Of a stretch of DNA of 64,000 nucleotides, positions 1 to 64,000 are shown piece by piece. The position numbers were made by a program, and so were the translations under genes. Below the pieces are notes generated by a model that was not told where the DNA came from, searched no databases, and was given only the letters and a program-made list of their open reading frames with translations. The stretch lies in the NCBI RefSeq assembly GCF_000499385.1, contig NW_013651995.1:1-64000 (forward strand), given 5' to 3'. The first letter of the stretch is position 1, and each line of letters begins with the position of its first letter. The DNA is from Eimeria necatrix. Lineage: Eukaryota; Apicomplexa; Conoidasida; Eucoccidiorida; Eimeriidae.

Positions 1-79
1 TAGGGTTTAGGGTTTAGGGTTTAGGGTTTAGGGTTTAGGGTTTAGGGTTTAGGGTTTAGGGTTTAGGGTTTAGGGTTTG
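1..79 (+). repeat. Telomere-like TTTAGGG array at window edge
   Basis: About eleven perfect TTTAGGG heptamers run from the first base. The G-rich strand reads 5'->3' to the right. At a true left chromosome end the plus strand should begin with the C-rich CCCTAAA strand. The orientation therefore argues for an interstitial array at a contig edge, inside an intron of the HSP101 gene, not a capped end. Further G-rich-sense copies occur at 5838-6160 and 8409-8443. Confidence 0.9.
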
Positions 80-146
80 CGCGTCCCTCGTCAAACCGCA
101 GAAATCACCGACCATTCCCCTCCCTCGCTGCTGACCGCCCCTCCCA

Positions 147-174
147 CTGCTGCTGCCGCTGCTGCTGCTGCTGC

Positions 175-213
<39 letters not shown>

Positions 214-215
214 AG
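147..215 (+). repeat. CTG tract forming the acceptor of the first HSP101 exon
   Basis: A near-uninterrupted (CTG)n run ends in CTGCAG, immediately before the first recognisable exon. The repeat itself supplies the polypyrimidine-like tract and the AG. Confidence 0.85.
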
Positions 216-1062
216 CGGGCGGTCCCGAAGGCGCTGCAGGACCGCCGTATCTTCTCTCTGGACCTTTTGAACCTCTCCGCGGGGACTTCAATGCGGGGGG
301 AGTTCGAGCGGCGGATGAAAGACATAATCGCTTATCTGCAAAGACACAAAAAAGAAGTTATTCTTTTCGTCGACGAAATCCACACTCTCGTGGGGGCCGG
401 CAAGACTGCGGGCTCTTCAGACGCCACGCAAATCCTCAAAGTCCCGCTCGCGAGAGGAGAGATCGTGTACGCAAACCCTAATTTAGGGTTTCCGAAACAC
501 CTGCTGCTGCTGCTGCTGCTGCTGCTGCGCTGCCTGTACTTGCTGCAGCTGCTGCAGTTGCTGCAGTTGCTGCAGTTGCTGCAGTTGCTGCAGTTGCTGC
601 GTTTGTTGCTGGGGTGTTGTGGGGGCTGCAGTGGAGATTTGGTTTGCTGCTGCAGAGTGCATTTAAGGTTATTTGAACAAATGGGAAAGTGGAAAGAAAT
701 AAATAAATAAAATATATTCTGGAGTTTTTGTTTTATAATTAAAAAGCAATGTTGAGTTGAGTTTTTGTTGGGAAGTGCAAACAAGTGGATTCGCTGGCTG
801 CCGGAGACCCTTTTGCTGCGCTGCTGCTGCCACTTTGCTGCTGCTGCCACTTTGCTGCTGCTGCCACTTTGCTGCTGCTGCTGCCACTTTGCTGCTGCTG
901 CTGCCACTTTGCTGCTGCTGCTGCGGGTTTGCTGCTCAGGCTTGTGGGGGCGACGACTTTGGAAGAATATAAACTCCACATTGAAAAGGACGCGGCCTTT
1001 TGCCGCCGCTTCCAAAACATCGTCGTGGAGGCCCCCAGCAAGGAGAAGGCCCTTTGTAAGCC

Positions 1063-1118
<56 letters not shown>

Positions 1119-1243
1119 ATCTTGCTGCTGGTGCATCTTGCTGCTGGTGCATCTTTGCCGTCAATAGCCGTAGCCCGCGGCAGTCGCCTTGGCTGCTCCC
1201 AGCTGCTGCTGCCGCAGCCGCTGCTGCTGCCGCAGCAGCAGCT

Positions 1244-1279
<36 letters not shown>

Positions 1280-1792
1280 TGGTGTGCCTGCAGCAATCCT
1301 GCAACGCGTGCGGCCGCACTACGAGCAGTTTCACCAGCTGGAAATCCCCGAAGAAGTGCTGGAGGCTGTCACCAACTTGGCCGACCAGTACGTGAAGCAG
1401 CGCGCCTTTCCCGACAAGGCTTTGGACCTCCTCGACGAGTCTTGTTCTTGGAAAAGAGTTTCCCACAACAAACAGATTAACCTCCTCCAGAAACGGCGCG
1501 CCCAACTCAAGAAACACGCGCAGCAGGAGGTCTGCTGCTGCTGCTGCTGCTGCTGCAATGCTGCTGCTGCTGCTGCTGCTGCTGCAATGCTGCTGCTGCT
1601 GCTGCTGCTGATGACCTTAAAGGACTTCATTTCTTTGAATGTTCTCTCCAGCTTTGGCATTTCTTTCTTTTCTTCTTTTCTGCGGCAAAGTTCAGCGACT
1701 CTCTCCAGCTGCTCTCCTCTGTTTTTGTTCTCTTCTTCTCTCATTCATTATTTTTTATCTATTTATCTATTATCTATTTATCTATTTATTTT

Positions 1793-1831
<39 letters not shown>

Positions 1832-3109
1832 TTTGTTTATTAAGTGGTTTCTTTTTCTTTTCAGGAAGAAGAGGAGCTGAAGAAAGTTGAGGAGGAGTTG
1901 GCTGCTCTGGAGGCGCTGACTGCGGTGCGCATCTGCAGCAGCGTTGTGGCCTTTCATTTGGAGTTTTCTTTTCATTTTAATTATTTAATTTAATTTAATT
2001 TATTTTCTTTAATTTGTCTTCAGTTCAGTCTCGTGCTTTAATTCGCTGCACTTGGCAGCAGCAGAACTTGAATTGGAGTTCTTTTTCTCCTTGATCTGGT
2101 GTACATACACCCCGCTTCGCATTCAACTTTTTCTCATCTCGTTTTCGCTCATTTTTATTTCTTTTCGTTTCCCGCAAAGCGCCCGCCGCTGCCCTCGCTG
2201 CGCAGTTCATTAATATGAACTTAATAATTTGAACTTAATAATTTGAACTCATTAATTCGAAATTAATATGAACTTAATAATTTGAACTTAATAATTTGAA
2301 CTCATTAATTTGAACTTAATTAATTAATTTTTCGGACTTGATGAATTTGAACTTAAAAATTTGAACTCATGAATTCGAACTTAATTAATTTTTCGGACTT
2401 GATGAATTTGAACTTAGTAATTTGAACTCATTAATTTGAACTTAGTAATTTGAACTTAATTAATTAATTTAAAAGTTTGTTTTCCATTTCCACTCACTCA
2501 CTGACTGCAGAACGGAAAGCGGCTGGTGTTGGAGACGAACGACGTGGCGCACATTTTGAGCCAATGGACTGGAATTCCGATGGGCAAAATGACCGAAGAC
2601 GAAGTCTCCAGAGTCCTCCGCCTCGCCGACATTTTGTCGCTCGTGGGCCTGAGACCTTCCATTTCTTGTTTATGTTATATCTTGTTTATATTATGTATTG
2701 TATATCTTGTTTATATTATGTATTGTATATCTTGTATATATTTTATGTCTTGTATATATTATATATATCTTGTATATATTATATATATGTTGTATATATT
2801 ATATATATGTTGTATATATTGTATGTCTTGTATATATATTATATATATGTTGTATATATTGTGTGTATGTTGTTATGTATGTTGTATATATTATGTATGT
2901 TGTATAGATTATATATGTTGTATATGTTGTATATATTGTATATATTATATATATTGTATATATTGTATATATATATATTATATATATATATATGTGCGTG
3001 CATGCATGCATGCATGCATGGTGTGCGTGGACATGGGTGCAAGCCACGCGCAGGAAGCGGAAGGGGGTGCTTGCATGCGTGACTCCTGGGGAGAAGGGAA
3101 TGCTAGGGA

Positions 3110-3159
<50 letters not shown>

Positions 3160-5519
3160 TGGTTGCGGGGTGCGTCTGTTATTGTCTGTTTTCCGGAGTT
3201 GGCTCTTGTGCGCCGCTGCTGCGAGTGGCCCCGGGCCGAGCAGCCCTGGCTGGGTGAGTTCTTGCCGAAGTGGAAGGGCTGCAAAGGATTTGGACTTGTC
3301 TTTTTTCTTCAGAGAGTTGTGGGACAAGACCGGGCGGTGAAGGCGGTGGCCGACGCGCTGGCCATCCAGCGCGCGGGGCTGAGTCCGAAGAACAAGCCGC
3401 TGGGCACTTTCCTGTTCCTGGGGTCTTCGGGTGAGTGGTGGGCTGGAGCTGAGTGGAAAGTGTGGAAAGTGGTCTTCTGCGCATTCTTTTAACAACTTTT
3501 CTGGAATATTTCAATGCATTTCAAAGAATTCCCTGCATTTAAACCAAAGTTTAACACGAAGGGGCCTTCAAAACGCAAAATGGAAAAAATGCGAATCGGC
3601 GGCGGGCGCGCAAGTCGCGCCTGTGCAACTTGGGGTGTACATACACCCGAGCCGCCGCCGCGGAAAGCGCGCCAGAAAGCGCGGAAAACGATCTGCATTT
3701 GTTTGGCAGTTATTGAAATGATAAAAGTAATGATAAAAGTAATGATAAAGTAGCATTAGTGAGGCGTTTAGCTGCAGAAATGCTGCGTTTGGGTCGCGTT
3801 TCAGGGGTGGGGAAGACGGAGCTGGCCAAGGCCGTGGCCGAGGAAATGTTCGACTCCGACAAAAACTTAATTAGACTCGACATGGTGGAGTACCAAGAAG
3901 CCCACAGCATCTCGCGGCTGATTGGCCCGCCGCCGGGGTACATGGGCAACGACGAGGGCGGGCAGCTCACGGAAGCTGTCCGCCAAAAGCCGCACAGTGT
4001 TGTGTTATTTGACGAAGTCGAAAACGCCCACAAGAACTTGTGGTCTTTGCTGCTGCCGGTGGGCCTTTGCGGGCTTTGCTCGGCCCAGGCGCTGCAGGCC
4101 AAGGCCGCAGCCATTAGAAGGGAATCTTTGTTTGCTTTTTTCATGTTTTTGCAACTTTAAAGCATGTGTATATGTACTATATTTATTTATTTATTATTTG
4201 TTTATATATGTATATATATATATATATTTATTTATTTATTTGCTTATTTATTCTTTATTTAAGAATGTATATATATATATTATGTTTGCTATATTTGTAT
4301 GTATATACGATATGTATGCGCATAAGTACGAATTCAAGTTTGCTGTCGTTATAATGTAAAGTAACATCCTTGAACATATATAAATGTATATATATATTTA
4401 TATATTTATATATTTATATATTTATATATTTATATATTTATATATTTATATATTTATATATTTATATATTTATATATATTATATAATATATATTTGTATA
4501 TATTTCTACATATATTACAAAAATGTATATTTGCATTGACGAGGACTCTGGCGTTGGCGTAGAAGAGGGGAGGGGGTGACGAGAGGCAGCCGGAAGTTGA
4601 GTTTTGAATTTGAGTGAATGTGCATTGAAGTCTGTCGTTATTTTCCCAAGTAATATATTTTAAAATGCATTTTTATAAATAAACATTTTGTTATTATATA
4701 AATGCATTTTAAAATGCATTTTTATAAATAAACATTTTGTTATTATATAAATGCATTTTAAAATGCATTTATATAAATAAACATTCTGCTTTCTTTGAGT
4801 TCGAGCGCGTTGGCGTGAAGGGGCGGGAGGATCAGTTGGAGTTGAACTTGAATTGGAATTTGATTTGAATTTGAATTTGATTTCGATTTGAATTTGAATT
4901 TGATTTATATTTGAATTTGAATTTGATTGTTATTTGAATTTGAATTTGATTTTTATATGAATTTGAATTTGAACTTGAATCTGAATTTGAACTTGAACTG
5001 GTGGTTTCTGTGGGCTACGCAGATGCTGGACGAGGGTCACTTGTCGGACTCGAAGGGAAACCGAGTGGACTTCACGAATTGTTTGATTATTTTGACTTCC
5101 AACATTGGCCAGCAGTACATTTTGGACAGTTACAAAGAAGTGCGGGCGCTGACGGCGGTCAACGAGAAGGACAAGGCCAGCAGCAACGGCAGCAGCAGCA
5201 GCAGCGGCGAAGAGCCCGGGAAGTCTTCTTTCAAAGGAACTGGCAAATCTCCCAAAGACATTCTCCGCAGAATGCGCCAGAAGGTGTTGAAGGAGGTCTT
5301 CGGCTACTTCAAGCCCCAGGTCATCGGCAGGATGAGCGAGATCATCGTGAGTCGCTGCCGGACTTCTTCGACGAACTCCTCAATTTAATCCCCAATTAAA
5401 TAATTAGTTTTTCAGTTTGTTTTCCAGTTTCAATTCGAGCCAGCAACGCCTCGAAAGCGGCAGCTCGCTGCTCGTTTCCCTCGAACCCCCGGGCGCCCTG
5501 ACGCCTCTGGCCACGAAAC

Positions 5520-5554
<35 letters not shown>

Positions 5555-7046
5555 CCCCAGACTGTTTGTTTGTCTTTGCATTTGCGGTCAAAAGGACCAA
5601 CTTTGTTTCTCCAGGAGGTTAACTGCAGCAAAGGGTTTGTTGCTGCGCTGCGCAGATCTTCGAGCCTCTGGGGGAAACCGCCATGAAGGGGGTTTTGAAC
5701 TTGAAACTTTCCGCGCTGCGGAACAGCTTAGCAGCAAAAGGAATTGACTTCAAAGTGGCGGACTCCGCGCTGGGCTACATCTTGGAAAGGGCCTGGTCGC
5801 ACAAGTTCGGGGGGCGCAGGATGGCCAAGTGAGGCTTGAGGGTTTAGGGTTTGCTGCACTGGGGGTTCGGGACTCGGCCTCTCGAGGGTTTAGGGTTTAG
5901 GGTTTGCAGCGCTGGGCTCTTAGTTAGCGCAGGGTTTAGGGTTTGCAACACTTCGCGTTCAGGACTTGCATTTCGAGGGTTTAGGGTTTGCAACACTTGG
6001 CTGTTCAGGACTTCGCCTGCGCAGGGTTTAGGGTTTGCAGGGCTTAGCCTGTGCAGGACTTGGGCTGTGCAGGGTTTAGGGTTTGAAAGACGTAGTGTGG
6101 GACTTAGCCTGTGCAGGGTTTAGGGTTTGAAGAACTTCGCCTTTTTAGGGTTTAGGGTTGGAAGGATGTGCAGGACTTAACAGTCCCCGTGCTGTTGTCT
6201 TGGGCTCTCCGCAGTGGCAGCTGTGAGAAGCCAGAAAGCTGCTGCAGTAGCTGCTGCATTGCTGCTGCGCTGCTGCTGCGCTGCTGCTGCGCTGCTGCTG
6301 CGCTGCTGCTGCAGGTACCTCGAGAAGTACATAAAGCCGCGAGTGGCGCCGCTGCTGATCTCCGGCAAACTCAAGTCGGGAGACAGAGCCGTCTTGGCGC
6401 GTTCCAACACAAACCCGAATCAGCTGAACTTGATTGTGAGGCTTCACTGTTTTCTTGTTCATGTTTTTCTTTCTTTTCGCATTTTCTTTCGCTCTCGCGC
6501 TCCCTTTTTGTTTTATCTTTTCGAGTTTGTGGAGAAGGCTTTTTCTTTTCAATACTATTCCTATTAGCGCTCTTATTCCTCGGCTGTTTGTTCACATCTG
6601 CCTGTCTTCGTCACTTGCCGCGGCCGTGTGAATCCGTTCATGTGGGCAGTGTGGAGCGCCGGCTCAGCTGCGTTCTGTCTAGTTTTTAATTTCATTTAAG
6701 TTTTTAATTTGAAATATTTGTTCATTCGGACATTTCTTTTCTGTTTGCCTCTGCTGCTCGCTGCTCAACTGTCTGCTTGCGAGGGCGCGCCATGCATGGC
6801 TGCCGCCGAATGAGCGGAATGAGGGGGGAATTGGCAGAGAATGGAGTGAATAATGGCTTAAATAATTCGCAATTGAACAGAGAATTTAATGCTCGACAGT
6901 TTCCGCTATTGTTTCGGCTGTTTCAGGTCTGCGAGCTGAACGAAGAAGGCGTTTGCAAGCCCGGAACGAAGTACGGCACGAAGCTGGTCACGCAGGAAGT
7001 GAAGCCGCAGGACGGAAACGAAGACGAAGAAGACGCAATGGACTAA
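216..7046 (+). CDS. clpB: HSP101/ClpB-type AAA+ disaggregase, 5' incomplete
   Basis: This is a hexameric AAA+ chaperone that threads aggregated proteins. Exons in consistent phase: 216-466, 940-1055, 1294-1529, 1865-1924, 2511-2642, 3313-3430, 3805-4058, 5023-5346, 5656-5828, 6315-6435, 6927-7046 (about 635 aa). Visible parts are the NBD1 Walker B ([16 protein letters not shown]), [31 protein letters not shown], the WTGIPMGKM linker, the NBD2 Walker A GSSGVGKT (interrupted by intron 6), Walker [13 protein letters not shown], the Arg-finger region [10 protein letters not shown] and sensor-2 GGRRMAKYLEK. The N-domain and NBD1 Walker A lie left of the window. The end, NEDEEDAMD, is acidic like the TPR-binding tail of cytosolic Hsp104. 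The middle domain looks shortened. Exon 8 carries a poly-Ser insertion. Introns are packed with CTG, TA and telomere-like repeats. Family assignment is secure; the subtype (cytosolic versus organellar) is inferred from the tail. Confidence 0.93.
1064..1280 (+). repeat. CTG tract followed by CAG tract in HSP101 intron 2
   Basis: A (CTG)n run at about 1064-1113 is followed by three GGTGCATCTTGCTGCT-like units and then a (CAG)n run at about 1243-1278. The two runs are complementary and could pair in the transcript within intron 2 (1056-1293). Confidence 0.8.
1747..1845 (+). repeat. TTTA/ATCT microsatellite in HSP101 intron 3
   Basis: ATCT-type units pass into a long (TTTA)n run, ending just before the acceptor of the exon at 1865. 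No coding potential. Confidence 0.8.
2206..2478 (+). repeat. AT-rich degenerate tandem repeat in HSP101 intron 4
   Basis: Repeated variants of AATTTGAACTTAATAATTTG and TCATTAATTTGAAC fill the 3' half of intron 4, up to the acceptor before 2511. Confidence 0.8.
2660..3020 (+). repeat. TATATTGTATAT microsatellite and GCATGCAT run, HSP101 intron 5
   Basis: Variable TATATTATATATGTTG and TATATTGTAT units run to about 2995. They are followed by a short alternating GCATGCATGCAT run at about 2997-3020. Open frames rich in Tyr/Ile here are products of the repeat. Confidence 0.85.
3105..3156 (+). repeat. CTG tract in HSP101 intron 5
   Basis: About sixteen uninterrupted CTG units lie between the TA-rich block and the exon at 3313. 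Confidence 0.9.
4368..4480 (+). repeat. TATATTTA microsatellite in HSP101 intron 7
   Basis: A run of TATATATTTATATATTTATA units. The whole of intron 7 (4059-5022) is low-complexity AT-rich sequence. Confidence 0.85.
4653..4790 (+). repeat. 49-bp tandem repeat in HSP101 intron 7
   Basis: The word TAAAATGCAT recurs at 4661, 4710 and 4759, giving a 49-bp period and nearly three copies. Each copy contains TTTATAAATAAACATT. It is followed at 4840-4995 by a GAATTTGAATTTGATTT-type array. Confidence 0.85.
5838..6160 (+). repeat. 46-bp minisatellite with telomere-like core, HSP101 intron 9
   Basis: The core AGGGTTTAGGGTTTG recurs at about 5838, 5884, 5931, 5976, 6022, 6069 and 6114, with a shorter last unit at about 6145. 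Spacing is 45-47 bp. Each core is followed by a degenerate spacer resembling CAACACTTCGCGTTCAGGAC. It lies wholly in the intron between 5828 and 6315. Confidence 0.88.
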
Positions 7047-7619
7047 TCTGAAGGAGTAAAAAGAACTTTTAAAGCATTTAAGTGCTGCTTTCTCCTTGGA
7101 AAGCGGAGAAACAAAGAGAAAACGCCGAGATCGCCCGGCACAGGCAACTGCTGAATTTGAATCCGAGGGGCGGCGCCGCGCCGCAGGGAAGCAGCTGCTG
7201 CAGCAGCCAACAGGCAATGAAACGAAACTTAGAAAGAAAAGAAATAAAATAATTAAAAGACGAAAGAAAAGAAATAAAAGAATTAAAAACGAAAAGAAAA
7301 GAAGTCGGGGAGAGGCAGTCCGGCGCGTCTGCTGCGGCCGCAGCCTCCAAAGAAGCAAATGAACGCAACAGGAAGAAGCAGTTGAGCACTTCAACAGCAT
7401 TAGAATGCTAGTTATTTGTGTTGTTAAACTGACAAGTAATGCTGCTGGCTACTTGCTGTTTTATTTTTTGATTCTTCTTTCCATCTCCGTCTTCTTGTCG
7501 CCTCTTCACTTCCTGAACTTCTCCAAATCTTCTCTTTTCATTTCTCTTTTGCGCCTCTTGTCGCCCCCTTTCCTCTCATTTGCATTTGTGGCCACGCAGT
7601 GCTGAAAAACTTTGTGGGG

Positions 7620-8042
7620 GCGTCTGTGGGTGGCCAGCTGCAGCAGCAGCTGCAGCAGCTGCTGCTGCAGCTGCTGCTGCAGCTGCTGCAGCAGCGGGCC
7701 GCCAGCGGCTAGCTAGAGCTGGCTAGCTGGGGCCCAGCTAGCTCGCAGCTAGCTAGCTGCAGGTGGCCTTTGGCTAGCCAGCCCTTGCAAGCATGCAAGG
7801 GCTGCAGCCAGCCACCTGCCTGCAGTGTCTTGGCTAGTTAAGCTCGTCCTTGGCTCGCTCCTCCGTAGCTAGCTGCAGCTGCAGCTGCAGCTAGCCACTT
7901 GCGCCGCTCGCGAGCTGCAGCTAGCTGCAGCTAGCTGCACTAGCTGCAGCTAGCTGCACTGGCTGCAGCTAGCTGCACTGGCTGCAGCTAGCTGCACTGG
8001 CTGCAGCTGGCTGCAGCTAGCTGCACTGGCTGCAGCTAGCTG
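7620..8042. repeat. AGCT / CTGCAG palindrome-rich low-complexity block
   Basis: About 420 bp consist largely of AGCT, CAGCTG, CTGCAG and GCTAGC words, such as repeats of CTAGCTGCAGCTAGCTGCAC. Almost every few bases is self-complementary, so extensive hairpins are possible. No coding signal. Confidence 0.85.
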
Positions 8043-8193
8043 GGGGCTTTGTGTGCGTGGGAGTTGTTGAGGCGGCTGTTCGTGCGGCTGTTGTTGTTTG
8101 TCTGTTGTTGCTTTCTTTTTGTCTTTGTCCAAAAGGACAAACAGCGACAGAGCCAACAAGTATAAAGAGACGAACCGACAGAACACCGCACGG

Positions 8194-8228
<35 letters not shown>

Positions 8229-8408
8229 GCAGCAGCAGCAGCAGCAGCAGCAGCAGCGGCAGCGGGGCTGCTGCGCGGGAAAACGGAGAAGGCGTTTTGA
8301 ATCTCAACTGCAAGGAACGTGCAGCAGCAAACAGCACTTCATTCTATTTGCTGCAGCAGCAGCCAGGGCCAGGTGGAGTGCAAGCAACTGCCACGCACTC
8401 CGACAGCC

Positions 8409-8443
8409 TAGGGTTTAGGGTTTAGGGTTTAGGGTTTAGGGTT
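8409..8443 (+). repeat. Interstitial telomere-like repeat
   Basis: About five TTTAGGG units lie in intergenic sequence, G-rich on the plus strand as at 1-79. This supports dispersed internal copies. Confidence 0.92.
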
Positions 8444-8594
8444 TGGCTGCCAGCACTGAGACTCAAAGGGTGCGGTAACTCTTCATAGTGACGCAGCAGA
8501 GTAGCAGCAAATGAGTTAGTCCGCAGTGCAGCAGCTTTTCTTTTTGCTGCAGCAACCTGCTGCCCTTCTAATCTGACGTACAAGTGCTGCTGCC

Positions 8595-8643
<49 letters not shown>

Positions 8644-9778
8644 CCTTTTAATAGCGCGAGAGGCCCTATTCGGCTGTTCTGTTTCGCTGAGAATTGGAGA
8701 AAGGAATTTGTGGATGTGGGAGGCTTCAATGAAAAGTTTTTGCAAAGTTCATTTGTTGATTTAATTAAAAAGTTGAATTAATTAAACTTTTTTCTTTTTA
8801 ATTTTCTGATTTTTAATTTGCCGAAAGTTTCCACAAGTTCGTTCGCTTTGAATTCGCCCGCGGGACTTCATCGGATCCTGCAGCTTTGCAGGGCTTGCGG
8901 GATTTGGACTTGAATGCAAGGAAATGAGAACAACTCCGCCTCGATTTTGGAGGAACAAATGAATAATTTAATAAAAGAGAAACAAATAAATAAATGGGAA
9001 GTGAAGAGGAGCAAAAAGAGCCATCAACTGCAGCAGCTTTGTGGTGTCTCGCCACTCGCTGTGCTTGCACACCAGTCGTGTGTCTTGGCAGTTTGAACTG
9101 GCCGTCTCGCAGGCGAGATTATTTGCAAAATTCGGATTTAATTCTTTTAAATGAATGAAATAAAAGCAAAGAGCATTTTAAAAAGTCGAAAGAAGGGTTT
9201 AAACTGGCCCGTCGGAGGTTGGGCTCCAGCAACCGACTGAAACGCATGCGCCCACTGCGGCCACCCGGCGCTGCCCAGCGAAAGACTTGGGAAAGTTTGT
9301 CGATTCCATTTTGTCTGTTCAACTAAAAGAAAGAATTATTTGTAGATTTAAAAGGTGAATAGACGCGGAAATCCATTTTTCGTTTATTTTCGCCCCGGGG
9401 ACGGGCGGCTCGCGAGATCTGCACTGAGCCCTGCTGCCCCCATCTTTCGCAGTTCTTTCTCCAATTCGCCCTTTCTTTTTGCTTTCTTTATTCTTTTTTT
9501 ACTTTTTGCATTTAATTTTTCCTCTCAAAACTCTCGTCAGCCCGCGAGCGGCGGCCGCGGGCTCGCTGGCTCGCCGCGGAACGCTGGGGTGTCTCGACAC
9601 CTGTCTGCAGTTCACTTTCCGGTTTCCTTCGCTTTCTGCGCAATCATTTCTTTTTTTCTGCAGTTTTTGCCTCCCCTTTGGTCTTTTCTTGCTTTGCTGC
9701 TCCTGTCTCGCCCCTCTTTGCTGCTGCTGGCCCCCCTGTCTCAGTTTCCTTGCCTTTCCTTAAGGCTTTCCCAGCCAA

Positions 9779-9944
9779 ATGGGGGCTTCGCTGCACTTCT
9801 TTTCTTTGCTGCTCCCCGCAGTCAGTTGGCTGCAGAGCGCTGCAGCAGCACAGCAGCAGCAGCACCAGCCCGTCACTTTCGGCAGCGCAATTGTTCTTGA
9901 ACACGAGGCCACGAGACACAAGTCAGCTCCTGCTGCTGCTGCTG

Positions 9945-9975
<31 letters not shown>

Positions 9976-10899
9976 AGCTGCTGCCGCGACTCTGTAGCTC
10001 CACTCCCTGCTGCGGCTCCAGGCTTTGCTGCTGCATCCGCCAACGCCGTTTGCTGCAGCCGTTGTTTTGCTGCTGCTGCAGCTCTTGCTGCTGCTGCTAC
10101 AGCTCTTGCTGGTGCTGCTACAGCTCTTGCTGCTGCTGCTGCTGCTGCGGTTGCTGCCGGCAGCTTCCACTATTCCCTGGTTTCATCAACTTTGCATATT
10201 TAGTTTTGCTGCTCAAAACTTCGTTGCAGCTTTTGCGCTTCCTGCTTCTGCTGCGGTGTCTGTACACCTCAGACTGTACTCGGGCAAGATATCCTGGAGC
10301 TCCGCCTCGGCTGGGCAGGCAGTGGTGAGTTGCAGAAGTTCATTTTTGTTTTGCTGCTGCTGCAGGTCTTGCTGCTGCTGCTACAGCTCTTGCTGCTGCT
10401 GCTACAGCTTTTGCTGCTGCTGCTACAGCTCTTGCTGCTGCTGCTGCTTTTGAGGCCTTTTGGCCAGCGCTTCCCTCTCCACTCTCCGCCTGCCTCCATT
10501 GCCACCATGCTGCTGCTGCTGCTGCTGCAGCAATGCTGCTGCTGCTGCAGCAATGCTGCTGCTGCTGCAGCACTGCTGCTGCTGCTGCACTGCTGCTGTT
10601 GCTGCTTCCGCGTTTGGCCTCGCCTGCGGAGTCAGCTTCAAGCGTGGATTTGCTGGAGAGCAGCAGGCCTGCGCAAGCAGCAGCAGCAGATTAATTAGTT
10701 GAAAGAAATATATTTGAGGAAATAAAAAAAAGAAATATATTTGAGGAAATAAAAAAGAAAGAGAAGTGGCCTTTGCTGCTTCCTTTGCTTCTCGTGTGTA
10801 CAGACAGCGCAGCCCAGCAGCGACTCCCCCTCCTTCTGGCTTGTCCGGCCGCCGCCGCTGAGGGGCCCCGAGCCCTTCGACCCGCAGCAGCAAAAGGGA

Positions 10900-10937
<38 letters not shown>

Positions 10938-11068
10938 GGGGTACGCGGGGGCCGGCGCTGCAGTGCCCTGCGGCGCTGCTGTTGCGCTGCAGCACGTCGG
11001 CAGCTGGGCGACGCTGCGAGCAGCACAGACGGAGGCCCCGCTCTCCCCGAACTACGAAGTGCGTGCTT

Positions 11069-11118
<50 letters not shown>

Positions 11119-11793
11119 TCTGCTGCTGGAGGCCCCAGCCAGGCCTTTCTTTCTGTGGACGAGCCCGCGCCTTCTGTCCGTCTTTGCTGCTCTCTGGTGT
11201 ACGTACACCGCGGAGTTCTTGAGTGGCTTTAATGGAAAAGAAACGGAAATGAATAAAAGAAAGAAATGAAAAGTGTTTCTTCGCCTTCTAGCTCCAGCTT
11301 TCTTCGCAGTGGCTTCTGCTTGGCTGTGCATTTCGACTCCGCGGATCTTGTGATTTTTTGTTTCCTTTTGCAAAAAAAAGAAAATGATTTATTTCCTTTT
11401 CAAAAAGTGTTTGTTATTGATTTGCAAAAGTGTTCTTTTTATTTTGTGAGGCTTCAGGTGGCGGCGGCGCCGAAGCCCGAAGGCTTGTCCGGCGTGTTCG
11501 TCGTGGAGTGTACAGACACCGCAGACTTCTGGCGCACGGCGCAGCCCGTCAAGTTGAAAAGCAAACTTTTGAATTCCAACTTGCAGGCCTCTGCGCAGCA
11601 CATGTGGGCCAATAAATGTGCAAGTTTTTGCATTTAAAGTTCCTTTTGCTGCGTTTTCCGCGGAAAATCGATTTTTTTTTTTTGCAAAGTTCCACTTCCA
11701 GGGCCGGAGTGGCGCTGTTTCCGGCGCTTCCAGCGGAGAGTTTTGCTACTTTATTGCGCACTTTTATTGTTTTTAAGTTCATTATAAATGACC

Positions 11794-11829
<36 letters not shown>

Positions 11830-12038
11830 GGCCCCGCAGGTTCAACTACAGCAACTGCGGCAGGGCCTGCCCCATTGCGCAGCACTTGGAGGTTTCCGTT
11901 TTGAAGGGAAGGCCCTCGGGCTGGTCTTGGGGCAAAGACCCGGACTTGTGGGTGGCGCAGCCGCACCTGCTGTTTGCTGCTGAAGGTGCAGCAGCAGCAG
12001 CAGCAGCAGCAGCAGAGGACTTCAGAGACGAACTCTAG
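9779..12038 (+). CDS. SDF2: SDF2-like MIR-domain ER luminal protein (RDEL)
   Basis: This is probably a soluble ER protein of the SDF2 family, which acts with Hsp40/BiP-type chaperones. Exons are 9779-9921, 10273-10324, 10804-11058, 11458-11603 and 11840-12038, giving 264 aa with all phases consistent. A signal peptide (MGASLHFFSLLLPAVSW) is followed by VTFGSAIVLEHEATRHKLYS. SDF2-like blocks follow: SSDSPSFWLVRP, VPCGAAVALQHVGSWATL, SPNYEVAAAPKPEG, and a C-terminal MIR block with ADFWRTAQPVKLKSK and CGRACPIAQHLEV. It ends EDFRDEL, a KDEL-type retrieval signal. Poly-Ala tracts from CTG runs interrupt the MIR fold in exon 3 and precede the tail, so it is longer than the usual 210-220 aa. The poly-Ala in exon 3 could instead be a cryptic in-frame intron. 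Identity rests on motif order and the ER signals. Confidence 0.82.
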
Positions 12039-12148
12039 AGGCTCTTCCCCCACACACTGCGGCTGCCTCCTTTGTCTTTACTTTCCCGAATTGCCTCGAG
12101 GGCTTTTTCGCGCTAAGTCCCACTTAGTGCCAGTCAACAGGGGCCAAA

Positions 12149-12233
12149 CTCCGCATGCATGCATGCATGCATGCATGCAGAGGTGCTGCCCTCTAGCTAG
12201 CCCGGCTGCATGCGCATGCGCATGCGCATGCAG
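12149..12233. repeat. GCATGCAT and GCATGCGC alternating runs
   Basis: (GCAT)n at about 12153-12180 and (GCATGC)n at about 12208-12233 are alternating purine-pyrimidine and fully self-complementary. TGCATGCA is also a known coccidian promoter word, but the tandem context suggests a microsatellite. Confidence 0.8.
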
Positions 12234-12820
12234 CCCCAGGTGTAGACAAATGTAGAAAATAAAGTGCTGCAAATGCCTTTTTTTCTCTTTTAGTTTTCCA
12301 CTTTTAGTGCAAAGTGTAGAAGAAGAAGCGCCGGAGAGGCGGAGTGCCTTTTGCTGCAGATTTTGGCCTTTGAGTGCAGCTGCTTTTGAAGAGTTTCGCT
12401 GCTGAATTATTTGTTCGTTTTTAATTCCTTTATTCGTTTTTAATTCATTTGTTTATTTATAATGCATTTATTTATAATTCATTTGTTCATTTATAATTCA
12501 TTCATTTATAATTCATGCGCATGCGCATGCGCATGCAGCCCCAGGTGTAGACAAATGTAGAAAATAAAGTGCTGCAAATGCCTTTTTTTCTCTTTTAGTT
12601 TTCCACTTTTAGTGCAAAGTGTAGAAGAAGAAGCGCCGGAGAGGCGGAGTGCCTTTTGCTGCAGATTTTGGCCTTTGAGTGCAGCTGCTTTTGAAGAGTT
12701 TCGCTGCTGAATTATTTGTTCGTTTTTAATTCCTTTATTCGTTTTTAATTCATTTGTTTATTTATAATGCATTTATTTATAATTCATTTGTTCATTTATA
12801 ATTCATTCATTTATAATTCA
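12209..12820. repeat. Two tandem copies of a 305-bp unit
   Basis: The segment starting at the GCATGC run and continuing with CAGCCCCAGGTGTAGAC at 12231 recurs with the same order at 12536, including the AGAAGAAGCGCCGGAGAGGC stretch. The offset is 305 bp and I saw no difference, pointing to a recent duplication. Confidence 0.88.
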
Positions 12821-13215
12821 TCTTTTTTAATTCATTTATTTATTCATAATTCCTTTATTCATTTGTAATTCCTTTATCACTTATAATTCCTTTATTCACT
12901 CGAAATTCATTTATTCATTTGCAATTCCTTTATTCATTTGTAATTCCTTTATTCATTTGTAATTCCTTTATCACTTATAATTCCTTTATTCATTTGTAAT
13001 TCCTTTATCACTTATAATTCCTTTATTCACTTATAATTCCTTTATTCATTTGCAATTCCTTTATTCATTTGTAATTCCTTTATCAATTTGCAATTCCTTT
13101 ATCAATTTGCAATTCCTTTATTCATTTGTAATTCCTTTATCAATTTGCAATTCCTTTATCAATTTGCAATTCCTTTATCAATTTGCAATTCCTTTATTCA
13201 TTTGTTATGTTCATT
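12821..13215. repeat. TTTATTCATTTGTAATTCC minisatellite
   Basis: A long array of 18-20-bp variants such as TTCCTTTATTCATTTGTAA and TTTATCACTTATAATTCC. Intergenic, no coding potential. Confidence 0.88.
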
Positions 13216-13378
13216 TGTTCATTAATTTTGGCCTTCTGTCGAGGCCCCTTCAGCGGAGGGCTGGAGGAAATGCCTCTGGAGTTTCTTTCCCCCCATAATG
13301 CTTTTGTGGTGTTTCTTGCCGCCAGTTGCTGGCTGGGGTTTGTGTGTCGATGAGCAATTTAAATAGTTCTCTTCTGCA

Positions 13379-13427
<49 letters not shown>

Positions 13428-13516
13428 GGGGGCCAGCCTGTTGAAGAACTTGGTGCGCAGAGGCCTGCCAGAATAAACAAGGACAAAAATAAGTGCTGAA
13501 TAGGCCTCTGAAAACA

Positions 13517-13579
13517 GAGCTGCAAATGCTGAGGCAAAAAAAAGAAAGTTTCCTTTTTTTGCCTCAGCATTTGCAGCTC
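13517..13579. repeat. Perfect inverted repeat (hairpin)
   Basis: GAGCTGCAAATGCTGAGGC at 13517-13535 is exactly complementary to GCCTCAGCATTTGCAGCTC at 13561-13579. Runs of A and T extend the stem to about 26 bp around a loop of roughly 11 nt. Confidence 0.9.
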
Positions 13580-14530
13580 AAAGTTTGGATTCATTTGCCT
13601 CTTGGAAGTGGAGTTGAAATGCGTCATTGGAGTGGGATCTGAACTGCTTTTGGTCTGCCGTATTGTCGCTTCGACTTGTCAGTCTTTTTGCCTTTCTTAT
13701 TTGCTGCTTTAATTGGCATTTGGGGCAACCGAGGAGTCAATGCGCAGGGGTTGTTGCACTCCAGAAGCTGCATTTCCGTGCCAGTTCTGCTGAGTGAAAC
13801 GGGAATAAGTAAATTAAAAATAAATAAATAAATAATAAATAAACAGATTACATGATCAAGCCTTTTCCTTCTACCCATAAATAAATTGGTGCATGTTTCC
13901 TTGTAGAAAGGAACTCTCAGGTTCTTGAATATACTCCATCATTCCCGCCTGCTGCAGAACATTGTGGCAAATTGAATGTGTGTTGTTCCACTTCATGTTC
14001 TGGAAAGAAAACTGCAAAAATGCCACTTCGCCCGCACAAACTTGGAAGTTTTTTGGGACTTTTGTTGCCGATGTGGCCAAAGGAAAGTTTCCTGCATATC
14101 TCACGGAGCCACAACTGCACTTCACAGCCCCCCAGGCTGAACAGTTCAGAACGCGGCGAGGCCGCTGGGGTGAAATGGCTCCAAAATCCCCCCGAAAATT
14201 GACAATTAGTTCTAAAAAGTTCCAATTTTAGGGTTATTTATAGCACAGATAGCACAGACACTTCTGTGGCCTAGGAAGCCAATGGATTCCCCGAGCTGCG
14301 GGTTGTGTGCGAGCGGCCATTGCTGAAACGGAACAGTAATTCGCTCGCCCTTATCTTCTTTCTGAACAGAGCAATAAATTCAATGTTGTTTTGGTCTTTT
14401 GCTTGCGTGGACTGTTTTGTAAACGCGATAAGTCATCTTTGTAGTTTCCTTCCCCTCATAGCTGCCAGGAGTGCCTGTCTCGCCACGCCTGAACCTGCTG
14501 CCTCACTAATTGTTAAGTGATCTTCTTGGC

Positions 14531-14612
14531 TTCTCTGCCTTCCACCACTTTCTTTGGGGAGGGAGAACTGAATTCTCTGCCTTCCACCACTTTCTTCGGG
14601 GAGGGAGAACTA
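14531..14612. repeat. 42-bp direct duplication
   Basis: TTCTCTGCCTTCCACCACTT starts at 14531 and again at 14573. Both copies are followed by a TCTT(T/C)GGGGAGGGAGAACT stretch. Confidence 0.85.
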
Positions 14613-17600
14613 AATGACTGGTCTGGCGCTGGCTTTCTGCGGAATCCTACCTGGGTTGAATCAAGCAACGATCTGAAGTGGCAGGATGCCAAGGGCTTTG
14701 AATTAGCGATCTCAGCCGCCAATCCGAAACAAAAAAAGCCGATTGGCATGCTGAAAAAAGACAAACATATGTTTAGCGAATTGGATCACTGCGAACAAAA
14801 AGAAAAGAGGCGAAAGCTTGGCCAGTGGCAAACCCACACACAGGACACAGCAGAAAGCCGCACAGCAGAGCGACGCAAATTTAAAGAAGAACACAAATTT
14901 GGCAGTGTTTACTTCGGAACATTTGACAGTGTTTACGTGGGACACATTTGAAATGACCCTTGATCTTGCCTTTGGCACCCGACTTGTGGACAAGCTGGAT
15001 TTGATGTTCGTGAGTGAGGAGCTGTTTCCCTGCAGACGTGTCATGCACTCCCCACCAGCAGGCGTCAACTTCATTCAAAGATCATTTTCTCCCTTCTTTA
15101 CTACCTTTGACATCTTCCTGTATAATTTAGTGAATAGGGGCCTCTGCCGTTCACAAAAGCTCTCAACAATGGGCGAAAAACGACGAAAACGCTTATAGTT
15201 GAAGAGTGACGGAATGAATATTACTCGCCATTAGTGGGGCAGGACACTGGCCACTAGGTACTCTAGTCTGTTTGAAACAAAAAGGGTTATATGGTAGATT
15301 ACTCAGAAACACGTGCAGTGCCATCGGTGGAGCCTCATATCCTTATTGCAAAGAGCAGAAGCTGCTTGCCTGCATTCCTGTTCAATGTCTTTCTCGAAGT
15401 TGAAAGAATTGCTACATTAATTTTAGGGCGCTTTTAGTCTCAACCTCGCGCTATGGCCTCCAATGTCACAAGAACAGATGCGCGGCACAGCAATTCGAAT
15501 GCGCTCACGCCGTATTTAGCTTTATTCAAACGCTTCGTGTTCTCCATGTAGATCGTCCTTTGTTTCAGAGGCTAAAACGTCATAATGAACAAGCATTGCA
15601 GTTTTCACCTCGCTGCAGCTCTGTACACAGAGCCATTTGCCACCGCGAGAGCTCAAAGGACGGACAAAGGCAAGGAGAAACGTCGCTGCCTGTGGTCAGC
15701 CTCAGCCATGAGCGTCACACAACGAACGGCTGCCAGAAATAACGGCACTGCAACTGCTCAGCAACTCCAGCAATTACGATGAAGCTATGAACGCGAATTT
15801 GTCTTGGAGTTTCTTCCCTGGCACCCTTGTCTGCTGGGCCTTTGCAGGATGAGAAGTGACATGGAGCCATCGTTGAAACAGCTACAATATCCTTATCCGA
15901 ACAGCCTAAACGTGGCTGTGCGCGGTGGGGAACAGTCACCACTGTCACCTCGAGCAGGCACCCCTGGAAAGAAATAAGCACTGTTAGTTTGCTGACGTGA
16001 TATGAATCGCGATGCTTGCTGAACGCGGTGAACAGTGGTGGCACTGACCTTACCGATGCTACTCAGATGATTCAACATTTTTGAAGGAATATGTGGTTCA
16101 AATGAAGGCAGTCCTGACTAGCACATAGCTTACTGGCTGCCTGCAAGATTTCGCCTATCTCGTCGCCGTAATCGCAGTAGAATCAGCGATCTAAATGCAG
16201 TATTGCCCTGCCATCTTGAATCTTGGTCTAAACCACACTCTACAGCGGCGCTCTTCTGCATCCGCTCCTTCTCAAGGAGGAATTTCGGAAAGCTTCCTTT
16301 TCTATGGCTTGTGAGGACTCTCGTGTTTTTAAGATTCCCTTGAAAGGCACTGTATTTGTGCGGGTAAGTCACTGAGCAGATACTACAATGCTCATGAATG
16401 ATCTCCTCTCAGATGAAAAGTATATGTCTGAGGACTCGTAAATTTCACTGTGGGCAAGATTTTGTGCAGGAAAGTGAAGAAGCAGTAGACATTCCTGTTG
16501 TGACATGCACGGTTTTGGGCCTGGAAATCTAGTTGTACATGGTACAGAAGGTGATTCTGGGCTTCATCACACAGGGATGGGCGCGTTGTTGCAGGAAGAT
16601 TCAGTACTGCAGGGCTGGGCGCTACAGGTTTCAGTGGTGGCTGCCTCAGTAGCGGTCCAGCGAATGATGCTGTTCTGATTGCTAAGCGTGGGACAAATCA
16701 GCCCTTTGACCTTTCACTTGCCAGGCTTCACCCATCATGAAGAGCGCCAGCAAGACGTTTTCTTGCTTGCAAGCTTCCCAGTATCTCGGCACTAACCAAA
16801 ACAGTGGACGGTGACTAAATGCCAAGTCATCGCTGTGGGGTGTATCTGCCGTTAGGACTCCTGCTGCTGCATCTGAATTTGGAATTTATTTTTGCTGAAT
16901 CTTAAAAAATAAGCATCCCATAGCTTCGCTTAATTGCTGCACATCGCCCGCGCATCTTGGAACCTGCATATGAGAACCAGGTAACAAGCCAAATATTCGG
17001 GCTCCTGCCGATCCTGTTGGGCTTCTTATGTCTAGTTCCAAGACCAAGACAGAGGTACACAAAAGCACAAAAGTCGCCGCCTCGCAATGAGTTTCTGCGC
17101 CTGAAGCACTGGAAGATAATGTTCGCGCGCACTATAAACTACAATTTGAATGGGCGCGAGAATTGAATGCGAGTTCCGTCTCAGTGTCACGAAAAGCTCC
17201 ACTGGTTGTCTTTTTCTGTTTCCCCAGAATGTCATTCGGAGAAAAAAAATGAATCTAAGCAGCGGATGAAAACTATAAGATCAATAGATCAAAAGATCTT
17301 GTTTTGTCTTTCGACTGACTGACCAAATGCTTTCACAAAGTCGCAACGCGTTTTAGAAACGTACTATATCGGATTTGCCTACCATACAGAATGGAACAAA
17401 TCAATCACCAAACGGAGGCCAAAAAGTGAAATGCCTGATTTATATATTCTCATCGTCCCCTTCTATTTCATTACAAAAAGGATTTTATTAAAACAAGACG
17501 AGAAGGCTCGCTGCAGTTGCTTGCATATTCGAATGATTCGCAGTGAAAGAGCGATTGTCCGGTTACAGGAAATCAAAATCGTTTCCATTAAAAGCAAATC

Positions 17601-17742
17601 ACCAACGAGCATGTGATCACTGACAAAAACAAGATTCAAACGCGAAACTTCTCCGGTTTAGAGTTATTGCGTGGGAGCAACAAATGACGCGCTCGGTCAA
17701 AGTAAAAAAGACATTAAATACATTACGAAGCTGATGCTGCGC

Positions 17743-20648
17743 TTATGCACGGCCTCCTCTCAGGTGGGAAGTGAGTGCTTCGGCTTCATTAGGCTTCAAT
17801 ATGGGGAGAATCCTGTATAGGAAAGAGACGAAGCAGTCGATGGTGGTAGTGATGGTGATTTTACAAGGTTCCGGCTCTGGGACGCTGGTTGTGCATTGTC
17901 TAGAAGATGGCAGCGTGGTGGTCGGTTCGGTAGTCGATGCATGGGTGCTGCACGATCCAGTGCTGGACGCTTCGGTGCTAGATGCTTCCGTGCTAGATGC
18001 TCCGGTGCTGGACGATCCAGTGCTGGACGCTTCGGTGCTAGATGCTTCCGTGCTAGATGCTCCGGTGCTGGACGCTTCGGTGCTGGACGCCTCGGTGCTG
18101 GACGCTTCGGTGCTGGACGCTTCGGTGCTGGACGCTTCTGTGCTGGACGCTTCGGTGCTAGATGCTCCGGTGCTGGACGCTTCGGTACTCGACGCTTCGG
18201 TGCTAGATGCTCCGGTGCTGGACGCTTCGGTACTCGACGCTTCAGTTGAAGATGCTTCAGTTGAAGATGCTTCAGTTGAAGATGCTTCAGTTGAAGATGC
18301 TTCAGTAGATGAGGCTTCAGTTGAAGATGCTTCAGTTGAAGATGCTTCAGTTGAAGATGCTTCAGTAGATGAGGCTTCAGTAGATGAGGCTTCAGTAGAT
18401 GAGGCTTCAGTAGATGAGGCTTCAGTAGATGAGGCTTCAGTAGAGGAGGCTTCAGTAGAGGAGGCTTCAGTAGAGGAGGCTTCAGTAGAGGAGGCTTCAG
18501 TAGAGGAGGCTTCAGTAGATGAGGCTTCAGTTGAAGATGCTTCAGTTGAAGATGCTTCAGTTGAAGATGCCTCTGTTGAAGATGCTTCAGTTGAAGATGC
18601 CTCAGTTGAAGATGCCTCAGTTGAAGACGCTTCAGTTGAAGACGCTTCAGTTGAAGATGCCTCAGTTGAAGATGCCTCAGTTGAAGATGCCTCAGTTGAA
18701 GATGCCTCAGTTGAAGATGCCTCAGTTGAAGATGCCCCAGTTGAAGATGCCTCAGTTGAAGATCCCTCTGTTGAAGATCCCTCTGTTGAAGATCCCTCTG
18801 TTGAAGATCCCTCAGTTGAGGAGGCTTCAGTTGAAGATCCCTCAGTAGAGGAGGCTTCAGTAGAGGAGGCTTCAGTAGAGGAGGCTTCAGTAGAAGAGGC
18901 TTCAGTAGAGGAGGCTTCAGTAGAGGAGGCTTCAGTAGATGAGGCTTCAGTGGACGAAGCTTCAGTGGACGAAGCTTCAGTGGACGAAGCCTCAGTGGAT
19001 GAGGCTTCAGTGGATGAAGCTTCTGTAGAAGATGCCTCAGTCGAAGATGCTTCGGTCGAAGATGCTTCAGTCGAAGATGCTTCGGTCGAAGATGCTTCAG
19101 TCGAGGATGCTTCAGTCGAAGATGCCTCAGTTGAAGACCCTTCAGTTGAAGACCCTTCAGTTGAAGATGCCTCAGTCGAAGATGCCTCAGTTGAAGATCC
19201 CTCCGTTGAAGATGCCTCAGTTGAAGATGCCCCAGTTGAAGATGCCTCAGTTGAAGATGCCTCAGTTGAAGATCCCTCAGTTGAAGATCCCCCAGTTGAA
19301 GATGCCTCAGTTGAAGATGCCTCTGTTGAGGATGCCTCAGTTGAGGATGCCTCGGTAGATGATGCCTCAGTTGAAGACGCCTCAGTTGAGGATGCCTCAG
19401 TTGAAGATCCCTCAGTTGAAGATCCCTCAGTTGAAGATCCCTCAGTTGAAGACGCCTCAGTTGAAGATGCCTCTGTTGAGGATGCCTCAGTTGAGGATGC
19501 CTCGGTAGATGATGCCTCAGTTGAAGACGCCTCAGTTGAAGATCCCTCAGTTGAAGATCCCTCAGTTGAAGATCCCTCAGTTGAGGATGCCTCTGTTGAG
19601 GATGCCTCGGTAGAAGATGCCTCAGTCGAGGAGGCTTCAGTAGAAGATGCCTCAGTTGAAGATCCTTCAGTAGAAGATCCTTCAGTAGAAGATGCCTCAG
19701 TGGAAGATGCCTCTGTCGAAGACGCCTCAGTCGAAGATGCCTGAGTTGAAGATGCTTCAGTAGAGGATGCTTCAGTTGAAGATGCCTCAGTCGAAGATGC
19801 CTCAGTTGAAGATGCCTCAGTCGAGGATGCCTCAGTCGAAGACGCCTCAGTCGAAGACGCCTCAGTCGAAGACGCCTCGGTAGAAGATGCCTCAGTTGAA
19901 GATGCCTCAGTTGAAGATGCCTCAGTTGAAGATGCCTCAGTTGAAGATGCCTCAGTTGAAGATGCCTCAGTTGAAGATGCCTCGGTGGAAGATGCCTCAG
20001 TTGAAGATGCCTCAGTTGAAGATGCCTCGGTGGAAGATGCCTCAGTTGAAGATCCCTCAGTTGAAGATCCCTCAGTTGAAGATCCCTCAGTTGAAGATGC
20101 CTCAGTTGAAGACGCCTCAGTTGAAGATGCCTCAGTTGAAGATGCCTCAGTTGAAGATGCCTGAGTTGTGCTTGGCTCAGTTGTACTTGGCTCAGTTGAA
20201 ACTGCTTCCGTTGTGGACGGTTCCGTAACAGGGGCAGATGTCGTTGTGCTGGTGTAGCATGCGCTGCAGCAGAAAGCTGTGTATCCCCTTTCACAGAGGA
20301 ACCTGCGGAGAGCAGCCTCTAGTTCTTCTTTTGGGACTTCCTGTTTTTCTTCGAGAAAATCAGTAATATCTTCCAAGAGGCCAGGGCTTTCACGGATCAC
20401 GGGGTATCTCGCGTCCAGACCAGGGAAAATCGCCAGTATTTGCTGTAAATCAACTTCTCTGCGGGGAGCAGCTCCTTTGGCCGACATGGCACAAGAATCC
20501 TGCGCCCAGAGAAGGGCTACACCTGAGAAAGGAAAGCATACGGGTATTGCCGAAAAATTACGGAACTCAACCTCAACCGGAGAAAAGTGGAGTGCTTACC
20601 GAGCAGAATCGGAGCTGAACATCTCCGAAGGGAAGAGAGGATCGTCAT
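17743..20648 (-). CDS. Secreted Ser/Thr/Glu pentapeptide-repeat protein
   Basis: Two exons: 20600-20648 and 17743-20522, with a 77-nt intron in phase 1; 942 aa. Exon 1 plus the start of exon 2 gives a classical signal peptide (MTILSSLRRCSAP, then ILLGVALLWAQDSCA), invisible if the in-exon Met at 20487 is taken as start. An acidic, probably helical N-terminal domain (about residues 30-95) ends in a Cys cluster (FCCSACY). Then come about 145-150 copies of the pentad (A/G)SSTE, encoded by a 15-bp repeat, and a short Cys-containing C-terminal domain ending SHLRGGRA. No GPI signal or membrane segment is evident. The Ser/Thr density suggests heavy O-glycosylation, so a mucin-like surface, secretory-organelle or wall protein is plausible. 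No homologous family was recognised, and the function is unknown. Confidence 0.85.
17955..20170 (-). repeat. 15-bp coding minisatellite ((A/G)SSTE)n
   Basis: About 2.2 kb of 15-bp units. Neighbouring units share synonymous codon variants in blocks, for example a GACGCTTCGGTGCTG class on the plus strand at 17960-18240 and a GTTGAAGATGCCTCA class elsewhere. This indicates local homogenisation by slippage or unequal exchange. Confidence 0.95.
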
Positions 20649-22013
20649 TTTCGTGAAAAAGAGTGAAGTTGCGAATAGGGGAAAGATGGATCGGAGTGAT
20701 GGCCCGTAACTTCCGGTCGGCCTAAGAGGGAGCGCGCCGAGGGCTCCGTGCTAAAAAACGGCTGGAAAAGAGGCACCATACGAAAATGAGAAGGCCAAAA
20801 TTTGGATTTGGGCAAACTGTTGTTACCTACTTAGAAGTGCAGTGTTGGAGGAAGACGGTTAACTGAGAGGTGGTCTGCCTGCTGGAGAACACCAGACACC
20901 ACTGGACTGCAAGATGACGCCTAATGCCCGCGAGTAGTTGGGGGAACTGACACTTGAATACCTGAAATTACCGGAAGTAAATTGTAGGTACCAAGTGAGA
21001 ATCGAAGTTTGGTTGTGCTTTCTGATTCAGTAATCACAGCGAAGTTTTCTCGGCTGTCAAGACACCGCAAAGTGACCCAGCTCGGACAACACCATCGGCA
21101 GCGTTGTTCTTCCGAAATGGTTCTGAGCTATGGGTGCTTCCTTGCACAACTCCAAATCTAGCCAATTTTTAGTCAAAACTGAGTACTCATTAGAAGGGAA
21201 ACAACTGCTTCAGCCTACTCAAAGGCAAAGTATGGGAGTCAGAGGTGCCTTAGGTTGCCAGTTCTCCTCCGTGATGCTGAAACAGTGTCTGACATAGCTG
21301 AAAAACATAAATTTAGAAATAAGTATGCAGTATGCATGCTATTTAGCAGAATGCAGGTTCACGAATCGTATGCTGTAGGCGAGCTCTTTCTCATAAGCTA
21401 TTCGAGCGTTGTTCAGTGCTGGGCTAACTGTGTATATGAGAATCTGGAGCGCATGCCTGCCAGTGCTGGCAAGTGGCAACGCTGGAAGTCATGTGTTGAA
21501 GCAAGACTTAGATCGCCAGGCAAATGATAAAATCGTATGTACAAAGGAAGCCATCTTTCGCACTCGAGGCAGCCGTGAGCTGCACCCGAGTCCGTAGACT
21601 GTTTGTGCTGTAAGCTTCCACCTTCGCATTCACGCGATGGAACATCGGCAGAAACGAAATTTACACTGCCGGTCAATATAATGCCCAATTGCCAGCCGGC
21701 AACAAGGTCGAAAAACAATGCTGTGCGACATGTTGCACAGAGGGGCAAGCGCAAGCATGGCAAGCATGGACGAAATCAGCATGTTCAGTCGCCAGTCCGC
21801 ATTTGCACATTGTTACTCCATGGCTTTTCGCGAGTCCAGATTCCTTTTATAAAAAACTGCATGTGTACTAGGTCCACAGCAAAGGACTCTGCATGCTGGA
21901 AACGCTCAATTCAGTATGATCACTTGAATTGGCACTTGCACATATCAGCGAACTTCAGACTCCGCTGAGCGTCATATACATTGTCAACTTTTGCCGTACA
22001 CGGTTCGCCCTCA
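20649..22013. other. Intergenic interval, nothing recognised
   Basis: It lies between the start of the repeat-protein gene (minus) and the stop of the Moco-sulfurase-like gene (minus). The sequence is plain and non-repetitive, with scattered short open frames. It should hold the promoter of the repeat-protein gene. Confidence 0.6.
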
Positions 22014-25000
22014 TTACTGCCACAGGAATGCATGCACAAGAAAGTCAACCAATCCGTCTACATCAGCAAACGTGCTCAGATACCCTAAAGAAATCCGTAC
22101 AGACCCAACAGCCTTTGAATGAATCCGTGGCCCAGATCCAATCCAACCGAAATCTGAAGATGGACGAACGAGCACGGCACCACTGGGGTCTGAACAACTT
22201 TCTCTTACGCGAGTTGCATTGACAATTTCGGCACCAGTTAGTCCTAAGAAATCCTGAGGGAAAGTGGATGACAGAGCAAGAAGGCAACCCTCTAGGTGTG
22301 TGGAAGGCAACATATAAGAGTAATGCAGGGGGTAAAGTTACACTGACAGGGACTTGGAGATTCACCTGGCAGCCTCCAGGGTTGCAGAAGCATCCTGTGC
22401 GCAGATGAATGCCTGCGGCAGCCGTTCTGGCCTCAACCTGAATAGAAGCGCACAGCCAAAGTGGTCTCAGTGAGCAGCGGCACGTGAGGCAACAAAAACA
22501 CCTAAGTAACTAAGCCTAAATTATCGTGGACAAGCCACACTTTCACGTCGAGCCGCACCTCTCCAAATGGAATAAATGAACCGTCAGGCTTAAGCAGATT
22601 GAAATTCACGATTCCGCCTGAATGCTCCCAGCCCACATAAAGTTTTCACAGTAGTGAGCAAAACCCCGTCACCAGCCAAAGGTATATCGATAGATTCTGC
22701 CAGAAAAATGGAATATTCATAGAATAAGAGAGATGACAAAGGCCAAACAGGCCGCGCACTACACATGGATGACACAACACGAAGAAACTGCTTTTGACCT
22801 AGCAAGCATAACCAAACAGGCTCCCTACTAATGATCACATGCTCAGCATACCGGAAGGTTCCTCCGTGCGTCCCCAGTAAAGAAGCACAAACGGAGCTCC
22901 ATTTCGGTGACGGAGAGATTTCAGCGATCGGTAGAGATGGCGAGTCAGCGACGCTACGTGCCGTTCAATTTGGTCCATTCCAATAGCCTGGGGCATAGAA
23001 GCACAGAACGCATGACGAAATGCCTTTCTAAAATCCCTTGATTTTGGCTTTAGCAACTGCCTACATACATGGCACGTGCACAGCATACGGCCTTCGAGGT
23101 ATTCCAATTCAAGCTGGATAGAGCGATATTCTGCGGCGAGTTTGAAAAACCCTACCTGGAGAGCTGCAAAGCCATACTTAATGGCAGCAATGGAAAGAAA
23201 GTTGACAGTACCGTCTTCTAGGCGAGCAGAAATGTCCTTCTTCGGCTTTTGCCACCGCGCGTCGCATAGAGAGCCCGAAACACTGCCTCCCCCCCAGTAG
23301 ACCTGCAGCAGCATCCGCATCCGCCCATATTTACACCTTTTTCCCCATTCTCAGCGCTTTTAGTAGAGCCACTGCTAGGGGAAATCGCTCCGAATTGACT
23401 TTAGCACCGCAAATCCTATTTCTAAAATGCTAGGGAGCAGCAAAGGCTCCACACCTTCTTGAGCACATCTGCGGCGCTGCGTTTAAGCACTAGAGCTCCC
23501 AATCCTGTGGGGTATCCGAACACTTTGTAGAAGGACACCGCTAGAAAGTCTGCAGCCTTCTCCAGCCCATTTCCAGACAACTGAATCCGTGTTGTCGGCG
23601 CCGCAGCAGCTGCATCAAGGAGGACGAGCCACCGACAGCCATCGGAAAGCCCGAACCTGCAGTGCGCAGCCACAGACAACGCCAAAAGACAGTGACATCA
23701 CATACTTGAGTAAATTAACGGAAATTCATCTAAGATGTATTAATTCAGTGCTGCAGCTTCCAGGCACGTACGGGCAAACAAGGTACAAGGCTTATGAGAC
23801 AAGGAGAGAAAACGCTCTGACAGGGCAGGTGCTGTCTTACTTGTGGATTTTTTCTATCCATCCAACGGGGTATGACGTGCCATTAAAGTTATCCTTAAGA
23901 GGAAAACCAAAAAGACAGTAAGGGTGGGAGGAGCTGTCGCTCCAGTCAGTCTTCAAGCCTTCCTTTTCCCTCTCCGCCAAAATCGAGTTCACCTCGCGTT
24001 CTGATAACGCTCTTACGGCCTCCACTCCGGCGGCGTATGCAAGTTCTCTAAAAAGCAGACAAACACAGAGTCATAGGCGCAAATGCAGTTGTACCACGAG
24101 CTGTGGTGCGAGTCGCTGCTGCGTCGGGTACTTCTGGCTCCATTCGGGCTGTGTTTCCCTCTAGAAACAAAAGATATGAAAGGCAGTGCATATACTTCCA
24201 AGCTGCAAGCAGATGTCAAGCCACCCAAAGCAACAAAACGAGGACAAAATGGAAAGCTAGAAAGAAGAAAGCTCACCTAACGCCCAAGACGGAGTTGTGA
24301 TTTATTCTTAAATAGAAAAAACTCGACTTTCCACTAAAGGGAAAGTCCTCACCAACCAGCTTTATAGCTGCAGTGGCGCCTGAACGCAGAGAGACAGGCA
24401 TCTGACCAAACAGCAACACCAGTAGCAGCAACACAGGGGCAGCAGCAGCAATAGTAGCACAGCACGTCGGAACGACAACAGCGACAGCAGCAGCAGCAAA
24501 AGCATTAACGCCAATACCAACTAGAAAGATTAACAAGAAGTACGGAAATAACTGTGGCAGAAACAGAAGAAGGCTGGTCCAAAGCGGTATGACCAAAAAT
24601 TCTACATAATATTTCGGCTCTTTACCCGAAGTGAAGACAACTGCAAAGTCACTTTCCTCAGCACCAAAAAACTTCAGGGTCAACTCGCGGGCCTCTCGAG
24701 TCCTCTCATCTGAGGAACAACGGCAACTGTAGAAGCAGCGGCAGGAGCTGCAGCAGCAGCTGCAGCAGCACGTTTGCCGGCAATATGCATTTTTCAAAAG
24801 ACAAGCATATACTTCCACGTACAGCCGTAGTTGCACCTTTACATTCACGTATGCATGTATGTGTAAAAAATGCTGTACATATTATTGTGTGCAAACTCAT
24901 TTATTTGTGTGTAGGACCTCGCTTGAAGGCTGATGCCTCTGGCGTTTTCGGTGTTTGCAGAGGACTTTAGAAAGCCTCAAATGCTTGCTTTTGCTTTCTT

Positions 25001-27063
25001 TTCTTCCCGTGAAAAATCGTGTTTCATTTTATATTTCACTCGTACATTAACGCACATATAATTGCAACGGAATAACGCATGTTGAAATCCATGCACGCGT
25101 GGCATATGCAAGAGCGAGTACGCAGAAAAAAACTCACATTTGCTTACACACACATCCAAATAAAGAAATACATAGGCAAGCAAATGAAAGGCAAGCATAC
25201 GTGCGATTTACGCTTAATTAGACTCTAGGAAGGCCTAGGAGTCACCTGTCAGCTTCGCTGAGGGATTGCGGGAGTGAGCATTGCCGAACGCGTGCAGTCC
25301 CAAATCCTTGAAGACCGACAGCAGCTGCTGCTCTTGATAAGGGGCAGCGCCTGCAGACGCAAAGATGAACAAAACATGCAGGAGGCATGCGACCACATAC
25401 CAGGGAGAAGACACCTCAGTAGCACAAGCATGTGGGGAAGCGCAGGCGCAGATGCAAGCAGATACAGAAAGACATACGCGGACACAAGAAGAACAGGGAC
25501 CTATATAGGTGAAGAGAGCCAACAGGCAGAAGGCGCAGACGCAAAGAAAGAAGCAAAAATAAATATATAAACGGCGGCAACCTTGAAGGAAAAGCGAGAG
25601 GTTCAGAGATACTGGCAGATCAGATATGCAATGAACTGCAGCTACTGGGTGTAGAGCGTGCACACACTCAAGTCCGACTGAGACGGCAACACACAGCAGG
25701 AAAATGCGAAGGAAGATGGAACAGATGGACAGGTGCAGCCGAGACAGAGTCAGAAATCAAACATGGATAGGGAAGAAAAGGACATGAAAACTGCCTGTTC
25801 TCGTCTTCAGTCAGATCGCAGAGAGAATAATATTCCATAGTAACACAACGGCAACAGCAAGAACGTAAATATAATGGAAACAACAGCGGCAGAAGCTGCA
25901 GCAGAACTGCGGGCCGTTTGTTGCTGTTAAGTGTTGTTTTGGCGAAAGAGCGTCTGCCGCTCATCTATTTCTGCGTTGCGTTTCCTGTAGTTCTCCATTT
26001 TCGCCTGTCTCATGAGCTTGTGGCATATGTAGGTAGTGACATATCATATCTTACTTATTTTCTATCGCTGCTTGAACTATAATCAACGTATTAATGCTTT
26101 ACTGCATTTTCCTTCCTATTTTTGCCTCTCCTGGTACCTTTGTTTGTGCCTGTGTCTACTCTGTGTCTTAGTTTGTGTCCTAGTCCTGGTGTGTGTCAGT
26201 GTCTGACCCGCATAGTCCAGGTAGATATCTCCCTTTAGCCTTCGCAGCTGCTTCTGAGCAGTTTCTTCTGCCTTGAGTGAATAGTCTTCTCCGAACTGCA
26301 GCAAAAACTGCTGCCGCCTTTCTGCATGCGTCGGCGCCCGGCCCCGCCTGCACAGGCTCTCCGGATGGTGCTCCCTTTCGCGCTTGCTGCTGCTCTTTTC
26401 GCTGTCTGCTGCCAGCAGCTGCTGCACCTCCTTCTGGGCAGCAGAGAACACACCTTCTATGTGCTCAGGCAGTGTGTCGGGGCTCTCGGGACGGGGGCTG
26501 TGGGCGGCAGCAGGTACCCTTTCGTCGGCAGTCTTGGGGCCCTCTCTCACTCTTTCTTTTGCTGCTATTTTGGAACTTTCAGAGGCAGGAAGTTCAATAT
26601 GAGGGCCTTCTTGTGGGGGCTTCGCATGGGTCGCTCTTACGGGGGCAAAAACGATACTGGCAGTGTACGAAGAGGGGTGCTCCCAGCCCTGTGAGTCAAC
26701 CACTGAGCAGAGCGGGCCTTGAGTCTGCTGCTGTTCTTCCTGTTGCTGCAGTTGATCCGGCTTACTCTGCTGCTCCTGCTGCTTCAAGCAAGCTTCTTGT
26801 GTCTCTTCAGTGGGGAGAGGCTCGGGGATGAAGTATACGCCCTCAGGGGACAAGCCAGAAATGGAAGGAGGCGGCTGCGTGGCCGCCACCGTCACGCCTG
26901 CTGCTGCGGGCGTCTCCCCGCTGCAGCTGCACGGCTGGTCGTCTGTGGCAGCAAGCACGCCAGCAGCAGCAGCATCAGAAGCACGAGCGCCGGCCAAAAC
27001 GACAGTGAGCAGCGCTATGCCACAGGCGCACGCGAGCCCTTGTCTCCTCATCCTTTCTTTCAT
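22014..27063 (-). CDS. MOCOS: Molybdenum-cofactor-sulfurase-like class V aminotransferase
   Basis: This is a PLP-dependent NifS-like enzyme; the named family transfers sulfur from cysteine to molybdenum cofactor. Exons (minus): 26208-27063, 25246-25350, 24626-24709, 24277-24379, 23841-24047, 23455-23656, 23156-23302, 22852-22987, 22559-22617, 22366-22437 and 22014-22253; 736 aa, all phases consistent. In order: a signal-peptide-like N-terminus (CACGIALLTVVLAGARA), IYLDYAGAAPY, GNAHSRNPSAKLT, ATAAIKLVGEDFPF, NHNSVLG, CLFGFPLKDNFNGTSYP, WLVLLDAA, the PLP-lysine site SFYKVFGYPTGLGALVL, VYWGGGSVSG, LEDGTVNFLSIAAIKYGF, HRNGAPFVLLY, the sulfur-carrying Cys loop RTGCFCNPGGCQ and GSVRISLGYLSTFADV. 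No C-terminal MOSC domain is visible. The first exon adds about 240 low-complexity residues. The substrate in this organism is uncertain. Confidence 0.9.
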
Positions 27064-27636
27064 GTATGGGGGGGAAATAAAACAAGAACGCCCTTTCTGG
27101 TGTTTTCGCTGCCTCTACGGCGCGTTTGCTGCACAATACATGGAGAGCTTCCGAGAGTCCCTCAGGGCCTCAACCGTGCGAAGCTCAGGTAAAATGAGAT
27201 CCAACTCGCCGAATTCGTGCGATAGGCGAAACAAAAAAAAAACAAATTAGCTTAATCACATTGAATTAACTCTTTAAAAACTAGAATAAAAACCCTGGGA
27301 ACCGACTAGCTAAGGAGTCGCAGCCGCGTCGGTCTCGTCAGCGCCGCCGCCTCGTGAGCCCTCAAGGGCCCCACGAGTGTTGGGAGCAACTTTATTTAGG
27401 GCCGTCGTCTATGCGTCTTCTGGTTTGTGCAAATAAATATATTCAATTTGTGTTACTGCAACTTTCAACCAGACAAGCGGACACGCGCAAAAACGCCAAA
27501 CGCGAAAAGCCTCCTCAATGATCTGAACGGCTGCGCAAGGCTGCACCATCTCCAGAAAAAGTATATGCCTGTCTTCCTTGGCTCACAATAACGTCCCGAA
27601 ATTTTAGCCATACAAAGAGAGGCTGCTAATGGGCAT
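27064..27636. promoter_or_regulatory. Divergent intergenic region (MOCOS-like / SLX1)
   Basis: 573 bp separate two divergent start codons and must contain both 5' UTRs and promoters. An A-rich run (about 27229-27245) and AT-rich stretches are present. No defined motif could be assigned. Confidence 0.5.
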
Positions 27637-28362
27637 ATGGAGACAGAAGAGTCGATCGCTGAAGAAATATCCGACGTGCCAGTTGCTGGTGCTGCCGCCG
27701 CACACGGCAACACTGTCGAGAACAGCATCCCTCTCGCGAACTTGAGCTGCAGCAGCAGCAGCTGCTGCAGCAGAAGCCGTAGCCAAAGCCACACCAGGAG
27801 CCGCAGCAGGAGTCGCAGCAGGAGCCGCAGCAGGTGCCGCAGCAGGAGCCGCAGCAGGAGCCGCAGCAGGAGCCGCAGCAGGAGCTGCAGCGGGAACCGC
27901 AGTAGAAGCAGCAGCTGTAGTTCTGTAGGCAGCAGCTGCCCCTCGATTTCAGACCCTAGCAGCGCAGACGAAACGGAAGATCATCAAGCCGAAGAAAGGG
28001 AAAGTAGCAGCTGCTCGTCAGACTGGCGCTCTTTACCTCGTGGCTTTTTTTGCGTCTATTTGCTGCAGTCGGTCTCCTCCCCCCATCACTTCTACGTCGG
28101 CTGCACCACAAATCCTCTTCGGAGGCTGCGGCAGCACAATGGAGAGCTGCAGCAAGGAGCAAGAAGAACCTCATTGTAAGCCCCGTGCTGCTGCTGCTGC
28201 TGAAGCTGCTGCGGCTCCTAGTGCTCTTGTTGCTGCAGCTGGCCCTCGTGTTTTTTCTGTCGATGATAATACAGTCCTCGCTACCTATCACAGTGCATTG
28301 AGTGTTGGGGCGCTGCAGCAGGAGCAGCTGTCGTAGCCACGAGGAGTGTGTTAACCCAAGTA

Positions 28363-28395
<33 letters not shown>

Positions 28396-30134
28396 ACGGT
28401 TGTTGCTGCCCTTGCAGGCATCGGCCTTGGCGTCTCTGCTTGTTTATCTCCGGTTTTCCTTCCTTAGTTGGCGCTCTGCAGTTTGAATTCAGGTGGCAGC
28501 AAGCTCTGGTCCCTGCTGCTGCCCTTCGCTCTCTTTGCTGCAGCGGGGACACGGGGGCTGTGTGCAGCTGCAGCAACTGCAGCAGCTGCGCAGCAAGGCG
28601 CAGACAGATAGCCAAGCAACGCCGTGGCCGAGGGCAGTCGCGTGTTCGGGGGAGCCAAGCCACTGCAGCAGCAGCGCCGAAGACGGTTGCTGCAGCAGCA
28701 GCCGCTGCAGCAGCTGACTGGGAGCTGCTCAATGAGCAGGCAGCAGCAGCAGACGATTCTCGCTGCTGCCGCGTCCCGTTCGTCCTCAGGCGGCGGCGCA
28801 GTAAGCTCCCGCAGGAGCGGCTAGAGGCTGAGCTGCAGCAAGCGCTGCTGCTGCTGCACGGGGTTCCTTTTTGTAACCTCCCGCTGCAGCTGCATGCTTG
28901 CTGCCCAGATGTGACAGATACTCTTCAAGACCTGCTGGTCTATCCCTGCTGCGGCGGAGGCACAAGGAAGCAAGGGAGAAGCAGCAGCAGCGGCCGCGCG
29001 CTGACAAGAGTGCCGCCGCAGGTGACTGTCAGCAGCGGCCCCGCAATCTCTCTGAGCTTTCGATCTCCAGGACTACGGGTTGGATCCTTCACAAAATCCA
29101 GCAGCAGCAGGGACAGCAGCAGCAGCAAAAGCAGCAGTGGCTGCAACTGCTGCTTTGGTGATGCTGCGGTGCCTGATCTCAGAGCCCTCACCAGCGGCAA
29201 CAGCAGCATCGCAGCTGCTGGGGCGCTGTGTCCAGCGGTTTCACCAGCAGCAGGTGCTGCTGTAGCGGGTTGTGCTGCAACAGACGGTGCTAAAACACCT
29301 GCTGCAGCAACGCTTGCTGCTAGTGCTGATACTTGCGCGTTGTGCTTATCGTCATTTCAAGACAAAGATAGGGCTTTGTCTTGCCCGCAGTGCGGAGTGT
29401 ACCTACACCTCACCTGCGCAGGCCGTTTCGCGCTGCAGCAGGAAGCAGAAGCAAGAAAGCAGCAGCAGCTTGCAGAAACAGCGTCGAAAGCACCTGACGG
29501 AGCTACTCAAGCAGCAGCAACAGATGATGATGATGACGATGAGCATTATCGGCTGGTCCCCGCCTACTGGTGGTGCTGTTCTTGCAGTCGCAGAGTATTT
29601 TGGGGTTTCATTTTGAATCATCTATTTGAAAGACGCAGCAGGAGCCCTTCACAGACAGAAGCAGCGGCGGCAGTAACAGCATCACAAGCTGCTAGTACTG
29701 TTGACAATGAACCTGCTGCCTGCGTAGGGCAGATTCCGTACGACGGCTCAGTGACAGAGCCACTTCGTGCCGCTGTTGCTGCTTGTGCAGCAGAGGCAGC
29801 AGAGAGCACTCCGAGCAATGCGGCAGCAGCCGCTACTTGTCAAAGAGCTGGGGATCCCCCAGGAAAGCGAAAGGCATCACAGGCTTTGCCGGGATGTGCC
29901 GGTGCTACTGCAGCTGCTGCAGCTGCTGTTGTTGAAGGCGCGCACTTCAAGCGATGCAGGGAAGAAAACGCTTCCTTTTCGCAGAAAGAGGGAGTACCGC
30001 CGCCGGCTTCCCTTTCGGCTGGCGCCTCTCAATGCAGCAGCAACAGCAGCAGCGAACGCAACAGTTTGCTTTCCATTCCTCCATTGCTAGAGCGGCTGCG
30101 GCTACAGAGCTCGCAAAGCCAGCCAAATAAGTAA
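27637..30134 (+). CDS. SLX1: SLX1 GIY-YIG structure-specific endonuclease
   Basis: This is the catalytic subunit of the SLX1-SLX4 resolvase, acting in the nucleus on branched DNA. Exons are 27637-28175 and 28418-30134; 751 aa, phase 2 junction. The GIY-YIG domain starts at about residue 130: [29 protein letters not shown] with the catalytic Arg, ARRTS, then across the intron [14 protein letters not shown] and [10 protein letters not shown]. The C-terminal zinc-binding RING/PHD-like domain is present: [39 protein letters not shown]. Between start and nuclease there is an RS-repeat tract (about residues 47-95, units SRSRSR). Large Ala/Gln/Ser-rich insertions separate the two domains. Typical SLX1 proteins are 270-400 aa. 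The first residue of the usual GIY motif is Cys. Nuclease identity is secure. Confidence 0.93.
27780..27905 (+). repeat. RS-encoding AGCCGCAGCAGG repeat
   Basis: Tandem units AGCCGCAGCAGG/AGCCGCAGC encode Ser-Arg dipeptides inside the SLX1 N-terminus. This is a CAG-derived tract read as (SR)n. Confidence 0.88.
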
Positions 30135-30862
30135 ATGGGTACTGCTGAGCGTGGTGCTGCTTGCGCTCTTGGCTCCGCTGTAGTGCCTGATGCATGAGTG
30201 TTGTGATTCGGGTCTTTGCCACTCATCGCCGCTGTCTGCCTGTTCTTGGCATTGTTATAACTCATTTTACAACATGTGGGCAGCACACAAAATCCGCTTT
30301 TCGTCAGCAGAGAGCCTTTAGTATTCCTCCAGGCCGCATGCCCAGCTCTCTCATGTGTGTCTCTCCACTCATTACAAGTACTGGGGAGCAAGGACGCATC
30401 CCCTTCCCGTGAGTAAATCCACCGGATGCGGCTTCCATATCACTGTTCTTCATTAAAAAGGGGCAATCAGCTCCAGGCTGAGCGGGCCTCATAAAATGTA
30501 GAAGCCACCATTTGTGTCGCTCTAATCAGTGGCATATCTCTTGGGATTTAGACTACGAGTTACCATTAAAGTTCCCTTAAAGTTTAAATCGCGACTGGAG
30601 TCCATTACTCGTGTCCGGCTACAGACTCGAGGCAAATTCTGCAGCCAGCACTGCGCTGGCTGCTGCAACTGCAGAGTGCCCTCTGCACTCTGCAATTGCA
30701 GCAGCCATTGACTGCAGCAGTCACCCCCGTGACTACTGCTATTTTGCGAGCTCAAAACAATTTGAAGGCGAGAACAAAAGCGAATGGGAGGCATTAACAG
30801 TGCACCTAGCGCCAGCTTCGGGTCGACGCAGCCGCTGCTGCTGCTGGTAGCAACGTGGCCCC
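30135..30862. other. Convergent intergenic region (SLX1 / FIG4)
   Basis: 728 bp between two converging stop codons. It contains GCAGAGTGCC(C)TCTGCA dyad-like words around 30670-30690. No gene seen. Confidence 0.55.
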
Positions 30863-33800
30863 TCACATATGCTGCTGGACACGGTGAAGCAGCTGTTTGT
30901 CCATTGGGCTCTGCGCAGCCACTGCAGCAAACGCGTACATGGCCGGGAGAAGCATTGCTGCCTCCAGATGTTTCTGCTGCCTCTGTAGCCGCAAGAGATG
31001 AGCTTCTTGCTGCAATGCATGCAGCTCGATAGGCTGCAGCATCGTTTCGGAAACAGCAGCACTTGCTCGATGCCAGCAGCTAGTGATACTACTACTACTG
31101 GCTGCACCAAAGTGGCAGTTAAGAGTGTCCATTTCTCCATCGCTGCAGAGCTGCAGCTGCTGCTGCAGCTCATATGGAAGGCTCTTCAGAGCTTTATCAT
31201 GCTGCTGTTGCCGCTGCTGCGAATACGCTTGCAAGGTTCTCCGCAGCTGCTCTTTTATGATGCCTTTGAATGTTAAAGCACTCTGATGCTGCCGAACCTG
31301 CCGCTGCTGCTGGGTTGTATCCGTCTTCTGTTCATCAGCATGAGGAGTCTCCCCGGCACGCGGCGGCAGCAGGAATAGTAACGCATTGGACTCCCGGTTT
31401 ACTCTAGGTGCTTTACACGAAGGCTGGCAGCAGCAGGCCGCTGCTGCTGCCGCTGCTGCCGCTCGCTGCAATTCGAAAGAAGCCACCACATCGCGTGGGT
31501 ACTTTGTCAGCCGTCTCGCTATGTGCGCCTGCAAAAGCCTTTGCTGCAGCGCGCTGTTGCAGCTGCGTTGTTGCAGGACTAGATGAGCTGCGGACCATTT
31601 TGAGATGAAGCTACTGCCCATTCGCTCCTCCTTCTCTTGCTGCTCTTGCATTTGCTGCAGTGCAGTGTAAGCCCACAGCTGCTCGCTCTCCCGCAGCTGT
31701 AGTGAGTAAGAGCACTGCAGCGCCCGTGCTGCAGCTGTTGCAGTGTCTATAAGCGTTGGCAACAGCAATGCTAGAGAACGGCCCCTGGAATGCGCGCAGG
31801 CTTGAAGATTCTTCCGTTGTTCCCCACAAGCTCTGGACACCTTGCTGCAGTCGCTGCTGCTCTTCTGAGATTCATCTGGCTCAGCTTCTCTGTGATCCTC
31901 CAACGCAGCACGAAGTGATGCTTCAGAGGCATCCACCTGGCTGTTGTACGCATGTTTTGACCCCGCCGCAGCAACTGCTACTGGCGACGCGGCTAGTCCG
32001 CGCGTGCTGAGTTGCAGGCAACCAGCAGCAGAATCTGTCTCAGGGGCTGCCCTCAAAACAGACGCAGCAGAAGAAGCAGCAGTATTTGCTGCTTTCCTAC
32101 GCCAGGGGCCGTACGTGAACACATCTAAGAGGTGGGGTATGTCGTCTCCAGCTCCAAAGCATGCGCCATTGTCACATGAATCGTTGTGGCTGGTACTGAC
32201 GCTGCTGCCGTTGCTGTACTCCATGTGTTTGCCGCAGGTGCAGCCCAGAAGAATCCCTGTACATTCGGGGGACAAGAAGTCCAGCACCCAAGACGGTCCA
32301 GAAGAACGCAAAAAGCCACTTGACGCCTCCGCCGTTTGTGCTGCGATAATATCTCCGGATCGGCAACGGCAGCAGCCAAGCCACTTGGTGGCTGTTTGGT
32401 TTGCTGCTGTTGCCGCTGCTGCCGCTGGCTGCATTGCTGCTGGTGCCTGTAAGTCTTCATCACTGTAACTTCCAGCTGCTCCCCGTGCTGCTGCTACGTC
32501 CAAGGACCCAGAATCTTCCAGCGTACAGCAGCAGCAGAGGCAGCAGTGAGAGATGCTGACAGCTGACCTCATGCCGTTGAAAAAGCGTTGCAAGGGCAGC
32601 ACCCACCAGTCCTTCGGGGAGAAAGATGGCTCCAGAAAGCTGAAGCAACAAGCACAGTAGCAAAGGCCGCAGAAGCAACGCCGGCTGCAACAGCAAATTT
32701 AAAGACGCTTGGAAGGGCATGGGAGGTAAACAATGTAGATGCAGGTGCAGCAACGAAGTAGCGGCACTTCCTTGTCACTGTGTGTTCAAGCGAAGAGAAG
32801 AACACACTTCATCGTTGGAGGACAATAGAAGTACATCAGCAACTGCTGATGCTGCTACTTTTGTTTCTCAGCAGCATACTGTTGAACGCGCGAAATGTCA
32901 TCTCCGTTTTGCTCCTCACTTGTGATGTATGTAAACATCGTATCCGTCTTCGAGCCTCCAAATAGGCGGCTGCTGCTGACCTTCTTTGATGGGAGGGTAC
33001 AAGGAGAACCAAATGTTGAGAGCTTGTTGCTTCCTGCCGTCCTCAAGTATGTTGCTGTACCTGCAGCAAGTGCGCAGGCTCAAACACCCTACACCATAAA
33101 CTCTGAGTCTCAGCGGGATTCCAAAGAGCCAAGTCATCGCTGCTGCTGGATGACACCTGTTTTTCGACAGCGCTAGTCGCCTTGGCCAGCGCTGCTTTGT
33201 CAGTGGATTGTATACAACCACCCTATCCACCTTCTTCCAACTCGCTCGTGTTTCAAGGCCATAGTTTTAAGCTAAGCGCAATTCCGCCTGTCCATGGGGG
33301 AAAAACTCCCAAGATCTCTCTACTGTGGCCGCTGGTGCTTAACCCTCAGTCTGATGCTCTTCCCTCAGAAAATTCAGAAGATCGCGATCTTAGCCGGTCT
33401 CTGGCTGCTTATATTTCCAAGTGTTGGGGCTTTTACCTGCGCTGGAGAGATGTGGACAGGCCAGGCAGAAGAGGCACAAAGGCTGCTGTGGTGCCCTTCC
33501 TTCCTACCCACTGGACAGCAAGGGCCGATGAGACCCCTTTAAGAGCAACTAAGGCGCCGCTGAAAAGGCCTCCGGGCTTGCTGCTGCTGCTGCCAGTAGT
33601 GCTGGTGCTGTCATTACTTCGCGGCCCCTCCGGTGCAGCGGCATCATCCGCGGTAAGAGAGCTCGTTGAGGGCTGAGACCGCAGCTGAGGGCCATCCCCG
33701 TTGCTTCCATTGTTGCTGCTACTTCTGCTGCCTGTTGAAGCCTCAAAAGAAATGCCCCAGAGGTTGTCTCTGGGATCGTCTGCACTACACGACTCCACCG

Positions 33801-36800
33801 GCAACTGTGCGGCCCAGGCCAGTGGCTCCAGTCTTTTCCTATGGGCTACTGAACCTGTGTGAAAACACCGCGACGCAGGTGCGCCAGCACTAAGCCCTGA
33901 GCCCGTAACTATAGACAGTAAATTTTAAAGCAAAAGAATAAGAGCACCGGTAAGGATCCAAACTTTCTGACCTCCATATTGCAAGGCCACGTCGTCCCCA
34001 CTGGCGTCTGTTAGAACAGCTATTGCATTCAGAACCTGCAGCAAAGAACGAAAATGTAACCCCATAGCCATTATGTGTATTCGCAGTCCTTGTACCTGTC
34101 TCTGGCTGTATAACGAAAAGTGTCCGTCTGCCCTCCTCGCCGTAGCATTCTTTACTGTTCTCACTGCCACAGACCTCCTGCATTTCTGCTTGTGTCGCTG
34201 CACCCCTGCCTCTGCATTCGTCTGTTTCTTCGTATCACCGCAACTGCGTTTTAAGTGCTACTGTGTTCTGCGCTGGCGCCCATGCGTATGCCTTCGTGAC
34301 TAGGGGAAAGTGAAGCTGAGCTCTCTTGCAATATGCAATCATGGCGAGCCCTGCCTGCTCGTCTAGGGCGCTGTCTATCGTCACCGCCGCCGGGAGGCTC
34401 CGAAGAAAGCGCAGCGCAAAAGCCCTGTGCATGTGCAGCTGCACTTCGTTGGTCCGGTCCAAAGAGTCCAAACAGTTCAGGCGACACACCCCGCGCTGCA
34501 GCTGACAAGGCGACAGGCCCCAGAGGCTGAATCACACAAGCATGTGCGAATGCGCAGAGTAGTCACAGCACAACAGCTTCGCTGTCGCCACCGCTGCTCT
34601 TTCTGCTTTAGCTGGAAGTCCGTTTGCTGCTCTTGCTGCTGAGCCAAGGCTTCTGGCGGTGCACTGGCTTGCATGTTGCTCTGCTGCTCTAAAGTCTGAG
34701 CCCGCGGTCTTTAGCACTGACTCTTGAGAGGCGAAGAATTGCAGCTCCTCCAAAGTCTTCGCCGCCAGGCCGCCCACTCGTGAAGACGCCTCTGCCGGGT
34801 CGCCTCTCCTTGCTGCCTCGATATCCACCGCAGCAAATCGGAGTTGCACTGCAGCAGGAAGCTCCTAAGGCAATCACAGCAAACAGCGCAGCAGCAACAG
34901 CACTCCATAAACCCTGCGGCACTGCAGTACCCAGACCGTCTTGCAAAAAGCACAGCATGGCACTGCACCAAGTCCAGCAATGAGCCAACAGCGTCATGTT
35001 TAATGTTTGCCACGGTGTGGCTTGGCAGAATCAAAAAATAGTTCGGCAGATGCTATTCAAGTCATTGAAGACTTAGCGATTGATGGTAGGTGGCAGCAGC
35101 TGCTGCTGCATCACCTCGCTGACAAATTAGAACAACAGCAGATTCCTCATTACTAGGAAGTAATGCATCATCAGTGGTAACAAAAGTAGAAAAGTTACCC
35201 CTGCCACGGTTACGGCTGCTGAACTCACCGAATTTAGGGCCGCTACAGCCCTGCGATATTCATTTCCAAGGCAAGACTCCTGTTCGGCTACTGTGGCCGT
35301 TGCTGCTTCTTCGCTGGGACTATCCTCTGTCTTCCGCGCAGCAGCGTTTGCTGCCTCTATCGCTACTGCTACTGTTTCCTCTGCTGTGCATCCCAGACCT
35401 TGCTGCGAATGCTTCTGTCGACTTAGCCTAGAAGTTGCTGCAGAAAAACCAAGTGGGGCTATCTGCTGGTTCTCCGCAGAATGCGCTGCGCGGGGGCTGC
35501 TGCGCAATAGGTTCAGCAACAGCAGCGGAGCTCCATACCGCTGCAGCAAGCTCGCCATATGCCTTCTAATAGCGCTGCAGTTGACGTCCGTCTGAGGGCG
35601 CAGCAAAAGCAGCAGCAACAGTTCCTGTGGCAGCCGCCGCGAGGAAAGCAACAAGGAGAAGCACTTTAGGAGTGCACCGGCAGCACCCTTGTGTAAATAA
35701 TTAAAACTGTCTCATTAACTCGCAAAAGCAGCGCCAAGGAAATCAAGCTTATCAGAAGGGTTAATCCTATCAGAAGCTTCTGGCGGGAACATGGGCCACT
35801 GCAAATGAAGCTGAAGACGCTGCAGCTGCTAATGCTGCAGCCAGACGCACCATTCTGCGGCGGATTCTGGGCCGTGAAGGAATGACTGCAGTGTCTTGGA
35901 ACCAAAGCAGCGGAGCGCTGCCTCGCGACAAGACGTGAGAAGCAACAGCAAACTCAAATCCCCCACCCCCTCGCAGCAGCACTTGCCTCCACAGTGCAGC
36001 AGGAGTTCCTGCCGCTGCTGCTGCTGAAGCGGCTGCTTGCCGGGCTGCTGCTGCTGTGGCTGCTCGGGAGGGAATCGTCGCCTGACAAATAAATTCAACT
36101 TCGATTTCGTTTGCCGCATCACCGGCGTCGTTGAGCCCCCGCTTACGGTATCTGTTGAGACCCCGCAGCAACACCAGCAGCAGCAACAACAGCAAGACGA
36201 ATGATGCAGCAGCGAGACCAATCAGCACAAAAAAGCGCAGAAAACCGTAGAAGCAGCGGCAGCTGTGGCAACACAAGCAGCAATGGATGCACCAGCACAA
36301 ACAGCACTGAAAGGCAGCACCACTAGCAGCACCAAGGAGCCTCAGTGCTTCCCTACCGGGGCCCTGCAAACGCAGCAGAACGTCTTGAGATTGTTAACAG
36401 CTGCAGGTGGACCCCTTGGGTTTGCAGCACTTGCTGCTGCACCGACCCATGCAACAGCAGCAAGAAGAATCCCTCTGATATTAAGTCCTGCTGCTGCTGC
36501 TGCAGCAGTAAAGACAACAATTCGCGGTTCCACAGAAAACGACACTCCTCCCGGTGTAAAGGCGACCAATGCCAGCGGCTGGTGGCCTCTTGCTGTTGCC
36601 GCTGCACTTGCTGCTGGGGCTGCTGCTTCTGCTGCTTGCATTGACAGCATTTAGGATTCAGTTCGCAGCTCAGATACTGCCCGTGGAACTCGGCTCCGCT
36701 GGCAGCAGCAGCAGCAGCTGCCGCTGCAACTCTTGCTGCTCCTCCCCCCTTTTGAGCAGCTGCTGCCGCAGTTAGCTCAGCAGCAGCAGCAGCCGCTGCT

Positions 36801-37844
36801 GCACATGCAGCACGCCTCCTGGCAGCCAACTGCTGCAGGGAGAGATTGATGCAGAGAGTCCGGCAGAAGTAAAATCCGCGGTCGGCGCGGTAAGCCAAAA
36901 CTGAAGTTCTGTATTTCGCATCTTCTGCTGCCGCTGCGGCTGTGCTTGCGCTAAAGGACAATCCCGAGAGTCTTTTGCAAAGTTGCTGCACCTCCTGCAG
37001 AAGCTCGAGCTGCTGTTGATTGAGTGGCTGATCCTCTGGCGGTTGCTGTTGTTGCTGCTTTTGCTGTCCTCGCTTAGCCTGCTGCTGCTGCTGCTGCAGC
37101 GAGTGCAGCAAGTGGAGCGTGGGAGGACTGCTGCAGCAGAAGGCAGCAGCCTCCTGCGGCGTCTCAGCGGTGAAAAAAAGGGGAAGGAGAACCAAATCGT
37201 CGATACTGTGTACTGTGTGGTGCACAAGCAAACGCGCAGCCTGCAAAGACAGAGCAGCAGAGCCTCTTTGCTGCTTTCTACTGCTGCAGCAGTTACAGCT
37301 GCGCATTCAAGGCCTCAGCTGCTCCCGCTACAGCAGCCCTCGCTGCTGCGCTGTGGGTGCCTCTATTGCTGCTGCCTCAGTAGAACTAGCTGGTGCTGCT
37401 GCGTGCTGCCAGCAAGCTCTGTCGCTGCCCCTCCCTGTGCACCCGTTGCTGCTGCTGCTGCTGCCTTACTGGTCGCGCGCCAACAGCAGCAACGAGGTGA
37501 AAGCCACAGAGCAGAGGCAGGAAGCCAACAAGGCCCGACACGGAAAGCTGCTGCTCCGGGGCCTCCCCCAGCAGCTGCAGCGCTGCACGCCCATGAGCAG
37601 CAGAAGCACATAGCATGCAACTTGAGGGGCACCACAAACCAACTTCAGACTTTGCAACTGCAGCAGCAACCGAAGCAACAAAGAAAAGAGAAGCAAATTT
37701 TGTGCAAGGTCGTGGCGCTAAAGAAGAAGCAGCGGCAGCTGACTTTGCCTTAGGCAGTTCTTCGCAGCCTCCGTAGTCATGAACTTCGAGCCGATTCGTT
37801 CCCACGTTGGGGGACGGCTGAAATGAGGCAGCTCGTGCTGCTGC

Positions 37845-37875
<31 letters not shown>

Positions 37876-38392
37876 CTGACTGCATCTGCTGCCGAAGGTA
37901 CTGCTCCATCTGCTGCCGCTGCTGCAACACTGGCTGCTTGTGCAGCAGCAGAATAGAGTGAAGCCGCCTCCATGTCACCCCATCACGCCCCAAAATATGT
38001 TCCAGATCCTGCTGCTGCCGCGACTGCTGCTCATTCCGCTGCTGCGCTGCGTGCTGCTGCTCCTGAGGCTCCCCGCATGAGTTCCACAGCTGATCTGTGC
38101 TCCCTACAGCGAGTATGTAGCGCCGACTGATTAATAGAGTGAATGTAGAGAGAGGCGGCTTCGGAACTGCGGCTGCTGCTGCAGCTGCTTCTGCAGGCGC
38201 TGCAGCACCTGATCCTGCGACTCCCGTTGCATTGGAATGCGCCGCTCCTGTTTCTCCCAGTTTGGTACAGCAGCTTGGCACTGCAGCGGGAGCTGTTATT
38301 GTTGCTGTGGGCGGCTCGTTTACTTCTGCAGCTGCTGCAAGCCCGGCCTCAGCAGCTCGTCGCGGGCTGTGTACCCGGGGGTACGCCACCAT
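30863..38392 (-). CDS. FIG4: FIG4-type SAC phosphoinositide phosphatase
   Basis: Predicted to dephosphorylate PI(3,5)P2 on endolysosomal membranes. Firm 3' exons: 33972-34035, 33437-33854, 32920-33060, 30863-32639 (phases agree). Upstream exons were located by conserved blocks but their edges are approximate: 37.8-38.39 kb (FTLLISRRYILAVGS), 37470-37580 (VSGLVGFLPLL), 36.4-37240 (LVHHTVHSIDDLVLLPLF, GFYFCRTLCINLSLQQL, FLWNRELL), 35.8-36.2 kb (GDAANEIEVEF, SRGSAPLLWFQD), about 35.4-35.6 kb (ASLLQRYGAPLLLLNLLR), 34.6-34.86 kb, and 34.2-34.5 kb with the CX5R catalytic loop NCLDSLDRTNEVQ. FIG4-specific GDDVALQYGGS, RYSNILEDGRKQQALNIW and PIWRLEDGYDVYIHH follow. The last exon adds 592 codons, mostly low complexity, starting FLEPSFSPKDWWVLPL. 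The start at 38392 is provisional. Confidence 0.85.
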
Positions 38393-40200
38393 GTCCCTTG
38401 ACGCCTGCGTGCCACTGGAGGCACAGTACGCGCACCAGCAACACCATTAGAGTCATAAGCAGTAAAGACACATGCTGTTTCGCTGCAACTTATGCGCTGC
38501 TGCCCGCGCCCGCTTCGCCGTCGAGTCTACTGTACTCACTGGGGGCCCCTGCAGTGCCCCTGCCCTCAACTGCTCAATGCGCACATAAAGACGCTACCCT
38601 ATGAGTTAATACTGCAATATAGTTCAAAAAACACGAAAAGGAATCAAACCAACTAATGCTGGGTAGCCGGGCAGGAACGGACAATCAAAGAGCGTGGGGC
38701 CCTCATAAGCTGGGGGGCCCCCAAACCCAGTGGTCATGTGGGGGGTAGCGCTTCTAGGTTGATCGCCAGCAAACAGAGTCTAAGCAGGCAAATGAATCCG
38801 TTATTTCACATTTAGCAATAATGTTATATATAAAGGATTGTCTTCGCTACCGTATTGAGCTTGGCAAAAGCAGCGGCGTCGAGACAATGCACGCACTGCC
38901 TGCGCAGCGGCGATGAGCGCTGATGCAGTTTTGTAGTATACATGAAATTGCCACTCTAGTTGTTTCTAGAGGAATCAATAGTATTCCTTTCTTCTACTTG
39001 TATCGTGTCTCGGGGTTCCAGTTGTATTCAATTTTGTTGTGCCGAAAGCAGCAGCAGCAGTAGCAGTAGCCGTTGCTGCAGCCGCTGCGCCGACCACTGC
39101 GGTGTTGCTAGTCTGCTTGCAGCGACTCACCCCTATTACCTGAGGCCCTTTTGACGTATACTTGTGACTGTTTTCCCGAATTTATTATACTACTTTGTCT
39201 GCGTATTCGTGCAACACACTGCGAGCGGTGGGCAGCTGCTTCCATCGTACGGTGCTTGCGCTGCTGCTGCTGCTGCAGCAGGTGCTGCTATAGAAGCCAG
39301 CAGCAGCGCAGGCTTTCTTTAATAAGCGTGGTTTTCATTTTCACATTATCTTGCCTATTTTTGTTTATTTATCTCTCGGTGAACAGACCGCACTGTCCTC
39401 CGGCCTCATCGCGGCCCAAGCCGCGCCTCCTGCTGGTTCAGACCACCAGCAGCGGCAGCACCGGCGGCTGAGCGGAAGCAGCAACAGCGAGCCATACACC
39501 AACAGCAGGAATCTGATTTTTCGTCTCACTTAGTAATTGTCCCTTTGTGGTGAACGCACATTTGTTGGTGTGAGCGCAGCAGTAGCAACTGCAGTGGCAG
39601 CAGCAGGCCAAAGCAGCAGCGGAAGCAGCAGGGGAGACATCACCGAAAGCACGGCCACAGCTGTCGGTTAGCTCGCAGTTGCGCATTTGCTGTCATTCTG
39701 ATGGCCCCACAAGCCTCAAAAACAGTAGTAGGGGCTCTGCCCTACAGCTTCCGCTGCGTTTAGAGCAGCAAAACTAGCTGCTGCAGCACAGCTTTTGCAC
39801 AGCTGCTGCAGACAGCGCATATCTGCAGTGGCATCGACCGACTCTTGCCTAGTGAACCTGCTGCAAACAGCACACGGCTACAGCACGTGCTGCTACAGAG
39901 TTGGTCAAGGGCCCTCCGCTCTCCTGTCGGAAGCAGCCGCGGCCCTGTCTGTGCCGGGGCTCTATAGCACGGACAGCACATTAAGTATCCTTAAGGAGCG
40001 GCTGCAGCAGCAGCTGCCGCAGCAGGAGAAGCAGCATCCGGGGCACAACCAGCATTTGCTCGACATTTTTAGCGCTGCCTCTCAGGCTCTCAGGGCCAAT
40101 AAGGAATTTTTCTCGCGACTGCAAGACAGCTCCACCTGCTGCAGCAGCAGTAACGGCTGAAGCAGCTGTTGCTGCTGCTGCAGCAACTGTTCGTCGCAAT
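38393..40200. other. Divergent interval between FIG4 and sorting nexin genes
   Basis: About 1.8 kb. It contains short CAG tracts (about 39043-39075, 39255-39310, 39570-39640). A plus-strand open stretch at 39795-40160 includes KERLQQQLPQQEKQHPGH and looks helical, but no junction to the downstream gene was found. The promoters of both flanking genes should be here. Confidence 0.5.
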
Positions 40201-40798
40201 ATGGGTAGGCAGGCCGCAGGTTCTCGGACCAGCAACAACAAGCAACGTGCAAATGCTGCTGCGGCGGCTGCCGCTCTGGCGGCTGCCTCGGCGCAGGCTG
40301 CTGCGGCTGCAGCTAGCGTGAACACCCCACAGTCGCCTTCGCAACAACAGCAGCAACAGCAGCAGCAGCCAGCAGCAACATGCGGGGGCTCAGGGGCGGC
40401 AGTGGGCAGCAGCGACGGGGAAACCGCCACAGCGGAACAGACAGTGAGTGCTTCGCCGGCTGATGAGTCGGCGAGTGCGCAGCAGCAGCAGCAGCAGCAG
40501 CAGAAGCCACCGGACAGTCTTAGGACTGAGGCCCTCGTGACCCACAATGTGGCCCCATTGGCGCCATCTGCGAACGCGACAAATGGGGCTGAGATCGCAG
40601 CATCAGCAGCAGCGGCGGCGACCACGGAGTCAGCTCAGGCAGCTGCTGCTGTGGAGGAACCCGTCAGGTTTGGCTTCCGGGAGCGCTTCAGCAGCGCAGT
40701 TTCTGGGGCGCGGAGTGGCCTGGGATTTTCATCGCTATGCAGCGGCAGGCCGCTGCAGCAACAGCAAGAGCAACAGCTATTGCAACAGCAGCAGCAGG

Positions 40799-40829
<31 letters not shown>

Positions 40830-43310
40830 GCTCGAGCTGGAACAGGTGGAGCAGGAGCAAGAGCAAAAGCCGCTGTCGAACTCTCGAGAGCCGTCCCTTA
40901 GCAGTGATGGGGATGTTATTGACTCTTTTACGCTACTGCACACAGATTCCAGTCATACGCTGTCACATTGTGCAGCAGCAGCAGCAACGGCAGCAGTGGT
41001 AGGTGCTTGCCATCCTTTGAAGCCGCGCAGCTGTGGCCGCCAGGACTGCCCGCATGTAGCGCACGGCTCTGCTGCTGCTGCTTCTGCTGCGGCAGAAGGG
41101 CTCGCCTGCGTAGCTCCTCGTAGTGCATCTGCTGCTGACCCATTTGGAGACCAGACAGATGCAGTCCTGCTGCCAGAGGAGGCATCAGGAGGTGTTCCTC
41201 GGCATCGAGGTCGTGCCGTTTGCTGCTGTTGCAGCATCGGCAACAGCACCACAAGCAGCAGCAGTACGAGCACTAGCAGCAGCAGCAGCTTCAGTGCCAC
41301 TGCGCAGAGCGCACAGCAGATGCTGTGTGAGGACTGTTGCTGCTGCTGCTGCGGCGACTTCCTGAAACAGCTGCTGCAGGGCTCCTTCTGGGGCGGCAGC
41401 TGCGCAGCAGAGCGGATGCGTCGTCGCATAGAGCTGCGGGTGACGGAGGCTGTGAGCAGCAGCAGCAGCAGCAGCAGTAGTACCAACAGCTTTGTAGTTG
41501 TTGGATCATCGTTGTGGTCTCGAGGGCCTCTGTATGCCGTCACCGGAACTGCCGAGGGCGTGGGGCCCTTTGCAGTGCGACGGCGACACGCGGACTTCCA
41601 GTGGCTACAACAGCAGCTGCAACAGCTGCTGCCAGGAGTGTTCATCCCGCCCCTGCCTAAGAAGCAGGGGCTCACCTGTCGCGACGACGCAGAGACAGCA
41701 GCAGACAGAAGGCAAGGCCTCTGCATGTTTCTCACGAGAGTCCTGAACAGGCCACACCTCGCGAATACTTCTGTTGTAAGAGCGTGGCTCGAGGTGGCAC
41801 CCTACGGCAGCAGCAACAGCAGCAGCAACGGCAGCAACAGCAGCGATGCATCGTTCTCCGTTGAAGCTTTGAAGCAACGCAAGCAGCACATGACGGAGCT
41901 TCAGCGAATAGAGGAAGAGCTAGCTGAGTACAAGCGCATGTTTGTCGATGAGCTGTCAGCAGCAGCAGCTGCTGCTGCTGCTTCTGCACCTAGTGCAGCT
42001 GCAGCAACTGCAGCATCACAACCGTCTTCAGCGTCCTCTTCGCCTGCTTCATGGGGCTCAGATTCTGCATCACCAAGTGCACCAGCAGCAGCTGCAGCAG
42101 CTGCTGCTGGTGCAGATGCAGGTCCCCGCATGGCTGCGAGTAAAGCCCTAGTGACACACCACCATCAGTTTCTGACGATGCTGCGCGGGCATTTGCGGCG
42201 CATCTGTAAGCTGCAGCAAGAACAGCAAGGGAGCATTGAAGCTCTGCAAGCCGTGTTGCTAGACCACAGGCTAGAGGACCCGCTGCAGCAGCTGCACCAG
42301 CCTTTGTTGCTGCAACAGCAACAGCAACAGCAGCAGCAGCAGCAGCAGCTGCAGCAGCCTCTGCTTCGTCCAATCGCCAGTAATGGTCCCGTGCCTACAT
42401 CGCGGGGTGTCGTGGCGTTTCAGCAGCAGCGGCCTCTCCGCGGCACCATGGGCAATGGACCTATCGCTGCGTCGCGGGGCATTACGGGGCTTCAGCAGTC
42501 GATGCATCAGCTGCAAATTGATGCCCGGGAGAATGATGTTCTCTCCAACTTGAGGAGCTCTCCGCAGCTGCAGCAAGAAGTTCAGTTCTCCGGGGAAAGC
42601 AGCACTGGCCCTACAGCGACAGCCCCCGCTAATTCTTACCGGCATCAGCAGCAGCAACAGCAGTTTCAGCAGCAGCAGCTGCTGCGGCAGCAAGGCTTCA
42701 CAATTTCTGGTAGCGACGCTCTGCAGGATTTGTCATCTGCGTTGTTTTTCTGTGGTCTGTTGTGTCAGCGTCAGTCTCGGCAGCAGCACCTGGATTTGCT
42801 GCTTGCTGCTGTTAATCGCGGGATAGAAGATAGTGATGCCATGATTAATGCTTTCAACTATGTGGAGCAACTACAGCAGCAGCAGCAGCAGCTAGCAGCG
42901 GCAACAGCCAAGCTGCAGGTAGAGCTGGCCGCATTGCGGAGATCCCCTCGGGGCTGCTGGCTGCAGACTCACTTGCGGTGGAAAGACAAAGCGGCCCAGG
43001 TCGGGGAGCAGCAGCAGCGTCTGCAGCAGCAGAAGATGCTATTGCAGCCGCTGCAGCAGCAGGTTGCGCTGGCGCAGCAAGTCCTTGTGTACGTAGAAGC
43101 CCCTGCGTGGGCAGCCATGCGATCTGAGGCTCTTGGAGCCTCAGTGTACGCATTCTTAACAGCAAGGCATTCTTTAGAGAGAAGAAGTGAGGCTTTATGG
43201 GAGGCGTTTTGTTCTCATGCAGCTCGCTTCCACTGCCAGCAGCAGCAGCTGCACCTGCATCCGCAGCAACCCCTCCAGCCGCAGCAGCCGCAGCAGCCGC
43301 AGCAGCCGCC

Positions 43311-43346
<36 letters not shown>

Positions 43347-43386
43347 CCCCAAGCCACAGCAGGACGCTGGGGAAAACAACACCTGA
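40201..43386 (+). CDS. PX-domain sorting nexin (PX-BAR-like)
   Basis: Sorting nexins bind endosomal PI3P and bend membranes during sorting. A single uninterrupted frame encodes 1061 aa. Residues 1-415 are low complexity (Ala, Gln, Ser runs). The PX domain lies at about 418-540: GPFAVRRRHADFQWLQQQL with the phosphoinositide-binding Arg, PGVFIPPLPKKQ as the PPK loop, ADRRQGLCMFLTRVLNRPHL, and SVVRAWLEV. A long helical region follows (about 555-1045; ELQRIEEELAEYKRMF, QFLTMLRGHLRRICKLQQEQ, DLSSALFFCGLLCQRQSRQQ, NAFNYVEQLQQQQ), consistent with a BAR domain interrupted by poly-Gln/Ala. The frame remains open a little upstream of the ATG, so an earlier start or 5' exon is possible. PX is confident; BAR is inferred from helix pattern and position. 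Confidence 0.85.
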
Positions 43387-43506
43387 CGAAAGCAGCCGCA
43401 CTCTTTGCCGTCGCATTAGATAGGATCCAACGCGTGCAGCAGCAGCAGTAGCAGCAACTACGCCAGCAGCTACAGACTGCTGAAGCCTGCTCATCTGGGC
43501 TCAGCA

Positions 43507-43707
43507 TTATTTTGTTTTATTGGCAATGCAGAGGATGGGGTGGGGCAGAGGGTTGTTCTTTTGCCAGTCGTAGGGTATAGGGTTCAAGTGGGTTGCAGCA
43601 GGAGCAGCATCACCAGTTGTTGCTGCTGTCATTGCTGCACTTGCGGTGCGCTGTATTGGTTTGTCTCTCCACAGCGCCAAGGCCGTTGGCCCGTTCGGGC
43701 TGGGCAT
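43507..43707 (-). CDS. Possible small gene or last exon, unrecognised
   Basis: The minus frame reads SFTRSMPSPNGPTALALW, KPIQRTASAAMTAA and ends HLNPIPYDWQKNNPLPHP...CIANKTK. It looks like a small mitochondrial-type protein C-terminus, with a basic transit-like stretch before it. The frame stays open upstream to about 43765 without a clear start. The complementary plus-strand frame at 43672-43740 (VGPFGLGMLLVKEG) also looks protein-like, and I cannot decide between them. Confidence 0.25.
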   Translation of the reverse strand: MPSPNGPTALALWRDKPIQRTASAAMTAATTGDAAPAATHLNPIPYDWQKNNPLPHPILCIANKTK

Positions 43708-44296
43708 GCTTCTTGTGAAAGAGGGCGCAGAAATAATTGACTTTGAGTTGGTGCGTCGCTGCTGCTGCTGCAGCTAACAGCGAAGGCAACTGCTGCTGCA
43801 GTGTGCGCGAGCTGCAGCAGTAGCTGCAGCATGTCCGCTGCAGCAGCCAAAACAACGCCAGCAACTGGGTGGCTGGTAAGTAGCGCATTCAGGCCAGTGG
43901 CCGCGCAGCTGCTGCTGGTGCTGCTGCAGTGATAATTCTGTTTGTAGCTTTGTATCGTCATTCCTAGCTGCAGAAGCACGAGTAGCCACGGCGGCATTTG
44001 CAACAGCTGCTGCTGCAGTTGCTGCAGTTCTGCTCAAGGTAAACTGTTTTCTTGTTTAGAGTTTGCTGGCTTTTGTGCTGAGTAGACTTAGCTACTCCAA
44101 AATGCCAGTGCCAGCTTAGGGCCACATAGTGAGGTTGCCCAGCTTAGTTTGGCCTAGGATCGTAGTAGCTCGTTGGTCTCAAAAAGACCCAACTTTTACA
44201 GAATTTATCCAGCAGAGGAGAGGCCGGATCTCCGGACGGGTGAATGCTCTGCTGTGAAGGCAGCATGAGCAGGGAAAGGAAGCTTGCCTGTCCTTA
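43708..44296. other. CAG-rich interval, no gene resolved
   Basis: Ala/Gln-coding CAG tracts are open in several frames on both strands (43755-44040). After 44040 the sequence is plain up to the stop of the GTPase gene. Confidence 0.45.
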
Positions 44297-47200
44297 TCAC
44301 TGCTTGGGAGCACCTCTAACATTTATTCCGGGAATCTGCACGTTGCAACGAGCCCTAGCCCTTGCTGCTGCTTCGGTAGCTGTCTCAAGGAAGAGCGCAT
44401 CAACTCCGTCAGCTGTCTCAGCACATGCTGCGTAGAAGCGAGCCCCTGCTGCTGCTGCTGCCTCCTTTCCTGCTGCAACGCCGGCTTTCGCTGCAGCAGA
44501 GCCGTCGGCCTTAGCGGCGACTAGAACAAGGAGTGCATCACCTGTTGCAACGAAGCACGTTACACAGGTCTTTTAGTATATAGCCAGTTGCATGTGGAAG
44601 TACTGATTGGCTGTGGTTATCAGCAGCAATACGGCTTGCGCCGCCGTTGCTCCTAGTGCCTCTGCTGCTGCAGCGGACACTACTGCTGCTGCGGCTGTCC
44701 ATTTTGTTAGATGTTCTTGAATGCTGTCTAGAGACGCAACTAAGCAAGCAACATAAGCTGGCCTCTCCCTTGGATGGGCCAGTGCTATTCATTTGTTTTG
44801 TCAAGTTGAACAAGTGGAGAGAGTGCCGTGAATGAGAACTAGCGGAAATTGTGAAGCAAGTGATGCACTGTTAGGCTCTCAAGCATAATTCTAAAGAGTG
44901 CAGTCACCTGTTTGTCCTTTGGCTTGCTGCAATGTCTCAAGCGCAGCAGTAAGGGAAGCTGGGTCCGTTGAGTCGAAGACCATGAGCAGCAGATCAGCTC
45001 CTTCGAAGGCTCCTTTGATTGCCTCGGCAAACACTGGCTCCCCGGATAAGTCCACGAAGTGCAGCCGCACCGTTTCTTTGGTAGGCAGCACCACGTCTCT
45101 CAAGCCAAAGTCATAGGCTATTGTGCGGGGGCCCATAGCTCCCCCTCTCGCGCCCCTTTCCCGGAGGGAAACCCCGGCGAATCGCCGCTCACAGAAGCGC
45201 CGCACCAAGCAGCTCTTGCCGCTTGCTGGGGGCCCCGCAGTCACCACTTTCAGTCTAAGAGGCATCGGCATGTCCAGAACCTTCCACCTTCGCTGGGGCA
45301 CAGGAATGACTGGGATCTGTGGCCTGATGCTGCTGAGGCTGCTCCTGCTGCTGCTGCCCAATGTACTGTTCCCGCTGCGGCAAATAGATTCGCGGGCAGC
45401 ATTAATGGGTGCAATAACTCCAAGTGGGAGTGGGGGGACGCGCGAGCGAGCGTCTTGCTTCTGCTGATCACTCATGGTGCACGGAGATTCAGCTTTATAG
45501 ATGCCTCCTGTTTCAGTCTGTCCCACTGCAGCTGCTGCCGTAGCTGCCGTAGCTATTGTTGCTGCTCCAACTGCCCCTCTCACTGCGATTTCTTCAGATA
45601 TGGGCCTGTCATTCGGCTTGGTGGCTGCTGAAGCTATTTTCTCTGATGAAATTGCAGCAGTTGCTGATGATCCTGATTCTGCTATGGTTGTCACTTCTGC
45701 CGCTGCTGCCACCCCTAATGCGGCTGATCCACTTGATATTGCTACTGCCTCTGCCGTTGGAGGGCTCTTTTTCTTTTCACAAAAGGTGCCGTTGCGACCC
45801 TCAGCTTCGCATTCTGGAGCACCGAGTTCCTTCGACATGGCAGCAACAGCAGCAGCAGCAACTGTTACAGCAGCAGTGCCGGCAGTTGCAGAAGGGGGAG
45901 CATAAATCGCTAGAGAGTCAGCATTAGCAGCAGCTATTGCGAGTGAAGCAAAAGAAAAGCCGGAATGTTCCTGAACTGTCATTGGGGTTTCGTTCTCTTG
46001 AGAGTCCTCAAGATCCTCTTCCCCTGAACCCTGCGTCGGCTCCGCCGGCCTTGAAGACTCGTTGCAAAGTGACTCTGAATCAACAGTGCCCCCAGGCAAG
46101 GGAGAGCTAACGGAAGTTGCTCCAGCTGAGCTATAAACACCAGCTTTTGCAGCTGCAGCTGCTGCCACTGCTGCGGCTGCATTTGCTGCAGCTGCTGCAG
46201 CCTGTGCTGCTGCAGAGGAGGCCAGCGGGGAGTCTGGTCGTCGTGCTGCAGCTGCAGCCGCTGCCTCTGCTGCTGCAGAGGCTGCAGCTTGTGCCAATTC
46301 ACCTGCGCATGTAGAAAATCTTTGCGTTGTAAGCATGCTCCAGCAAGAGACGGGAAGCCTTGAGGCACCAGGGACCCCTGAGGCTGATACAGGAGACCCT
46401 TTGGTTCCATATCGGTTTTGTTGGGTCTGGGCCATTTGCAGCAGTTTGTGTTCTTGAACTGGGTGAGACCACGAGGACTCCCTTTTCGGTCCCTGCAAGG
46501 ATTTCTTCCTGTGCTGCAGCAGATCTGCAGCGCTGGATCTGTGCAGTATGCTGGTCCCACGGGCTGCCAGCAGCTCTGACTCGAAGGCCCCTCCAGCTGG
46601 AGCTGCTGGGCCAGCTGGGGCCCTTGAAGTCCCTGGGCGCACTTGCTGTGGCCCTCCTAACTCCGAATAAGAGGACAGGGGCCTGGCTGAGCTCTTCAAA
46701 GGGAGCTGCCCAGCGGGCACTTTGCTGGGCTGTTTGGCTTGTCCTCTGTAGTCCATAAACTCTCGTGAATTGCGCTTGCTGAAGCTACTGCGTAGGGACT
46801 CGTGCGTGGCGCTGAGGGCCTCTGTGTAGCTGCTCGACGGTTTGTAGTGCTGCTGAAGAAGCGCTTGAGACCACAACTTCCCTGAGAATTCAGCGCCAAA
46901 GACGTCAGGTAACTCCTCTTCTTCCCACGCAGCAGTTTGGAGGTCTTTCTGCCTATCTGTGTAGAAGCTGCGACACGTGGAAGACGACAGGAGGCGGCCT
47001 GTTGATGGTGATCCACTGGGACTTATAGAAGCTGAGTCTGGATTCCCTGGAATGAAGGTGCCTTTTGTTTCCTTCTCTCCTATTTTTCTGTCTAAACTTG
47101 ACCGGGGGGCTCCGGAAGACGGTGGAATTCGGCGGAAGGTACGGCGGTTGTGTGAGGAGATGTCCCAAAACATTTCAACCGGTTGGGGAAGATGTGCCAT
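44297..47200 (-). CDS. Divergent RBJ/DNAJC27-like small GTPase with long N-terminal extension
   Basis: Exons 44908-47200 and 44297-44541 (phase 1 junction); 845 aa. About 640 N-terminal residues are Ser/Ala/Pro-rich and probably disordered. The Ras-like fold follows: LRLKVVTAGPPASGKSCL (P-loop, GxxxxGKS), VRRFCERRF, TIAYDFGL, G3 as VDLSGEP with no catalytic Gln, and ADLLLMVFDSTDPASLTAAL. Exon 2 has ALLVLVAAKADG, where G4 is AKAD and not NKxD, then ARFYAACAETADGVDALFLE (G5 region). The Cys-Glu-(K/R)-Arg-Phe block and the DxxGxP-type G3 resemble RBJ (RJL) GTPases. No J domain is encoded here. The altered G3/G4 suggest weak or atypical nucleotide binding. The family call is inference from motifs. 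Confidence 0.78.
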
Positions 47201-49265
47201 CTTTCTTGTCTCCTCTTTTTACTTCCGTCGTCACTGCTTCTGGAGCAGCAACGAAGATGACTTTCCCCAGGGTTTTAGAGCTGCTTTGTGCAGGCCTTTT
47301 GCCTCAGCTCTTCGCTTACGGGCTTTGACGCCGGCGCAAGCAACCCCGCGTTCCCTAGGCCTAATTTGCAATGCATTCCGCGCCTTGGGCAAAGTAAACA
47401 TCAATTCTTGAGCCTCAAGTCGAGGGTATGCCTTCCCGTTTCCAAATGCTACTTGAGTGGTCAACGTTACAAGTGCTGTTTGTTCTGCCACTGAATAAAG
47501 AGGGTCAAGGAAGGTCCCACAGGCAGATCTACGGTACCGGGGAGAGGCACACAGAGTGAGCTGGTTGGCTTTGTCTTGACTGAGCACCGTTCCTGTTAAC
47601 CACCTAGGGTAAAGGAACTGATATTTGAATTGAAGGGGACTTCTGTCGTAGAAAGTTGGCTCAAGGGGAGCGTGCGACGTGCCAGTGTACTCTCCTGTCT
47701 TTTGGTCTTCCTCCTATGAGCTTATACTTCTTGTTACACTTCTCTAGAGCGTTTGTATCTGTCAGTGCAGGACTACTTAAGAACCAATGGAAGGACAACT
47801 TGGGAAGCAGCTACTATCGCGAGGCCAAGGACTGCTGCTCGCAACGAAAATCTCATTTGCTTGTGACTATACTATGTAAGAATGGATTCTTGAAGCATCA
47901 ATTTATGCGAAATCTGGGTTTTACTGGATATTTTTAGTCAGTGCCAAACAAGCAGTTGGGAAGTGACCTTTTGTAAAAGCATCCCCAATGGGGCTATTCG
48001 TGTGCCAACCGGGACGCAGCTTTTATGTTTATCCTATAATTGTAGCATCGAAGACATTTTCTTAAGAAGCCCTTCACCTACGTTTACTAACTAGGTTCGT
48101 CAGCGTTGGCAAAAGTAGGCGCTGCCGCACCGCGAAAAGAGCGAGAGCCACAGGACGCCCCCTGCCACCGAGCATAGGCTTCGCTGCATAATCACAACAC
48201 TGAGTCATTATTCAGAGCATGTTACCTCGAGTGATTCAGAAGTGAACTGAATATAATAGTGGTTCAAAGTGTTGCTGCCGTCTACGTGAAAGCGCCTACG
48301 GTGCTCATTGCCACTACTGCAACTGCGTTGTAGGAGGTTGAAAGGCACGGAAATGCGTTGAGGAAACAAAAATTTACTCGAATAATAGCTAGAAAGCTGG
48401 TAATACTTTGTGGGTGAAATAAAATCTGGCTGGATCACGCATCAAACAGCAGAGCCTCCATTATGGAGGTGATCGCTGGTGTTCTAACACCTGCAGCTGA
48501 GTCTGTCTCACGTACTAATTCACGCTAAACACTTAAACAAAAAGCAGGTGCTTAATGAGGAACAATGAGCTGGCGTAAATGGTACGTGAAGCAGTACTCG
48601 TTGCTCCGCGTTGCTGGTCGACCGCCTAGCTCGGCGGAACCTCGGTTCCCCGTGCAAAAGAAATTACACGGAACAAACCTCGGTTTCCCGAGCAAAATAT
48701 TGCAGAAGAGCTGGCACAGCCTTCAATAATGAGGGGAAGGTTTCGGAGCAGTCGGAGGGGGAGAGCTACTCAGATGACACTATGAAACTGGAACATTACC
48801 AGCCGTAGGAGAATCTTTGCTGTGGAAGCCACAAATTACTTCCACCGGAGTAAACTGCCGCTGTATCGCCCTTGGGGTGCGAATTATAGATTAATTCCTC
48901 CATCCTACCGATAGATAGTTCAGGTGTATGCGCAGCTGTGGAAATGCCGGAAGGCGCTGGAGGCAACGGCCCTTCTACCGGCTGTGTGATGGCCTCCTCC
49001 TTGGCACTCTGAGCAAATACTTTCACTGCCGCTATATTTATGTAGATCCGCAAGATAAGAGTAATGGGACGGACATCCAGGAGGGCAAGAGATGCGGCTT
49101 TATAGGTTTTTCCCTGCGTGGTTGGCCTTGGAGGCAACGTTCCTTCTAAGCATTTGTCGTGGGGATGAGCCCGGAGAATGTTGCATTCCACTTGAAGGTA
49201 CTTTGTATTCTTCAAGTGTGTGAGGTTTTCACCTAAACGTGTTCCCTTTCATTTCCGGATTCCAG
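47201..49265. other. Interval without a supported gene
   Basis: About 2 kb upstream of the GTPase gene (minus) and of the micro-exon gene (plus). Plain, non-repetitive sequence. An ATG at about 48565 opens a 54-codon frame (MSWRKWYVKQYSLLRVAG) that might be a first exon for the downstream gene. No junction was proven. Confidence 0.45.
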
Positions 49266-50765
49266 CATCCGGCGACCGTGAAGTGGCCAAAGGTGAAACA
49301 AGCAGTTCATCGATGCACTTGGCTCAGAAACAAAGATCTACTTTTTCTCATCACAATTTCAGCGATTCGGGAGCAAATATATCATCATGCACACTTAGAG
49401 CATGAGGAATCCGCACTCGTTCGCAAACTGGTACGAGAAGTGCAAGAAGTGCAAACATGAAATTAAAAAATCTGCACAAAATAATCATGCCACTACACAC
49501 AAAATTATCACGCAATTTTGACTTCAATCCTTCCAGGCCAAAGACGCCGAGGCCAAGCAGCACAAAGAGGGTACTTCAAATTCATTCAAAGGCTTTTGTT
49601 CCTAATTTGTTCCTTTTTACACTTTCCTGTGCAGCTGTGAGTGAGCTGCTAGATGCAGAGAAGGTACGGCTGTTTTTCCTCTTTAGGGTCTACTGACAAA
49701 AGCCACGGGAAATGCAGAGAATCACGAAAGCCAAAGAAGCTGAAGCAGATGCAGCACATGAGTAAGGCCAACTAAAGGCGAACTTGAAACGAAAGTAGTT
49801 ATTCGCTCTCCTGCAGGCTCAGAGAGGAGGTGCATTGCTTAATGTTGTTTAGCTTCTTGCAAAATGCACAATAGGCACAGGAAGAGAAAGCAAAACACGA
49901 GGAAGCTGAGGCAACGGGCAAGCACCATTCCACATAAGCAAAACGGCGCTGGCATAGAATAAGCTGAGAACAGTTGTTGCTGAGCTAAACGAAATGGAAA
50001 AGCAGAAAGAACTCGACCACGAAAAACAAAACCTTAAGAGTCTTATTGAAGAGGAGGTGCTCCACAAAACCCCAACTTGATTTTTTTTGAAGTTGCATCT
50101 TGCTTCCATTCCAGCGGCGCGTTGCGGCGGGGATAGAAAAACTGACAGGGGAAGCCCCTGAGGTGTTCCCTGTGAACAAATGATATTAAATGCAGATTTG
50201 AAGTTGCGAAACTTGTAGGAGGAGACTCCAAAAGAAGTTGCACTCGCTGAGCAAGAGGCGCAGCCTCCAGAGGAGCAACCAGCTGAGGGTCGGGAAACCA
50301 CAGCAGCTACAGAACCAGAAAACTGCCTATGGCTGAATAAATCCATTTCTTTTCCCCAACAGAAGAAGCCGCAGAAGAAAAGGCTGAGGAGAAGAGCGCT
50401 GAGTTAAACGAAGCCGAAGCCACAGAAGAAAAGGCTGAGGAAAAGAGTGCTGAAGCAAACGAAGCTGAAGCCCCAGAAGAAAAGGCTGAGGAAAAGAGTG
50501 CTGAAGCAAACGAAGCTGAAGCCGCAGAAGAAAAGGCTGAGGAGAAGACCGCTGAGCCAAACGAAGCCGCGGCTCTCACTTCTGAGCGTTAGCCTGAGAA
50601 CTTCGCACAAATGCGAATATAAACTTCATTTACTGCCCTTTTAAAGCCACAGAAGCAGAGCCAGAGGAAGCGCCTCAAGAAGCTTCTGCTCAAGAAGCAG
50701 GCGGCGAGGAAGATACTTCCGAAGAGGTGGGACTGTCTACTTCACAAACAAAACCGAAGGCTTAA
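49266..50765 (+). CDS. Acidic coiled-coil protein from micro-exons, 5' incomplete
   Basis: Phase-compatible short exons: 49266-49292, 49363-49430, 49537-49570, 49635-49663, 49718-49761, 49817-49829 (13 nt), 49875 to about 49910, 49958-50056, 50219-50288, 50363-50587 and 50653-50765. The product is Glu/Lys/Ala-rich, with heptad-like helices (AIREQIYHHAHLEHEE, KLAKDAEAKQHKEAV, VAELNEMEKQKELDHEKQ). Four 17-aa repeats of the type EEKAEEKSAEANEAEA follow, and it ends STSQTKPKA. The junction between about 49910 and 49958 has no GT donor; a GC donor or a missed exon is needed. The donor at 50588 is weak. No family was recognised; a structural or cytoskeletal role is only a guess. Confidence 0.55.
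50374..50577 (+). repeat. 51-bp coding repeat, four copies
   Basis: GAAGAAAAGGCTGAG starts at 50374, 50425, 50476 and 50527, an exact 51-bp period. It encodes the 17-residue EEKAEEK-type repeats of the acidic protein. Confidence 0.92.
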
Positions 50766-51243
50766 TTCAGTCAATTCACGCGCTCATACGCACGCTTGTG
50801 TGATCTCAGGAAGAAAAAAATGAGTACGGTCTCTTCCTACACCGAAATAACTTCAAGAAGCTGTCAATGCGCAAGTAAGCCAAGTAGAAATTCCTCTGCG
50901 CAGTTCAGCGACGCCTGATGCTGCTGGTGTTTGATCGAGTCAGGTAAAAGAGGAAGCATGCTTCGCTGGCCCCGAAACGCATCAGTTATTCACTACATTG
51001 ACTTCAAATAGTCTCAAAACAAAATGAGCACTGCAGATGCGCTTGCAGTTGTTACTGCAATTGGTGCGCCAGTGCCGGCATCAGTTGCTGCAGCGGAAGC
51101 TGCATCAGGACTACTGCAGTTCGCATTATAGCTCTTCTTTCAGTCGTTTTTCAACTGCTGTGTCCTTCACTGCAGTCGCTGTTTCTTGCAGTTGTTTCTG
51201 CAACTAGTGTCGCTTCTGAAGGGGTCCGCATGCGAGCCTTTCG
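50766..51243. other. Convergent intergenic region
   Basis: 478 bp between the stops of the micro-exon gene (plus) and the methyltransferase gene (minus). No gene seen; presumably both 3' UTRs. Confidence 0.55.
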
Positions 51244-52835
51244 CTACGCATCTGCCGTCATTTGTTGCTTCAGATCTTCGACTTTGTACACGAAAAAGTT
51301 CATTTCAGAGTTGTGCACAGAAGGTGACACTCCTGGAAGAGCCCAACAGAGAGACAAGATGCATCTCAAGGTCGACGATGTCTTCACGAGGTCGGTAAGT
51401 CGCGAAGAAAGAAGTTGCAGCGCCTCCGGAAGAAGGTAAATGAAGCTAAACACAAAAAGCAGAAGACTTTGAAAGATGTAGAATTGAAAAGACAACAAAT
51501 AGTGTCACGCCCATCAGATAGTTACCTGTCAAGCTCAGACACAGATACGCCGTGAAAAATGAACAATGAAGGAATAGAACGAGGCCGATAAGAGAATGAA
51601 TGCAGCGCAAAACTGTAGTATATCTCAACTGAAAATTTAGAGGGGACGTACATCGCAGAGGCTTTCGAAATGTCCAGTTGGGGGTCAAGAAAATTCCCTT
51701 CAATAAACTCGGCGCGAATGCCTTTGACTCGTTTGGCGTTGCGCTGCGCCCGCTGAATTAAATTTCCGTCCAAATCCACCCCAACACCTGTACAAGCCAC
51801 GCAATTTGTGTTACAGTCATAAAGCAGCTGACGCATGTGCGTGGACAAAAGAGCTCAAGACCCCATAAGGTGGCCAGCCCCAGTGCCACCTGGCCGACGG
51901 CTGCGTCAAATTATTCCAGTCACGGATAATGGGAGGCAGTGGGCCACAGAAATTAACGAAAAAAACAAAAGAATGAAAATAATGCGTACCCCTACAGCCG
52001 GTGAGGCGACAGCACTCGATGATAAGTCTTCCGTCGCCGCATCCTAAGCTGTACAACAGACCCGTCAGGAAAGCAAAAATACCGTTTGCTTTCCACATTT
52101 CAGTAGCCATAATAATCTTTTGACTGGGAGAAAAATGATGAAATAAATATCTTCGGGATTTTGTGAAAATGATTAAGGGAAAGGAGACGCACTCATACAC
52201 GAAGTCTTTCCCCGTCAGTTCTAGGGCCTTCGCAATATGGCGTATTTTCCCCTAAAAATGAATAGGCAAAGACAAAATGACCGAAGCTTCGTGACTGATC
52301 ATTAGGGCTTGGAGGCTAGGCCTCGTGTGGAAGTGACTGCGCCCACCACTGGCGTGCCCCTGCGGTCGTTTTTAAAGCAAACACAAAACACAAAAGAAAT
52401 AGCGCCACTCAAAAACGCGAATTGCACAAAAGCTCCTTCAATAAGCATTGTAGATATTGGCAGCTCAAAGGCCTGCTTTGATGGCGCACTGGAAGGGAGA
52501 GACGAAACCGCCGAGGTCCCAACCTCCTTTTGCTTCCACCTAAGGACTCACGTAACACAAAAACTATTATAAGAATGGCGTAACTGGCATAAAAGTCTTC
52601 TGCTGGTAATCTATTCTATGTTGATGCAAATTTTTATACTTAGTACAGAGTAACCACAAACCCAAATTATTCAAGAACAAATGCAAGCTATACCTCACAG
52701 AGCGCTTACGAAATCAGGGGCTGCGCGACGAAAAGGCATCCAGCCATCATCTTCATCTTCTTCCGAATAATTCAGCAACTCTTCTGTTGCTGGTTCCCAT
52801 TGATTTGCTCGTTTGGCATCTGGCGGAAGCGTCAT
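51244..52835 (-). CDS. Class I SAM-dependent methyltransferase
   Basis: Exons (minus): 52710-52835, 52350-52526, 52193-52251, 51990-52048, 51652-51787 and 51244-51445; 252 aa with consistent phases. The N-terminus is acidic (LLNYSEEDEDDGW). A hydrophobic stretch (AFVQFAFLSGAISFVFCVCF) may be a membrane anchor. The Rossmann core is clear: KDFVYDLGCGDGRLII (motif I), CRGVGVDLDGNLIQRAQ with the acidic residue for SAM ribose, RAEFIEGNFLD (motif III region), then SAIFIYLLPEALQLLSSRL and a short C-terminal strand region ending QQMTADA. The order resembles small prokaryote-type and ATPSCKMT-like lysine methyltransferases with an N-terminal anchor. Substrate unknown. The donor at 52349 is weak (CCA|GTGGTG). 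Confidence 0.82.
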
Positions 52836-53704
52836 GGAGTAAAGGTACACCGGGGGAGAAAAGGGAGAACAGAGCGAGGCTCAAGCTTGTCACTCCTATG
52901 AAAGTTTGGACACCCTCTTTTATCTGATAATGGGACAACTGCATGAAATGTAGAAAGCCCCGTTAGACTTCTGTAAGGACGCAGTGCACTGAATGCCCTG
53001 AAACTTCCGTTAACATTGGACATGTCAACACCAGCCGACCTATATTTATTAAGAATCAATTAAAGTTTCACATAAATTCTTCATTTCCTCGTGTGAGCCC
53101 TTCCTTACGCTGATAAGGGTGGCCTGGCAACGCATGTGAAGGCACCAGCAAAGGCATGCAAAGCCAACAGGACACCCGTGTGAGTTACAAGCTGAGCAGG
53201 AACCTTGAACGCCACAGTTCACGGATACCTCACAATTTTACATTTATTTACTTGGGGTCTCTTCTCTGTTTCGCCGCATAAGTATCCGTCAAATGTGCCG
53301 GCGCAGACGGGGGCTGGTTCTCCATATTCCGTTGCACTAGAGTGGAGACTGTCGTTCCACACCACTGCACAACTCGCGCCTTGGTTTAATTTCTCACGGG
53401 CCTTCTCCTTGAGGTTTACATCTCTGAAGCGCCATGCAGTCCCCTCGCGGCCCCTTCCAAATGAGCCGGAGCAGCAGCAGCTAGACTTGCCTAGGTCTCA
53501 CCCAACACACAGCAGCACTCCACCAGGCAACTCCTGCAGGCAGCAGGCCGCCACATATTTTGTAGCAGCTTGCAAGTGCTGCGGCTGGGCTTAACAGCAG
53601 GGCGCTGACCCGCGGGCTGTGTCTTTGCTTCCATAGGGTGTTCTTGCTGCTACTGGCCCGCAGCTGGCTGTTCGTGGCTGTGCACGAAAAATTCACTAGG
53701 CAGT
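52836..53704. other. Divergent interval between methyltransferase and Trp-block gene
   Basis: A plus-strand frame at 53205-53594 is open but shows no recognisable domain. The region should carry both promoters. Confidence 0.45.
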
Positions 53705-56356
53705 ATGGAAGTAAGTGAACTCTGCAGCTCAAACTCTGGTGCTGTGGTCTCAGCCTCTAGCGTATCAGTCTAGTTTTGTGGCTTTCTCTGCTATACAAGC
53801 TAGAGATTAGCAACGGACAGAGGCAGGGGTTAGCCAGAGACAAAAACAGAGACAAATGAAATCACACTGAAGTGGACAAAGCCGATTGATTGGCTTTTTC
53901 CACAATTGTTTAACAGCTTTTGCACGGAGAAAGAAGACAGGACAACGCAAAAGCGAACTGCAGAGTAGTGAGACTCACCATTCTGCATTCGCCACGAATC
54001 TCTTTGTAATTCTGTTCTTTCTGTCGTTCTGTTTCTGCTGCCTCTTGCAGCCCTCAAAGGAGCCTGCAAGACCTCCTGCTGCTGCACCTCGGGGAGGAAC
54101 AAACCCCTCAGTTGCTGCACGCTCCGCTTCCTCAGGGGCAGCCACAGCCGGCGTTTCTGAAGGTAATGCGGCGGCCCCACAGCCGGCTGGAGGCGCTGCT
54201 GCAGCTCCCTCAGGGTCTGCTGCAGCAGCGGGGAGTGGAAGCCCCAAAGCTACTCCAGCTACAGATGCAGCTTCCCCTCGAGCGGCGGACTCCGCACCTG
54301 CAGGGTCTGGGCGGCGTCGGCTCTTGGACAGTGAAGATGACTCTCCAGTGAGGCCTCGCGGCCCCAAGAAGAGCCGGCTTGTATCTGACAGTTCAGATGA
54401 TGATGTTGCTCCGCGGAAAACGCGCATAGCTCCCCGCGCCCAATCCGAAACAGCGGCGGCCAAGGGGAGCCTGCAGCCAAAGCAGCAGCAGAACGGGACT
54501 AGCAAAGCAGCAGCACCACCAGCAAGATCCAAGGCCCAGAGTAAGACAGAAGGGGCTTTAGGTGTTTGCCTCGTTGTGTGTGCTGTTTTCTTTATTTGAG
54601 ACCTTTGGAGCTGTTCTGTAAATCCGTGGTGCACGCAAGCCAAGACTTGCAAGTAGTAAGATAAGGCATGGACGATTGGGTTTTTCTGATTTTGCGGCGT
54701 TTGTTCGTAGCATCTAAAAGACGCAACAGCGGCAGTGACAGTAGCAGTGGAAGCAGCAGTTGCAGCAGCAGCGGCAGCAGCAGCGGCAGTGACAGCAGCA
54801 GCGGCAGCAGCAGCAGCAGCAGCGAGAGTAGCAGCGAAAGCAGCAGTGGGGAGGAGTCCGATACCCGATCCAGCAGCCGGGCCAAGTCCCGGACATCTCC
54901 AGGCAAGAAGAAGCAAGCAGGAAAGACAAAAATGGCGAGACGTCAACATGTAAAGGCGGAGCAGGGGAAGTCACGGAATGTACGTACACCTTCAGCTGGC
55001 AGGAAAAACGGAGACACTGCAGACAGCGACGAGGACGGGCAAGAAGAAGAGATAAGCATGGGGGCGTTTGATCCCAAAAAGAGGAGCGCAAAGGACAGGC
55101 TCGTCGCTCAATTCCTCAGACGGCAAGTCGGAGAAACTCTTTTAACCCCCGCCCATTTGATTAGCGCACAAAGCATACTTGTATGCGCATAGAGCTGTAT
55201 GTATAGATATGTGTTACAACGATGGGAGGGCATTTTGCTTCGTGTTTGTCTTTTTTAGTTCCGCCTCCACAGTTCCACCAAGGCGAAACCGCAGCAGCAC
55301 CAGCTGCAGCCTCATGTACAGCAGGGGCACCCCTCGCAATAGCAGTACCGTCTGCTCATGGGGCAGTTGTTGCATTTGCTCGGTGTTTTTGGTGCTGTCA
55401 GATGGTGGTATGCGTGGCCGCAGTGGCCGCCGGAGGACTTTGATTATTCGAAAGAATTGGAAAAGAGAAAGCTGAAGTGGGTCTCTTTAGAGGAGTACGA
55501 AGACTTAGATGATGTGGATAAGAACGGATATACAAAAGTGTACCAAATTTCCGCATTTCCGGGTGAGTCATATGCCCCAGTGACATTTTAAATCCAGGTG
55601 TCCCTACACCTGGCACGCATCAGAGGCTGGCCGCCTGTTTATGAATGTGGAGCTTGCACTGCGGCTATGCCATTTTATCTGAGCCTTTTCAGTAATTGTC
55701 TTTTTTAGGCGTGTTCCGGGACCCCCACGGTAACGCGATAGACTTGCGGCCTGAAGAGGGGCGTCCTTGCTACAAGAACGCAAAGCAGCTATCGGAGTTG
55801 GAGTTGTTGCAGCTAATAGCAAAAGCCGTCAAGGGGCAAATGGCGGCGCTGCAGAGTTCACCCTTCGATGAGACAGCGCTGCAACGAGCTTTGCAACAAG
55901 TGGGTTCATAGAGGTTTCCGAAAACCTCCTGCCTTTGTATAAAATAGAGAAACACATAGTGTAGGGTAGTTGCAGCCTGCAGTGTCGTACCTCCTCCTAA
56001 ATTTAGATTTTGGCAGAATACGGTACAGAGAACCTCACCCAGCGCACAAACAGCCCAGCATCCCGTTTGTGTCGAGCGTGGGTCTCTGAGTGCGCATTTA
56101 ACCAAATACGTTGTCAAGTGAACGTTATCTGTGTTGAAAAGAGACAGATGTGCCCCGCGTTTTGCAAGCGTGGTGGATGCGTTTTGCGCTTCGCCAAGCC
56201 CTAGTGCGTTTAGGTGGGGCTGGGACTCCAGAGCGAATGGAATGAAGTCTCATTGTGACTGATTTTTGTTCTACTTATGCGCAGGAGCTGGAAGAAGTGG
56301 AGTCGGAGTTTAAACAAATGCAGAAGCGCGCAGAGGCTGCTAAGGGCCGCGCCTGA
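53705..56356 (+). CDS. Unrecognised nuclear-type protein with Ser-rich tract and Trp-rich block
   Basis: Proposed exons are 53705-53710 (Met-Glu only), 54051-54540, 54711-55122, 55402-55562, 55709-55899 and 56285-56356, giving 443 aa in phase. The N-terminal half is Pro/Ala-rich, then basic-acidic (RRRLLDSEDDSPVRPRGPK, SRLVSDSSDDDVAPRK). Next is a long Ser/Gly tract, and then a compact, apparently conserved region: SAKDRLVAQFLRRWWYAWP, QWPPEDFDYSKELEKRKLKW, EEYEDLDDVDKNGYTKVY, FPGVFRDPHGNAIDLRPEEG. A coiled-coil end (LEEVESEFKQMQKRAEAAKG) closes it. The join 55122/55402 needs a GC donor (CG|GCAAGT). Charge pattern and CK2-type SD/SE clusters suggest a nuclear or nucleolar protein. No family was recognised. 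The two-codon first exon is the least certain part. Confidence 0.65.
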
Positions 56357-59300
56357 GGGAGGGCTTGATCCATGCGCAGCTGTACATCTTACATCTGCAC
56401 AGACCCTGTGTGCAGCAGCCATATGTACACATGCAGTCGTAAATGACGGGCGTTCACTTGGAACCTAGGCTGGAGCCTTTACTTAGGTCTGGTTAGTGCA
56501 TTTGACAAGCGGCAGACCAAATACCAGACGTTCTCGTCACTACACCTGCGTCCCCGGCCTCAGTCTAGTTATTCAGGAAAAACAGACGTAACATGGGGTA
56601 CATAGCATGTGTTCGGGCCCCTGACACTACGTAGATCTGTGATGTGCCGGAATACCAAGCAGTACCCATGGTATGCGGTGGGTCCCGTTCTCTCCTAATG
56701 GAACATGAGGGAGTGTGGGTCTCGTTCATTCCTAATGGAACATCTGTCGGGCTGGGCGCGCTAAAGCAAACTTTGCCGCCTCGAAGCAGACCCCGAATGG
56801 CACTTGTCTTCTCACGACTTCTGGCTCTTTATACTTGAAAATTCATATGTGCTCGCCGCTTTGGGTACTTATGCGGGAGGGCCGAAATCAGCGCGGTTAA
56901 GCAGTCGTGTAGTACCGGCTAGCCCACGTCCAACGGCTGCTCGTTTGAAGCAACTTCGCACTGCAGCCTCCACAGCTCTCGGTATTACTTTCCACTGCCA
57001 CGACGACCTGCACTTGAGACCGGTACTGACAGGCTCATACCCTCACAGCAATTGTGACTCCTATCTGCCCGTCACCGCAAATGGCGGACTGTCTACAAGC
57101 ACGTGACAGTGCGAAGTCTATTCCCGGGCTTGACACCAAAGAGGTAAATTTCTTGTTCTTAGCGGGCTGTGTCCAACATGTTCACTACACCTCCGCATTA
57201 GCCCTCTTAGGCCATCTTACGAGCGGGCACCGGGAAACGACCAAGCTCCAGAGGAATTCATTGCCGCAAGTCCTGCTTGCGAAATACGGTTGACTTTGAG
57301 CTCAAGTTCAACCCAGCACGGTGGGGCAGTAACCGCTCTACCTAACCCACATAATGTTTGGAAACCGATCCAGGGGACGGCACCTTCGGGCCCCCGATGA
57401 TTCGTTCTATCTGATAAAGTACCTGAACTCCAGCTACCTGAAGAGAAACTACGGTAGGAGCCATTTACTGGACTATCTGACTGTTCTCCTGCCCCTGCAC
57501 TCAAATTCGACGAACACTTCGCACGTCAGTACCGCTACGATATCGGCAACCACTACTCAATGATATTTCATAGAGACGTACAAGTACGCACATCATTGTA
57601 GCCCAAGACGCATCTGGAAGGGAGCTCTCATACCACGGTGGCACGACACATCTTTTCTTGCTGTTTCGAGAAGTGGACACTCGGAGAACTGCTCCCTGTT
57701 TACTGCAGGCCTGTGGTTGATCCACAGGGGAAAGGACCTCTGGACCTCTGGCACAACCACAGGCCTGCTTTGACAGCACACTGGACACACTTCTGAATCC
57801 TTAGCCTTGCAAAGCATGCCCCTCCGTTGACATTTTACCCACTTCAGGAAGTTCAAACGCATACAATCGACACCGGAAATACGTCGTCGAGTTGATATTT
57901 TCTGAAAGCACGAGCGCACTAGTAGCGCTTCATCGTTGTCCGCCCCCAGTCAAACAACACAAATGCACATAATATACAGCAAGTGCCGCTGATGGGGAGC
58001 ACGAAAATTCATTCTTCGCATGAAGAGGACTGCCCGGCCTTCCACAGTGGCGAGGCCAAAGGATGGCGGGAGAAGACCATGCGTTAGCCGATAAGTCGCG
58101 CATGTGTTCGGCCATTTCCGCAGTTTAAACAGCAGTAAAAGTTTACCACAAACAAGACTATGACAGCATATTATGCTAAACTGCACAGTCAGCCTGTCCA
58201 CCCAATCAAGAACGCTCTGGTGAGGCCTTCCTGGCAACCCCGCAGAATAGCTGAAGAACGAAGAAACTGCACACGATGACGCAGCATTGTGCCGCCATAG
58301 GTCATGAAACTAGACTGTCTGTACATATTTTGTACAGTACTGGGCACAGAATCACAAAATTTCAATCACCAAGCTACTAGAGCGTGGAAACAACCAGTGA
58401 GTTCTCCGGCAGCGACCCACCAGAGAGCCCTTTTCCCAGCATCCAACCAAACTAGAAGGCCAAAAAGTGAATTAAAATGCAAAATACGCCTTTATACATT
58501 TAAAAAAGTGCTTTGTGCCAACGCCGAGCAAGTAAAGTAACGCGCCATGTGGACCTCTAGGGGTGTGGGGAGCGCAGGTTCTTTGGGGCTTTTCAACTGG
58601 GGCTTGACACACTAGCTGGTTGAATGAAACACAAACATTTGGAGGCTGTGTTTCTGTCCACAAATTAGCTGTTTTTACTACGTGACAGACTACTGTTGGA
58701 AGTGCGCGAAGAAAGTAATCCAGGCCCACCTCCGGCCGTTGGTCTTTATACCGGTGAGGCCCCCAAACTCGGCACCACGTATTGAGACATTTCCATCCAT
58801 GCTCGAGGGATGTGGCACAAGTTGCCTAGATGCAGTAACGTTTCTAGAAATCACGATACGATTCTGGGAGTGCAGCTCGATCTCTGTACGTGCGTAAATA
58901 CCCCTACCCCGAAATGCTGCTAGGAACGCTAGGTGGAGAATGCCACAGGGTTGACACAAAGTTTACCAGTAACGCTTCCGCTGCTGTCCGTGGTCAAGTA
59001 AATTGTACAGTTAGCTCTGCCGCACCGCCGAAATCCTCACCCCCACGTCACCGGCCATGCGGACATACACGTTCCAAACAGTCTGGGAACTAACTCGACA
59101 GACAGCACGGAGGGGGGTCTGCCACAGCACAAACTGCGAAAAACGATGCTACAGCAATAGCTGCTGAAGTAGCCTCTGTCGCTGTTTGATTCTTCCATGG
59201 AGACTACCTTATGAAGCTCATTTTGCGTATGTCTGAAATATGTCCGTATTTACTTCATGCTTGTGGAGCAGGCAATAAAACTGGTGCGGAGTGCGTAAAC

Positions 59301-60023
59301 CGAGCTGCCTCCTGCAGCTTTATCACCCGCTGTCGCGTGACATCAATCTTCGGTCTGTGTTTTACAGTGTGATGAGGACAGGGACAGACCGACTAAAATG
59401 CTACTACGCCCTGTCCACCAACTGCAGCAACTCATCTCCCTGTAGGAGACTCAAAATATGTCTCCTGCACGTATAGGCGTCACCTCTGTTGCTCTTGCTG
59501 CTGCTGCTTCTACTGTTGCAGCTTTGCCTGATGAGGCGCTCAGAGCCACACAAGCAGCACCAGCGTTCCCGTGAGCAGCTGTGGGCACTTGTGGACCCCA
59601 AACAACTGCTGCTTCTGCTGAAGCAGCTGCCACTTCCGCAGCAGCAGCTGTTGCTCCTGCTGCAACCAGACCTGCTACTGCTGCTGATGACAGCCGATGC
59701 AGTAACGTTTCGCACCGCAGGAGTTCGTGGTGTGAAAGTGCAAACGAAACAACGATTTAAAAGCTGTGGAGCCCCTCGATCTCTTCTGCTGCTGCTGCTT
59801 TGTGCTGCTGCGAGAGAAAGGCCCCTCCGCTGTTACCCTGCTGTTTTGCAGCCGTCGCTGCTAGGTCAGTTGCAGCAGCTGGCGCTGCTGCAACTGGCTC
59901 TTGCCAACACGCATAGCTTCCCTCATTAACGAGAGTCCACAGTTGCTGATGTCTCCCGGACAAGGGCTCCTGGAAACGCCGTACACTACAGTCGTTCCTG
60001 CTACTGCTGTTGCTGCTGCTTCC
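56357..60023. other. Long interval without a supported gene
   Basis: Plain sequence with many short open frames but no recognisable domain or splice chain. From about 59480 CTG/CAG runs give open Leu- or Gln-rich frames on both strands (such as 59489-59929) that I do not accept as genes. Confidence 0.55.
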
Positions 60024-63000
60024 TCAGGAGCTGCCTGAGAGGCCATGTTGCAGCTGCTGCACCCCCTTCAGCATTCTGTTGAGTTCTTGCTGTTGGCGTA
60101 AGAACTCCTGTTTTCTCTCCTGCATCTCTTGCACGTGGCGTCGCATCTGTTGCTGCTGCTGCTCCAGCTGTTGCTGTTGCTGTTGCTGCTCCAGTTGCTG
60201 CTGATGTTGCATCGCCGCAGCATCTGGCATCCAAGAAACCGGTCCACTTACACCTCCCCAATCTGCATGCCAGTATAGCAGCCACAACACAAACCGGAAA
60301 AAACCCTTGAGACAACGCAGCAAATACTTGTAGGCTAGCACATGCACTGTGGTGAGCAAAATGTGAAAACAAACATTGGTAGTACTGCGAAATCGCTGGG
60401 AAGGGCTTGGAAGAGGTGCGCCACTACATACGCCGTTGGCCACATCCTTACAGGTCGCTGTACTGGCTGATTTGATACCCGTTTAGCTCAAAAACTAACC
60501 CAGCAAATCATGGAGCCTCACCTCCTGCAGCAGAGACGGACTGTGTGTCCGTTTCTGCAGGGTTGGCAGTGACGCGGGTGCCTGCAATTTGGTGAAGGCC
60601 ATCCGACCTCTTATCAGAGGAGGAACCACAAGCTGTCCCTGTCGAATCGTGGGGCTTCCTTGGCAGCAGCTCTACGCACGACGATGGAAGCTGCTGCTGC
60701 TGTTGCTGCTGCGGCTGCGGCGCATCAGCTGACTCTGTTACAGCTGACGCCTGAAAGCCACGAACCATCCATTCCACTCCCGCTGCTTCTGGCCGCAAAC
60801 CCGTCGTCCCACTGCTGCTGCTGCTGCTGCTACTGTTGCTGCCAATAGGAGGGAAGGCGGGAACAGATCGGCCATCCCAGCAGTCCCGACCTGCACTGAA
60901 GTACTGGGGATCACTTGCTCCAGGGTAGCCCATCAGCATTCTCGCAGCGGAGACAGCGGCCGCAGCAGCTGCTGCCGCTGTTGCTGTGCCTGCCCTGCCG
61001 CTGCTGCTGCTTGCTGCGGTCACAGCTGCGCTGCTGCAGCCGGTGTTTGTTCCAGCGCTGCACGCACCCACCCTCAAAAAGAAACAGGGCATGAGGGCGT
61101 ATACTGCACAGTGGAACTCCTTAAGAGCTCTTTACTGGTAACTTCACAAAGCTTGAACAAAGGCGGCAACAACAGCAGGAACAAGAAACACAGCAGCAAT
61201 CACAACAAGATATGACACTTACACGGTGCCCAGGATGCCTCCGGTTGACTGGGCGGTCTTCGTGCTGTTATCTCCATCGACATGACGCCCAAGCCCACCC
61301 ACGATCAGCTGCGGCTGGTGCTGCATGTGTTGCAGTTGCTGATGCTGTTGCTGCAGCTGTTGCAGCTGTTGTTGCTGCTGCAGCTGTTGCTGAAGCAACT
61401 GCTGTTGCTGTAAAGTGTACAAGTCACTGCTCGGGTCCACAGGGCCACCGCTGGGGGGTAACACCACTGGCCCTGAACCGTAGAGATGCTGTTGCTCCTG
61501 CTGCATCTGTTGCAGCTGCTGCTGCTGCAGCTGCTGTTGGTGCTGCTGCAGCGCGTACGGGGATGACACCCCGATCACGGGAGGAGACTGGGCATAGCCC
61601 GTCGCCGAGCTGTACATACATCCCCCACCACCAGCTCCTGACGCGACAGATCCGTGAACCTCTTCGGGCCGACGGCCGCTGCAGCCAAAGAAAATCAGCA
61701 ACCGTAAGAGAACGCTCTTTGTCGTTGCTTCGAAAGGATGGAGGCTGCTGCTCGTGCCGCTGGCGTCGCTGCTGCCTACATCGGGGCTGCCTACCATAGA
61801 GGATTGGGACCAACAGTGAGCTCGGCTGCCGAGTGACCGGAGGGCAATGACAGGAGAGGCGCATCCAAATCAGGCCTCGAAACGTGCATGTTTTTACGCT
61901 GCAGCAACCAAAAATACCGTGCAAACAATCCTACAAGCTTTACTGAGGCTCAAGCACATCAGACCCAGGAAATGCAAGCTGGTTACTGACTTCGTTCCAT
62001 TGAGCCCAACACTAGTATAGATTGCTGCCCAGGCGCCTGACCAGCAGTCGCTGCCACCAGTTTCGTGGCATCTACAACAACAGGCTGCGCCCTGCGGCAG
62101 CTGCCACCATCATACTTAGGACTGACCATCTCGCAGTAAGCTATTTCATCTTCCGGAGTTCGCATGCGGAGCCAGGGATGGTCCAGCATCTGTTTTGCAC
62201 CTTGGCGCTTCAGCGGGTCTGCGGCCAGCATCGGCACCAAGAAATCCGAGAGGGATACAGCCTCAGCCTCGCCCATATGGTACCTACGGCAAGAGATAAG
62301 CAGATATTCGTCCGCATATGTAGGGAGACACATTGCCCAGAAGATCCCGCAGCATACAGTCGCAAGTGCACACGCTCCGTCAACAGCCCAGTTACCCCTC
62401 AACACTAGACAACGCAGCTTACACACGATGCTTAAACTTAACACAATGAAAGCCGCACTTACTTTTCCCTCAAAACAGCCACAAGAGGCCAAAACCGCAG
62501 GTCGTCAATTCGCCGTAACTCCGTTGAGCGTTCGCGGAAGAAGCGCTGCAAAGACAGTCAAGCCCTACGCCATCGACCATACCTCTTACCCCTTACGCCT
62601 GAGCCATACGGCTTTGTTTTGCATCCCTTTCCGTACTGCTGAATCTGAGTGTTACCAACGCCCTTACATGTGAATGCCGGCCGCGCGACACGAAGTTGAG
62701 CGTCATAGGCCCCACAAGTTCAATGATCTGCCCACACAAAAGACACAGAGTCTGAATCATCGCCCTCTATATAGCTAATTCCTCTGCGTATTTAATAACT
62801 TTTGTTTTGCTCCTGGTGATTCACTGGATGGAACTAAAAAGACTATGACAGGAGCACTGCAACTAGTGTTGCCCTAGCCGCAAGTGATGCTGCTCGGTTC
62901 CAAACTCGCTGTTTGCCGCCCCTTTGCTGTTATTGCAGCTTCCAGTATAACACCAAGAGAAACGTACGAGGGCCAGATGGTCTTCATCTCTGTCAAAGTC

Positions 63001-64000
63001 GCCAGTACTCTTTGGATCGAAGAGGTAATCCCCAGTCACCAACTCAAACACCATGCATGCGAAACTCCACACGTCAGCTGTGCAGTCATATCCAGCCCGA
63101 ATGATCACCTGCGAATCGAGGAAAAACATCAGCAGCAGCCGAAAACTAGCAAGAGCAATAGCCATAGCAGCATCAAATTCTGCAAAGAAACGATCTACAA
63201 TGGAGCACGCAGATGAATGCCTGCGCAACACCAGTGCTTCTACGCACGGTGCAACAAGACGAACCTCCGGGGAACGGTACTGTCGCGTCTGTATGTCATC
63301 AGTGAAGTGCTCCTGGGCCCAGCAAGCATTCCCCAAATCACACAGCTTATACACTGCGCTTGGATGCTCGAAGGCGAACGAGCTTGGCGGCAATGGCCTG
63401 TGTGAGCGACGACAGAAAACACATCAACGCGTTTATCGATAGCAAAAAGGCAACAATACGTACACACAGTGCACCTTCAGGCCTACGTAGGCATGAACAT
63501 AATACATCTAGAAGGGCTCAAATAGTTCGTGGTTGACTGGCAGAGCCTGCAGCAACATTGGCCGCACAAAAGTAGTCAGATACCACCAAAGGAACTAAAA
63601 GGGGTGGTTTGATGAACTGACTTGATGCAGATGGGCCCCTCTGAAGTCTGAACAATAGTCATGTCTTCCTCGGCTTGTTGGTCGTTTTCTAGCTTGATAT
63701 AAGGCCCGTAGAGCAAATGGCCGTGTGCATCTCGCTTGTCGGTTGTGCGCGCCGCCTCCTTCAGTCTCTGGTTGTACAGTCTATCTGCTGCGGGGTGCAG
63801 TAGCAACTCATCATGCAGCAGCGGCAAACGACTCTTGGCAGCGTCCGCTTCCTCAGCCTCATCACCTGAAGCGCCCTGCGGCCTTTCCTTGGGGAGCCAG
63901 TAGAGGATGCGACCTCCCGTCTTGGGGCAGCAGTATGCCGACTGTGGCTGGTACTGTGAGTATCCCACGTAGTTGTAAACGTGTCTGTGTCCCACACAGG
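60024..64000 (-). CDS. SRPK: SRPK-family Ser/Thr kinase, 5' incomplete, long Gln-rich tail
   Basis: SR-protein kinases phosphorylate RS domains of splicing factors. Exons (minus): 63622 to at least 63951, 63265-63397, 62968-63108, 62668-62727, 62463-62545, 61991-62283, 61223-61790, 60522-61057 and 60024-60262, phase-consistent. The N-lobe lies beyond the right edge. The spacer ends TSEGPICIKPLPPSSF. The C-lobe has YKLCDLGNACWAQEHFTDDI with DLG, IQTRQYRSPEVIIRAGYD as the SRPK activation segment and P+1 loop, ADVWSFACMVFELVTGDYLF, RDEDHLALIIELVG, RFFRERSTELRRIDDLRFWP, and SDFLVPMLAADPLKRQGAKQ followed by MLDHPWL. After the kinase fold come over 500 residues of Gln/Ser/Ala-rich tail ending GLQHGLSGSS-like sequence. 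SRPKs normally stop just after the HPWL block. The junction 61991/61790 is the least certain. Confidence 0.88.

Follow-up and report, generated by a model that had tools for sequence, protein, structure and literature searches.

A 147-unit pentapeptide array in an eimeriid genome points to a probable two-exon gene for a predicted secreted, possibly mucin-like protein

In the 64,000-nucleotide stretch of DNA analysed here (the window; positions 1-64000 in a contig of 88,556 bases), a 15-nt unit is repeated 147 times on the minus strand, raising the question of whether this array encodes a protein and, if it does, what sort of protein that may be. An open frame alone is not evidence of coding in such a setting, because any 15-nt repeat leaves several frames open; an antisense ORF of 657 aa and another minus-strand frame of 832 aa also run over the array. 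The units themselves are more informative. Comparison among them gives a pN/pS of 0.14 in the proposed frame; the remaining sense frames give 5.2 and 2.4, and the three antisense frames 4.7, 0.21, and 5.0. The antisense frame at 0.21, which is the least favourable comparison and the sole competitor, scores worse than 0.14, and its value is low because its third codon positions coincide with the third positions of the sense frame. Across all 147 units, the codons for Ser at repeat residue 2 and Thr at residue 4 are unchanged in their first two positions, and residue 3 is Ser in 147/147, being encoded by TCN in 128 units and by AGY in 19. From this unit-to-unit codon variation it follows that the proposed frame is coding, and the array is under protein-level constraint in that frame.

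Translated, the array runs without a register break through 116 ASSTE, 21 GSSTE, eight ASSTG, one ASSTQ, and one SSSTG units. The predicted 942-aa protein is 33.5% Ser, 18.6% Thr, and 16.5% Glu; 491 of its residues are Ser or Thr, 442 of them in the array, and a pI of 4.05 was computed on the part from Met29. A previous account of this locus, drawn from the DNA letters alone (the sequence-only reading), had described a Ser/Thr-saturated, strongly acidic product, and these figures bear it out.

The proposed gene (Table 1) extends beyond the long frame. Taken on its own from 20487, that frame encodes 914 aa, starting at the only in-frame ATG of exon 2 (Met29), and no other ATG occurs from there up to the next upstream stop. 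Joining exon 1 adds MTILSSLRRCSAPILLGVALLWAQDSCA in frame, across an intron with a GTAAGC donor and a pyrimidine-rich acceptor (TTTCTCAG), and the hydrophobic maximum of the N-terminus is then 2.62 versus 1.75 for a protein starting at Met29, on the simple hydropathy score of our own by which the signal peptide was judged. The small Cys-bearing end domains of the sequence-only reading are also present, with four Cys at the N-terminal domain and four in the C-terminal part. On the features of the sequence, the locus is a genuine gene, probably of two exons.

Table 1. Predicted features of the repeat-protein gene and of its downstream relic (window coordinates)
Feature	Position	Strand	Description	Basis
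Exon 1 (candidate)	20600-20648	-	49 nt; ATG at 20648 (AAAATG context) and first part of the putative signal peptide	Sequence
Intron (candidate)	20523-20599	-	77 nt, GT-AG, GTAAGC...TTTCCTTTCTCAG	Sequence
Exon 2	17743-20522	-	Long; stop codon included	
N-terminal domain	20248-20487	-	Residues 29-108 of 942; 4 Cys; predicted helical	
Ser/Thr/Pro linker	20161-20247	-	Runs into the array	Sequence
Repeat array	17956-20160	-	147 in-register 15-nt units, mostly (A/G)SST(E/G)	
C-terminal linker and Cys-bearing end	17746-17955	-	4 Cys, 3 of these in the last 55 residues	
Relic	16375-16644	-	Frameshifted, decayed relic of the gene's 3' end	Protein and DNA alignment, randomisation test

Single-sequence structure models predict that both ends are helical, the N-terminal domain with a mean pLDDT of 71.3 (88 residues folded) and the last 55 residues as two helices with a pLDDT of 70.6; a fold search with the N-terminal model gave no match. 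No membrane anchor was seen after Met29, where the best 19-residue hydropathy is 1.47, in the C-terminal domain and ending 17 residues before the C-terminus. Thus, the protein is probably either soluble or part of a matrix. Likewise, no GPI-type hydrophobic signal is present at the C-terminus, which ends LTSHLRGGRA, and lacking a transmembrane or GPI-type tail the protein would require another tether to be placed at the surface; a surface or wall location is conjectural.

By analogy with known apicomplexan proteins, a mucin-like O-GalNAc glycoprotein is the reading that we favour, and two features of that class are found in silico, namely a signal peptide and a Ser/Thr-rich tandem repeat domain of 147 units. 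The signal peptide would direct entry into the secretory pathway, where ppGalNAc-transferases of the Golgi would act on the Ser and Thr hydroxyls of the 147 SST cores. Modified in this way, the array may form a long rod, stiff, hydrated, and acidic, with a small, helical, Cys-bearing end, perhaps disulfide-bonded, on either side; these ends could bind a partner or fix the protein in the matrix of a wall or surface. That the locus is a genuine, probably two-exon eimeriid gene for a secreted, soluble mucin-like protein, with this mechanism taken in its entirety, is a proposal towards which we lean with modest confidence.

A candidate enzyme is at hand, since the genome encodes a ppGalNAc-T-like protein (GT2 match, 7.5e-21). 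Its best PDB match is 8uhv (E 9.4e-61), the other 15 among the matches listed being named GalNAc-transferases, and 8UHV is one of the Toxoplasma gondii GalNAc-T3 deposits (PMC11074326). Dense modification of such an array has a precedent in Cryptosporidium parvum Gp40, whose 17-Ser array is reported as saturated or nearly so with O-GalNAc (PMC5549699). The frame encoding the ppGalNAc-T-like protein (L021 562-2112, minus strand) has long homopolymer runs within or beside the catalytic domain.

Two properties of the array weigh against O-glycosylation of this kind. Acidic neighbours may disfavour some ppGalNAc-Ts, and Glu follows Thr in 137 of the 147 units; besides, typical mucin domains contain Pro, and the absence of any Pro from the array speaks against the mucin reading. 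The acidic residues are central to the main rival account, according to which the protein is secreted, phospho-acidic, and unglycosylated, the array serving as a polyanionic, cation-binding matrix component. Its 942 residues hold 138 S-x-E motifs, the secretory casein-kinase type, most array units having S-T-E, and the retention of Glu in all but ten units is in keeping with it. A search for Fam20C found no match in the same genome, but it likewise found none in 14/14 control genomes and so does not demonstrate that the kinase is missing. We consider this account unlikely.

The 147 units comprise 48 distinct 15-mers, 37 of which encode ASSTE while differing at up to 7 of 15 bases. Identical units adjoin in 43 of 146 neighbouring pairs, whereas 500 shuffles gave 7.6 such pairs on average and never more than 17; neighbouring units differ on average at 1.53 of 15 bases versus 3.42 when shuffled (SD 0.11). 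On a larger scale, the 120-nt block at 19456-19575 is repeated at 19306-19425, 150 nt apart, with two mismatches. Local unit turnover is real, and the blocks of synonymous variants and active turnover noted in the sequence-only reading hold up. As the unit pattern shows, the gene evolves under selection for the peptide while its 15-nt units slip and are exchanged unequally. In the single assembly examined, this pattern makes allele-length variation likely.

A relic of the gene's 3' end lies 1.1 kb downstream on the same strand, the one unexpected addition to the earlier account. The protein match to the C-terminal domain is weak (E 0.089). At the DNA level, gene and relic share 61% identity over 277 columns, from the last repeat units to just beyond the stop codon, with an E of 7e-14 (match/mismatch 1/-1; 12.5-kb subject set); the stricter 2/-3 scoring recovers short pieces only, the best at E 0.008. 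The alignment score of 145.5 stands against a null mean of 58.2 (z 9.1) and is reached by 0/100 randomised sequences. Gaps are required to align the two: five of a single base, one of four bases, and another of three. One frame of the relic holds sequence matching the array end and, past two adjacent stops, sequence matching the Cys-Thr-Thr linker; what corresponds to the last helix is found in a different frame, which is open through the entire relic (101 aa) and stops at the matching place. The gene once had a tandem copy, at least a partial one, which is now decayed. The relic is probably a pseudogene of that tandem paralogue, as its alignment suggests, with a rebuilt last exon as the alternative that the 101-aa open frame offers.

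Nothing else of the copy was recovered in its vicinity. Neither a matching array nor an N-terminal domain was found beside the relic; the score of the downstream search for an N-terminal-domain relic was equalled by 2/100 randomised sequences, and in the search near the relic for a counterpart of exon 1, the intron, and upstream sequence, 11/100 scored as high. Three further placements were at chance level, with 72, 30, and 94 of 100 randomised sequences as high, and tblastn across the window with the array masked gave no further convincing match among the matches listed. The N-terminal part, from which the sequence-only reading had hoped to trace paralogues, retrieved only itself from its own genome at E up to 10, in a search in which one candidate passed the first-look filter and distant copies could be missed; the paralogue that did come to light is the decayed C-terminal copy. 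That search covered an assembly of 44,016,600 bases in 1,148 contigs, within which a search for a second array returned 13 matches, all inside this gene.

Such dynamics would also be expected of a secreted immunodominant decoy or antigen, whose repetitive epitopes would soak up antibody and whose array length would vary by strain. The observed repeat turnover agrees with this account, and the decayed paralogue and the lack of recovered relatives would fit rapid birth and death; the peptide, however, is constrained rather than diversified, as its low pN/pS indicates, and we find the account improbable. Near-neutral expansion in a dispensable gene, whose protein, if made, would have no repeat-dependent role, has the decay of the neighbouring copy in its favour, together with CAG-driven homopolymer repeats in Eimeria, which are reported to look near neutral (PMC4287421). 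Under neutrality, though, the amino acids would not be expected to persist while the nucleotide units diversified into 48 distinct forms, nor would Ser be expected to survive exchanges between TCN and AGY, and the array unit is not CAG-based; such an origin seems very unlikely.

Whether the favoured product enters the secretory pathway depends on the signal exon, for which a null was built, after the exon had been proposed, by keeping exon 2 and swapping the upstream 601 nt for 20,000 random segments from the whole window, with no requirement placed on the acceptor. A GTAAG donor yielded an in-frame ATG exon in 3.5% of segments and a hydrophobic core at least equal to the real one in 0.3%; the proportions were 9.75% and 1.1% for GTRAG and 41% and 4.8% for GTA, all to be read with the core lying partly within exon 2 and hence being common to null and real sequences. 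The 49-nt first exon restoring a signal peptide, as the sequence-only reading had it, is exact in its coordinates, and on these sequence grounds the exon is likely real. The least probable alternative, a transcription start within exon 2 yielding a cytosolic protein from its sole in-frame ATG, would discard the upstream hydrophobic stretch that fits a signal peptide with exon 1 and is so seldom matched with the same donor, and would leave the Cys-bearing ends outside the secretory pathway that they appear to suit.

Known systems resemble the proposed secreted mucin-like protein in kind and differ from it in architecture, as far as comparison by description allows. CST1 of the T. gondii cyst wall is likewise a secreted apicomplexan protein, whose mucin domain carries tandem Thr/Ser-rich units that are O-GalNAc targets, and the likeness extends to the T. 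gondii enzyme best matched in the PDB by the present genome's ppGalNAc-T-like protein; CST1, however, combines 13 SRS domains with 20 Thr-rich repeats (PMC11074326), whereas the present protein has 147 short acidic units and no Pfam match at its ends. C. parvum Gp40/Gp15 and GP900 are secreted sporozoite glycoproteins rich in Ser/Thr, with the saturated Ser array of Gp40 noted above. Gp40/15 differs in having a furin site and a GPI signal (PMC5549699), whereas the present protein lacks a hydrophobic C-terminal tail, and GP900 is described as having a transmembrane domain, whereas here no anchor was seen and the unit is regular and contains Glu. Closer in lineage, the Eimeria KAZAL/mucin-like oocyst protein (ETH_00006770 / EAH_00000360) is coccidian, secreted, and endowed with a mucin-like Thr stretch; its 12 KAZAL repeats (PMC8486141) set it apart from a protein with no Pfam domain at either end. 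Eimeria SAG surface antigens are also coccidian secretory-pathway proteins with Cys, but they are described as GPI-anchored and Cys-rich, unlike the present protein, in which neither an anchor nor a Pfam match was seen.

Other coccidian classes fit no better. Neither end holds a SAG/SRS domain (0 Pfam families, E up to 10), the features of COWP and tyrosine-rich wall proteins are absent (Cys 1.1%, Tyr 0.4%, no Pfam match), and the 15-nt, five-codon unit is not a homopolymeric amino acid repeat (HAAR, CAG).

Searches for relatives agreed with the sequence-only reading, which had foreseen an undescribed protein: none were found in Pfam or the protein database with both ends, or in the PDB with the N-terminal domain. 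Neither end matched a Pfam family even when E values as high as 10 were allowed, and the best PDB sequence match to the N-terminal domain, at E 0.66, is read as chance. In the protein database, the long exon with region 1-103 found nothing at E 0.01 (199 candidates) and a shortened N+C query nothing at E 0.1 (528 candidates), in searches that covered two length classes and would miss relatives of other lengths. A neighbouring frame of 775 aa, used as a control query, retrieved two relatives (99% and 89% identity; source 'lgn', contigs of ~6 kb), and therefore the database appears to sample this lineage or a close one, although a repeat gene could be lost from contigs of that size. Genes of this type are prone to loss or misreading, as short-read assemblies break at long repeats and an exon of 49 nt can readily escape notice. 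A literature search for an SSTE repeat in Eimeria found no paper, and among titles and the beginnings of abstracts no described protein of the same kind was recognised. The protein is new in sequence, ordinary in kind, and without family assignment.

A broader proposal, which we put forward tentatively and with more doubt than conviction, is that this gene may be the founder, still surviving, of a family of secreted coccidian pentapeptide mucins that is undescribed and restricted to its lineage. Such a family, with helical Cys ends and an acidic SST core free to expand, would evolve by birth and death within a segment poor in CAG, and array length may determine how thick or how charged a wall or surface coat is, and may vary by strain. 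Were the mucin-like reading true, the protein would be a candidate for a coat or wall constituent and would offer coccidian ppGalNAc-Ts a defined substrate; as a single-locus array of 15-nt units that can change in length, the repeat would be a candidate typing marker.

The gene lies within a stretch free of listed CAG-type repeats, at ~13.4-24.7 kb. Elsewhere in the window, CAG/CTG runs and TAGGGTT heptamers are abundant. TAGGGTT arrays include (TAGGGTT)11 at the contig start (1-78) and heptamer-like or exact copies at 5927-6140 and 8409-8444. An AAA_2 exon (3717-4157, plus strand; E 6.3e-32), which we take to be ClpB/Hsp100-like, is followed by a further exon-like frame at 4927-5385, with AT-rich sequence and CAG repeats around. 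Both repeat types are likewise reported as abundant in the Eimeria falciformis genome (PMC4287421), and the organism is placed among the eimeriid coccidia. No telomere is claimed at 1-78, TAGGGTT being dispersed and among the most abundant repeats of an Eimeria genome (same source) and recurring within the window; the contig may begin there because the assembly broke at a dispersed repeat. Farther along, a 1,133-aa open frame (39985-43383, plus strand) carries a PX domain (E 6.4e-15) and long poly-Gln/Ala runs, and the 775-aa frame used as the control query (44894-47218, minus strand) carries a divergent C-terminal GTPase domain of Ras/Roc-like type. At 12209-12821, a 305-bp unit occurs twice in tandem with a 100% match, which may reflect either recent duplication or an artefact of assembly.
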